Source: Echinostoma caproni
Taxonomy: Eukaryota > Platyhelminthes > Trematoda > Plagiorchiida > Echinostomatidae
Length of the DNA: 64,000 bases
Direction: 5' to 3'
Assembly (NCBI GenBank): GCA_900618425.1
Contig: UZAN01039469.1
Span: 92,235 to 156,234, forward strand
Shown here: in pieces, positions 1 to 64,000 of the stretch
Position numbering within the stretch: the first letter of the stretch is position 1
Layout of the letters: each line of letters opens with the position of its first letter
Position numbers and translations under genes: made by a program
Notes under the pieces: model-generated
What the model saw: only the letters and a program-made list of their open reading frames with translations
The model's database searches: none
Told to the model about the DNA's origin: nothing

Positions 1-404
1 CGAGTTATATACAAGCTTTCAGCCAAAAAGAGACTACCGTCAAAATACCATCAAAAAGGGGCAAATGCGGGAAGCCAAACTTGCAAAAGCGTGAATCAAC
101 TACCAACAACATGGGAAAGTTCAGAACGAACACTTAACTTGTCTGTCAGTATTCGGGCAGCTACAGCCACGCACAATTGACAATCATGCAGCCTAGAAAC
201 TACGTAGATCGCAGTAACCAAGGATACCTGAAGCAATAATACAATTGATAAATGTAATAATAGTCGGTCAAAGTCAATGTGAAAGTTTTATTATGGGCGA
301 TTTAATAAAGCTGAAGCTTATCATACCCCATAGGATTTTTACAGAATATTTGAATAACTTTACAAAAATAAAATAATAATAATATGCATGATCACTCGCG
401 GATA
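1..404. other. AT-rich stretch without a gene
   Basis: I see no coding sequence here. The right-hand part, from about 295, is probably the 3' untranslated region of the minus-strand CR1-like element that starts at 405. On the minus strand it is AT-rich and contains a short TAA-type simple run (around 365-385). The first 290 bases match nothing I recognise. Confidence 0.4.
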
Positions 405-1280
405 TCAAAATGTTAGATGTTCCAATGCTTTAACAAGTTGCGATTTAAATAGTTCAACTGTAGGAGCACGAATAACTTCGGATAGAAGAGAATTCCATAT
501 GCCGCACACTCTGACTGCAAACGAGTGATGCCGGCAATGAAAGTGCCTTTTATGGGTCTTTAACTTTAGTGGGTGTCCTCTGAGGTGATCATGTTGAGAT
601 AAAGTTAGCATAGAATGGCAATGGTGATTGGGTTGATGCAGTATGTGATATGCCAAGCTTATGTTCACCGAAGTCGGCAATATTGAGATGATTAGAGTCC
701 CAATATTAGTAGTCTTTTGAAGTATGTCTTGTTATACAAACCTTTTAACAATTTTGTTTGCCAGCCTTTGCAGACGTTCTGGAGCCTTCTTGTCGCGGTT
801 CAACCATGGATTCCATATTTGGACGGCGTACTCCGTGTGTGGCCGAACAAACGATGATAGCAAGCATGGGGACAGTGCTCTTTCGATTTGCCCGAAAACA
901 CGTCTGACCAGTCCAACTTGCTGTATAGACATGGATGATGCTCTGGCATGGTGCGTGGAACACCCTACGTCCTCCTGTGCCCTAACTCTCAAATCCCTTT
1001 CGTCAGTGGCATGCGGTAGTATTTGGTTCCCCAGAATATAGAAGAAACGAGTCTTGTACCGCATGGAAATAACTCTGCATTTGAAAACGCTGAACACGAT
1101 GTCATTGGTTGTTGACCATCTATGGGCTGAAATGATCGTTTGTTGGAGTGCTATATAATCCTCAGCATGGGTTACAGTTCCTCAGATCTTTGCGTCGTCC
1201 GCAAATAACAGTGTATTAGGCCCAAGGACATCTGGCAGATTGTTTATAAATGCAAGAAAGAGACGACGCCCCAGTACGGA
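405..1280 (-). mobile_element. CR1-like non-LTR retrotransposon, reverse transcriptase C-terminal part
   Basis: On the minus strand this reads as the second half of a CR1/Jockey-type reverse transcriptase. Near 1190-1206 is the catalytic FADDAK motif, preceded by an SVLG...LFLAFINNLPD stretch (the motif before the active site). A frame then runs 1097-732 with KTRFFYILGNQILPHATDER and the thumb-type RPHTEYAVQIWNPW. It ends in the 680-405 frame with RGHPLKLKTH and VCGIWNSLLSEVIRAPTVE, the usual end of these proteins. There is a stop just after FADDAKI and a frame change near 700, so it is dead. The fragment begins exactly at a single N (1281), which may be a sequence join. It belongs to the same family as the copies at 28.5 and 39.9 kb. 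Confidence 0.88.
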
Positions 1281-1534
1281 NATAGTCTCAGATGATTACT
1301 CACCAACACGAACACATGGTTCTTTGTCGGAGAAACTCTTTGATTCAGTCCAAAACCTCTTACTCCGTAGTTGTAGAGTTTTTGCAGTATAATTTGGTGT
1401 TTTACTCGATCAAATTTTTAAGAGAGATTCAAATAAACCGTATCCAATGGCTGACCTGCATCGACGGATTTCATCCACTCATCTCTAGCAAGAAGGTGAA
1501 AGAAGAAGTCGGAAAGAAAATATTTTAGTGCATC

Positions 1535-3240
1535 ACGATCGACAGCTACTGCAGTTTTTGTAGGGAGATATCCAAGACGTGTGGATGTCAACAGCCTTAA
1601 TGCCACCACCATCCATCCATCCATCCGACAAATGAGAGCCAGATTCCCTCATTTTCACGCAATGAATCCAGTTCAGTGCCTTTTTACAATGAATGAATCT
1701 TTAACATTCTTCGATCCTGCAAAGCATCCTCAGCTACAGGACCTGATCATCTTCCTGCGGCACTTATAAAATATGGAGCAGCTTCCCTAACCGATATGCT
1801 GACATGCGTCTCAGTGAGTCCCTATCTTTCCCGATCGATTCCTGATTCCTGGCGTCAAGTGGCCATTATTTCAATCCCCAAAAACTCGTTTTCAACCGTT
1901 CTTGCGAAATGGTCTCGTCCCATCGCGTTGACCTCAGGGGCTCTCAAGTTTACTAAAAAGACCACCCTGAGTAGGTTGCAGTCAATCTTCACAATTCCTT
2001 AAGACCCCTTTCATTTTGCATATAAAGCAAAATGATTTACCCTGGATGCCCTATCCACTCTAAGGCATTTTATCAGCAAATCACTGAAGCCTTCGGTCAA
2101 GTCTGTCTGTTTTGTTTTTCTTGACCATTCTGCGTTTGATTCTGTTTCCTGATTATCCTATTTTTCAAATTTGAATCTCTTGGCACTCCAAGACAGCTGC
2201 TCTCATGGTTTGCTGACAATTTCACACAGAGGGTCCAGTGCACTAAATTAAAAAGGAGGACAACAAAACCTCTTGTTTATAATTCTGGTGTCCTTCTAGG
2301 TGCTGTTCTATCTCCATATTTTTTTTCTGCCTTGATCAGTGATCATTCAGCGCATCCCTGCTTGAATCCAAAAGTATACTGATGACGTTGTTCTGTGTCA
2401 GACAATTTCATCTCCTTCGGAATTTCATTCTTTTGTCGAGAATCTATCCGACATCTAACTGTATTATGTTCAATCTGGTCTCAGTCATAACATATCTAAG
2501 TGCGCGGAGTGTATTTTCACTCTTTTTCGCTCCTCACTTTCAAAGGACTTTGTAATCCTTAACGGTAAACCTGTATCCAGAGTGACCTCAGTCAAGTTCT
2601 TTGATGTCTCCATCGACAGTAATCTTCATTGGTCTACACATTTTTACAGCTGTATGGGAAAACTGAGACACCTATCTCTTCAATTACGTAAACTGACGCA
2701 ATTCCGTACACCACAGTCATTCCTGTTCTCTTTCGATCATCAATACGTTTTACCCATTCTACTCTATTGCTTCCCTGTAGTGTTTCTCGGTTTTATAAAA
2801 CAAAACTTCAAAATAATTTTGCCGTGGTTCGATGATCATCACTCGTGCATCATTGATTCCGATAGATTCATTAATCACAGAACTCATTGATGGTCACAAC
2901 AACTCTTGTGTTACATTTGCTCGTAAGATTCTAGATGACCCTCGTCATCCACTGCACCCTGATCTATCATCTTGTGGTTCCCATCCGTCCACACGCTCCT
3001 CATTTCGGTATCTACCCTCTAGCATTAACAGTTATAAAAAATCTTCTGTACTGTACCTGGTCCGACTCCTAACCCAAAAGGAACAGGTTGCAAGTGGACT
3101 ACGTTAAAAGTTTTGTACATGAAACAAATATCAACGACAATCTTTACCTTTCATTTTTAAATTTTATCATTATTGTTATTATTTCATTCCGCGTGATGAA
3201 CAGTGTACATTTTTAACTGAAGTGTAAGTATAAATGTTTA
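1535..3240 (+). mobile_element. L2-like non-LTR retrotransposon, copy A (broken)
   Basis: Several frames of an L2/Jockey-like reverse transcriptase follow one another. They show SRSIPDSWRQVAIISIPK (about 1814), VFLDHSAFDSVS (about 2110), the active-site box as YTDD (2375-2386), then SRVTSVKFFDVSIDSNLHWS (from 2575) and the C-terminal PLITELIDGH-type region to 3107. DNA from about 1570 aligns with 61,960 onward (copy B). The 3' end to about 3240 aligns with the minus-strand copy C at 58.8 kb. YADD has become YTDD, one codon of the SSAFD box is missing, and many stops and frameshifts are present. The endonuclease half is absent, which fits 5' truncation. Confidence 0.88.
1611..1628. repeat. (CATC)n microsatellite
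   Basis: About four copies of CATC lie inside the start of L2-like copy A. The matching place in copy B (near 62,010) does not have the expanded run. Confidence 0.85.
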
Positions 3241-3594
3241 GACAAGTTACATAAATTCAACTACAAATACAGTGTTTGAAGCACAAACTTCAAGTTTGCA
3301 AAGAGCTAGAGGCTCTGAACGGACGGAAGAGAAATTTTGTAGAGGTAATCAGATTATATAACCATTGGAGCTTGGTTTAAGAAACACAAGTGTTGGCAAT
3401 AATATAGACTGCACAACGTTGACTGGAAGTGAACATACACATAAGGAACTAAAATACCGTTCCTGAATGTATCCAAATGGGTACATCTGAAAAACAAGTT
3501 CACAGACTTGGAGACCGGCACACATTCGTTTTCTTACCGTTTCATTTTCACTTAGTTTTACTGATTATGGAATGAGACAACGACACAAATTTGA
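3241..3594. other. No gene seen
   Basis: This stretch lies between L2-like copy A and a SINE. I see no coding sequence or recognisable repeat. Confidence 0.4.
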
Positions 3595-3725
3595 GGAATG
3601 GGGAAGTGATCAAGTAAAAGGCTGCCGTACAGTATATAATGGAGTCAGTGGGGTGGTGGGATTCGATTAGCTATCCTCTGGGCTACTACCGATAGATGAG
3701 CATCCACTGAGCAAGAGATAGGAAT
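3595..3725 (-). mobile_element. tRNA-derived SINE (family B), degraded copy
   Basis: Read on the minus strand, a B-box-like ATCGAATCCCACC is followed by a tail that ends ACGGCAGCCTTTTACTTGATC. The tail aligns with the SINE at 22,966-23,105 (ACGGCAGTCCTTTGATTGACC). The A-box end has drifted beyond recognition. This is the weakest of the three copies of this family in the window. Confidence 0.55.
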
Positions 3726-4189
3726 TTATCATCTGAAAGTTGATTATCTTTAACGATCAGGTCAGACAGCTACAATAGCGATGTTATTTCTACTACTATT
3801 TCTCTTCCTGTTTGATGAGGTATAATCAACGACTGAGGATATTAGATTTGTCCAAGTATAAATGATCCTCTCAATAAAAAACTTAGTGAAACTTATGGTT
3901 TAAAAGATCGTGTATACTATAACTGCGGTTGCTTTATTTGTTTGCACTTGTTGGTCAAGAAAACCGTTGTCATTCAAGCCAAGATGTGACAACAAGCGAT
4001 AATATTTTCGACCGAAGGCATTTTGTATCACCTCCTCAAGTGATCTTTTTGCTGTGTTTTGAAACGTTTTGCTGCACCTACAATAGAATTTGTCAATCCG
4101 AACTATGATTCGAGGACCAATGTACTCTCATAGGAGTTGGAGTTGGAATCAACGCAGAAATAACATGAATTTCAAACTGCAAACCTTTG
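3726..4189. other. No gene seen
   Basis: No coding sequence or repeat is recognised here. It may include unrecognised 5' parts of the element whose end is at 4430. Confidence 0.35.
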
Positions 4190-4430
4190 TTGAGCCACGT
4201 ATAATAAATCGGATCGAAAGCATTCACAGAGGTCTTCGAATGAATCCTTCCAAGTGTAATGATGTTTTATTTTCTTTACTGAAGGCTGAATTGGCTTCTG
4301 TATATGTAGCGTATCACCATACGCTTTGTTAGTCTGTAATTTTCAAAGAAGAGTGATTGTGTAGTAGCTGAATGTTCATCCCCTATAGGGAGAATTAAAG
4401 CCGCTTCTTGACTTGACTTGACTTGACTTG
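4190..4430 (+). mobile_element. L2-like element with (ACTTG)n tail, 3' end
   Basis: A short frame reads RGLRMNPSKCNDVLFSLLKA, which resembles the post-catalytic box LSLNISKFQDVVFSLLAD of the minus-strand element at 18.6 kb. The sequence then runs through GGGAGAATTAAAGCCGC into a pentanucleotide tail, (CTTGA)n, at 4407-4430. The 18 kb element ends in the same way on its own strand. This is therefore a short 3' piece of the same family, probably with an internal deletion because only about 100 bases separate the coding motif from the tail. Confidence 0.6.
4407..4430 (+). repeat. (ACTTG)n tail
   Basis: Nearly five tandem copies of a pentanucleotide close the retroelement fragment to the left. 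CR1 and L2 elements commonly end in short tandem repeats rather than poly(A). Confidence 0.85.
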
Positions 4431-7400
4431 ATTCGAACAACGGTTTACTTTCTGAGCCACAGCTTTATTGACGCCCAGACCCTCCTTGTCTTTCAGCCGA
4501 AAGGGATCCAAGGCAATGATGTATGCAGAACACAGCTATTCAAACAGATACTGACAATCACCCTATTCTGTAGTGTAGGTGATTAGAAAAATCCCAACCA
4601 ACATATCAAAATGGGCAACGAGTTTATTCAGATTGAAAAAGTGGATTACCCTGGCCATCATCATGGTTCGGTTAGCGCTCTTCTTTCCCGACAGATTAAC
4701 CACCACAAATCTGAAAATTTGTTTTAGAATATTGAATAGTAACGGAATCAGTAAATGTTCTGATGAACATTTGCATAAAGAAGAACTCAAGTACAAGTTC
4801 TTTCTACGTGAGTAAACGACAGAACCTAGTGTGTGAGTTATCTGATCCACAGCAAGTGAAAGGGCTAGGTCGGATAATATTTGATGCCAAAACATCAATT
4901 GATGGTCGTCGAATTGGATAAAAGGATCATTCTGTTCAACATCGGCACAAATAAAAACCCATCACCACGAGCAGCTCAGACATGTTTAACACTGTACAAA
5001 GCTATCTGAATCCGAGCCGAAACAATTTAGTATTGGTCGATGAAATTACGGTAACACTGTTCACCCATACGTAGCAGATGATTACGTGATGGAGAAGCAT
5101 ATGACGATAATTGTTTATACGTAATCCCAAAAGAAAATCGGAGCAACAGTTCATGTTTCGGGTGGATTCTGTGGTGAGTCATTTCATGCAACCCATTGTA
5201 TCTGGATCAGAAAATGTTTATTTCCGACAAAACTGATGCTCAGAAAAAAACGATGAGTACAATTACGGCGGTTGTTTTGAACCTCCATTGTTCAACTGGA
5301 GCAAGTTGCAACTCAGCGGAAAAGATAGGTTTTCAGAACTTTGTACTACTCAGTGCTTGAATTTCTGACTGGAAACTAGACGTGCAGATGTTTCCCTGCT
5401 AAATACACTTTTATCTATTGGCTCCGTATTAAAGTTGGTTATTTTATTGATGTGTGGTAAGTCCTTATAATGCAATTCCTACTTCATTTGAGCATTTCTA
5501 AGGTTACGTTACTAAACTCATTACTGTACTGTGTCAAGTGTGTGTGTGTGTGTGTTTGTGTGCAGTTCACTGTCCTCAAAGAATTCCATTAGACAGAGTT
5601 CCCTCTGTGGAAAACACTGAATCATTCTGTCATTCTGAAGGTCAAATGTTACATTCCGCACACTTGGGTTCCATCAAGTCAACCATCTACTTCTGTTTTA
5701 ATGTCATTTAGGTCTGTATGTTCTGGCTAGTAGAGATAATTCAAGTTATGTGCGTGTGTGTAGCAAGGGGGAGGGAGTAGGGTTGGAGGGAGAATTGTGT
5801 ACATCTGCAATCTGGAAGCGTATCTGAATACCATATACCCAAAGAGACAGATATATCGGCACACAGCAAATGTGCTCTGTATGAAGCAACCTTCCACGAA
5901 TGTGTAATCCTGTGTGGCAATGTTATCGCTTGGGGTTGGATAGGGGGTGACATCTGAACTGTCAGCCCAGTGGATAACATTAACAGCTACAAAGCGACGG
6001 CTGACATTTGTCATGATATAGGTGATATTCACACTTGCTGTTTTCATTCATTCGAACGGGAATTTCGAATGTGTCCTGGAATGTGGCATCACCGTCTTTG
6101 TGTAATGCTCTGAAAATAAAACAGTTATAGTGATTGCGGTCTATAGATCTGACCGCATTACAGTCACATCTGTTGCCTCTGCTCAGGACTGGTTGTGCCA
6201 GCAATCTGCACTCAGTGCAAATAAGAGCGCAGGTGGATGATTCAAACGGGAAATATCATAGTGTTTTACTCATTTTCGGCTGAGGGATGGAAGCAGCATA
6301 TTCAAAGAGACGAGAGGGGAGAAAATTTACTATTAATTTGTAGATTTATAAATGTGCATACGGTGTAAATTGGCCAGGAATTTAGGGAAAAGCCTGTCAC
6401 CATTTGAGTACCCATTTTTATGGAACAAGAGTACCCAAAGTTCTCTTCAAACCACGGACTGGTATATCAGTAAAGTAACCATCAGCGCTAATCAAGCTGT
6501 GTCAAAGGATTTCGTAAGAATAGAGTTAACGTTAGATAGTTTGACTGTTCACCTGGATAACAGATTCATTGATTAAATGTAGATGCACTTGAAAATATGT
6601 TCTAACGTTGTGTGGCTGTGGGGAAATTTGAGGTCCTTGATTCTGTTGAATGAGTCATCAAAGGCGGACTATTTTTATCCTTGTAGACACAGAGCTACGA
6701 AAACCACAATCAAACAGAGAAAACAATACGCGTGAATCTCTATAGCCGCTTAGAGTTGTTCAAGATTCCCAAAACATAGCGCGATGCAATCGAACGAACA
6801 TCGATGTTAATGACTCGTATTTATAGTTTCCGGTATATTGGTTCGAAGCAATTCGCTTCTGGGAAGTACTGAGTCTGCGGATTCACGTCAGTCTGGTTCA
6901 GAATGAATGCAAAAGAGAGTGGCTTTTCAGTTATCAAATTATCGAAATATGGGAGATCATCTTACCCACCATTTTTTTTAATTGAAAGCATTGAATGGAC
7001 CAGAATCTTCATACGTTAGAGTGATGAGGCCAGATAAAAGAAACCATTCATTATCCCCGCACTAGGTCGGCTTATTTTGGTCTGCGCAAAGGATATTTTC
7101 ACGTCGGCGAAGGAGTGAAACTTTTAATTCATGGCGTTTTTGACAGAAGTCTGAACCTTACCATTCCTATCGTACACAGAGAAGAGGCGAAAAACGACGG
7201 TGGTTCGAATATGTGATGGCCGGTACATACTCTCTCAAAGAACGGGTGAAACATCAATGTCTCTGGCGCGGAACATAATGCTGTTGTTTATTGTGCAGTA
7301 GTGTATTGCACGGTATTGTGTTGTAATTAACTGCACAGGCATGTGGGCTTATATTTTGCTAAAAACTGAGTGCAAATTATGTGAACCCGCTAGAGCTACT

Positions 7401-8474
7401 CATCATGGGGAAAAGTATAATGATACATTCAACAGATTATATCACCTATCCCACGAATACGATATATCGGTCTAACCCGATGAAAGTGAAAGTGAACAGC
7501 TATAGAAAACAAAATGCTACCACTGAAAAAAGTGTAAATTTTGACGAGTTGCTCACAATAACATTTTTATAGTACAAAGTAATCCATATCGACTGAGTCA
7601 AACTAGTTTTTATTCAAATAGCTACGAAATTTACAGATTTCATTTCTGGGCCCTATCGAATATATGCCCTTGATATTTAACGATAAACAAATCGAAAGAT
7701 TCATGAAAAAATATTTTGCACTGAAAGTCCTGTCAAGAGCTGTAAATTACACCCCACACGATTCGCAGTATCGCACGGCTACTTCAGTCAATCGGTGTTA
7801 CTACCCACTGCTGATGACTGCAAAACCTCACGTTGTTTCAGTTATACCGCAGAAACAGATGCCCACCTGAGAGAAGCAGACCTTACTTAAGTGTGAACAT
7901 ACCCAACATTTAGTTGTTGTAACCTTTACGAATGCACGGATAATTTTAAACACAACAGCACCTTGTGATCACGTGCTCAACAGCACCACCGGTAAGTTAC
8001 GGAGTGTTATCTGAACATTATGTCACTTGCGTGGAGCTACACATTGGGACTAATTGTTGAAACTATAAAAATGATTTACACAGACTGTATGACTGAGCGA
8101 CAGAAAACTGTGCATCTCTGATTTGGTGACAATTCGGTCGATCGCTTGGTGGACCATGAATATTCAACGGTCTAATGACATGATATTTTTGTAGACCTTC
8201 GTCTTCAAACATTCCTTTCGTCATTTTTCACTACAAGTTATTGTCTGTCCAATCCCCATGTACAATTTTTGGCGGACGTTTCCGACCATAAAATGTATGC
8301 TGATATTATTCAGTCTTCAATAATTAGCATGTAACGCACAGTTACTCGTAAGTAGTACGGCCGGGTAATTGAGTATTGATTTTGCTTTATCGTCCTTGAA
8401 AACAACTCAATAAATCACTCAGTAAGGTACAAACTCAAATTGTGTTTCCTTTAGTTCTAAACAAGTGTTCATAT
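4431..8474. other. Unassigned 4 kb, no gene seen
   Basis: All open frames are short and match nothing I recognise. A (GT)n run lies at about 5537-5562. At the left edge, a GATTCGAAC followed by GAGCCACAGC could be a badly degraded, reversed tRNA-like B and A box. I see no other structure. Confidence 0.4.
5537..5562. repeat. (GT)n microsatellite
   Basis: A short GT dinucleotide run with one interruption. Confidence 0.85.
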
Positions 8475-8555
8475 CCGCCGGCCAGTTGGGAAAGTGAACT
8501 ATGGACCCGTTGTATGCGATACGTTTACGCCTCCACTAAGCCAGGTAGCTCAAAC
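8475..8555 (-). mobile_element. tRNA-like SINE remnant
   Basis: On the minus strand there is a perfect A-box consensus, TGGCTTAGTGG (8533-8543). About 35 bases further on is a weaker B-box-like GTTCACTTTCC (8489-8500). This spacing suits an internal Pol III promoter. The B box has two mismatches and I cannot fold a full tRNA, so I call it a tRNA-derived remnant, possibly related to the family at 3.6, 15.9 and 23 kb. Confidence 0.35.
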
Positions 8556-9590
8556 CAAGGACTATTAGGATAACTTTTTCGAGCTTTGTTCCGATGTATT
8601 CCTCCATGAAAGTAACTCCTTTCATTACGCCTGGTAGCAAAGAACTTCTGGTTCACTATGGTTCTCATTTGTTTCCATAAAAAAGGCATCTTATTGAATT
8701 AAATCTTTCATTCCAATTTCATAAGCAAGTAATAAGTTAAGGTGTAATCCATCTTTTTCGATTTTTTCTGGTTGCACAATAATAGGCGTGAATTTTCGCT
8801 AAAGCCAACTGAAAACGTTTATTTGAACAAGTCTCTTGGGTTTCAATTATACATTGAAACCGATTCATTTCAAAATACCGTAGCAGTTGAAATAGTGCAT
8901 ACGCTTTGGGGTTCATTGTTTACTTTTCATCTAGTTATCATTCATTATGCACGTATTTATACAATAGAGACGTAAAGAGATAGGTATCATCATGCATAGA
9001 TTTTCTGGCCCAATTTCAGTGAGGAATCCGCGCTTTTTGAGATACATAATGATAACCAACTACGAGTATTGATGTTGAGCTAACAAGACGTCCGGTTGAC
9101 GCGGTTTAACCCATAGTTTATAGAAAAATGGTATGAAGCAAGGGATCCAGAAACTTTCACAGTTTTGCATCTCAAATCATAAAACCATAATCGGACAAAG
9201 TGTCTAACACTTAATGAGCTATATGCTGATGCAAATTTGAAAGGAAAGCTTTAGAAGGTGCAAAACGTATTATCGTTAAAGATTTCGGAGTTAAAAACGG
9301 CAAGCTAAGAAAACCTTGTTCATCAGTCTTTCGTCCAATAATGACGTTGAAGCGGTAGGTATACGCATTATTTAAATTTGTGCAGCCGAAGCCAAATGTA
9401 ACTGTGACATGCTAAAATGGCAATTCTCAACTGTTCCTCTCATCAGATGGGGAACAAAGAACGATTTTGTTTCTTGTACTCTTCAAACTTCGTTCTGCAT
9501 TCCACATGTATTGTTCTATCACCTATGCCAGTTGCAAGGCAAAGCATTTATCTGAAATTCATAAAGTGCAGGTTACAGGTCAGCTTCAAC
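8556..9590. other. No gene seen
   Basis: AT-rich sequence with no frame or repeat that I recognise. Confidence 0.35.
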
Positions 9591-10700
9591 TTTGGTCGAA
9601 AGCTGTAGGTTTCCGTTCCATTGCCTGTTTGTGCATTATAATTTGTTTCCGTCGTCTACGTGCTGCACTCTCAAGGTCAAGCGCGGCACACTGTGGGTTT
9701 CCTCACACGGGTTTTGGGTGCAGCTGATTCGAATCACTAAGGAACGTGATGATCACAACTGCAACCCCAAACGTGACTTGATGTTTCATGTCTGGAGTAA
9801 ACGACCGGAAAGCTATTCTCCTAGAATATCCATCAATTCCGATTCGTTCCGTATACAGTCTGTCGTGAATCAATGGTGCCAATCTTGTGATACCCACAAA
9901 GAAGTGTCGTGGCACTCTTCGTGCTGGTGATGAGCGGCATCCGCACAGAGTAAGTCTCCAATCACACACGTTCGTTACATGTGTTTTCGTGTTTGTCACA
10001 TTTTGTCGGCCTTGAAGACAATCCACGCCCATCTCTCACATCCCATTTGAGTGCGCACGAGACTATTTGCGTGTGCTCCTTGCCCGGGGTTATATACGTG
10101 AGGCAGTGAGTGACGATTGTCAATCAAGTATCCTGTACGTGCGTGAGTGCGTGCGTGTTTGTGCTTGTGTTTGTGTGTGTGTGTGATCTAACCCGGAAAA
10201 CGTTCAGTCACATGCATTAACTCAGTCGCGTTTAACTGTCCGCACGCACCCCTCTGTTTGTCGAATCGTTCGTTCTACAGGCGTAAACAGCTTGTTTTCC
10301 ATCTGATTCTGTAATTGGAGGTACAAATCCGAGGGAGATCGGGAAAACTCACGAGTGAGTTGTCAGCATTCGAGCCTCCTCACTCTAACAGTGTCTTTGA
10401 CAGGCGTCCCCTTCATTCCACAGCCAGATCGGTCCGGTTAGTAACTTGGTCAGTGTCTTCCAACCAACACGAGCACTTCAACAAAAAGTGCAAAAACATA
10501 TGCAGCTATGAACGAGGCGCTGTGAACAAAACCCACCTTACAGCCTCATCTTGGGCGCCAGCTTTTCATGCCCACAACGGAAAAATGTCAGTTTATTTAT
10601 TGTATTGGAAATGTCCAAAGGTTAGTAAACTACGTGGAATTCCAAACCACGAATCAATGCCGCCTGCACCTTTATAGTTTGTATCTCATCACATGGACAG
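9591..10700. other. GC-richer patch, possible unrecognised exon or promoter
   Basis: By eye this kilobase is richer in G, C and CpG than its surroundings. It contains open frames of 112 codons (9592-9930, plus), 109 codons (9703-10032, minus) and 120 codons (10315-10677, plus). None resembles a protein I know. An imperfect (TG)n run is at 10138-10185. It could be a 5' untranslated exon with its promoter or an old repeat. I cannot decide between these. Confidence 0.2.
10138..10185. repeat. Imperfect (TG)n run
   Basis: GTGCGTGAG-type units grade into a clean TG dinucleotide run. Confidence 0.75.
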
Positions 10701-13700
10701 CTCTGTTTTGCGAACAATACAATCCTATGAGAATGCTTTCCAAAACCTTGCCAAAAATTGAATTTGAACTAATCCATAGAGGTTGATTAGTGAACTCTAA
10801 TTGATTGAATGGAAAACGTACTTGGAAAAGCTAGCTACATGCAACTTGGTGGATGCTGAAATGTGGAAAGATCTGAGCAATGAAATTAGTCATGCTTGAC
10901 AGATGATATTCAAGTGTAAGCTATACATAAAGTCCAATTTATCACTGCAAGAGATAGAATCCAACCGAGAACGCTGTCCTTTCAAGAATCAAATTATATG
11001 ATAACGTTATCCACACGTCTATCGAGAACAGTGACATTTATTGTTTATCATAATGTATTTGTTTCTTATAGTTTAAATGAGAGTCCGATTATCATTTCAA
11101 GGATCTGATCTTTTGCGATCAACGTACCTATGGTAATTCCATCGGGATAAAACTAGTAAAGCATTCAGTAATTTTTATTCTCTGAACATTCGTATTAAGG
11201 GTACTTTTAGAATGAAACATTGTTAGCGCTTAGTCATGGAGGGAAGCCGTTCAGCGGACATTACCGCAAAGTTAGGGGTGGAAAGAACAAGCTGCGTTTA
11301 CTTGCAAATTGCTCTATACAACTTTTGAATAATTTGCCTGAACTTGGCCCATGAGCAACTAGGAATTACTTTTATCGGCCCTCTTCATCTTGAATTCAAT
11401 CCCACTGGTAGGAGAGCTTCTTTTTGGTACTGTCATGGTTGATCACACCATTTTATCACGTTCAATTTGTTTGGAAGTTGGATCATTTCTACAAAACAAT
11501 TGATGCTTTGGAACATCTTCAGCTCGTCTGCTTTTGGATCGAATTAGAAATGGAGTGTTGTAGTGAATGTTTCATAACAAGCACCTGTCTGAAAATGGAG
11601 GGACTGGGTAGAGAGACGAATCAGAACAACAGTTATTCAATTTGGATCGGGTAACTGAACTACTACAAGCTGGGGCATATTTGGACACGCCGCCTCTGGG
11701 TCAACAACGGAAATAGTTATATATTTCATATAGCATTGGGAATGAATACGGAGCACTACCCTCGAATTCTAGGGCGTTTCATTTTGACTAGCAAGAGGGA
11801 GAAGCTGTAGGTATGGCTAATGGATAAGTAAATAACGATATAAAAAATATCTTATGGTTGAAAGCACAACGTAGATAACTGAATATACGGAACGGTGATC
11901 TTTCATGAGGAAACTTTTTTGCATGGTTTTTTCATCGGTACTTAACCCTTAAAGAACAAGTTCGGAGCGTCAGGAAAGATATTTCATTTGAACGGGATAG
12001 ATGTCAAGGAGAACTCAAGCAAAGAAGCTGTCTTAGCAGCTCAACAGTTTAACATTGATTTAATTCTTATATTACCATAGTGAATTGCTTAACCAGAATC
12101 ATTTGAAGGATAGAAGGTCCAAGGATAAGCAAAAGGTTTCCAGATGCACAAAACGTTTTATTTGTTACACAAAAATAAGTATAACATTTTCTCGAGATAT
12201 TCTCCAACAGCATCTTTGCAAAATTTCATTTGGTTAAACAGTGAAGCGAGTAGCCCTTCGACCAGTCCAATAAAGACGTACACTGCAGCGGTTGGTGACT
12301 CATATCGGATCCCAAGCGTCCTGCGCTTAACATTTGGGAACAGAAAAAGTCACACCGAGCCAGGTTTAAACTATACGGTTGGTGACAAACATACTAATTT
12401 TTTCTCCAGCATTGTCATAGTGCAGCAAGGCCCCTCTTGCTCGAGTCCTTAGACAAGGCCTGGTAACCGCTTCCAGCTCATTCGGCATACTGTCGGTGGC
12501 TTACCAAACTCCGGTGATTGTGCTTTGCTGAACGAAAGGTATCGTAGCCACATGGCCGGATTCGGCCATGAACACAGTCACCATCTACCTTACCACACTG
12601 CGCTCGCGTCGGAATTTCTGAGACGGAGACCCACCAGCTGGCGTCTACTGAGCCAATCAGTTAACGGGACTCAGAGGAAGAAATTATTCTTTTGTATACT
12701 TCATGGAATGAGGCAGATACTGAAGGATTAAGTAAATGAGTGTTGTGAAGCCCAAGAACGTGACTGTCATTGATGGTTTGAGGGTTATCTTGAATCATGT
12801 ATCTGACCTGGTTAATATGATGTATTCATTCAGATCAGTTTAAAGAAATTGGTCATTCCTGAAACAACACGGAATCGGCATTTTTGCACAACAAGTGTGT
12901 GTGCAACAGTACCTGACATTCATCAACGATGTAACTGCTATCACTTTCACACAAACAATTAGACAAACGCAGAATCTTGGTCAATTTTTACTCCACTCAC
13001 TCCACCCTACCATCCCACTTTAAATGAATCTTCCTATGAACAGCCAGTTCTAGGGCAGTTACTGTTGCTTATTTTATGTCACCTCTGCCGATCCCCAAGA
13101 CGCTTCTATCATTTTTATTCAAATGTGATTAGTTATTTCTTTTTCTCTGAATAACAATAACTTGCTTAATCACAAATACAAATCATTTTTAAACCGAGAA
13201 CTCGGTTAATTGTGTATTTTTTAATAACCTTTTGCATTTACTTCCATTTTCCGATCAAAAACTTTTTCAAAGATCGCAAAATGATGTTTCCTGCAAAAAT
13301 AGTTTCATTGTGAAAGGAAACTTTTTCTCGCTAGGGGAGGATGAACAAGGAACATCGGAATATTGGTAAAACTACGCATTATTTATTTGTAACTTCTTCT
13401 GATTGTCACACTGATTTTTTTAATTTCTACAGACAAGTGAACCCACCTGTGGTTTACCAAATCTGTAAGATTTTCAAGTGATATTTGAACGCTAGATTAT
13501 CAGCTGTTATTCACCACAGATTTGCACAAACCCATAGTCAAGGCGTTTACTTGGTTGCTCCGTCACTTGAGTGTGAAGATATTTCATGCACCCGTGTTCG
13601 TATCTCACCTTTGGGGTGGTGGAAAATGCTATAACTCGACAGTTCAAGGGTCATATGTTCCACTTAGTTTGAGGAACCAGACATAGCTCACTTCGCACAA

Positions 13701-15924
13701 CCTTTATGGGTATTCTGAATATCGTTGGCATAAGATAATAAAGTGTGTTGATCAGAATGGTGTTTAGACTCGAATAATGAACGTTGAAAAGGCGACTTGA
13801 ATGACTTTGTTGGACATATCTTGGTAGTTCCAAGAATGGCGTTTTGGTATACCAATCGGAAGTTGTCTATAGGAACACCTTCAAGTCCATTACTGATTTC
13901 AGATTCACAGAGATCTTTTCTCTTTTTGCTGTTTTCATCAGATGTTTGGTTCCCCATGCGTGTATTGATGCCTCACAGTGGACTTTAACATCCACTAGCA
14001 TACATTAAAGATTTAGTCTTTGTCTCTCTGAGCTGAGAACCGTTGTCTTTTATGACCACCGGTGGTACACCTTAGCAATCGAAGCACCCGCGGTGTGCCT
14101 GGATCACTAAGGATGATATAAATTGCGTGTGGGAAATACTTATGTTCACTTTGGGTACTACTACTTAATAAGTAAGACTGACTGGTATTTGACTTCCAAT
14201 ACTGATTCAGGCATGCTTATCAGTCCTGTATTTTCAGTATACAGAATCGGCAGCTTTTGTACAATTACATCGCACATTTGTAAAAACTCAGAGGGGTATT
14301 TGAGAATATTTCTATCCATGAAGAAGGGAGCGATCAGAGCACACGTCGGTGGTCAGTTTATTGGCCTCATGGTAATCTTTTTGTCAAGTATGATACTAAC
14401 TAATTGTCAAACATCGTGAATTCAAGAAATGCTCGTTATACTTGTATATCAGAGAAGCCACTGATACGGTTAAAGTCATTGTTCATTATAAGTTCACTGG
14501 AACTGGATAGTGTGGTTCACGGTAATCAGTGAGCTACACATAAGATGTTTAACAATCGATTATCATTCCATCCCGGAATATCGCGGGGCGGTGAGCGTCC
14601 AATATACTCTGGTCATCAGTGGGTAATGCAACCGAGATCACAATTCATGAATCACTCTAATGAAGGAACACGGAACCACCGCCTAAGATAAGCTTGAAAG
14701 TAGGTCAAGCGGTTTGTAGGACATAATACCGGTTTGTTATTTTACTAACTCTTATCTATTCACGTTCGGATGTGGTTCTGTTAAACATTGAACATCGTTT
14801 GCTGAAGAGCGTGAAATTGTGCGAATTAGGGATGAAGGTCGGGTTGTAACGTACAAACTTTAGAACTGATTTTATGATGATCCAGATCACTTGAACAATT
14901 TTATTTATGTTCCATGAAAATTCGTCACTCCTTTTCCACGAGGATTCCGAACACATTTGAGGAAAGCATGTTAGTTCAAAAATGGAAGGAGCAACAAAAC
15001 TGTCAGAACCACTTCATAATTCACCACTTGCGTTCAAAGAATCATCGTCTTGTCATACCCTATTAAAACAAATTTGATTTTGGTCCCCAGAAACAATAAG
15101 GATCATTTTATGATTGTTTGAAGCAATGCGATATAAAAGTGCAAATTCTGAAATCTGTGGTACCGTATCCAGTGCCTAGTATTGATCCAGCGCCTCCAGT
15201 TAACACGTGATGAAGCCGGATACCGCCAACACTTATCCGGTTGAAGTTCCATGCGTACGTGTGTCCATAATCCATCGATTTAGAATGCGATTTGACTGTT
15301 TGACGCACATCTACTAAAATAAATCGTGACGATAACAATAGCTGCGTTTTCACAACCGAATTTTTTCAGCAAAACAAATGAAATCATAGGCTGCTTGATT
15401 GCATGTGCGTGGGGAAATACTTAAATGACTGTGACCTGTGACCTGAGCTGAATAAGGTAGCAAGAACAATCCTGAGACGTTTTTGAATTAATTGATTTTA
15501 TGATTAACCAAGTCTGATTATTGATAGAAGGGCTTATATCGAAAGAACGTTATATATCTAACTAACATGGAAAGTTAATCACCGCAAAAATTTATCATGT
15601 AAGGTTTTGAGCGATAAATTCTAATACCATATTTATGTCAACCTGAAACAGTTTCGGAAGCTCAGTTGTATCAGAATTATCTAATTTCTAAGATAATAAT
15701 TCTCATGGCTCATGAGTATTCCCACAGATGACATCATTAAACATTCCAAGCTAACAATGCTTATCAACGATTTACCTAGAGATGAAAAATCTGCAACGTT
15801 AGATGTCGGAGTTATCAAGAGTTCAATGCATGACCGAAACACTTCCACTGGAAACGTGTTTTACTTCGACTTCCTTTCATTGAGTATATAATGACACAAT
15901 TTTCAAGAAGAGGGAATCCTTAAA
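10701..15924. other. Unassigned 5 kb, no gene seen
   Basis: Only short open frames occur. A GC-richer part at about 12,240-12,700 has frames of 102 and 68 codons that I cannot assign. No retroelement motif is visible. Confidence 0.35.
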
Positions 15925-16045
15925 TCAAAAGACCGCCACAAAGAACAACGGGAATGTCAGGCGGTACTGGTGGAATTCGAATGCAAGTTCTCCGGGGAGA
16001 TGGTTTGGTGACGTTACCACCGGACCACCACCACGCTCAATGTGA
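15925..16045 (-). mobile_element. tRNA-derived SINE (family B)
   Basis: On the minus strand an A-box-like TGGTCCGGTGG is followed by a B-box-like CATTCGAATTCC. A 3' part then includes GGCGGTCTTTTGATTT. It aligns over its whole length with the SINE at 22,966-23,105: both share the C(A/G)TTGNG start, the CCGGTG-TTACGT middle and the TTCGAAT-CC B box. The internal Pol III promoter implies an RNA polymerase III transcribed ancestor. Confidence 0.65.
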
Positions 16046-17855
16046 TACATTGTTCGATCACCGCTCAACTCAAAACATCTTTGCAAAGCTGCTTTAAAGA
16101 CTAAGTATTTTCATCGCAAAAGCCACACGTGCCAAAGCACTCAACAAAAATAGATGGGCATCAAGGAAACACAAGCTGTGATTTACTTGACATTCGCTAC
16201 CCAATGGTTAACATGCAGGTTTAATCTTCAAGGTCCATCCTACTATAATCCCAAAAAGACGATCTTGAGATGTGGAACATTGTAAAATGTGACGTGGCAT
16301 AGAAATCTGATGCAACTTTAACAGGTTTGCGTATTGTACAGGGAATCCGGTCAACGGAGTCTTAATTTTCAAGAGTCAAGTGTTGTTTTCGACTGCATAC
16401 GATTTCCACTTGGGAAAAGCCATAATGCATTCGGCAAAAGTGAGATCAAGTTTAAAGTGATTTATTGTGTTTCGTTCATTGTGGCCTACATTTCTTCAAA
16501 CCCATCCTCCGTTCCGACTCTTCAGTACATCTGTTCAGCCATATACTCAGGAGTTAAGCCCAGATTCCTTCGTATGGAAGGTGTATGCAAACTACCTGGA
16601 AACAGGGTCAGTCAGAATTTTCGTTTTTTTTTCCTTCAAAGGAAAAAAAGTTACTTATTCGCCTTCCAGTTCTCAAACGAGATGCAAAATTCTTTCCGTT
16701 AATTCCAGTTAAACACAACTATCAGATTACGTCTCCTTTGCAAATTAAGCAATTCATACCGGAATGGACTTATTGGTTGGATTCACTACTCGTTAGTAGC
16801 TCTGATTGGAAAAGGAGGTGTGTGTGAAACGCCTCGATTAATTGTCGACAAGTAAATATATTTTAGAGTTTTGATATTATTATCTTATTCTATTCACAAA
16901 AGAAAAATAATTGGTTTAATATTATCGCGAAGGTCACACGCGGTCAAGTGTATATTTCTGTAATCTGTGCAACATTAAGCATCCGGGAAGTGTGAGGATT
17001 GACCAATCCAAAAACGGCTTTCAACTCCGTCCATTTTCCCATAGCCTAATTGACGCGCTTCTTCGTGAGGGTGTGTCGTTCACCGCATCAGAATAACAGT
17101 TATCTCCTCAACGTCTAGATTACCACAGCAGTTTTTTTTTGAATGTCGTGCTATAGATAACTCTCAGAGTGCCCTAACCTCATGTTAAGGAAACAGAATA
17201 AATATGGTTCAAGGTCACAGATTGTTTGGTTATAGGAAGTAGACAAAATTGTACGTTTTGTGGATAATGCACCTGAAAAAACCGGCATGAAATTTTTGAA
17301 TAATATGGCAGCATCAGATTAATCAACCTTGAAACCGAATTGCACTTTAAAAGATAAAAGAAAATTAAAACGGTAGCAGACTGGAATATTCCAGCAGCTA
17401 CAGTGAAATCGTATCCAGGCGACAGGTTGCTTACAACGAAATACGAATACCAACCTACGTTTTGATTATTCTGATAAGAAAATGTAATCAATCAAAATAG
17501 CAACCAATAATATAATAAAAGTTACTGTGTTATTCTCAACTGAACGGCAATCAGTTGGGTTGTGACAGCGGTCAATCAAATATAAGGTTATTTTGCCCTT
17601 GAGGTCCCATGCCGAAACTTCATCATCGCCCCCTGAAATTTGCCTCAGCTGTTTGCTTCACATGACATTCCTTTATTTGGCCGCTCTCGCGATCTCGTGA
17701 AAAATACGAGTACAACTATGTTTTCGGTAAAGAAGAGCATACGCGATAAAACAGTAACGTGAACGTTGGTGCAGCTACGAGCCATTCTTAATGCATGAGA
17801 AGAGAGAACCAGGTATACTAGCAGCGCGGAACGGAAGGTGTTTGCCAGTGCGAGT
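16046..17855. other. No gene seen
   Basis: Overlapping short frames of 80-122 codons lie at 16,334-16,827 on the plus strand. None shows a known domain. At 17,571 the sequence GCGGTCAATCAAA matches the end of SINE family B, but the rest of a SINE is not visible. Confidence 0.35.
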
Positions 17856-18960
17856 AAGTCAAAGTCAAGTCAAGTCAGTAGTAGCTTTATGCATCCGGAT
17901 GGGTGAATTTTCATCGTTTACACCATATTTGTGGATTGAAATTTACAAAATCATACACTATAACACTGAAATCAGTAGATTGTGTTTGTCAATAAAGCAA
18001 GCAATGGTGCAATTCTGTTGAGATTTTCTCCTTGTCAGTATGTAGACGTACTAGATATGGCAGAAGAGAATTTCTATAGGTAGAGGTACGTGCAAATAAA
18101 GATTAAATCATGAGAGTGTGGATGATGTAGATATAGCTTTTGAAAATTCATTATGCAATGAGCAGTGAAACTTTCCCTTGCTTGTGTCTGTCTATGATAG
18201 AATCCACCAGTTTACCCCTGACGATGCCACTGCATTTAGAGGCGTGTTTCAGAGATCTTACCAGTAAATAAAAGTCTTTTTCTTCAACATACTGGGAAAA
18301 ATCACTGGGAAAAAATTGAACCAGTGGGGGAGAAAGCATGCATTAACAAACCTAACATTCAGTTTGTGGGACCAGAAAGTATTCTCAATTGGAGTGAGAA
18401 ATATGAAAGGTTTCTACCTTTACGGAATGTGCTTTGAACATGCAGCGACCATGATCAGTTGTGTGATAATGTGACGCCAAGGTATTTTACTATTGTTGAT
18501 TTCGTTAAGGGTTTATGATTGGCAGAGAGGGTGGGGAACTTAGTTGTGAGAGCTGAATATGGCGCATCAGCCAAGAGGGAAAACACAACATCCTGAAATT
18601 TAGAGATATTCAATGAGAGGGAACGGGACAAGGACCGAGTAACGGCGTTTAGCTTACTTTTATTTTCGGAAGTATCTTCGGAGGTGGATGCTTTTCATCC
18701 TAAAACAACGTCACTTGCGTATTTACAGCCAATAAATACAGCAGGAATGGGAACATTTTTGAAATACACTGACACTGGTTGAGCAATACCGATCGACCAA
18801 GACTGCCGAAAGAGGTTTTTTAGAAGGACAGGAACACAGAATGATGTTGCCTGTAGCGATGGGTCTGAACAAATTGGCACATGAATTAGAACGTTTATTA
18901 ATAATAAACGTGATAAATTGTTCAAGCATAAATGCGAATAGGTATTAGGATAAATCTGAT
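17856..18960 (-). mobile_element. L2-like non-LTR element with (ACTTG)n tail
   Basis: On the minus strand a reverse transcriptase frame reads through KYASDVVLG (active-site box at 18,710-18,721, first aspartate of YADD replaced by serine). The same frame, after one stop, continues with LSLNISKFQDVVFSLLAD and TIVKYLGVTLSHN and a WSLHVQSTFRK thumb region. Further on are FFPSDFSQYVEEKDFYLLV and KLVDSIIDRH, the C-terminal end. The element closes at 17,856-17,877 with AAAGCTACTACTGACTTGACTTG, the same kind of end as the piece at 4430. It is clearly related to the other L2-like copies but forms a different subfamily. It is dead, with a missing catalytic residue and stops. Confidence 0.8.
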
Positions 18961-21900
18961 ATTCATTGTGAATACATTAGAAACTAATACTAAACGAAAA
19001 TCGTGGTTAATAGTACAGTATACATGTTAAAATAAATCTGACTTCAAGGGAGAAGAAAAGTGCAAACATTTTTTTGCAAGAACTGTAGTACTGTAGGCCA
19101 TCTATTGTAAATTAGTTCTCGTTTACACCGAAATATCTTCCATAGAATTATATGGCATTAGAGGCACAATATACAAAGATCCTAGAAACGAACGCATTTT
19201 CGACTTTATGTGATATCAATAAAACTGTTTACAAAAATATTTTGACCAGCTATGTTGATTTCTTGGAGGATCATTTTTGTGACTAGCTTGGATGACGCAC
19301 ATCCGAAATCCACTTTTTGTTCAACTGCACCTATACGAACACATGCATGGAGCGGATATGGTTGGTCTATTAAGACATATGATGTCACATTATTTATAGG
19401 CTGTAAAGAGTAAAAATTATCAGTATCTATTTCCGAGACAGTGGAACATAAACCATTAGGTGAATACATCTCTTCGCTTTGTCACCCTCGTGATTACACT
19501 CATAGATTGAGACCATGTTGAAGAAGGTAAAGCAGACTCCGCAGTTTTCATTTTGCACAGTTTCAGACGACCTGATATACGTACTTCATTCTACCACCCT
19601 GGAAGTAGTAAATCACACAAAAAAGACCAGTGGTTAGAGAAACAGGACCAAATGAATAACCATTCACAGTATGTTGCAGTATTCTAATATTGTGTGTTGT
19701 AATAATTTTTTGAGAGAGAGACTGAACCCATATTTTACTGAAAAACTGTGGTTACCGTTGCATCGAAATAGTCACGATGAAAACAATAAATGATAAATTA
19801 CTAAATGTTTTGTAGATCTACACTTGGATCGTCTAGGACCTCAAATGTGTAAGTCTGATTGCGAGTAAAATAGTGTACTGATGAAGTACAAATGCAATAC
19901 ATGTTTACATCGGCGAAAATTAAATCGGATTGTGATGTGAGTCTTAAACAGGTATTGACCAAACTCGTGCAACATCCTGATTTTTATTACATTTGTTCCT
20001 CTCAATGCTTTATTCTTCCAGTCTCATTCACGGGATTGAATATGATATTGCCCCACATCAGATGCAACATATCTGATATAATACCCACTTGTTTCACTAC
20101 TTCTATTAGCCACATGCCAACACCTGTAGGCCTTGGAATAAAGCAGGTGTCAGCGAAGGTGAGGGATCTTATGGGCGAAATTCCTGCATGAGGTATTATG
20201 AAAATTGCACGGTTTTGCAGGGAAGTATTAACTGGGATAAGAGAAACTAGATTAACAAACCGTGACACAAAGAAATGAGACTCTTTTGGAGCAAATCCCG
20301 AGAAAAATTCGGAAAGTTGGTTATGGATAATAGAGAAATAAGCAGGTAAATCAAAAAATTATATAGTTAGATGTGTCACTGCAAATTGCCGTAGCTTGCG
20401 TATATAAGAGTAAATTGCACAAACGGACGGCCACGTACATTGTTCTGTACGCTCACTTTGATGTGTTTTGTGGCGTTTGTTCTGATAATGGGTACGGAGA
20501 TGTTAACTAAAAATTTCAACGGGACACTCAGATCGGAAATCAATTAGAAAAATTTAGAACCACAAGACTGGAAGCTAGACTGGTTAAAGAATATTTTCAA
20601 TTGTGTTAACCTATCAGAAGGTTAATCCGTCAGCATGGTTTGTGATAACTTTATATAGACCTAAATCACAAGTGTCTTTAACGATTTTGACTAATGGGAT
20701 AACAACTTCAGTCACTGATGAATGTTTAAAACAGTACCGTGAATGACTCCCGAATTGTTTATCAATGCTTTTGAAACATTACCGCTTGCTTTGAATCTTC
20801 AAATTTCTTCATATGAAACAGTCATTGAAGCACGCAATAAAGAAATGGAACAATTGGATGACTGCAATTTTCGGTGAATAGATTGTTAAACAGAACCAAA
20901 AGCAGAAGAACAGCCCAAAGATTTACAAACAAAGGGTATCATTAAAGTCATAGCGTCCGTTCTTTTGTTGTGTTTGAATGAAAACGGGGTATGCCAAAAA
21001 ACAGTCAACTTTGGCGCAGAGAGTAGAGACCGGTCAGTAGTGGAAATTGACACATTCAGTTCCCGATAGTAAAGGTAAATATGATTACTAATGACTTTGT
21101 TCGATATAGCCTCGCTTTTGGTGGGTTTTAGGAAGAAATCATTGGGATCGGGAAAAGGTAAACATTGGGTTAATCGTTGATTAAAATCATCACTAACTGA
21201 AACTTAACTATCGTTAATAAAGGAAGCAATGGAATGAATACATGCATCATTGAACCACTTGATACAGATCTGTGAGCAAAAAGAGAAGCAACGTCGGGAT
21301 CGTTATCTACGGTGCTTCGAAGATGAAAAAACCTACCATGTGAGAAGCGAAGGCAAAGGAAATTTTAGACTTGCCACACTATTTGCAGTTAATGTGGGTT
21401 GTTACCCCGCCTCCCATCTTTTCCTGCTTCTTCCACGGTTTTGTCGTAAGCTATCAAAACCTCGCATGCTGACCAGAAACTCCACTATGTTTTGGTTCGA
21501 CCATGATTAAAGTATCCATTTCAAGCATTTACTTGCGTGCACGTAACAACTTAGTAGATCAGTGAGGTCCGTCAAGCTGCTAAATGAAGGACACATGTTG
21601 TGGCTGACTAATTAGGATGTGTTTGTGGTGACAGCTTACCGCCTGGAACGGTTAACTATCTTGCTTCAGCCAGAAACTCAGAAGAGGTGGATAACACAAA
21701 GGCCGAATAACTATTCCTCATTTCCAGCAATGATTCCCCGGTGTATGAACGGGGAGAGAAAATAACGAAAACCTAGAAATAAATTCCAATACGCGAATGA
21801 ACACAAACGTATCCCATCCAATCGATAGAATCGGTTTCTTCAAGTAAATCCGGGTGTAAAATTTCCTAGCAGAGATTGACTGCTCAGTGTAGTCTTTTGG

Positions 21901-22965
21901 AGGAATAATTCGAGCGCACAAAATTCAAGATTTCATGACGCTCATGTGTTTGGTGTAATTTCTCAAATTACTATAAAAGCACTGCGTGTTACAATTCTGA
22001 TGCCAATGATGATTGCAGAATGTCTTTGTCGTCCTTTTACTTCCTCTTTTATTTATTGAATATACAAATATACATTCAACAGTCGGGAAGGGGGGCCACA
22101 ACCATAAAAGGCTGCTGGAGAAGAAGGTCAAGGACTGTCGAAAAAAAAGCGTTGTTGCGAAGTATGCCGACAAAAACGGGGGTAGTTGGTAGGGCTAGGT
22201 AGGCCCTTGATCGCTCACTCCGTGGTCAAACAAACCAACGGTTCACTATATGGAACTCACGATTAAGTGAAGACAAAGAGGGCAATTTTTGCACGCACTC
22301 AGTTTCTACATCAATAAAATACTTCCTAAAGTTAATTTGGACACCTTGACAGGTTATCAAATCAAATCCGTTTCCGATATTGGGAGATGAATTTACGTAT
22401 AAGATGTTCTTTTGATGAAGCACCGAAGAAAAAATCGGTTTTTAAGCTGTGTTCTCTTGATCGTTCACTCGATCGGAATCACACTCTTTCATCTATAAAA
22501 TTTCAAGGGTCCGTGTTTATACAAAGAAGTCAATAAACTTAAATGGCTTCTCCGATTCGATTCTTTCTTTTACCAAGTCCATGAAGAAGAAAGGTAAGTG
22601 CGAATTTTAAATAAATCACAATGTTTCGGTCAATCTGAGCGTTTCTCTCGTGTAACATGACTATTTGTTTATTTTATAAATTCAGTCAGTTGGCGAATCA
22701 CTAGGATCAACGGATTTTTACCGAGAGGGTGACCCAATGAATCTCTGAGAAAAATGATTGGTATAAACTCAGTTTAGAATTTGTATGCTACAACGATTTT
22801 GCTTTTGTTATTTGGTGATAAATTCAGAGTCATGTTGTTTTATGGAATGCACGGAAACTGTATAATAATTCACGTATCTCACAATTTGCACGTTCTATAA
22901 AAACTTTTTTCTTTTCATTTTACTTGGTCTTATTGAATTTACAAAGATGCAATTTTCTGAAAATG
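18961..22965. other. Unassigned 4 kb, no gene seen
   Basis: Frames of up to 99 codons occur (for example 19,892-20,191 plus, 21,250-21,510 plus, 21,925-22,173 minus). None carries motifs that I recognise. I see no repeats. Confidence 0.35.
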
Positions 22966-23105
22966 GAAGCGGTCAATCAAAGGACTGCCGTTCAACACAA
23001 AAAGGGAAAAGTCGGGCGGCGGTGATGGGATTCGAACACAGAATCCCGGGGTGATAATTAGGGAACGTAATCACCGGCCCACCAACACCCGTCCCAATGC
23101 CTAGG
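22966..23105 (-). mobile_element. tRNA-derived SINE (family B), best copy
   Basis: On the minus strand it starts GCATTGGGACGG and has an A-box-like TGGTGGGCCGG with one mismatch. It then has a clean B box, TGTTCGAATCCC (around 23,030). The 3' body ends ACGGCAGTCCTTTGATTGACC at about 22,970. The same body recurs at 15.9 and 3.6 kb, so this is a dispersed family and not a tRNA gene. No poly(T) terminator is obvious. Confidence 0.7.
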
Positions 23106-26100
23106 ATAAACAGCAGATTTGTAGGAATACGAAGATATTTAAAGACAGTTAGCCTATGAAAATCAACGACCTCCTAATAAGTGAGGCTGAAACCCAAGAT
23201 CATGAACGATACCTGATTTTAGTGGATATGAAGTGGGAAGTCCTGAGAAGAGCAATACCACCTCGCAAGGCAGTCAGCTTTGAATTTGAAGCCAATGATA
23301 GGCAACACCCGTTATAATAAAATGTTTCGTTCTGTAGCAGAAATGTTCATCATCAAACAACTTAAATGAAGAAATATAAGGATCTGGTGAAAATATTTCG
23401 TAGTAATGAATTCGTAATCAGTATCCGGGTTTTTCGCATACAGCTCTGACAGATGATTTCTACATCAGGTAATGAATGAATGTGTTGCAAGACAATTAAA
23501 ATAATAATATTTTAATGTACATGTCTATAAATTGCTATAATGGAGACACTGTTTTTTTTTTCTAAAAATTCCCAATAATTGCGTTTGGTACAATAAAAGG
23601 AAGCGTCATTCCAACTGAAGTGATTTGTCGAAATCACTTTCATCGAGAGTGATTTAGCCCTAGTTCACACTACATGTGAACCACAATGTCATGAGTGTTT
23701 CACTTTCCTTCGTGATAATAGTTCATTTGAATCATTCTGCCCAAGTGGTTGCAAACGAAGTGTAGTCCAAACATCGTTACATGTAACGACATGTTTACTT
23801 ATCCATTCACTACTCTATTTACATCCATGTCACGCTAATAAAGTAGAACCGTGTTGAAATAGGCTCCAGTGAGGCGCATGACCACCGACAGACACGTGCC
23901 CTGATCACATACCTTTTTTTCCAAATCATCCGGTTTACAGGTGGTCCATCGTGAGTTCGTGTTGCCCCCCGTACACAAACAGATTGAACAGTCACCGCCG
24001 AAACATGTGCGCACGTCTGTCATGGGAGTTTTTGGCAGAGGCTGGTCAATTCACTTGTTGATGCCAAGTACTTCATGTACTTGTACATACACCTCACCTA
24101 TTCAAGAAGACCTAAGGCGTCTGATAACAGTCACAGTTCAGCAATTCTTGATTTTATAGTAAGAACCAATAAGCATCTCCGATAATGTTCATGGGGTGAT
24201 TAGTTTCAACAAGATAGGACATTTGTAAATGGCTCAAATAATCAGTGAAAAGCACTAGTGGCTACGTAACTGGTAATAGGTTTACGTATGACCAGTAACA
24301 GTACTTGAAGCAGAATTGGCAGTATGAGTAGTATTAGTAGTTGTGGTCGGATTGATAGTAACAGCTGTAACACCAGTCCTATTATGACAGTCGCGATGAT
24401 CATACTATACAAAGGACGTCCAAGGAATGAGTACAGTTAATGTCGGATCAATAATTATGAACAGTCGGGCAGTTATTGTGAGAGTCGTGACTAGTATGCA
24501 TCGAGTAAACGATTGTCCGAACCAGCTGAGCATTGAGTTTGCAGATTGCTCAGTCACGAATGAGACAGTGCTCCTGGAACTGAAAGGATATTAAATGTCA
24601 GTTAAGCTAGAAATTCCAATCGTAAGTTCCAAACCGATTCGTGCTGGTTCGACAGCAACCCGGATGCAATCGACTATCCTACGGTAGTTCTGCATAGCAT
24701 CGATGAGCCCGCTGATTAACGGGTAGCGAAATGCGGACCCCGAAGTCAAAACGATATTGTACGGTACTGGTTAGTTCATTAAGCGAGCCAAAGAACAACT
24801 TACCTTAACAATGCGACTCGGTCGCTATACAGCCTAAAGGGATTAAGACAAATGGGTGGAGATCTGATACAAAAGATGAGCAAATAAAATTACAAAAGGC
24901 AACACAACTACCTGTAAGGTCAAGCAAGGGATTCTGTTCATCAACCATGAACAGCCAAGATGACTTCATTTAGATCGACAATGATCTCTTTGCCACAGAG
25001 AACGTCTACTCAACAAACGTGAACAACCAGTGATCGAATTCAGTGATGCACTCACAAAGAACAAGACAACAAATGGGCCCACATGGCCAGTGACAGGAGC
25101 GAATAGGGACCGGGTAGTGACATAACAAAGCCACGTAGGTGCAGAGGATAGGCCTAGGATAGTGACACGGATGGGATCGATAGGTAGACATGCAAGGTCA
25201 AGGGACACGAGAATTAGTCATCAAACCATCATAGATAGTGACTAACACGAAGGATCACGCGGTGATCAAGGTCAAATTAGGAATGACGGAAAAAAACGTG
25301 CGCATATATAGGGTCGGATAAAGGGTAATTGGGAGGGGGGGGGCAATTGGACCCGAAAAGGATGTGCTTCACACAATAGTTTCTACACCAATGTTTATCC
25401 AAGCTGTCTCGAGAAAAATGTTCTCGTTACTCCTGGAACAGTTAGGTTAGTAAGCCATTTTGCAACATATTTGCTTGAAAAATTTGCTTGGTGCTTTTAG
25501 CTGGAAATATCACCCGTTTCATTTCGGATCAGAGCAAATCCCGAAAAAGTACAGATATCTCCGTTTGTTATCCCATGTCAGTATAGGCATTCTAGTTCTA
25601 TGCATTAGCTGTGTGATGATCAAAATGTGAGCAACATCCATTCACGGAACTGGAATGTTGTCTCATAATTTTCCTATTTTGTCCTAATTTCCACTACTAG
25701 CCATTAAACGAGACATAAATTGTGATGTATTAGCAAACTGCAAACAAGCTTGTTCGCAACTGTGTTCTTTTACGATCCATAATGATCATTGAGTGCTCCA
25801 GTTCAGATAGCGTTGATTCAAAAATATTATATCTTCAAATATTTACCGCGTTCCGTTAGAAAGCTCTCGTTCCAACCAACTGGCTTAAATGAAAAGGAGG
25901 AGTTGACGTCCCCGGCTGTAACAGTAGCCACGGAAATCCATTGTCAGAATTCATGAGTTCAAATGCTATTAGTCTGCAAGGTTTATCAAGTCCTACAACG
26001 GAATTAGGAACGCAGTTGTTGTTCACACAGGATGCATGTATGTACAGAAGCACCATTGGTCGGAATCCAAGTTCTTGATAAACCAAACAACGTGCATCGC

Positions 26101-26793
26101 GGGTGTTTCTTGGTTGTCGAACCAGTTGGTTAACCAAAATGAAATCTTTCATTACCACTAATTTCAATTAAAAGAGCAAACTTTTTGACTGATTTGTTCA
26201 CTGATGCTTACCTCAGCTACTCAACAAGAGGTATTTATGATAGCAGCATCACCAATACCAACACCAAGTTTCCCGTGCATCTAGATCCATCCAAGAAATG
26301 AAAAATATAAACACAATAGATAAATCCTCTTTGTGCTCAACCTCCCATGAACCGGAGAAAGTCCGAACATTAAAACATAACCTACTATTAGTAACTCGTA
26401 CGCTTTTACAACAGTTTCGCAAATCTTTACAGAATGAGATAATACACTAACGTTTATCAAACCCCGATTGGTCAGTGAACACAAGCTGTTTGAGATACAA
26501 ACCTCCAACATTCGGAATGTAAACTTTAAACATCACAGTCGCGGGAACACATGACGTTCTTAACACAGTCACACAAACTTGTGAAAACAATCGATTTGCT
26601 TGCATGTGATGCTGTAATATTGTTTCGGACAAACTAGTCTGATTTCCCCATTTCAAATGATGCCAACCGGTAACCGGAATAGCGACCGGTAACGATTATC
26701 GCGTTGATAACTGATCTTTGCATTGCACGCTTTGTCTCCCACGTAGTTCACTCTACTGTGAATTGTCAAATACACATAACTTGCAATTTGTTC
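23106..26793. other. Unassigned 3.7 kb before the assembly gap
   Basis: No certain gene. It includes the small Cys-rich frame described separately, an AGT-rich low-complexity stretch near 24,300-24,400, a G-run at about 25,336-25,345, and frames of 80-103 codons on the minus strand (24,966-25,208 and 25,856-26,167) that I cannot identify. Confidence 0.35.
23835..24023 (-). CDS. Possible exon with a Cys-rich motif (doubtful)
   Basis: The minus-strand frame reads RTCFGGDCSICLCTGGNTN, then SRWTTCKPDD, then CDQGTC. A C..C.C.GG......C spacing is seen in von Willebrand factor type C and similar extracellular Cys-rich modules. A CAG just before the Cys-rich part (about 24,017) could serve as a splice acceptor. 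The frame is only 62 codons long, a stop lies just upstream, and chance occurrence cannot be excluded. I assign no function. Confidence 0.15.
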   Translation of the reverse strand: MTDVRTCFGGDCSICLCTGGNTNSRWTTCKPDDLEKKVCDQGTCLSVVMRLTGAYFNTVLLY

Positions 26794-27628
26794 NNNNNNN
26801 NNNNNNNNNNNNNNNNNNNNNNNNNNNNNNNNNNNNNNNNNNNNNNNNNNNNNNNNNNNNNNNNNNNNNNNNNNNNNNNNNNNNNNNNNNNNNNNNNNNN
26901 NNNNNNNNNNNNNNNNNNNNNNNNNNNNNNNNNNNNNNNNNNNNNNNNNNNNNNNNNNNNNNNNNNNNNNNNNNNNNNNNNNNNNNNNNNNNNNNNNNNN
27001 NNNNNNNNNNNNNNNNNNNNNNNNNNNNNNNNNNNNNNNNNNNNNNNNNNNNNNNNNNNNNNNNNNNNNNNNNNNNNNNNNNNNNNNNNNNNNNNNNNNN
27101 NNNNNNNNNNNNNNNNNNNNNNNNNNNNNNNNNNNNNNNNNNNNNNNNNNNNNNNNNNNNNNNNNNNNNNNNNNNNNNNNNNNNNNNNNNNNNNNNNNNN
27201 NNNNNNNNNNNNNNNNNNNNNNNNNNNNNNNNNNNNNNNNNNNNNNNNNNNNNNNNNNNNNNNNNNNNNNNNNNNNNNNNNNNNNNNNNNNNNNNNNNNN
27301 NNNNNNNNNNNNNNNNNNNNNNNNNNNNNNNNNNNNNNNNNNNNNNNNNNNNNNNNNNNNNNNNNNNNNNNNNNNNNNNNNNNNNNNNNNNNNNNNNNNN
27401 NNNNNNNNNNNNNNNNNNNNNNNNNNNNNNNNNNNNNNNNNNNNNNNNNNNNNNNNNNNNNNNNNNNNNNNNNNNNNNNNNNNNNNNNNNNNNNNNNNNN
27501 NNNNNNNNNNNNNNNNNNNNNNNNNNNNNNNNNNNNNNNNNNNNNNNNNNNNNNNNNNNNNNNNNNNNNNNNNNNNNNNNNNNNNNNNNNNNNNNNNNNN
27601 NNNNNNNNNNNNNNNNNNNNNNNNNNNN
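26794..27628. other. Assembly gap
   Basis: A continuous run of 835 N. Any open frame spanning it is meaningless. Confidence 1.
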
Positions 27629-27926
27629 TCATTCAAAGTAGCTGCAGTTTGTTTTTCAGTACCAAATATTACGAATGATGCGGGATAATTGTTTTCTACT
27701 TATTAGTCAAGACCTGTTACAGTTAACTTCAAAAGTCTTTCTTCGAGCAATCAGCTATCTGTGAAACGCTCACAGAAATGAGAAATAGTTTTGAAGAAGA
27801 GTTTTCCACAGGTGCTCTCAACTATTGCTCAGAAGTTGTTGTTAGAATCCAGGCAAGCAATAAGACCATTCCTCGGTTTGTGCAGTAGGATGAGATTGAA
27901 GCATGTGCGGTGCTGCAAAACATCGA

Positions 27927-27957
27927 TGATTTGGCACACCGAGTCATATGCGTCTTG

Positions 27958-28013
<56 letters not shown>

Positions 28014-28044
28014 CAAGACGCATATGACTCGGTGTGCCAAATCA
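27927..28044. repeat. Perfect 118-bp palindrome with (TA)n core
   Basis: The arms TTTGGCACACCGAGTCATAT and onward on the left are repeated exactly as reverse complement on the right. They meet in a (TA)n tract at about 27,963-28,008. I checked pairing from both ends to the centre (27,985/27,986) and found no mismatch. The right arm ends exactly at an N at 28,045, so the sequence past it may not be truly adjacent. Such a structure can be a real hairpin but is also a typical fold-back artefact of reading or joining at a TA repeat. Confidence 0.9.
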
Positions 28045-28045
28045 N

Positions 28046-28499
28046 TATATGGCAGCAGAATAGTTCATTCAAATCTCCGACAGTCAAGGCTGCACCATTT
28101 TATCCGATGAATCATCTATCAGGAGGACAAGGTGAAGAAAATGATAGCAGGATAGCTTCGGAACTTTCATTCATTCATTTGGATGAAGTGAAGAACAGAC
28201 TATCAAAGTCAAAGTTATAGTTTTACTATGGGAAACACATAGGCTGATTTGTACATTGATTGATTCCTGGTTCATAGAAAGGTAAAGAAGGCCAGAAATT
28301 ATCCCTGTTTTCGTACAGTACAACGGATGCTGAAATTTAAGACCTTTCAACGTTTCATCCAGTTTGTGCTTGAAAGAATCAATTTTAGGTGGGGAAAAAA
28401 CGTGAGTTGGTAGAAAATTACAACTACTTCATATTCTAAAGACAAATGAAATACGCCGGCATTTTGTTGGACTGTTTTGGAGCACTAATTTGAATGGTT
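28046..28499. other. No gene seen
   Basis: AT-rich sequence between the palindrome and a CR1-like fragment, with no recognised motif. Confidence 0.4.
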
Positions 28500-28800
28500 G
28501 CTACCCAAGATGACTGTGGGTCAATAAGGCGAACAGTGAACGACAAAGATGGTCAGGGTTCTGCGTTATTTGGTGCACCAAATCCGAGCCCCTTGAATTC
28601 GGTCATGCTGTGTGAATTACAAACCCAATGATTTCAGTTATTCCCCATAAGTCTCGGAATGCAATCCCTTGACCATCGTGGTGAGCATTCTTTGTGTTTG
28701 TTCAAAAAACATTACTATCTCGTTGCAGCCACGGCTTCCGCGCTTGAATGGCGTACTCTTTTGAGGTGGAGTGTAGACTGATAACAAATGTGGGTAAAGC
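28500..28800 (-). mobile_element. CR1-like reverse transcriptase fragment
   Basis: On the minus strand EYAIQARKPWLQRD (28,720-28,762) matches the thumb region TEYAVQIWNPWLNRD of the CR1-like copy at 0.4-1.3 kb. It is followed, with frame changes, by LKSLGL and FTQHDRIQGARIW, which correspond to the next conserved block of that protein. The copy is short and heavily decayed. Confidence 0.6.
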
Positions 28801-28984
28801 GTAGGTTCAAATTTGCAAATCGTGGCTGAACTCTTTGCTACTCATCACCCGCTTCGGTGAGTAGTAAAATAATTTGAATAGCTATTCAAACGATCCTCAC
28901 TTTTCCGTTTGCAGTGCCAAAGGTTAACCAATAATCATATCGATCAATTTGAAACGTGCATTGCTCAGTACTGTACCATCTACA

Positions 28985-29590
28985 AGAATTTTGTGTTCTC
29001 TTTTACCGAGATCTGGCCAATTTTAATCAACAGATATTCTCGTATCTCAGCTATCGATGCGAAATAAGTTTAAACACCAAGCTTCGGGTTTACGAGTCTT
29101 CTATCCGCCCGATCCTCACTTATTCTTGTGAAACCTGGCCACTAAGAGTATAAGATATAAGGAAGTTTGAAGTCTTTGATCACTGGTGATTACGCCGCAT
29201 CTTGAAAGTAAATTGGAGAGATCGGATTTCCAATGATGAGGTTCGACGGCGCTACTTGAACATTGACAAGATTTCAAAAATGCTACAACGCCGGCGCCTT
29301 CAGTGGTTTTGCCATATTCTCCGAAGACCCGACACTCAACTCTCGCGACAGACTGTAGCCCCCGCACCATGTGGTGGATGGCATTGCAGACTCGGCGGTC
29401 AATTGAAGACCTGGAGTAGTACGATCAAGGCGGATTTGAAATTACTGGGTCTTCAATCCGTATATGGAATTCGCAACTGGAACCATAACTGGGTTTCACA
29501 CTGCGTCAACCTTGCTACCGATCGTCATGCATGGACCACCATCATTAGAAACATTCAGGAAGCCAACTTATCCTCCCGCAGGAGTTAGTC
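28985..29590 (+). mobile_element. RTE-like retrotransposon, C-terminal fragment
   Basis: One frame reads YRCEISLNTKLRVYESSIRP, ILTYSCETWPLRV, FEVFDHW, LRRILKVNWRDRISNDEVRR, then QWFCHILRRPD and a C-terminal block containing GGQLKTWSSTIKADL, VYGIRNWNHNW and DRHAW. Two stops interrupt it (after WPLRV and in DHW-LRR). The CETWPL / DHRCLRRI / DRISNEEVRRR / LGHVLRMP order is typical of RTE-clade elements after the polymerase active site. The active site itself is missing, so it is 5' truncated. Its C-terminus differs from the second RTE-like copy at 63.3 kb. Confidence 0.85.
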
Positions 29591-30024
29591 GATCAAACGT
29601 AACAGTAGAAGTAATTAAGTATCTCAGGTTTACATTCTGCAAACTGCGAACATAAAAATCAGGGATCAGTGCGACGTCTCTTTAATACACAGATAAATTT
29701 CTCGCCAGCAAGTTACCTATTGATTTCAACCTATGGTGGTTTGTTGGTATTTTTAGATATGATATCCAAATAAAAGCACAAAAGTAGTTTTACTGAGCAA
29801 ATCTCAAACAGAGTTTCATTATTTTGTGAGTGCATGCTAGAAAATAAGTTAGACGTCGACATCCCAGTTAGAAAATAAAAGACACTCTAATGGCCCTGCA
29901 GATACTCGATTCGGTCTCATAGAGGATATTTGGTTTTGAAATAAAACGGTATAGATGGTTTCATCTACCTACCCTCTAAGCTCGTAAGGATTGGTTGTGC
30001 TATATTGTGTATATTCTTAATAAT
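29591..30024. other. No gene seen
   Basis: AT-rich sequence between an RTE-like fragment and a SINE. Confidence 0.4.
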
Positions 30025-30190
30025 AGAAACGGTATGATCAGATGCCCGGGTTGTTGGTATGCTTGCGCTCTACCTGTGAGGTCCCGGGTTCGATTCCCAG
30101 TTGGATCGATTGTTGCACCGCTGATGAGAACCAACCAGGTAGAAACATTTGTCCATGCTTTGTTCCAAGCTTTTCAGCTCATGCCCCATT
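30025..30190 (+). mobile_element. tRNA-derived SINE carrying a hammerhead fold
   Basis: A perfect Pol III B box, GGTTCGATTCC, lies at 30,087-30,097 inside a T-arm-like CCGGGTTCGATTCCCAG. It is preceded by a weak A-box-like TGGTATGCTTG (from 30,055). A hammerhead-like core starts 24 bases after the B box. Pol III boxes plus a hammerhead in one short repeat is the known plan of the schistosome Sm-alpha family. The limits given are approximate because no clean terminal repeats are visible. Confidence 0.6.
30113..30158 (+). ncRNA. Hammerhead ribozyme-like core (imperfect)
   Basis: CTGATGA (30,121-30,127) is followed by a weak stem II, GAACC-loop-GGTA, then GAAA (30,142-30,145) and a minimal stem III, AC-ATTT-GT. 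The expected cleavage site GTC ends at 30,153. Stem I pairs G30120 with C54, and GCA (30,115-30,117) with TGC (30,156-30,158), around a small internal loop. All invariant core bases are present. Stem II has an A bulge and a G-A closing mismatch, so activity may be reduced or lost. Confidence 0.55.
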
Positions 30191-31952
30191 TATACGACAA
30201 ATTTATAACACCTCCTTTAAAAATGTTCTTGTTTAAGAAAACCTTATTACACAAGTAGCTGATTTCGTCGAGTGACTGATAGTGCGTTTCTTCACATTTC
30301 AACACTGAACACATCTTCCTGTAAATCCCTGTTTCTTAAACGTCTAAAACAAAAACAGTTATCTTTCATAGAATGGGACAGTCTCCTTCATTCCCACCTA
30401 CTCAACAGATTCCTTCTTAACATGATCTAGGGGTATCCTCAACGCTTATAGTTGCTCCCCATACCGTCCACCTAGGCGCTTCGTTCTCATCAAGTTTTAT
30501 CGTCAAACTATCCTAAGAGAACTCCAATTGACAGTATGTGTGCGTGACATAGAGTTAAGTGATAAGTTAAATAAAGGTTGGGTTATGACCTGAACTGCCA
30601 GTCAGTGTTCAGAAACTCTATCGATACCGTCCTCTCAGTTTGTCTCACATGTTAGTTTGAGCACTACTTGAAGATGACCTTGTTCATATCTTTATCCGTT
30701 GTTTTATTTTCCCAGACAGCGAACTAGTTTGTGACCAGTTCCACCAGTTTATGCATTCAAAAACATTTCTGTTCTGTCCGAGAATCCCAAAACACATATG
30801 TTCAATTAGGTTGCATAACCGCAAACGCCTTGCTCTCCTTTAATCCTTTCTATTTTGCTTCCTCACAGACTGTATGATGTACAAAACTCATAAAATTGCG
30901 ATATACATTAGCCGCTTTACCCATTTTCATACCGTCACTTTTCCTTTCTTCAAAACCCGCAAGTTGTAGGAAACTGGGATGGCTGTGCAGCACGGTTAAA
31001 GGTACGGAGAAAGTGAAGCAGAGCGAAAACGAGACTATGCATAGCGACCTGTCCTGGAACCTGGTGTGGGTTGTGAATTTCAAACGAAGTAAAGCTATTG
31101 GTATTCCGCACGGAGCTTCAAATGAGAACATGGCTAATTTGGTTTTCAATTCATTTGCACGATAATGATTTAATATTTTTAGGGTGACCATTGACAAAAT
31201 CACTCGCTTAACTTACCACTGCAATTTTTCTATCGCGATGTGGACGACATTCTTATATTGCCCTATACTCTGTTTACTCATGAGTAATATAATCTGATTT
31301 TGTACATTTAGCTGGAGTTTGACGAAAGTAGTTTCGTGATGGTAATTCTCTTTCCTCAAAATGACCGTTGATAACGTAATCATTTTGGCATCAAAATAAT
31401 CTCTGTTCAACTTAAAAATAAAATCTAACAACGTCAAAGCGTTTTTTGTCACTATTTATGGATTTCTTGCATTAGTATTTTTATAGACTCGCATGGACAG
31501 TTGCCCCCTTTTGGGTAAAAAAAACAATCTGTCTCCGAAAGAAGGAAATTATACGGATAAATCAATCAAATGAAAAATTGTGAAGAAACCCTCTGTTTGT
31601 TCACAAGGATTCGAGTGAGATAGGGAACTGTAGAACTTTTGTAGAGGTTATTGCGAGAGGGTATTACACGAGAATTATGAGCGGTATTTGGATCGATTGC
31701 CGTTTATAAGATTAATGGAGTCAGAGAGGATTTTCTATGCAAATGTTTCACATATGCACAAGTGTATTTCACAAAGGTTCTAGATTGATAATCAACGGGT
31801 ATAAAGGATACACCACTGATAATCGATAAACCACGTAGGACGATTTTGAAGACTTTCCTGATTAGTGCAGTAAAATCACCGGGGATTAACGGAGACCAAT
31901 CGGGAAAACACGTTGGTAAACAAAAAGCAAATTACATTTTCCAGAGTATCGT
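30191..31952. other. No gene seen
   Basis: The longest frames (117 codons minus at 30,850-31,203, 89 codons plus) overlap each other and match nothing known. No repeat was recognised. Confidence 0.35.
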
Positions 31953-32230
31953 ATGCCCCCCAACCCCTCCAAAGCAGTTCGATTACACACACTAGCCACC
32001 GCTGAGGCGTCAGGCATTCACCTGTTCGCACCAGAACTAGGTGCACAAAAGCGACTGGTTCTCCACTTACCCTGGCCCCAAATTGATCATCAACATCACC
32101 ACCACCACCACCACTCCAATCACAATCAGTCTCACCCAAACACAGACACATAGAGCTTACCCCATTCCTCCCCTCTCCCCATCCCAAATGACCTTTCGAC
32201 CCAGCGTGAAAATGTATCCCCACTAACAAC
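31953..32230 (+). mobile_element. Penelope-like element, extreme 3' end
   Basis: The frame reads HTLATAEASGIHLFAPELGA, then QKRLVLHLPWP. The minus-strand Penelope-like element at 36.9-38.2 kb has HTLATAEAIGIHPHTPPPLC then SKKQ at the corresponding place. This is the C-terminal tip that follows the GIY-YIG endonuclease. A CAC/CAT run (about 32,093-32,116) then encodes a histidine stretch of no likely meaning. The rest of the element is missing. Confidence 0.7.
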
Positions 32231-35200
32231 AAATTACATTTGTTTGGTTTTGAACTGGTTTAGTCGTCGGAGTTGAATAGATAATCCAGGAACTTTATTC
32301 ACACAGTTGTAAATAAGGGATGTCCACTTTACGATTTTGGTCATCGTAACTCCTAAATACTTCCAAGAATCTACTCTAGAAACTGACACTTTCTATCAAT
32401 GTTAGAGCAGTTGGAGAGAAAATTTTGGAAAGAGAGCTGGATCCACACAGTTTTTGAAAGGTCATGACGGGTCTCCAGCGATCAGAAAGCGATTACGTGC
32501 TCAAAACAATATATTGGAGTTATGTTGCCGCCTACTCCGGACTCCATGAGACAGGAGGAGCACTGTTTACATGTATAAATATACGATAAGCACAGCTAGT
32601 TGCTCTGGAATTCGTTTCAATTAGGATCCGAATAACTTTCCAGGGGTTTCCGGCTGTGGCTCCTTAGAAATTGATTGATACAGGACGAATCGATACGGTC
32701 AATCTCCTATTCATTCCTGTGATATCGAGTCAATTAGACCATATGAATGAAATACGGTTTCCAGGGGGCAAAATAGTCAGAAATGGAATTGGTTCTATCG
32801 ACAAAAATATGAACATTGTTGATCAGAGAAGGCTCAAAGCAGAACCACGAAGCTGCAACGAACAGAGATCTGTGAAGAAGACGACTTCATTCAAGTGATG
32901 TGTTACGCAGACGAATTTAGATTTTGTCAGTTTGCTTCAAAGAACGAAAGACAGAACGGAAATATATCATAGAGGTAGACAATGATCACTTGTTGGTACG
33001 GGTGCATGTAGATATAGACGAAGAAGAATTCAGGATGATTCGTTTTAATTTTCTCTAAAACGCAGTTAGCTCTGATTGGTGAAACGCACAAATCCGTAAG
33101 ATCAAAAGCACAGATAGGCATGGTTCAAATTATTCACCAAACCGTGTATGTGATAACAAGCGAAAGGATAAAATGAATCAAAGAGAGTTGAAATAGTGTT
33201 TTGTCTACAAAACTGAGCAATATAATGGTTTATCATGAAATTAGTTCTCTATCCAGAGAATTTAGTGTGGAAGTGAATTGATAAATAACCAGTACGATGG
33301 CTAGAGTATGATTTAATAACACCCGGCTTGTCATACCATGAAGTTTTAATGTAGATGGTCACATCACCGACGATTTTCTGGCCACAGGAAATTCTCTCAT
33401 GTCGGTAAAGTTTAAATGCATCAATGGACAACAACGTGCCTGCAGCATGGGGGGGGGGTTAGCCAAGATTCTTGTATGCGAATCAAACTACTAACAACAT
33501 GAGTCTGAGGTTGGGGCACAATTGATAAACCGAACATTTTCGGGAACAGGGAACGCATTTTTGTATTCAGTAGTGATTGAACTAACATTTCGGACAGTAT
33601 AGTGCAATAAAGGGCAACTTGCCAATCCAAACGATTAAGGCTTTTTGTAAATTGTGAAATTTAGAGAAATAAGTGTGGTCGCATCGAATCATGCGTTAAA
33701 TCCGTTGGAGCCTTTGAACTAAAGTAATTCCGATCACATTTACCGAAGAACAAAAGCCATAATAATGACAAAACCGTTCAATTCAATGAGATCGATAACT
33801 CAAGATTGTAGCGCAGACAGGCAATTTGCTCGCCAATATTCATCCATCAAATAGTTATTTGAATCCCTATTTCGTTCCGTTGCCCTCGGAGCGTCCACTG
33901 CCTGGAATTCGTCATAATCTCCCGTTTTCTATGAGTTCGTAATCGATTTTCCTTCGCAATTTACCTTAAATGACGCACAAGGGAAAAATTACATGCAATA
34001 CATAATTTATAATCACAATAATTTTCTCGTCATTCATTTACGGTGCATCTTACATTATTCATTGGGACGGGGTAGTGTTGCGTTTACCCCCTAGAGAAGT
34101 GAAGACGAAAATATTGGCAGTATCCATCTGGAACAAAATTACACAGAAACCGCGTGAGCTCAATCTGCAACGAATGATTCGGTAGCGGAGTACATCGTTG
34201 AAGTTGACGGTGTAATAATTACTGAACTCGATTTGTCATTTGTCTAAATTAACAATAATGCCGTGTATATCCCCTAGAAATGAGATTATTCGCAACAGAC
34301 ACGTAAAATGAGGTTTGTTTCCTTCGATACAGCTGCTGGAACTTGAGACGATATCCTTTGAGCATTATCATCACACGGTATGGACCATAATTCATTTCTT
34401 GTCCACTTCGATCTACTTAGTTTTTAGGCTGCATGATTGTCAATGAACCGTGCATGACTTTGTTTGCCTAGATTAAATAAATAATCTCAACATGCAAATC
34501 GGAAACTTTATCACGTACGAAAATGCAATATATAGTCCAATGGGTGCGACTCAAGAGTTATCTCCAATTATTTCCATAAACTCTTTCCATCTCGGTTATT
34601 TGTTACGAGGCGTTATTTTATCCAACATATAATCTTTAATAGCAACTCTTTTGAATAAATAAATGAAATTATTTCTCAACCCGGAGAAATTGTAATAAAT
34701 AACAAAGTTGATGGATTCGATGCTGAACGGACTGGAAATAAGTCCTAAAGCACAAAGGCAGGCCAATCGACTATTAGTGTACACAGACAGTACGTCTTAA
34801 TTATTATCACTGTTAGTTTCTGGTAAAGAAAAATGGTCTTATTCTGTTTAGTTAGCTCTTAAGTCGTCATGGTGCAGGTCAACCATTACTGATGAAATGG
34901 GCGTGTCCACTATATTCTGAACAATTCCATATGCTAAGCACAATCGAATCAGAAAAATTAGTGTTGTAAAGACTCGCCAAGGCTTGTTTATTAATATTCG
35001 GAAATACTTTAATATAAAGGCTGTCGCCTTTACAAACCCACAAATGTGTCACAGGGACCCGTTGCTTCAGTTTTGATTAAACCTGTATATCACATCAGCT
35101 AATGGAGTGATTACTAAAGCCGTTGAGGTGATCGTCACTCTTGACAGTATTCCCTTATTCTACTTGAACAATTTGAATCTAAATTGATATACGCACAGCA

Positions 35201-36452
35201 ACGTACATCCGCTGCACTAATCAATGAATTACAAAAGCCTGTGAAAAGCGGATTATTTTATGCCCATACACATTCTTCAAGTTTGACGGTGTATTCTAGG
35301 ATCAGGTAAAAGACACGCCGATGAACTCATCTAATCGTGGATACAAGATCAAACCAATGCCGATCAAATCGACGCAGTTTCCAAATTCACAATTCCTACC
35401 AAAATATGAATAAATACGTGGGTAATAATATGATGTTTTTCTTTCCGACGGAATACATCTTCTGACGCACTGCGAAGAACTGCACACAGTAAAAGAACAC
35501 ACTTATCCGCACATCAACAGCAACCATCTGTTATGCCATATGTAAATTTTTGTCTGAAGTTTAATTTGAAAATCCTGGACATGTTGAAATACCGATCAAT
35601 CGAAGAAGGATGATACTTTAAAAAAGCGTTTCCCTGCAATGAGTACACGAGCAAAACTATTTGGCTCATAGAGAACCGAATAAGTAGACCAACAGCAACA
35701 GCCGAACAGGGATTCAAAAAACTAAAACCTGATTGATTCACAAAACATATCAGAAATGCTAACAATATTGTTAAAAACAAGTGGCATCTAAATCGGGCAC
35801 AGATGAACACAGGAATCTTGTTGACACAAGAAAATAATCAATGTGAACATGAAATTTGAAGAATCGTCGTCAGCTCAAACCGCTGTAACCGATATGACAA
35901 GCACTAAATCGGTTAACACTGGAATTGAGGGGACAACTGGGATTGAATTGATCAACAATAAACATCACTCCTACTCTTTTGTTCCAACTAATGAGGACAA
36001 GGCAAGAAAAGTTTAGCTTCAAAAATGTCAATTGGCAATCGATCCAACACAAAACATTCAAGGGATTTAAGTCAGGCGAGGCAGTTGTTTAAAACTAACT
36101 GAATCGGAACGTCAACATCGATGAACTGTAAGCTACCAGTCTGAACAATAAATCATCGATCAGTTGATCGCCTGACTCTCATTCTATCTATTTCTTTGTG
36201 AACGAAGTTGATGACGAATTGAAATTTAGTTAACTCCGTTGTTTGGATTTTCAGTATAGTCGTATTCGGCGTACCCTGTTTTGTGCAAATCTCCTTTTCT
36301 GTGAAGATATAGTTGGTTTATTCGAACAGGAAACCATGTTGAGAGCTGTCAAAAGTGCCCGAATATACCATTATAAACCGTTGTGAGAAAACACAAAGTA
36401 GCGAACAAGTTCGGTCGCGGTGATTCTTCTACAAGCTAATACATCACAATTC
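32231..36452. other. Unassigned 4.2 kb, no gene seen
   Basis: Only short frames up to 98 codons (35,514-35,810 minus) occur. A G-run lies at about 33,451-33,460. I recognise no element and no exon. Confidence 0.35.
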
Positions 36453-36519
36453 ATATCAAACCGTTAAAATTGTTGTTTGGCAGATTTGAAGCTTGTACGT
36501 CGATTTGGAAAAGTTCAGT

Positions 36520-36588
36520 GGCCTCGGTGGGATTCGAACCCACGCATGGATGCCCCCTACGCTTTGTACGCGCACGCCCTACGAGGCC
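36520..36588 (-). repeat. tRNA-like repeat (family A), D arm deleted
   Basis: On the minus strand GGCCTCG pairs perfectly with CGAGGCC at the other end (acceptor-like stem). GTGGG-TTCGAAT-CCCAC is a perfect T arm. Compared with its partner, about 14 bases of the D arm, including the A box, are missing. It is therefore a derived repeat and not a working tRNA. The antisense reading gives RWDSNPR, a peptide that arises whenever a tRNA T arm is translated backward. Confidence 0.75.
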
Positions 36589-36676
36589 GCACCGACAGAA
36601 CTGATCCACTGACGTCACATGTCTCTGTAAGCTGTATGGGTAAATTCGAATGTGAAATTATCAGGGCCATCAGTAT

Positions 36677-36757
36677 GGCCTCGTAGCTCAGCTGGTGGAG
36701 CGTGCGCGTACTTAGCGTAGGCGGCGTCCATGCGTGGATTCGAATCCCACCGAGGCT
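36677..36757 (+). repeat. tRNA-like repeat (family A), with A and B boxes
   Basis: The acceptor-like stem is GGCCTCG with CGAGGCT. TAGCTCAGCTGG fits the A box and GGATTCGAATCC the B box. A cloverleaf can be drawn: D stem GCTC/GAGC, anticodon stem TGCGC/GCGTA with loop GTACTTA, T arm GTGGA-TTCGAAT-CCCAC with one mismatch. The anticodon would be ACT, and the variable region has 14 bases. The T-stem mismatch, the unusual anticodon and the existence of related copies (36,520 and 45,595) argue for a SINE or tRNA pseudogene. Confidence 0.7.
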
Positions 36758-36839
36758 AGTGAACTTATATCAAACTGTTTAGAACGCGAGGGGAGGGGGG
36801 AGAAATCATGACAGGTCAGAAAAGTGATAACCAACATCC

Positions 36840-38200
36840 CAGTTCCATGACCGGATGTTGCTTACACTTTGGTCCTCAAACATGCGCACTAGTTCGGATC
36901 ATTAGGGGTGGGTGGGGCTGTGTCGTGTATGGTATTGGTCATGAAAGAACAAGTGTTCTTACGCATTGTTTTTTAGAGCATAAAGGGGGGGGGGTATGTG
37001 GGTGGATTCCGATCGCTTCCGCTGTGGCCAAAGTGTGATTCATAATCGTCTTAGATCGGCGGGCGTAAACTAAGTAGAGGGGTCGAAATGCGGTGGCCAC
37101 ATTAACTACATTGTTCGGTTCCGCTAGATGTGAAACGATTACGCTATTAATGGTCCTAATTACTCCACTATTCAACCAGACCGGGTGCTGCGCACGGACC
37201 AGTTCAGGTAAACGTCTGCTTTTGCGGCCAATGGATCTTGCTCCACAGGAGCACGTAAATAAGTACACACAGAAAGAAAAGGCAGAAACAGGCAATTTAT
37301 CTTTGAGTTGAAAGCATAGAAGTGGCCTGGAGATTAACACGATAGGCAGTTTTGCTGCGGGGAATGCCTTTTCTACATTTTTACTCAGCTTGCGTGTTAC
37401 CATATCGGCGGTTGTGTCGCCCTTNCCCTTGAAAGGTAGCAATGTGCAAATCGGTTTCTTCTTCGCGGCAGTGGTCTTATTTGGTCAACCGATGACGATC
37501 CAAAAATTTGTCCACAAATCGCTCTGGATATCCGTTTCGAAGGAAAACCTCTCGAATAAACCTCAGTTCTGTATCAATGGTATTGTCCATACACATTCTC
37601 CGCGCCCTGATAGCGAGGCGGTGCATTAGGTTCCTTTTCCGTTCCAAAGGCACATAGCTTTTGAAATGGATATACTGATCATTCCACGACGGCTTCTTGT
37701 GTATGGTGCATCGGATAGTTCCGTTTGATTGACGGCGTAGTAGAATGTCCAGAAATGCAAACTTAATGTTTGGATTAGCTGAATTAAATACTTTCAAGAG
37801 TCTAACCAGATCCACACTGTCAATGGTAAAGCACAAATTGTCATCCCCAAAGCACTTGTAAAATGTGCTACGATCGACTGTTCGTTTTAAGATGTCATTC
37901 TCCAGCTTAAACCATCAATATATCAGCGAACAGTGGACCCAGAAGAGATTCCATTGCTAATCCATCAATTTAGAGATCAACTTCGTCATTGAATTTGATT
38001 TTTATGTTGTGTGTGCAAAAGTATGGTAATTTTTTTAGATCACCAACTGGTATTCCAATTTCACAATGTCACAACGGTCAAAGAAACACTTTTCTTTTAG
38101 TTCATAGCTATTTCCAAGGGAAACGCCTGTTGAATAAACATCCTTTTTTTCTCGAAATGTTTATCACGTTGATTCATAAATGTGTTTGGGAACCTTTTTT
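36840..38200 (-). mobile_element. Penelope-like element, RT part plus GIY-YIG endonuclease
   Basis: On the minus strand from about 38,060: GDLKKLPYFCTHNIKIKFND, then DGLAMESLLGPLFADI (matching DGVAMGSPLGP-LADI of the family). The active-site box is FYKCFGDDN (FGDD at 37,840-37,851 instead of YVDD), followed by KFAFLDILLRRQSNGTIRCT, IHKKPSWNDQYIHF, ERKRNLMHRL and the linker PFKGDTTADMVTRKL. The GIY-YIG-type domain follows, CVYLFTCSCGARSIGRKSRR (37,205-37,275), and then HTLATAEAIGIH near the C-terminus. Stops and frameshifts are present, and an N sits at 37,425. The tyrosine of the YIG half has become serine. Both enzymes are probably dead. Confidence 0.9.
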
Positions 38201-39319
38201 CTCCGGCATGTAGAAAACTGCTCAATTTTCAAAAAATTATTATCTACGGCAGTTTTTGAAAATCTAGATTGATTCTTATTGCTTGTTCTTGCTCACAGAT
38301 TGTTCAGGTATGCTACACGTGTTCATTTCGAATCAGCTGGCATACTTATTCAGTTCAAGGCTTGTCCAATAGATTAAATTTAAAACGCGGTTCCTGAACA
38401 TCATCATACTCCGCTATATGCACTGATCATATGGCGTGCACAAACCAGATCGATAGCCCTTGGGACTATTAACATGATTTCCAGTATTTTTTCTTTCAAA
38501 TTGTCCGTCTATAAATATCACGTAGTCATGTGTACCCTTAATCACTGTATTGAAAACAAGAACTATTCAAATAAACAGACACGCTCCTCTCCGAGTCTGA
38601 TTATTTTTTTTACCGTGTTTATTTCAGATTCTCTTCGCAACCTGAGAATTTAAGATCGAAGATAAACAGTTTATTCGGTTATTCATTGTCCGGTTTATAT
38701 AACCATTATGTAAATGGAACTGTATGCTAATAAGTGAAAGTATATGTGACTTGCACTAGGGAAAGGGTAGTTTTCACTTACCCTAATTGGTCTTCATAAT
38801 CAGGTTACGTCAGTGGAACGTTTCGAAAATAAGTTACTGTCTGTGAGTGGTTCACCTTCCGCCAGTTCCTCATTGAGCTTCAAAATTAGTTTGCCGAGAT
38901 CGTATAATATGCACGGCTGTAGAGGGAAGGAAGAGAATGTAAGTTGCCAAACAGAGAAGTTACATTCTCTTAGACAGTTTTACACACAAATATACAAAAC
39001 AAAACACCCGAGCCTGATGAATGGTCTGAGGAACAAGTAATAACAGTCCTCCATCAGCAACTGTTGAAGACTAACCATAAAACAGTAAATTCATGCGCAC
39101 GGAAGCCAGCCACTCGGGGAGCTATTAACTATACTTCGGCATCTCAAAGAAAAACAAACTGTTAACCCGAGGCAGCATTTCAGTCAGAAGGCATTCGTTC
39201 CATACTGTGAACAAAAACACATCCAACTCAGCTAGTGTGTCCTGTGAGCATTGCGACTCCCAATGATTGGAATTTAGACACGCACGTAAGTAGCCTAATG
39301 CAGCTGAATAACACTGTTT
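38201..39319. other. No gene seen
   Basis: This may contain an unrecognised 5' part of the Penelope-like element to the left. No certain motif is visible. Confidence 0.35.
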
Positions 39320-39429
39320 AATTTAGATGCTGAATGTTTGGATTAGCCCATCTGGTTTTTCACAGGCACCGGGCACTTTTGATGATGTTGGTTGTGGGTT
39401 TCACTCCTTGGGAGATCGTTAATTCCCCA

Positions 39430-39434
39430 NNNNN
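39430..39434. other. Short sequence gap (5 N)
   Basis: Five N inside the hammerhead repeat. The true distance may differ, and the block between the hammerhead and the right end is slightly uncertain. Single N also occur at 1281, 28,045 and 37,425. Confidence 1.
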
Positions 39435-39456
39435 GTTTGTGATAACTGAGAAATAA

Positions 39457-39500
39457 CACAGAAGATCTGTTTCGTCCTGTTTGAGACTCGTCAGTAGTGT
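39457..39500 (-). ncRNA. Hammerhead ribozyme-like core, degraded
   Basis: On the minus strand CTGACGA (U7 to C, a position that tolerates change) is followed by a good stem II, GTCT-CAAAC-AGGAC, then GAAA. Stem III and the cleavage triplet have drifted (CAGATCTTC instead of CAGCTGTC), and stem I pairs poorly. It is recognisable as a relative of the intact copy at 39,683-39,739 but is probably inactive. Confidence 0.55.
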
Positions 39501-39599
39501 GTACTTTTTGAGTCCCTGCCATCATCAACAGTGTTTGATGTCCGAGTGGACTAATCCAAACATTCACTATCTAAATTGATTGAGACATTCGCACATGGT

Positions 39600-39760
39600 G
39601 ATAACCGTCGACTTTGTAGGTCAAATGTAAGAGCTTGAAGTCCCAGTCCGAAGAATCGCACTTCGAGTCCTGATGGGGACAAAAAGAACCCACTGCTGAT
39701 GAGTCTAAACCAGGACGAAACAGCTGTCCAGTGTTCTTTGTTGGTTATCACAATTCCATC
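39600..39760 (+). mobile_element. SINE with intact hammerhead, copy 2
   Basis: TAGGTCAAATG (about 39,620) is close to the A-box consensus and TTCGAGTCC (39,662-39,670) to a B box. A complete hammerhead follows 25 bases later. The spacing from B box to CTGATGA is almost the same as at 30.1 kb. The block after it, CTTTGTTGGTTATCACAA, is shared with the repeats at 39.4 kb (minus) and 56.5 kb. The inverted ends of those two repeats are not seen here. It lies head to head with copy 1. Confidence 0.65.
39683..39739 (+). ncRNA. Type I hammerhead ribozyme, complete core
   Basis: Stem I is CACTG (39,691-39,695) with CAGTG (39,729-39,733), extended by AAAGAA (39,683-39,688) with TTCTTT (39,734-39,739) across a two-base internal loop. 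The core is CTGATGA (39,696-39,702). Stem II is GTC(T)/(G)GAC (39,703-39,716). GAAA follows at 39,717-39,720. Stem III is two base pairs with loop AGCT. Cleavage is predicted after C39728. Every invariant residue (C3 to A9, G12 to A14, the A15.1-U16.1 pair, H17 = C) is present. The very short stem III is typical of Sm-alpha-like and metazoan retrozyme hammerheads, which tend to cleave as dimers. Confidence 0.82.
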
Positions 39761-39904
39761 GCATTCAAAGCTCCTGTCTTTATAGAAGAACCCATAACCG
39801 GCCTGGATGACATATCCACAAGTCCTTGACACCCTGGCAAGTCACAAAGCCTATCCTTTAAGTGTACTGTACCAAAAATTGTTTGAAGATATTTTGCTTC
39901 CTCA

Positions 39905-40690
39905 GCTGTGGTAAGACGGTTTCATTTCATCAATTTACAAAGATGGATGCCGTAGTGACCCAGCCAACTACCGACCCGTCACTGTCCTTCCAATGTTGCC
40001 AAAAGTCATGGAATCCATTGTCGCAGATTCTGTAATGGACCATCTGCAGAATAATGGCATGCTATCCCCAACCAAGCACGGGTTTCGGAAAATCAGTCAT
40101 GGGTAACTAACTCGATTTGGACTCGAGACGATTGGACCCATGCTGTAGACCAAGGCAAGCGGTAGATGTTATTTACGTGATAGGGTAAATCATCAACTAC
40201 TCATACCGACGCTATTTAACTATGGAAGCCGCGGACTCCTACTTGGTTGGATTGAGAAGTTTCTTCGACTACGTACCATGTCAGTTTCGATTCACTTTCT
40301 GATGTCAACCGTGGAGTTCCACAGGGATCTGTGCTAGGCCCACGTTTTTTCTTTGCCCTTATAAATGAATGATCTTCCACGCGTCCTCGGACCAAAACCT
40401 CTGGCGTTTGTAGGCGATGCCAAAATATGTAGAAAAATCAGAAGGTTCATTTGATCTCCAAAACACCCTTGACGAAGCCCACAGATGATTTGTCTCCAAT
40501 GACATGGACTTTAACCTTATCAAATACAACGTCTTATCACTAGGTCAGAATGGTTGTTTCTCCTGCATTCTCGGACACGAAACTTTGCCTCATGCTTTAT
40601 CCGAGAGGGATCTGGCAATAGTCATTTGCACAGACATGAGTTTCTCCACAAACTGTTCAGCACTGTACAGTGCTGTTGTTGTTGGTTAGC
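39905..40690 (+). mobile_element. CR1-like reverse transcriptase, central part
   Basis: FIKDGCRSDPANYRPVTVLP then KVMESIVADSVMDHLQNNGM and HGF mark the start of a CR1-type polymerase. VDQGK and DVIYV follow out of frame, then NRGVPQGSVLGPRFFFALIN and the active-site box FVGDA (40,407-40,421; FADDA expected). The 40,504-40,689 frame ends with KYNVLSLGQN and ILGHETLPHALSERDLAIV, matching the 0.4-1.3 kb copy (ILGNQILPHATDERDLRV). The first catalytic aspartate has become glycine and the copy has stops, so it is inactive. Both ends are missing. Confidence 0.88.
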
Positions 40691-42639
40691 ACAAACATTT
40701 CCATCATATTTAACATATTTTACTTTCTGATTACTTCCCTGATATGGTCTGCGCGTGACCGAGAAGTTTGTTTTTTTATTTATTTTTTTCTAATGACTGA
40801 TAATATCAAACTGATGATATTAATAGTAATTCATTCAGTCTATTACACATGTAAGAGTACTAAAATCGTTCGACTAGTAAGACAATCATCTCCAGGAGAT
40901 TCAAGGTTATCCTCTAAGCTGGTCTAGACGCTGAGTAAAGTATTCATACGACTGGAGTCATTAACGAGAACTTGCTTGGCAAAAAGCAGCAAGTGAATAG
41001 AAAATCGGCATTCAACTTCATGTATCAAATGTTGCCCCCTACATGAAGGTCCGACCACCGTATCCTATATTAGTGCACACCTTTCAAGAAATTTGTGACC
41101 AGCATTCGAATATCTGCATCTATACAGTATGGTTAGAGAAATAAATACTGATCCGGAGGCTACAATTAACCGACCACTAGTCGATCACTCCCACTACAGA
41201 TCCGAACGCTGTGACCGCATACCAAATGGCCGGGGGAACTCCGCCCCACAACTACAATTATCCGTTCGCTTCACCAGACGTTGCACCTTTCACTGTACAT
41301 TCATTCCTATTATAGCCCTTCAAAGGTTTGACAAGTAGACGTTCCAAACAAGAATGCTCTTCCCATTTCAAAGTAATTCATATAGGTTGTTAGTCTGTAG
41401 AACAGTCGCGTTATTCAACATTCATTCACACAGCATTTTCTTTCCGTTGAGTGTGATCCGTATCACGCACGCCCGTCTGCATCGTATACTGTGTTTGTTG
41501 TTGAGTTTACCTTTTACGCTTGATTTTTCTTAAGTGTCTATTCCTCATCTAATATTGACCGGACAATGGATTCATTCCACTCGCCGCATTTGCCGAGCCT
41601 AGTGCACCTGTCTCCGCAGTTGGAGCACTACACACTGCAGGCATCCAGTTTCTAAAACATGAAAGATCAAACCGGCCAAAAAGGAAAAATTTCCCTCTCC
41701 GATTAATATGAAATTTCTACATATACCCTACTGTTGTGTTCCAACAGAAACGGCACGACTCAAAACTGATTGACTGTGTCCTGTTCTCTTCGAATTGCAA
41801 AAAGAGATAAATCTTCGAGGTTCGGTCAGTCGACACCAAAAAGCACTTTCGTGCGAGATATATTATCGGAGGAAATATCAACAAGGTTGGATTGAACGTA
41901 TCCAGCTTCACATTACACTCAATAATACCTGATGAAATCCAACAGTCGGTGGTTTTGATAAGGTATTGACAAAATTCCTGCTTCATGGTGCCTGATGAAT
42001 TGTTCACCTGGTAGTGCTCTGTTTACGGTTATGATACCATTGGTTCGGAGGTCTTGTTTCATTTATGTTTCTTATTTTGCAGTTTCGTTTTCATTAGTCA
42101 AAGTCCCGTTGAAGAAAACTAACGACATAATTGAGTAGTTGATAAATGAACGAGAAAAAGAAAGAGGATCCTTTTCTGGGCAAGACGCATCTGATTGTCT
42201 TGTGATATTTGACAGAGGTGTGTACTGTGTCCACTTTTTTTGTCTATACTTCTCAAATCTGAAAGAAATTTAATCCGAGATTCATGTGTGTATCAATGGA
42301 ATCAAAATGTGATTGAGTTAATAGACGGATCACATATTTAGAATTATGATGCCAGTCTAGAATTTAATCTTTTGCATCCCTAAAGTAAAAGGCGACGGTA
42401 GGGAACCAGTATAACCTACATTGATTTTGGCGGCTGTCAATAAGAGAGCTAGAACACCCAACGAGAGACCATAATAGCTGGGCAAAGGCTAAGTACGTGC
42501 TTGTTTTCAACTTTAGCTTATCATCATTGAAGCTATTCACTTTACTCAAGCATTCAAAATCAGAGTCTGAGGAACGTCCCTTCAAGAAACACGATTCGTG
42601 CCTATGAATTGCATAAACTGGCAACGGCGTAAAGAGATA
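40691..42639. other. Unassigned 2 kb, no gene seen
   Basis: A stretch at about 41,140-41,330 has partial similarity to 53,270-53,440 (both have GGCTACAAT, then CGCTG-GA-C, then TGCACC-TTCA), so it may be part of a low-copy repeat. No coding sequence was recognised. Confidence 0.3.
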
Positions 42640-42875
42640 GAATCAGGTCATTGCGTTAATTCATGTTTTTCTTGTCTTCCAACCGCAACACTGCACCGAA
42701 GTCCTACTACTTTGTGGACCATCATTTTTAGACGAAGTCCACCAGCATTTTCAGCCGAGGTTGGCGAAATATCTTTAAATTGGTCAAACAGGTTTTCGAA
42801 TTCAACTTTTGTTTGAATCTCGTTCGTCTTCCTTTGGGGAATTTTGAAGTTCAAACCAAGGAACAGTACGTCAAG
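42640..42875 (-). mobile_element. Penelope-like element, N-terminal fragment
   Basis: On the minus strand the frame reads NFKIPQRKTNEIQTKVEFEN, LFDQFKDISPTSAENAGGLR and LKMMVHKVV. The pattern NF-IP-K-N-FE-LF-Q-----P-S matches the region that precedes the reverse transcriptase in Penelope-like proteins. What follows downstream on the minus strand is not recognisable. It stands back to back with the plus-strand Penelope-like element that begins near 42,880. Confidence 0.55.
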
Positions 42876-42879
42876 TTTT

Positions 42880-44850
42880 GGTTTTATGAAGACGATGCCG
42901 GAAAGATTGTAAACATGCCCACTTGTGCTTTTTGAAACGGGAACTGCGTTTTGAGGTCAACATAGGGAGCTTGTCAGTTTTGCTAATGCTGTTGCTTTCG
43001 TCCTAGAAAACGTCATTGATGAGAAGTTTTCAGACTTGATGAGACAAAACAAATTGAGTTCGCATAGAAGAATAGAAAAATTTTATTGTATCTCGATGAA
43101 ATCAAGCCCCACAAGGGCTCTGGGGTGGTTATTATGGTCAAAGAGAGCTATGAAGAAAAAATGAACCACATATTGTCGGACGCTAGGAAATTCCAAGTGG
43201 GCAATACACCTGATAACATCCTAACAGAGACACTGATTACCCGAAAGCTTCAGATTCTGTTATTACGTGGTTACATTTCCAAAGCTCAATACAAATACCT
43301 GAAGCCGCTGGGAACAGAGACACCCCAGATGAAAGGTTCATCCAAAATCTACAAAGCCGGCACCCCCACTCGGACCAATTTTTTGCATGCAGAATTCATC
43401 ATAGCACAAGGAAACTCGATGGTTGTTTGCCATTTTGGATCCTATTTGTAAAACCCTGACGCCTCATTCTATTAAAGGTTCTTTTGAACTGATTAATTTA
43501 TTAAACAATTTTAAGGTTACCCACGGTAACCGAAAGGTCGGCGAATATAATTCTCTACCGACATTGCGGTACTCTTAACACTCTCAACTTTAATTTATCT
43601 TCTCATAACATATTTTCCATTGATGTTGATTCACTTTTTACAAATGTTCCTCTCTAGGAAACAGTAGACTTTTTATGTGATTTTATCTCTTCAATCAATA
43701 TCCACCTTCCTACCTCCCTAGATTATTTAAGAGATCTTAACATCGTTTGCAATGAGAACATAAGTTTTGAATTTGAAGGAACAGCGCACAAAAATAAATT
43801 GACGCTGTACCAATGGGCAGTCCTCTAGGCACAATGTAAGCCGATGTATTTCTAGGAATGGTTGAAAGACGATTGAATGATAATGTTTCAATATCTGTCT
43901 CTTTTGTACAAACGTTATGTTAATGATATTTTGATTTTTATCGACTCTGAGCATTTCGGCACCAGTTTAACACTATTTGATAATATTCATTCCAATCTCT
44001 CTGTTTCCCTTCGAGAGGAAAAAGACGGTTGTTTGAATATTTCAGATATAAAAAATCAGGAGGCGATCAGATGGAACCTTCAAAAGATCCGCCTACCGGA
44101 AGATTATATGGAGAGGATAATACTTACAACTTGCCAGTTTCGCTCCTGTTGCTCACAGAAGAGGTCTGGGAAGAATCTGTTTCATCGTGTCAGTAATATT
44201 TGCTTCCCTGACACTGTCCAAGAGGAAGAGGCTTTCCTGCAAAGGACGCTACTGGATAACGGCTATTCAGGGCAATTTATTCATGTGCATAGCAGACGAA
44301 ATACACGGGTTGCGAAGTGCCGGAGAAGAGCGTCTTCCTCAGACTCGCCTTTAAAGGTCATCATATAATTAACGACGTGCGTCAAAAGCTCAAAACGACA
44401 TTGTGTCAAACGGTCCTTGTCGCACAACTTCGATTGATAAAGCATACCCAAGGACTATGTTTGGACAATCGAAAACAGAACCAGCCGAACAATTCAGCTT
44501 CCTATTTCATTTACCAGTTCACTTGCATTTGCGATGACATTTGCATTGGCAGAACGAATCGAGCCCTGGTACAGCGGATGTCTGAACACATTCCCAAGTG
44601 TTTGATACAATCGATAATGTAACAGAGTTTTACAGTACTAACTGATGAGAGAAATCCAGGGTCATCAATCGCAAAACACGTCATGGCAACTGGACACATC
44701 GTTGACCCGCAAATATCGTTCAAGCCGTTATCACTTAACATGAACCCCAAGATTTAGGCGTTTAGCGAGGCGATGTTAATCAAGTTACGTAACCCAATCT
44801 TGTACGCACAAAAGTTTCTTACACAATCAGTCAGACTGCCATGGAACTGA
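42880..44850 (+). mobile_element. Penelope-like element, nearly full coding length, broken
   Basis: In order: KPHKGSGVVIMVKESYEEKM with the N-terminal RT block to 43,451; FSIDVDSLFTNVPL near 43,620; IDAVPMGSPLGTM then ADVFLGMVERRLND near 43,800; the active-site box YKRYVNDILIF, where YVDD has become YVND (43,916-43,927); KSVFLRLAFKGHHIINDV; the GIY-YIG domain IYQFTCICDDICIGRTNR (about 44,510-44,570); SSIAKHVMATGHIVDP; and the C-terminal ILYAQKFLTQSVRLPWN followed by a stop at about 44,850. At least three in-frame stops and several frameshifts separate these pieces. It is the most complete Penelope-like copy in the window. Confidence 0.92.
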
Positions 44851-46499
44851 TTTCCCAACCCACCCCCTCCCCTGCTTCCCTAACTATTGTTCGTTTCACC
44901 ACTGTAGTTATCAAAACTTGCTTGTATAAATGCTAGATTATTTTACGTTGTAGCGACTGAAGAGATGTTAAAATCTGGCAGTATTTATCTTCCCTCGATT
45001 CTAACTTATTTTCAGTCAAATAGACGAAGCAAATTCATTACCAAAATAGACTTTTGACGTTTCTTGTAAAATAACCAACCAGATTGAATTTTCTGATACT
45101 CTTTTGTGTATCAGACGTTGATGAACACAGTCGCCATCGAACAATTAACTTGGGGAATCGATCCATTCATTCCAACTTCGAAATTGTGGAGGTTTGAAAC
45201 CATGCATACTGAATGATTTGGTTCAGCGAATTCACTATATGGAACATTTTACACCGGACTGCAGTTGGGATGGTGTAACACTTTTTTAGATATTCCCAGC
45301 CTGACTTTGGGTTAACTTTGACCTGATCGATGGGAAAAGAAAAAAGATTTTAGAAATCGGAAATTTTCTACGTCAGTCGCTGCAACGGTGACTTGCACAT
45401 AGGTGGACAGAAGTTAAAGCTGTGTTAAGCTCCACTAGTTTCAAAATACATTCCCAGATAATTTGCTGATCGACCATATGCCGTTTACAGAAGATATAAG
45501 ATAACAACGAGTCTCAAATACTGTGGTAATGATTCGTTCTCTTTACATCTGTATGCCAGATTAAAGTACTATGCTTGAATTCCGAACAGTTCCGCAGCCT
45601 CAGTGAGATTGTATTCCGCGTGTGTATGCTGCCTAAGCTCTTCGTAATTCGAATACAAAACATTTAAGTGTCAAACCACACAAAAATAAACAGTTACTTC
45701 AGACTTAAAAGCTCATTCAGTGAATTTTAAGGAAAAACCGCGGTAGCAGTCAGTATCTACATGGTGGATTCCAGATACCCAATCATCTGTGTTTACTGTG
45801 GTGTCAGTGTTAGTAGACTGAACCTCATACCATCTATTTACTCTCAATCATGTCGTGAGACAGAACCCAACAAGGAATTCAGGTGGGAGTAATGAGGGAT
45901 CAATACACGACCTGAGGGTCTATCAATTTTTCCCTTTAAAAACATGACCACGCACACCATCGACACCGCCCGAACAAGTGTTCAACATCACGAAGCTGAA
46001 TAAAGCAGTTGAGTAGTCGAAATCGATTGATCATCACCGATATTTAAACATCGCCCACATTTTCACACACTTTCATTCTTTCAATTTCATTATGACCAGG
46101 TAGAAAACCCTCAAGTTTTGCACCCGAAACTCAAATATCTCACAACTTATGTAGCCACTGAGAGAATGCGGTTTTATCCCTCCATCACTGTGGTAGTAAT
46201 TTAAGTAAGTTGAGTATGATGAGCCTGGGTGAACGGCTCTTGTCCCATTGGAACACCAACAAACATTTTGAATGGAGCAGAATGCAGCAAACCAAACCTG
46301 TCTTCTTTGGTTGATACATCACAATTTATATATATCTCGTATAAAATACAGAAGGGCGGCGATGTTACTTACAAAAACGATCACGACAAAATCAATGCAC
46401 TTGGAAGAACATATAAAATGTCTACTTTTTTCGGTGCGGTGTTCAGTTCGGATTTGCCGAAGATTAGGAAGGGTGAGTGAAATTGGGTTGGGTGGAGGG
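44851..46499. other. No gene seen
   Basis: Apart from a degraded tRNA-like repeat at 45,595-45,645, I recognise nothing. Short frames at 46,229-46,550 are shadows of the minus-strand Penelope-like piece. Confidence 0.4.
45595..45645 (-). repeat. tRNA-like repeat (family A), degraded
   Basis: GCAGCCTCAGTGAGATTGTA and the following bases through ATGCTGCCTAAGC align with GTGGCCTCGGTGGGATTCGA onward at 36,520, about 70% identical by eye. It covers only the T-arm half, read on the minus strand. Confidence 0.4.
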
Positions 46500-47040
46500 C
46501 CTTCGGAAACTCCTTATCTTCACAAATTATTTTTGCGCACACAAGGGTGAATGCGAATCCCCATTCCTTTCTCTGTGGCCAGGATGCGATGTTTAATCCG
46601 CTCAGAATTGTGTACACAAACCTGGTAGAGGAGACGCACGCCCTGATCAAGTCAACTGAATGACTTCACACAGTGTGAACAGATTGCGCTTGCAATCGAC
46701 TTTATTGCCGCAGTGTGCGACCAAGACGGGCTATGCTCAAGAACTATTTGAGTCAAGCATCTGCTCGTGAGACCGATATATGTTGTTCCACAAGAAGAAG
46801 TGAAAGGGTAAAAGCAGAAATAGACCACAAAAACAGGAACTTTATCTTCAGGCCGCATCGAGAGGGCCAGTCTCCATGCGAATGTGATACGCAATTTCGC
46901 TGATTGCAGTTGTCAACGATTGATTAACTATTTCCGTCATAGTATCACTTGTACTTGAGAGTTTTCTGTAAACCTGTTTCTTGTATACTCCAACAACCTT
47001 TCCCTCGTTTATCTGGCGTTTTAATATGCTACCCACTAGG
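46500..47040 (-). mobile_element. Penelope-like element, GIY-YIG and C-terminal fragment
   Basis: The minus-strand frame from 46,894 reads FCFYPFTSSCGTTYIGLTSR then CLTQIVLEHSPSW, a clear GIY-YIG-type domain with an intact YIG. IKSIASAICSHCV follows. After a frame change come ERIKHRILATEKGMGIRIHP and then CVRKNN, which equal the LATAEAIGIH tip of the 36.9 kb copy. Upstream, 47,036-46,848 has an open frame (GSILKRQINEGKVVGVYKKQ) that I cannot place with certainty. The polymerase is missing. Confidence 0.8.
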
Positions 47041-47957
47041 TCCGTTGTTTGCGAACCTTTTCATGGCAATACTAGAGAATAACGCCCTTAAAGCCTTCAT
47101 CAAAAAGTTAACGCTATACAATGGATAAAACGACGACATATTGCGTTTCATGGACGAGGATAGTAATCCGATGAGCTATTGGCAGCATTCAACTGTGCGC
47201 ACCAAATTATTAATGAATTTCGTTCAAAATTTCAAACTCCATGTCGTGTACTGTTCATACAAAAAATTTCAACTAATTACTTTATCAGCATTAAAGGTAT
47301 TTCTCTTTTTCATGTATTACACCACTGTGCTTTGGATGTTTAATGACTACGATCAAACGAGGAGTTAATATCAAATGTTTTTGTGTGAGCAAATAAATAC
47401 ATTTCGCACAAGTAAATGTTGATATTTAGGGTTGTGTATTTTTACCAGCCCAAGGAATACCACTCTGACGAATGTTTAAACTGTATTTCCTTCCACCAGG
47501 AAGGAAATACTCTATGGACCTGCGCATGGAACCGTTTCAACTTTGCGGATTTGAATACCCTAGGCCACATAATTCACGTGATTTGCCTACGTGAATCGCC
47601 TGACGCCGCATGTCTGATCGACCGAGCCAATCCGGACAACGCAAAGCTCTCATACGCACGCACACAGCTATGCACACATGCGTGGATGCTTGCACGGAAA
47701 TTAACCCAACTGCGCACATTCGCATACATCCAAGAAGGTTAAAACAACACGCAGGCGAGTGCGTGTCCATCGACGAAAAACGGAACGGCTGCTATCTGTG
47801 CGCTTAGCAGTTCGAGAATTCAATTTTTACACGTTGATCCGTATGCCTGGGCTGTTATTCGAGGTGAAGCACACGGGGATAACACGCATACAAGCGACTG
47901 GTTAGACAGGTACGGACTGGGTTTCGCTACGCTTTTCGGGTCGACCTCAAACGAACC
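47041..47957. other. Region upstream of the esterase-like exon; GC-richer from about 47,450
   Basis: From about 47,450 the sequence becomes visibly richer in GC and CpG than its surroundings and stays so up to the exon. This fits a promoter and 5' untranslated region. I see no convincing TATA box. Open frames here (108 codons plus at 47,416-47,742, 77 codons minus) do not resemble known proteins. Confidence 0.3.
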
Positions 47958-48231
47958 ATGCAATCCATTAGCAGTTCCGTTACTCGGCGAATTCCCGTGG
48001 TTGTGTATCCAAAACCCATGTCCAGGCTCACGTTGGTTTGCTTATTCCTGTTCCTCTTGACCAGCACTCGTGGCTTCGTGCAAAATATCTCTCAGACTAC
48101 ACCGAATGTGGAACCGTGGAAATGTCCACCAGATCGACCGAGAATTGCCACTTCAGTCGGACAATATTGTGGAATGCGGGAAATTGTTCACTGGCCTGAT
48201 GGCATGGCATCAAAAGTGGATATATATTATG
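47958..48231 (+). CDS. Probable first exon of a secreted carboxylesterase/cholinesterase-like protein
   Basis: The frame starts at ATG 47,958 or, more likely, at the second ATG (48,018), because MSRLTLVCLFLFLLTSTRG forms a textbook signal peptide. A possible N-glycosylation site (NIS) follows. PRIATSVGQYCG and, after a short insert, KVDIYYG match the opening beta-strands of type B carboxylesterases (P-V-T--G---G ... V--F-GIPYA), the family that includes acetylcholinesterase and neuroligin. The exon ends TATTATG|GTAAGT, a consensus splice donor, in phase 1, splitting the glycine codon where GIPYA should continue. No following exon is visible in the next 15.8 kb, so the intron is long or the copy is not intact. 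The catalytic residues lie in later exons and cannot be checked. Confidence 0.45.
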
Positions 48232-50879
48232 GTAAGTTTGATTGTCTCAGACACAGATAGACACAGGGTGGTGAGATCATAAGACACTATATTACAGTGC
48301 GGTAAAACTGACAGTCTGTTGGATAAGTAGCATACTGACAGTCGTGATATCAAGGTAAAAATAATTAAGAATAAAGCCAGGATGTTTACAATATGCCCCT
48401 GTATACCTCAAAGCAGTTTTGATAGACCTTCAGCTTTCAGACGTCGCACAGAATCGAAACGATAAAAGCACTAATAGATTGGGTACAATTGTACTAGCAT
48501 AACTCGGGAAACAAGATTCGCTTATCATCCCGTGTTCAATCTGTTTGTTTTCTTTTTCAATATTCTGTAATCATGCTCCCAATCATTACACCCTATCTGA
48601 AAAAAACAAACGAATCACATTTCAAAATTAAAAGAAATATAGAAACAGACAAGTTAAAAATTTGTACGAACAGAACCTGGCTGACCTTGAGAATACAAAA
48701 TCCAGTTGATGGGACCACAACAGTATGGCTAGTGAATCCAAAACGGGAATTATATAGTAGTATCACATTCCACTGAGCTGTGCACATCAATCGACTCATT
48801 CTAAGTACGTTCGCAATTCTCATAGTATCCCCCCCCCCTTCGTCCCCACTGATTTCAGGAGAAGGTTACTCGAAAAACATTGGACATAGTTTTGCGAGTA
48901 ACGTTTTAAGTAGTCACGCAATGTTCATTTTAAGCTTAGATGGAAACTGTTGAATCTCATAAAGTTATCCGATTAGTGATTAGTGGAGTTTCGCCTGCTG
49001 AATCAAGACTGATCTCAGAGAGAGAGAGAGAGAGAGAGAGAGACAAATACCGAGATTGATTCCAAAACATCCTTAAATATGCCTATAGCAATCGCTGAAA
49101 TGAATTAAATCTGTTGGCTCCTGTTTGCAATATCCCGGGTACTGATTGTGGTTGACTAAAGAGGCTCCACTCACACACTAATAATGATGGTGGTGTACGT
49201 AGCTTTGAAAAACATGTTGTTACTCAAGACAGCCTCGTTCTCACAAGAATGTTTATATTCTATTTGCCAAGACTTGTGGTCAGAGGTCCAACATGAACGC
49301 GGATGTAGTGCGTACTGGTGCCCAGTTCTAATAGGAACGAAGTAAATGCCTAGTGTTAGGTGTGGGTTATTGCACTAAATTTTATCAAATCATAAGAACA
49401 TTTAACAGTATTTCTAATTTATTATTCTCCTAAATCTATGATCACATGGAAGCAGTGTGCATGTGTATAGATGCCTCAAAATGACCCCTCAAGTATTGCA
49501 CAGAATAACTGTTTTGGTCTGTTCATGCCAAGGTTTTGACTGGAAAACATTTTCTGCAGAACAGAGAAATGATAAACGGGATATGTTTGAAACTGGACAT
49601 GTGGTGCATGGGATCTCCTTTATGTTCACCTACCTAGGCATAGCTATGGTTCGCAAAGCTTCTCAATTGAACGGGCAGTTTACTGAACCACGGCTACCAT
49701 AATAGGAATACGTTTTTACATCTCGAAGCTGTACTTGTCAGGCGCGTCATATTAACAAAATTAATTCTATCTCATGATTGAACTAACGTAGTAAAATCGA
49801 CTACTTATTTTGACGAGTGATGAGCCGTTGTGTCATGAGATGCGGTGGACAAGTGTGGCTTTTCCCCCGTCTACACGTTTTATCCCATTATTCACGAGAG
49901 TTCTTCTAAGCTGAGAACGCATCGATTAATCTGATTAAGTCATTCCAACCCAACTGTTGTCGGGTTCAAGTACTACTAGACATCGGTCACCCCTTGTACA
50001 AGCGTAGAAAAGAAGATGGGGCACTTAGTGGGCAGTTCCTGTGTACGCAATGAGAATAGCTTGTCAAAACTCTGAACCTTTTATAGCCATTTAATACTGA
50101 CTGGATTGAGTTGCCAGGTTTTTCTACTAACGAGCTGTAGATTGCATAATACTTATTGGCTATTCACTAATGTGGTTTTGTATCGCGTCCTATCCAACCA
50201 TCCAGTCTGGGATTCTTCATTCAATAATGCTTATTCACTCTGGCCTATATCACCTTCCGGTTAGGGAAGGAGGGCATCCACAACGGGCTTGTTAGTCACT
50301 TCACTAATCGGATGGAAGACAAACATGAACTGTCAAGATGGGATCAAGCTAGTTTGTCTGACATTGGTATTTTTGTATTCCAATCACCTTGGAGGAGATT
50401 TGTGCTCATATTCAGCCCGAAGTACACTTCTTCCCGTTGCATTTCTCAGGCACATTGTTTCATTGTCCATGAGACGCATATACTGTAATAACGGGGAATT
50501 GTATTTGTTTAACCTGAACATTCTAGACGTTCTACTTGCGGTCAAATGCATTCCCGACAGATTGGGAAGTATATACTGTTTTTTTTTCAATCACCCTTTT
50601 GAAGTAAGCCTTTCCCGAGATCAATTTCAAAAGGAAAGACCATATTTCAATAATACACGATTTATGTCCAGCACGCCTTCGCTGCATCTAAACATGGTGC
50701 CTACTGCAGAGGACAATATTTATATAGGGACTGCTCATGGCAATAAAGAAAAGTAAAATACAATAAAACAGACAAACACAAAAGGAGAGAGGTAAAAGTA
50801 CTATGTCAGCAGAGTAAGAACAAATTAATGTAAAGTTCTTTTTGTTGACACAAGGGGGGCTTCCATCGACTGATAGCAA
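48232..50879. other. Presumed start of a long intron; no gene seen
   Basis: This begins with the splice donor GTAAGT. It contains an (AG)n run at 49,015-49,043 and a C-run at about 48,828-48,837. A 155-codon open frame at 50,289-50,756 has no recognisable motif and is of a length expected by chance in 64 kb. Confidence 0.35.
49015..49043. repeat. (AG)n microsatellite
   Basis: About fourteen AG units in a row. Confidence 0.95.
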
Positions 50880-51300
50880 TCGCTTCTGTAAACCTTAGCA
50901 GTCTTACGATTCGTGATTTGTAGATTATCCAAAACGCCGTGCTTCGTTCCATCTGGGGTTGCGTCATCAGGAGATGTTGTTGTTATGGCTGATGACGAAG
51001 TCTTGTAGTTTCGACTGTTGTTTCAATGCCAAGGACTTGACCCCGATTGCTTCATCTAACCTCGGGTCCAATTTGGAATATGTCGAGCCTCCCGGGTACG
51101 TAGTTTTCGCTCTGTTCTGCCCACGTAAGTCGCTCCGCACCAACATTGGAATTGGTAAATCAGATTAGAGTTGGCGTACAGAGGCAGACGTTCTTTTAAC
51201 TGGGGTGCTGATATCCTATTTGTCCGATTGCGATTTCGGGGTCAGTTGCATAGTAGGTTCTAGCTATTGCCTATCGCAGTCGTTTTTTTTGAGCAAATAG
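50880..51300 (-). mobile_element. Penelope-like element, GIY-YIG fragment
   Basis: On the minus strand LKERLPLYANSNLIYQFQCW, then CGATYVGRTERKLRTREARH and IPNWTRG, form a well-kept GIY-YIG-type endonuclease start (about 51,203-51,060) with the Y-G-R residues intact. The sequence continues to about 50,890 with SPDDATPDGTKHGVLDN, which I cannot place. It is a different subfamily from the 36.9 and 43 kb copies. The polymerase part is not visible. Confidence 0.75.
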
Positions 51301-54300
51301 CTTACATCATCACATTTGAATTGGAGACACAACGTGACTCGTAAGTTTGGAGCTGACGTAATCGTTTCTTTTACAATTTTCGGCTTGCGATCTTTATTAA
51401 CGAACGATTTTGGTCTTATCAAATGTTTCGTTTATTGTTCGAAAACTAAGTTTATTAAAAGATCATGTTAAAGTGAAAAGACTATCAAGGCAAAAAGCTG
51501 TCATACCTGCTCAAACAGAGGAGTAATCAGCCATACTCTGAACGTTTGAAGCCAAAACCCAAGGAAGCGTTCATCGTTAATATTTAGAATGATTCCTTTT
51601 TGAAATTTTAACAGATGAAAGATGATCAAGTGTGGTTTTCATGTGTATGTCCATTTGGAGATAAAAGCTCCACGCATGAATTCTTCAGGTCAGCAATTTA
51701 TCTCAGATAACAACAACATGCAAACCGGTTTTCGAGCTCAGAAAATTTTCCCTTTTAATATCTATGTAAAGGCATTGATATTCGAGTGACAATAGATCGC
51801 CACACAATATTTCTTGGTATGTGATCAATCCTCGAAACCGTGCCTATCCGAATGGATTTCACAGTGCCCTCTCACATGCCTCAACAGCCTCGTCAAATAC
51901 GCGAAGGAAAATTCGATCAACTAGAAGTGTTAAATCGGGATACTAATTTTTATCAGGTCGGTACCATTTCATATTATAATCAACTCGAGTGAGTGAAACC
52001 CACAGAACAATCAATAAGATGGTTTTATAATACAATACATGCATACTGTGTGGTTCCATCATGCAGCACGGACCACAGTTCTGCAGGAGGTTGACTCCGG
52101 GCACCGCAGTTCGAGCTCTTGCATCACTAGCGCCGTTCCAAAAGGCCGATCAATCCCTGGCTACTTACTGACACTCTCAATGCACAGGTAGGACACACTA
52201 GTCACAGTAGATTCTCCGTAGAGGGGAGCTTCCGAGAAACCTGCAAGACAGGGAAAATACAAAACAACCATAAACCAAAAGGTCCAGTGAACCTTGTACA
52301 CTATCACTATCAAATCAAAAATGGTTGCACCTGTGCTTTCAAGACAATAGTAGTTTATTTGTATGTGGTTTAAAATAATTATCTTTCAATATTATTTCTG
52401 TTTTGCATTGTTTATTAGGCACGCAGTTTTTTCTTCAAAAAGCAAACTGCATTTTGTGTGCGATCACCTAACACTTCGCACTTCATAAAGCTTGGCGATT
52501 AGGGAATTTTAAAAACGGCAAACTGTGAAATCGTTTTTTGTGTTTATCAAGGTTTCTGGTAAGACTGTACACAAATCGTAAGAAATAGTTTGTAAATGTT
52601 GTAGAGGTTTGCCAAAAGGCATCAGGAGAAATGAACCGTATAAGGTTTTACATGAGCTAGACAATTGCTCCACGAGTAAGCGCGTGACACGTAGGTTGTG
52701 ATACCCTTAGAGCAACTCTTGTCAAACAAACAGTTTTAACAAGTTATTTTCATTAGCTGGATAATTTGTTTGTAGCTAACACTTGAAAATCCACCAGGTG
52801 CAGAGCAATGGGTTACCGGATAGTCGGAATCATGAAACGAACCATTTACTGCAGTTGTTTGGTCACAATAAGAACATTTAAAATAAAAAAATATGGTGAT
52901 AGAACAAAATGACAAAACGCAATTAAAGCAACAATGCCACTCAAAACGAATGTCATCCACGAGAAGGATTTCAAGACGGTTTTCGCATGTTACGACATCC
53001 GGTATTTTTGTTTGACTGAAATGTGTAGGATGGTCAGCGCGTTCATTCACATCCTCATCCGAAGGCAAATATCCGTGTGTTTACATTAGGATCATATCAC
53101 CAAACAAGCTGATTTTACAATTGCATCATACTCTCAATAATGGAACATAACACGACGATCTACAGAGGCAGATGCATGCCAAAGAAAACGGAAACTGAGT
53201 CAAAGACAAAATTGATAGGCTAGGTAACAGTTAGCCCTCACTAACTCATATAACAATGGTCATAAATACCGGGTTTATTCTGACTCCGAGGCTACAATGT
53301 CTCAATCGCCATGGTTAAATTCTACCCTAATATAGGAAGCGCAACGCTGCGATCACGTTGACAGTGTTTGAGCAGCGCTTTCCGGGTGCAAAACGACTGC
53401 ACCGTTCATTGGTTTCATTGCTTCTTCAGCGAGCCACTCTCTCCCCCAGCCCCACCTTTTTCAATCTCGTGGATGCCAGACAGCTTTGACTGACGTCCGA
53501 TCGTACGGTCAGTATGGTAACCGAAAAGGTGATACAAAATAAAAGCGGTATGAACAAAAAATGGTGAAAGACCGACCATTCCACCACAGTGTATTCAAAG
53601 TGATCTAAAGTCACGTAAAATTCAACCGTGAATCGAATCGACGGCACAGTCCGTGAACAACGAGAGATTGTACAAACAATCAGAACAGACCGAAGTGAGT
53701 GCCGAGTTCTGCGGAAATCGCTCTATGCATCAAGATTATGATCAGCTGTGATAGATATCCGTAAAATGTTCTCATTTAGTAAAGACCTCCTTGAAGGTGA
53801 ATAAAGCTGCCGTGAGAACAATAACGTACCAGAGAGTCATTAGTCTTTGAATGAGATAGTTCTATGAGATGTTCCGAGTTAAGTGTAACGTCTACAGAGG
53901 TAAAGATGTGTAAATACCTTTATTAGATAACATATTTATCATTGCTAACTATTCAAATGTAAATCTCAGTGACTCTGAGTCGAATGATGAACAGTTCCGC
54001 CCCCAAGATTTGCTAGTCTGTTGACCTCATCTAACAGGATTGGAAAAGAATGAGGAACAGTTACTAACTCCGTGATTCAGCGAAAATTGGCTCCAAGTGA
54101 TATTTAGCCTACACTAGTACTTGATGCTAATGGATTTAATTATCAGTGACAGTATACTCACGCAAGTTACTTGAAGACATCTGACCTGCAAATTCGCCCA
54201 TTTTAGGTGAGATTTCACTATAGCTGGGCTAGAAATGAGGATTATTAGTTGATGCTGCTTGATGCTGCTTCAAAACATTAGGTTCTACACAACTTGTAGC

Positions 54301-56433
54301 ATCCCTTGGTATTTTGTCCAAATTGAATAAAACAACGATAACGTTAAAAAAGTTATACCAAAATAATCAAAAGCTTGCATCACTGTTTCCGCATTATTAC
54401 TTCGTCATCAGTTCAAGCTTTCTCTGAACCTACGTTGTTTAACAAACCATACTCCGAAGAACATTTTCGCACAGTTTTAAGTGAATCTACTTAGTTAAAA
54501 GATAATTGAATATAACTGAATTTTCTGATTTTTATTATGGGCTTTATTCTGAATTTCATAAAAACAACATATCACTCCGCTGGCATTGCATTTAACATTC
54601 AGGTCACTAACGTTTCCGTAACTTGATGGTACACATATATATATATATGCATTTATCTCATGCCGCATTCCAGATTGCGTCAAACAGAATACAGTACAGT
54701 AATCTTTATAAAAAGAAAAGTTTCCATGAATTGCTTGTGAGGAAAATACGGCGAGCTTTTCGAAGTCAAAGCAGGTCGAATTTCTCAGGGAACAGAGCTG
54801 AAGTCCTTGACTAGCCTGATCCGCAAGGCAGGGGTGTGATGTGCAAAAACCGAAATCCACTGAGAGTAGATGTCCAATTCAATAAGTTCATGGTTCACAC
54901 ATCTTTTCTTGGTTGGTTTGAAATCAAGGGTTTTAGCCAACTCCTCTGCGTAAGTAAGCTCCAGTGGTTCACCGATCCCGCAACGACGCCGGAAGTCGGC
55001 TTTTCGTCCTCGCGTTTTGGTTGGAAAAACACCCTCACCACGCAATGGCAGTAAGCAGGGTTTCCACAGCAGCGACCATCTGAACCACTTGATCGAGCAA
55101 GAGCGATTCACGAACAAACAACGCCCCATCCATCGCGCAGCCATATGGAGGCATTCGGACAATGGTCACGGGTTGGTGAACAAGGTTTATCTTAACAACA
55201 AAATATCACTTTTCAACTAGGTGAAAGATGAAGCATGATGATATGCCTGAGTGATTCGTGACTTGTAATTATTATTCAGAGAAGGTTTATTGAAAGCCAT
55301 CGGCGAAAATTCAATTCACATGTTATCGCTGAGTATTCGAAGACAAAAATAGGTAAGGTTTTTGCAAGATTCATTACATGGTAATTTGAAAATCAAAGAA
55401 AACCAAAAAACTCGCAAATTGTTTTCATATATCCATAATGAACCAAAACGCCATCTTTTCGGTGCGGACGATAAATACTGCTTGGGTGATCTGTATTCTG
55501 TGAATGTTTTATTATTCTGATTATACTGAGTTTGCTATGAATTTTCAAATTGCATGACATTCCGTTAGTTCAATTATGGAAATGGAGGCTAGCTGCCCTC
55601 CGGATTTATTGATCTGTTTTCTGCCCTTCAAATCAGATGATTCCGAATTGGATTTAGTCAGTGATCATTGAAATTTATTCAAGCAACTCGGCACAAGAAA
55701 TTATTTTTCTCATCTTGAATACTGTTTAATTCTGGTTTTCCTAGGTTCATTATATCTTATATATATCTTATATTTACTTTTCAAGCAGACTTTTATTTTA
55801 CTTAGTGCCTCGAAATTCGTTTATGTACTCATAAATGAGAAGAGAAATCTTTTTGCTCAAATAGCCACTGCATTTCATTTACTCAAACCCTAGTGTTTAG
55901 TCCAATTCACCACGAAATGAATTAATTACCGAGTTAAGGGTCAACGTAGACAGTTTTCAGTGGTATAATTAAAATACCTCAAAACGTGCAAGTAATAAGA
56001 CGTGGTCAGTTTCCATTTGATTTACTTTGATAGAATTGACGTTTGTCACTCGTTGTAATAAATGCTTGCACGTATGGAGCTCTCAATCTGCTATGGTGGA
56101 TTTCCACTGAAATGGACAAATTAATCTCAATATATTTTAATATATACGGAAGGAAAGCAATTCTATTCAACTAATTCAATCAAATTCCTAAGATCTAAAT
56201 AAATTTTGGTCATGAAATTGTCATTTTGACATAAATTACTTGATCGATTTATGTTTGTAATCGTCCAGTTTACACCGCTGGATCAATTTTAGAAAATAGT
56301 TTGACATCGATTTGGTCAACAGAACGATATACTTCAAACAGGAAGTTAGCAAATAAGCATTAGCCCTCACTTTTTGTGTCCTTGTCAGGATTTCATCCGC
56401 GCGGTCGATGGCCACCATCTTGTGCGAATGGGT
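51301..56433. other. Unassigned 5 kb
   Basis: Short frames only. A GC-richer piece at 52,060-52,250 and the part at 53,270-53,440 (similar to 41.14-41.33 kb) may be old repeats. The open frame at 54,785-55,162 is listed separately. Confidence 0.35.
54785..55162 (-). CDS. Unidentified open frame in a GC-richer segment (doubtful)
   Basis: A 125-codon minus-strand frame reads KTRGRKADFRRRCGIGEPLE, LTYAEELAKTLDFKPTKKRC and onward. The local GC content is above that of the flanks. The plus strand also stays open here (RRRKSAFRPRVLVGKTPSPR), so the coding strand is unclear. I do not recognise a domain. It could be an exon, a piece of a transposase-like protein, or chance. Confidence 0.15.
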   Translation of the reverse strand: MSECLHMAARWMGRCLFVNRSCSIKWFRWSLLWKPCLLPLRGEGVFPTKTRGRKADFRRRCGIGEPLELTYAEELAKTLDFKPTKKRCVNHELIELDIYSQWISVFAHHTPALRIRLVKDFSSVP

Positions 56434-56708
56434 CAATCGATTTTGGGTATCAAATTTGGATTAGCCCATTTGCCATTCAAGTCAGGGAACCAAAACGTAT
56501 GTACTGTTGACGAGCTCTAAACAGGATGAAACGGCTGTCCAGTGCTCTTTGTCCGTTATCACAAACATATCGATATCATTCAATTTCACTTACATCGTGG
56601 TGAATTACCGATCTCCCAAGGGGTAAAACTCACACCCAAGACAAACAAGAGTGCCTTGTACCTCTGCATAATCGAATGGGATAATCTAAGATTGATACTC
56701 TAAATTGT
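56434..56708 (+). mobile_element. Hammerhead-bearing repeat with terminal inverted repeats, copy 3
   Basis: The left end contains AAATTTGGATTAGCCCAT (56,453-56,470) and the right end ATGGGATAATCTAAGATTG (56,676-56,694) followed by CTCTAAATT. These are imperfect inverted copies of each other and of the ends at 39.3-39.6 kb. The interior has the same block order as copy 1: GTCAGGGAAC, a hammerhead-like core, GTTATCACAAAC, GATCTCCCAAGG, then AGTGCC. It is flanked by unique AT-rich DNA. Confidence 0.65.
56501..56545 (+). ncRNA. Hammerhead ribozyme-like core, degraded
   Basis: TTGACGA stands where CTGATGA is expected (C3 to U, U7 to C). Stem II (CTCT-AAAC-AGGA) has lost pairs. GAAAC-GGCT-GTC and the stem I pair TACTG/CAGTG are kept. 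The C3 change breaks the invariant C3-G8 pairing, so cleavage would be much reduced or absent. Confidence 0.5.
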
Positions 56709-57046
56709 AGTGCGTGTTCAATCTGTGACCCTTTTATGACCTTTGAAAATAACACTTTCCACGTGAAGGAACTTCCAGCGACATCTTTCTGACTATATCT
56801 CACGCTTCACTTGCAATTCTCGCTTTATCCCAGGCAACCAGACAACCACTCTAAAAACAAGACAAGTAGGAATTTTAGGCACCAGGTTAAATTCAATAAA
56901 AAACTCAGGTTTAAGCGTCTTGCCTTGCACAAAGTGTTACTACTGCACCAACTGGTTAACCTAAGAGCTTGTCGATATCACTGATTTGTTCGATCAAATG
57001 TGACGACGATCTGGAGATGTGAACCACTATTATATAGACTCGCAGT

Positions 57047-57107
<61 letters not shown>

Positions 57108-58779
57108 CTGGTCGAGTAATCCGAGATGCGCTAACACAACGGTATCCGGGACAGTGCATTCTGAGTGCTCTGTTGATATACTGGATTGTAGCGCAACGGG
57201 GAGAATAAAGCTGAATCACTATGAAAAGGTGTTAATAATTTGTAACCAGTCTCACACAGGAAACAATAATCTCCGTATGAAATGATGAACTCATTAGATC
57301 CTTAGCGAACAGGGTTGTTGCTGTCATTAGTTTGTCCACAAGTAAAGTTCTAGAGGCTAGCATATAAACGGCAGTTTTGCACAGTGATCTACTGCAATTT
57401 AAAATTACTGTATAGTTCTTTCTCTCTATTAAACATACAAAGGTAGAATTTTCAGTAAGGGAAAGCAGTCAATCGGTGGGGTGTGGTATAACACACAAGA
57501 TCGAAAGAGATCGAGGAGTTTTATAGTGTGTTCCCCAGTTTCTCGCCAGGTTCAGCAGTCAGACAGAAACCCATTCATGACAATCTGAAATAGAATTTGA
57601 ATGTAACGAAATTTAAAAAGATCTTTTCAGGTGAGATGAACTGCTTTGTAGCCCAGAAATTACACAATGTGATCTAAATCTGTAAGTTTTCAATGATTAT
57701 CCCAATAGAGTGAACGTTATCGGAGCAGACCAAGATATTTGCCTTCGCGAGAGCAGTTGGCTGAGCCCGGGAATGGATATATTGCTGAAACACACAAAAG
57801 ATATAATGTATAGATTATAAATTTCGATTTGATCACGTGTGCAGTTACTTGCTTCTATGCTGAAGAGAATAAGAGGTGAGTGCATTTTTAACAGTTGTTA
57901 TAATGATGTAATTTATCAGACAGAAATCCACTGCTAGTTGTGTCGCGCAATGTTCTGGACTTCATATAACCCAAGCAAGACTGAAGTGTGTATTTTTACA
58001 GCAGTTGGGCTGGCTAAATTGCATTATGTGCAATTAGCCATTGCGCATCTGTCACCATATCTTTTTATCCCTTATGTGTCTACATATTGGATGCATGGGT
58101 TTATTTCTTTCGGTTCAGATGTTGTAAGCAGTAAGACAGATAAAGTGCTTGTGACCACGTACACTTAATTCAGTCCGAAGCAACGTGTTCAGTCGAAGTG
58201 TTGGAGGCGGTCCATGAATAGCTTTGTTCAGAAGTCTTGTTGCCCTTGAAGGATTTCAAGGGAATCGATAGTGTTAGGATTTGCGTAATTGTCTTAAATA
58301 ACTGAGTAAAAATAGCAGCATATTCACAGCACACACTAAATTACCTCGAGTCTACCAAATGGTCACAATGATTATTAGCGAACTATTTGAATGGTCTTCA
58401 TATTTAAATATACTGACGCAAGTGTCACCTTTATATTGATTTTACACAACTTTTGCAAGCTTTCTTTCGCGGGGGGGGGGTGCGCTGAGCCAGAAAAATA
58501 CTTTTCATTTACAGCACAAATGGAGTGCATGATAATCGGGTAAGTTGAGTGACTAAATCAGGAAAGTTAAGAATAAAACTGGCCCCCCGTCGGAGACTAG
58601 CACGCAAATCCCCGACCGCGGCATTGGCTTTGAAAACAACACGGACTGGATAAGGAACAGGATGCTCCCTATGTGAACTTATGCGTGCAGTAAATAATCA
58701 GACTCTTTAATAAGTAATGGTGTGAGAATTGTCGTTTGAAAATTCAACACGCGTCGAATGCAAAGGTTCGTCCTAATGG
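56709..58779. other. No gene seen
   Basis: It contains a long (TTG)n run. A CGGGGAGAATAAAGCTG at about 57,196-57,213 resembles the GGGAGAATTAAAGCCGC end of the element at 4.4 kb, but no tail follows. GCAGTCAATCGG at 57,470 resembles the end of SINE family B. A G-run is at about 58,470-58,479. Short frames are unassigned. Confidence 0.35.
57046..57107. repeat. (TTG)n microsatellite
   Basis: About twenty uninterrupted GTT units. The poly-Val and poly-Asn frames across it are products of the repeat. Confidence 0.97.
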
Positions 58780-60720
58780 TTTTATTTATACTCGTATAAC
58801 TTTTGCAATCTGAGATAGGTTTACAGTTCAGTTAAAAATTGCACACTGATTGTCACACTAGAGAAAATATAGAAGTATGGACAAATCCAATAGAGTGCTG
58901 TGTGAAAAATGTCTCCGAAGTTTGATTCGTTCAATTAAAGATTGACGTAATTCATTTATAACTCGTTCCTTTTTGGTCAAGATGCGAGCCAGAAACGGTA
59001 CAGTGGAGGTTTTATAAATGTTTATTCGAGAGGGTAGGTACCGATAAGATGAACGAGTGATCGAGTGGGAGAGACAAGAAGATAAGTCGAAATGCAAAGG
59101 ATGGGAGGGGTCGTTTAGAATCTTATTGTCACACAAGGTCACAGAATACTTTATATGACCATCAATAAGTTCTGTGATTAGTGGTTCGGCAGAAATTAAA
59201 GATGGACGGCTTATTATCATTAATCCACGATGGATAGTTTTAAAATCTTGTTTCAATAGACCGGGAAACACTACAGGGGAGCAGCAAACGAACAGGGAAA
59301 ATGCATTGTTTAACAAAGGAGAACAAAAATTGCTGGGGAGTGCGAAATTGTCTGAAAGGAGAGGCGCCGGGGTTTTCCCATACAGTTCTGATTGTATATC
59401 GACCACAGAAGATTATTATCGATAGTAACATCCAGATATTTTGATGAGGTCACCCTAGACAAAAGGTTACTATTAAGGGTGTGACGGGAATTTAGAGCGG
59501 GAAGAACTAAAAAAGAAGTAGCCTAGTTTGGATTTTGGAAACATCAAGATATGAAGCCCTATTTGCGTATATCAGGACAGTAACGGGAAACCGGAATTGG
59601 TTAAGTTCAGACCAAAAATTTAAAAATGAAAGATTATGGAACGCAAAACCGTCTGATTTGATGAATGAGGAAGGAAAAATAGTGCAATCTACTCACACCG
59701 GTCTCCAGTTGGAAAGAAAATCGAAGAATACTGCCTTCTATCAGACGGATTTATTTAAATGAAGTCGGTTTGGAAAGGAAAGTATCCTAAAAATGAGTTC
59801 AGTCTTTTGGGAATTCGGAACACCTTGAAAAGATTAACCATTCATAACGGTGGGAAAGAACTGAGTCAGAATAGTTTTCCACGGAACAAGGAGCATTTGC
59901 CGTACACTGTTGGTATTGCTCCTAGTGTGAACAAGACGACTATGCGAACAAATGAACCGGGCAACCAAAACTACCAGTTTATTTCACGTTGGTGTTCAGG
60001 AAATAAAATTAAAACCTAGGGGCATGAAACATATCATTCAGAATAATTCAGGAATTCCATTATCATGTGGTCAGTGTTTAACATGTTTACTTCAGGTTTA
60101 CAGGTAGAATGAATTGTGTTAACATAAATATTGTTGTAAAATTTTAGCTGCCTAAAACCAGCACGCTCGTTGCGCTTGAAACAGGCTGATGCGGCAGCTC
60201 CGATGTAAATGCTTCCGGAAAGATCGGCTTAACTTGTGGGTTATAGAAAAGGTATAACGATAAGTGGAATCCAGCTTTCTGGGATGGAACGTCGTTCAAT
60301 AGAGTCTGTGAAAACTATTCATTCTACATTAACTGGCTTGGGAGAGGATTTTTCAGGATCGACAGATAGACCATCGCCAGCGTTATTGATTCTGAAAGGC
60401 GTATTTAAAATCGGTTGAAAATTATCAGGAGTGATGGGAAAAAACGGCAACGTAATTGGTCTAGCCCTCCTTCCAATCACACTCTGGGTGAATTTCTTCC
60501 ATGAGAACATTATGAGTCCGTATACGTCTAATTTTGGATTTGAGTACAATGGGATCATCACTGGTTCTGTTAGCCAGTTTCCTCCAGCGTACAGACAGCT
60601 TTCTTCGAACGAACGAACGAACGAACTTGTTGTTCATCGTTCGAAGGTGTCTGTGATACAAAAAGCCAGGGCGTGGACATTGTCATATACAAATATTTAT
60701 CAAATCCATTAAACAGGATC
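58780..60720 (-). mobile_element. L2-like non-LTR retrotransposon, copy C (very decayed)
   Basis: Read on the minus strand from about 60,660: KLSVRWRKLANRTSDDP (the linker after the endonuclease), RRSIPESWIPLIVIPFL near 60,290 (SRSIPDSWR in copy A), STCKPEVNML (AYKPNRSTLN in copy B), NLFKVFRIPKRLNSFLGYF near 59,810 (LFKLELFGTPKQLLSWLANYF in B), then SRVTSSKYLDVTIDNNLLWS near 59,450. The 182-codon frame 59,406-58,858 follows with FPGLLKQDFKTIHRGLM, PLITELIDGH and SSYRYLPSRIN. The last part aligns well with copy A, including the 3' untranslated end TTTTTAACTGAACTGTAA. No catalytic box is recognisable. Confidence 0.75.
60605..60627. repeat. (CGAA)n microsatellite
   Basis: Five CGAA units lie inside the linker region of L2-like copy C. 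Confidence 0.85.
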
Positions 60721-61194
60721 CTCGATTTCGGAATATATTTTAGTTTTCAATATCACACATACAAACCGATGGCCATGCGTATTACGAACTACTCATACGT
60801 ATACTTTTTTTCCTTTATGATAATCGTAATTTCCTTGGTTTACTATTTGAACTGGAGCGAATTTGAGGATCATTCATTCTGGTGTATGATAACTGTTCAT
60901 GGTTAACCAAATCGGTCGAAATAGCACATAATTTAGCACAATAAATAAACCAAGACATTATCATTCCACAGCACCAATTCTATTTATTTGTCAAGTAAGC
61001 CGACCCCATATCGAAAGGACTGTTCAGAAATTAGAGGAAAGCACAAAATGCACTGATGATATAAAAGCACACACCAGTTATTTTTATGAGTAAATTTTCA
61101 TGAATTCTGTCTGAGGTTTCATTACGTTAAAACCAATGCACCAGCAAACGTCGTGGAAATCGAGAAATCGCCCTTTTATCAGTCATTCGACCTA
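60721..61194. other. No gene seen
   Basis: AT-rich spacer between two L2-like copies that face away from each other. The 5' end of either element may extend into it. Confidence 0.4.
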
Positions 61195-63262
61195 AAAGGG
61201 CAACAACCTCAGATTTAACCTCAATTCTGAACATACGCATTAATTTCAACACATGTGTTGTTTGTGTGCTAGAAACCTGACTGAATCAAACATTGAGGAC
61301 GTTCTCGTGCGACTAGAAGGGTTTGATTGCTACCGGCAGGATAAAGAGCGAAGGAGGAAAAAAACCGGGGCCGGTCTGGCTACTTACATCAATGTTTCCT
61401 AATGTGACGAGTCACAAGTCATACATAACCATTCTGAAAATTCATTGACTGTTTGTCTATTCGTTATCACCCTAAATGTTTTTGTCAGTAAAGTACAATC
61501 ATCACTAATGTTAGACCAAAGGTATACTTTCACATTGCTCATCAAGCATTCACACGTTCTACTCAGTGACAATTTCATCTAAAAGATTTTTCATTCAATC
61601 GTATCTCTCTTCTCAACCGTTCTGTTGTGATTGTTCAGTTTTGATTTGGTTCTTGCCCTTCGCTTTTTAAATCCGTCAATCCGTTCACTGATACGAATAA
61701 ATCGATTTTTAACTTGAGTTATCCAGTGAAAACACTGTTTGTCTGTAACGGTAGAATTATCTCACCCTTCTTGAAATCATTGAAAAGGTAAAAAGAACTG
61801 GCCTAGAAATCTCGTCTTGTATCACTTGTAAAGCAATATTCTGATTTAATCGGGTCCGAGATAGCGTACCTCAATGCAATCTTCGCCGCCCAATTTCTGG
61901 GAACAAAGAAAACCAGGCTCTAATGGCAAGGTATTCGCCTTCTCTGTGAGCAGAACAGAAAACATTCTAATACTTCTGTAGATTTCAACAGCCTCAACTC
62001 TGCTTTCTTCCATTCGTCAAAGGAGAGCCAGATTCCCTCACTTCTATGCAACGAATCCAGTTCAGTGCCTTTTTCAATGATTTACTCTTTAAGCTTATTC
62101 GATACTGTAAAGCATTCTCAGCTGCAGGCTCTCATAGTCTTCCTCCGGCACTTCTGAAATTTGGAGCCGATTCCCTAACCAATATGATGACATCCATCGT
62201 CAATGTGTCCCTGTCTTCCCGGTCGATTCCTCATTCTTGGCGTCCAGTGACCATCATTTCGATCTCCAAATTCACGTCCTCAACTGTTCTTGCGAAACGC
62301 GTTGACCTCAGCGGCTCTAAAGGTAACTGAAAAAGCCATCCTGAGTTGGTTGCAGTCGGACACCACAATTCCTCACGACCTCCTTCAGTTTGCATATAAA
62401 CCAAACAGATCTACATTGAACGCCGTATCTACTCTACTGCATTTTACCCGCAGGTCATTGAACCATTCGGTCAAGTCTGTCCGTTGTGTTTTTATTGACT
62501 ATTCGTCTGCGTTTGATTCTGTTTCCCGATCATCCCTTCTTTTCAAACTTGAATTATTTGGAACTCCAAAACAACTGCTCTCATGGCTTGCTAACTATTT
62601 CACACAAAGGGTTCATTGCATCAAATTAGGAAGGAGGACATCAAAACCTCTTGTTAATAATTCTGGTATCCTTCAAGGGGCTGTTCTATCTCCATATCTT
62701 TTTTCTGCCTTTATTAGTGATCTTTCGGTCCCACCCCCTGCACACATCGAAAAGTATGCTGATGACGTTGTTCTGTGTCAGGCAGTTTCATCTTCTTTCG
62801 GAATTTCATTCTTTTACCGAAAACCTATCCCACATTCAACAGTTTTCTGACCAATTTGGTCTCAGTCTTAACATATCTAAGTGCTTAGAGTACATTTTCA
62901 GTCTTTCCCGCTCCTCGTTTCCAACAGAATCTGCTACCCTTAACGGTAAGCCAGAATGACCTCAGTCAAGTACATGGGTGTCGCCATCGACAGCAATCTT
63001 CATTGGTCTACACATGTTTGCTACTGTATGGGAAAACTCAGACGCCTATCTTTTCAGTTACGCAAACTCAGGTAATTCTGAAACCCACAATCAGTCCTGT
63101 CATCTTTTGTTCATCAATAAGTTTTAACCATTTTACTCTATTGCTCCCCTGTATTGGTTCCCGGTTTTTTAAAACAAGACTTTAAAACAATTCGCCGTGG
63201 TCTGATGATCATCAGTTGGGCATCGTTAATTCCGATCGATTCACAGAACTCATTGATGGTCA
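61195..63262 (+). mobile_element. L2-like non-LTR retrotransposon, copy B (endonuclease and RT)
   Basis: The endonuclease part is visible near 61,245-61,400: NFNTCVVCVLET, then VRLEGFDCYRQDKERRRK and GAGLATYIN, matching the ICVTETWL / GF--FR-DR / GGG--LYI blocks of APE-type endonucleases. The RT includes SRSIPHSWRPVTIISIS, AALKVTEKAILSWLQSD, QFAYKPNRSTLNAVSTLLHF, VFIDYSSAFDSVSR, NNSGILQGAVLSPYLFSAF and an intact KYADDVVLC (about 62,752). SVKYMGVAIDSNLHWSTHV follows after stops. The 62,290-62,850 frame is 186 codons, the best preserved stretch of this family. The copy stops in the ELIDGH motif at 63,262, where an RTE-like sequence begins. Confidence 0.92.
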
Positions 63263-64000
63263 CACGAGTTCACCACGGAAAGTGGTGTTCGACAGGGTTG
63301 CCCTCTCTCTCCTTTTCTATTTAACTTTGTCATAGATTGAATTCTTGAAACAGCCCTATCCTGGTGCAGGGATAGCGGTATCGATTTATTTCCGGGTGGC
63401 AGACTGTCTGATCTAGAGTATGCAGACGACATTGTGCTACTAAGTGACGATCCAGGTAAGTTGCAAGCTTTTCTGGATAGTTTGAGTGCTAATGTTACCA
63501 TGTTCGGTATGCGTTTTGCACCTTCAAAGTGTAGAATGCTACTACAAGATTGGGTTGATCCAGCTCCCAGTCTCATCCTAACTAGGGAAGTAGTAGATGA
63601 AGTAGACAAATTTTGTTATCTAGGCAGCTATATCTCACCCGGCGGACGCATCACAGATGAAGTGTCGGCGCGCATGCAAAAGGCTCGATTGGCATTTGCC
63701 AACTTGAGACATTTGTGGCGCCGTCGCGACATCCGGCTGTCTGTGAAGGGTCGAGTGTATGCTGCAGCAGTTCGGCCAGTCCTGCTCTACGGTGCAGAAA
63801 CTTGGCCACTAAAAGAAACAGGATAAAAATAGATTGTTGGTGTTCGAACACCGCTGTCTATGTAGCATTGCACGTGTCTGGTGGGGTAACCGGACTAGCA
63901 ATGCTGAGGTTAGGCGTAGAGTTTAGGCAGTCGCGGTCGTCCACTAGAGGAAGTGATCGACCTCCATAGGTTACGCTGGTTGGGACATGTGCAACGCATG
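63263..64000 (+). mobile_element. RTE-like retrotransposon, partial, continues past the window
   Basis: One frame runs 63,263-63,826 with a single stop (TGA, 63,335-63,337). It reads EFTTESGVRQGCPLSPFLFN, the active-site box EYADDIVLLSD (YADD at 63,419-63,430), SKCRMLLQDW, FCYLGSYISPGGRITDEV, RMQKARLAFANLRHLWRRRD and RPVLLYGAETWPLK. A frameshift near 63,812 is followed by VFEHRCLCSIARVWWGNRTS and EVRRRV. RLRWLGHVQRM stands at the window end. Catalytic residues are intact and there are few lesions, so it looks younger than its neighbours. It is 5' truncated inside the polymerase domain. Confidence 0.93.

Follow-up and report, generated by a model that had tools for sequence, protein, structure and literature searches.

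Mirrored head-to-head composites of a hammerhead-bearing SINE family in Echinostoma caproni, with an insertion structure that hints at a Penelope-like engine

The question raised by this locus is what kind of element carries the hammerhead ribozyme that a first-pass annotation placed within it, and how that element came to be inserted. The ribozyme lies in a 64,000-nucleotide stretch of Echinostoma caproni DNA, all of which was analysed and which is referred to here as the window, and it had been described as complete, of type I, and contained in a short Pol III-type repeat of the SMalpha or retrozyme kind.

The Rfam covariance scan that had been proposed as a check was run with cmscan on the 64-kb window and gave a significant match to the type I hammerhead model RF00163 at 39690–39734 on the plus strand (43.4 bits, gathering cut-off 34, E 8.6e-8 over the entire window and model library). 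The alignment extended over the full model (positions 1–45), which bore out the reading of a complete type I hammerhead. The invariant core residues were present, namely CUGAUGA (39696–39702), GAA together with A15.1, and C17, which is C39728. A pair-by-pair fold reproduced the predicted cut after C39728 and the perfect stem I, which spans 39683–39739 and consists of AAAGAA/UUCUUU (6 bp) and CACUG/CAGUG (5 bp); the CC that interrupts this stem was present, but it formed a one-sided 2-nt bulge and not the internal loop that had been described. Stem III was minimal, as stated, with 2 bp (A-U, C-G) capped by the tetraloop AGCU. The core residues, the three stems and the open stem I place the motif in the type I class.

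Folding of the monomer and the dimer, which had also been suggested, gave a divided result. The nearest-neighbour optimum of the isolated motif (-15.4 kcal/mol) was a fold other than the hammerhead (-7.5 kcal/mol), and the Rfam consensus used as a control behaved alike (optimum -12.8 kcal/mol, hammerhead -7.8 kcal/mol). Stem III and its loop form an 8-nt palindrome, ACAGCUGU, found exactly in 43 of the 68 genome loci described below, and a double hammerhead with this palindrome as the common stem III was near-optimal (-30.9 against -32.4 kcal/mol for the best co-fold, a gap of 1.5 kcal/mol). Judged from its sequence, the window copy may still be able to cleave.

Analysis of the surrounding DNA revealed the ribozyme to be part of one arm of a 452-bp head-to-head composite at 39318–39769, the opposite arm of which contains another hammerhead, encoded on the minus strand (Table 1; positions in the family unit are prefixed by u). 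The two pieces of the minus-strand arm were 83.3 and 83.9% identical to the genome consensus and the plus-strand arm 84.1%, and this equal divergence is expected if the composite is one insertion. The locus appears to be an old copy, about 84% identical to the consensus, and no target-site duplication (TSD) was found around the window copies. Two other readings of the locus were considered and rejected. The minus-strand hammerhead was not taken as the 5′ pLTR of the neighbouring Penelope-like fragment, because both hammerheads belong to one SINE composite and the unit did not match Penelope-like loci. The segments 39547–39577 and 39320–39350 were not taken as arms under RNA selection, as only 2 of 31 pairs were compensated on both sides and 5 were broken; pairing of the arms within a copy (-41.4, -33.6) was stronger than across copies (-23.1, -28.4), and the composite structure accounts for the arms.

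Table 1. Features located in the 64,000-nucleotide window (positions are those of the window; u, position in the 320-nt unit)
Feature	Position	Strand	Evidence
Relative with exact B box and decayed hammerhead, u184-267	30080..30158	+	unit HMM E 2.9e-7
Broken retrotransposon fragment, Penelope-like reading	36996..38059	-	frames by eye: late RT motifs, thumb, GIY-YIG-like end
E1 arm in two pieces, u110 to u1 followed by u288 to u202; 5-N gap	39318..39521	-	unit HMM E 8.6e-28, 1.4e-21
Second type I hammerhead, stem III damaged	39456..39500	-	RF00163 35.4 bits, above gathering 34
E2 arm, u41-306 (A-arm end, tRNA-like part, hammerhead, tail)	39520..39769	+	unit HMM E 2e-63; 84.1% identity to consensus
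Decayed A box TAGGTCAAATG (consensus TAGCTCAGGGG)	39617..39627	+	one mismatch to TRGYNNANNNG
Decayed B box CTTCGAGTC (consensus GTTCGAGTC), 26 nt ahead of core	39661..39669	+	one mismatch to GWTCRANNC
Complete type I hammerhead ribozyme	39683..39739	+	RF00163 43.4 bits and fold checked pair by pair; predicted cleavage C39728/C39729
Palindrome ACAGCTGT, stem III and loop	39720..39727	+	sequence reading; could give 8-bp shared stem III in dimer
LINE RT sequence	39954-40653		window similarity
Separate family piece, u257-305	40663..40713	+	unit HMM E 3.7e-7; local alignment, 0/1000 shuffles as good
Second broken Penelope-like fragment, RT to GIY-YIG	43101..44736	+	frames, tblastn, GIY-YIG E 0.044 (below its cut-off)
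Second composite	56394..56715	.	unit HMM: minus u153-66, then plus u184-307 and u3-116
LINE RT sequence	62251-62850		RVT_1 E 8e-19

Further pieces of the same family were present in the window. The second composite contained a decayed hammerhead (56501–56545, plus strand) that scored 31.4 bits with RF00163, below the cut-off, and the relative near 30 kb contained a decayed fourth hammerhead at about 30114–30164 that was seen by homology alone, no Rfam hammerhead match being found there. This relative matched positions 2205–2378 of one genome locus (L001) at 73%, pointing to a second tRNA-hammerhead subfamily. The separate piece at 40663–40713 begins no more than 5 nt from the cleavage position and is adjoined on its left by a LINE fragment, the protein similarity of which to another window copy stops at 40653. 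This LINE fragment, which ends within the RT region, has the E2 end of the composite on one side and the second E2 piece on the other (39770–40713), an arrangement that is perhaps a template-jump chimera or a nested insertion.

A search of the genome (426.5 Mb, 12,689 contigs) with RF00163 gave at least 74 scored matches, those listed all lying above the cut-off, and 66,429 first-look candidates; these counts are lower bounds, because the window's own two hits were not among the matches listed. There were no RF00163 matches in 14 control genomes, and exact-pattern scans of viral and prokaryote collections found no match. Sixty-eight loci (8 + 60) were chosen by score, and are therefore biased to intact copies; their hammerheads were close variants of one sequence. 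An iterated profile gave a unit with a period of 320 nt and a GC content of 48.6%, made up of a tail part, an A arm, a tRNA-like part, the hammerhead and a tail. Folding of the RNA of the whole element was weak (z -1.44), and the consensus unit folded as a circle beat 59 of 60 simple shuffles. ARAGORN did not find a tRNA in the unit consensus.

The genome consensus carried an A box, TAGCTCAGGGG, and a B box, GGTTCGAGTCC, where the window copy has its boxes. The boxes noted upstream of the ribozyme are thus real in origin, although those of the window copy have decayed by one mismatch each, and an A and B pair as good or better was found upstream of 16% of random window positions. Across the genome, 30 of 67 loci had an exact B box at the expected place, and 17 of 67 had both boxes exact; an exact B box lay upstream of about 0.5% of random window positions, over an interval slightly different from that of the genome count. 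Eight unselected genome stretches (38.6 kb excluding N) held one family copy, and this copy was also mirrored. The dispersed 320-nt family, with boxes directly upstream of a conserved hammerhead, supports the identification of a Pol III short repeat of the SMalpha or retrozyme type, and the family is a very abundant, non-autonomous SINE with a tRNA-like promoter and a type I hammerhead. That identification gave the right type of family but was incomplete, since the unit forms just one of two mirrored arms in a composite, and the other arm bears its own hammerhead on the opposite strand.

Inverted head-to-head composites, in which a minus-strand piece abuts a plus-strand piece, were found at 46 of the 68 fetched loci, the remaining 22 being plain copies. 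This tally is restricted to the hammerhead-bearing chain of pieces, so that a further neighbouring inverted copy at L004 is not included. One outer end lay near u110 (E1) and the other near u306 (E2), about 124 nt apart. With the end classes defined as u87–130 (E1) and u291–311 (E2), limits that were set after the data had been seen, 35 of the 36 composites with both ends classed had ends of opposite type and 1 had ends of equal type; a further 10 composites had one end outside both classes. Where no minus-strand piece was detected (22 loci), several copies, L016 and L038 among them, begin with a short stretch of E1. The junction between the arms was variable, and arms can pass through the unit more than once (L013, L050, L065). 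Units repeated for more than one round were seen at L015, L091 and L100; some loci comprised 1.3 to 2 units in line, and most loci were head to head. A minority of outer ends differed, being AC-rich ...CCGCAAA (u41–49) in L017 and L055, just beyond the hammerhead cut in L064, and at u279 in L049. In a second set of 39 loci, picked by a query without the hammerhead core, a minus-strand piece was present in 26; 30 ended at E1 and 5 elsewhere, and 4 ran to the limit of the fetched stretch.

Duplications flanking the elements were scored at 66 loci, 2 of the 68 having been dropped for short or N-containing flanks. A TSD score of at least 9 was obtained at 22 of the 66 loci, against 0.98 expected when flanks were shuffled between loci, and a score of at least 11 at 16 of 66, against 0.04 expected; one locus (L059) is a simple TA repeat and is to be discounted. 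Among the inverted composites 18 of 46 scored at least 9 (null 1.5%). The TSDs were about 11–15 bp long and enclosed the whole pair of mirrored arms, and the composite is therefore one insertion at those loci.

Both fluke SINEs with hammerheads and animal retrozymes are already known. SMalpha of Schistosoma mansoni derives from tRNA-Gln. It has Pol III boxes and a type I hammerhead (PMC2576457), and more than 38,000 hammerhead hits were reported in S. mansoni (PMC2770079). The present family shares with the SMalpha and Sjalpha SINEs of Schistosoma the Pol III boxes, the type I hammerhead, the short dispersed repeat and the very high copy number, a likeness drawn from published descriptions and from the Rfam hammerhead. 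It differs in belonging to another fluke lineage and in its mirrored composites with two fixed ends, which are unmentioned in those parts of the SMalpha literature that were consulted. Animal non-LTR retrozymes have been described as non-coding retroelements of 170–400 nt with a type I hammerhead and, when present, TSDs (PMC7229834), a range within which the 320-nt unit falls; whereas direct tandem repeats, expressed in circular form, are described for them (PMC7761336), head-to-head composites dominate here. The literature pairing hammerheads with Echinostoma, Fasciola or Clonorchis, as far as it was covered, contained no report of the family. To our knowledge, within that partial coverage, hammerhead SINEs were not previously known to occur in a genome chiefly as mirrored composites.

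Published inserts of Penelope-like elements (PLEs) have an adjacent inverted pLTR and TSDs of 8–10 bp; one inverted pLTR may bear a 31-bp tail, and the head-to-head orientation prevails among their inverted repeats (PMC3846280). The family resembles PLEs in its adjacent inverted terminal piece, unequal ends (the 'tail'), short TSD and association with a hammerhead (PMC3846280, PMC11167929), so that two signs of PLE-type insertion, an inverted arm inside one TSD and two unequal fixed ends, are seen in the SINE. Unlike PLEs it has Pol III-type boxes and no ORF; a PLE proper is excluded, because a 320-nt unit has no room for an ORF encoding RT and GIY-YIG. The hammerheads of PLEs are described as minimal (PMC6155905), whereas that of the unit includes a stem III and its stem I is long. 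The end offset also differs, being about 124 nt in the unit against 31 bp in a rotifer PLE (PMC3846280).

The fragment at 36996–38059 and its genome relatives are presumably PLEs, an identity that we take from motifs matched by eye. A Pfam search of this fragment gave no match; two relatives in the same genome, L070 and L073, matched RVT_1 (E 1.7e-12 and 1.4e-7), and neither gave a Pfam match to the GIY-YIG model. The closest solved RT to the PLE-like sequence was group II intron-like. A query with the PLE-like ORF of the window returned at least 150 scored matches of 5158 candidates, showing PLE-like elements to be common in the genome. Among 11 PLE-like loci, those of the window excluded, two (L074 and L075) contained part of their own 3′ end in inverted orientation, the outer ends being separated by 26 and 30 nt, and in the other 9 no comparable inverted arm was seen within the fetched stretch; L078, in which the piece repeated in inverted orientation is more diverged, was left out of this count. 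Comparison of the unit with the 11 loci and their flanks of up to 1.5 kb showed no sequence similarity, and therefore no common recognition sequence was found.

The LINE RT ORF at 63341–63826 had 165 protein matches, the best being to Echinostoma caproni (75% over 95%), and the best 120 of the 165 also included Schistosoma, Trichobilharzia, Fasciola and other flukes. Protein searches with the short PLE-like and LINE frames gave no match. Two further structures were observed in the window. Inside the minus-strand PLE-like fragment, in its 3′ region, there is a head-to-head tRNA-like pair (36465–36766) that matched RF00005 on both strands, with arms at 36511–36585 and 36692–36766 that are 87% complementary; it is flanked by a near-perfect 13-nt repeat, ATATCAAACCGTT / ATATCAAACTGTT, 9 of which were scored as exact by script, and possibly represents another SINE family whose layout is mirrored. 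The segment 27926–28045 is a near-perfect palindrome with an AT-repeat centre and sub-threshold Rfam miRNA matches on both strands.

How such composites arise bears on an existing proposal. Cervera and de la Pena (2020) put forward PLEs as strong candidate movers of animal retrozymes, on the grounds of common hammerheads, tandem copies and co-occurrence, and the same authors described the retrozyme repeats as lacking a motif that reveals the partner (PMC7229834, PMC7761336). Purified PLE protein has been reported to cleave and extend both target strands, with reverse transcription starting at two internal RNA sites (PMC11167929). As the SINE has the same signs as L074 and L075 and the published PLE inserts, we infer mobilisation by a PLE. 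In this explanation, which taken whole we consider fairly probable, the 320-nt unit is probably transcribed by RNA polymerase III and would be read for more than one round, giving a tandem or circular RNA template. The hammerhead would cut this RNA, most effectively when two copies dimerise through the palindromic stem III. A Penelope-like enzyme would cut both target strands and prime reverse transcription from both ends at two fixed RNA sites, u~110 and u~306, and the two cDNAs would be fused head to head at a variable point, leaving mirrored arms between duplications of about 11–15 bp. The insertion structure hints at a PLE engine and adds new support, not proof; the absence of a sequence match between the unit and the PLE-like loci counts against it, as does the end offset of 124 nt compared with 26–30 nt in L074 and L075. 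The 9 PLE-like loci without such an arm, the missing TSD at the window copy and the many arms that continue past the cut site weigh in the same direction.

A rival account, in which a LINE moves an ordinary SINE of the SMalpha type and the mirrored copies arise by twin priming or template switching during target-primed reverse transcription, would explain several of the same observations, since LINEs likewise produce inversions and TSDs of comparable length. LINE RT sequence is present in the window at two places, the family piece at 40663–40713 adjoins one of them, and the TSD length is compatible. Twin priming leaves the inverted piece with an internal outer end of variable position, whereas in this family the two outer ends are fixed, and they were of opposite type in 35 of 36 composites; the inverted share is high (46 of 68), and two PLE-like genome copies have a like layout, in a comparison covering PLE-like loci only. 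We consider movement by a LINE unlikely.

Neither of the remaining explanations appears probable. If a single cDNA or an antisense template primed itself and snapped back into an inverted arm, with an enzyme of any type, the arms should turn at a nearly equal unit position, as they do at several loci (L008 u57/u42, L009 u37/u32), and self-priming has been suggested for the inverted structures of PLEs (PMC3846280). Many junctions are far apart or wrap past the unit end, however (L013, L026, L050, L065), and the outer end of the inverted arm lies near u110 or u306 instead of at the template end, making self-priming a quite improbable source of the composites. The size, the type I hammerhead and the units of more than one round (L015, L091, L100) would agree with a canonical animal retrozyme, that is, direct tandem dimers with circular RNA and essential self-cleavage, the mirrored form being a side product of repair; yet the fetched set contained more composites (46) than plain copies (22) and the GC content of the unit is at the upper edge of the published range, and we give this account very little credence.

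Returning to PLE-driven insertion, the cDNA arms offer a place to look for cleavage of the template. In Anolis, hammerhead mutants left PLE insertion in vitro unchanged and no reads ended at the cut (PMC11167929). A query starting exactly at the base after the cut (u262), which samples only stops on the 5′ side of the cut in the unit, found 41 places, of which 39 were fetched with flanks. Three of the 39 arms (L095, L099, L121) had clear stops at u258–262, with the 60 nt upstream unlike the hammerhead; a fourth, L093, is doubtful because a short hammerhead-like run lies upstream, and may be an internal deletion (4 of 39 with L093 included). The other 35 arms continued past the cut site, one of them (L122) only to about u254, and the short extensions in L105, L107, L120 and L124 were indels rather than stops. 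An even spread of the roughly 36 mapped stops over u34–262 predicts about 0.8 at the cut (Poisson 0.009 for 4 and about 0.05 for 3). In the first set, two of the four second-pass E2 arms (L023 and L034) stopped at u260–262 and two (L015 and L057) did not, and 10 of 33 E1 arms read through the cut site. These stops barely hint at a record of cleavage in vivo, and most templates would have been uncut or resealed.

The joint claim that these SINEs parasitise PLEs, that the dual-primed mirrored composite is their normal genomic form and that some arm ends record self-cleavage in vivo is put forward tentatively, as somewhat short of an even chance. The mirrored layout, with two fixed opposite ends within a TSD, provides structural evidence on the question of which engine moves retrozymes, and the tallying of cDNA arm stops provides a way to seek ribozyme cleavage from genome sequence alone.
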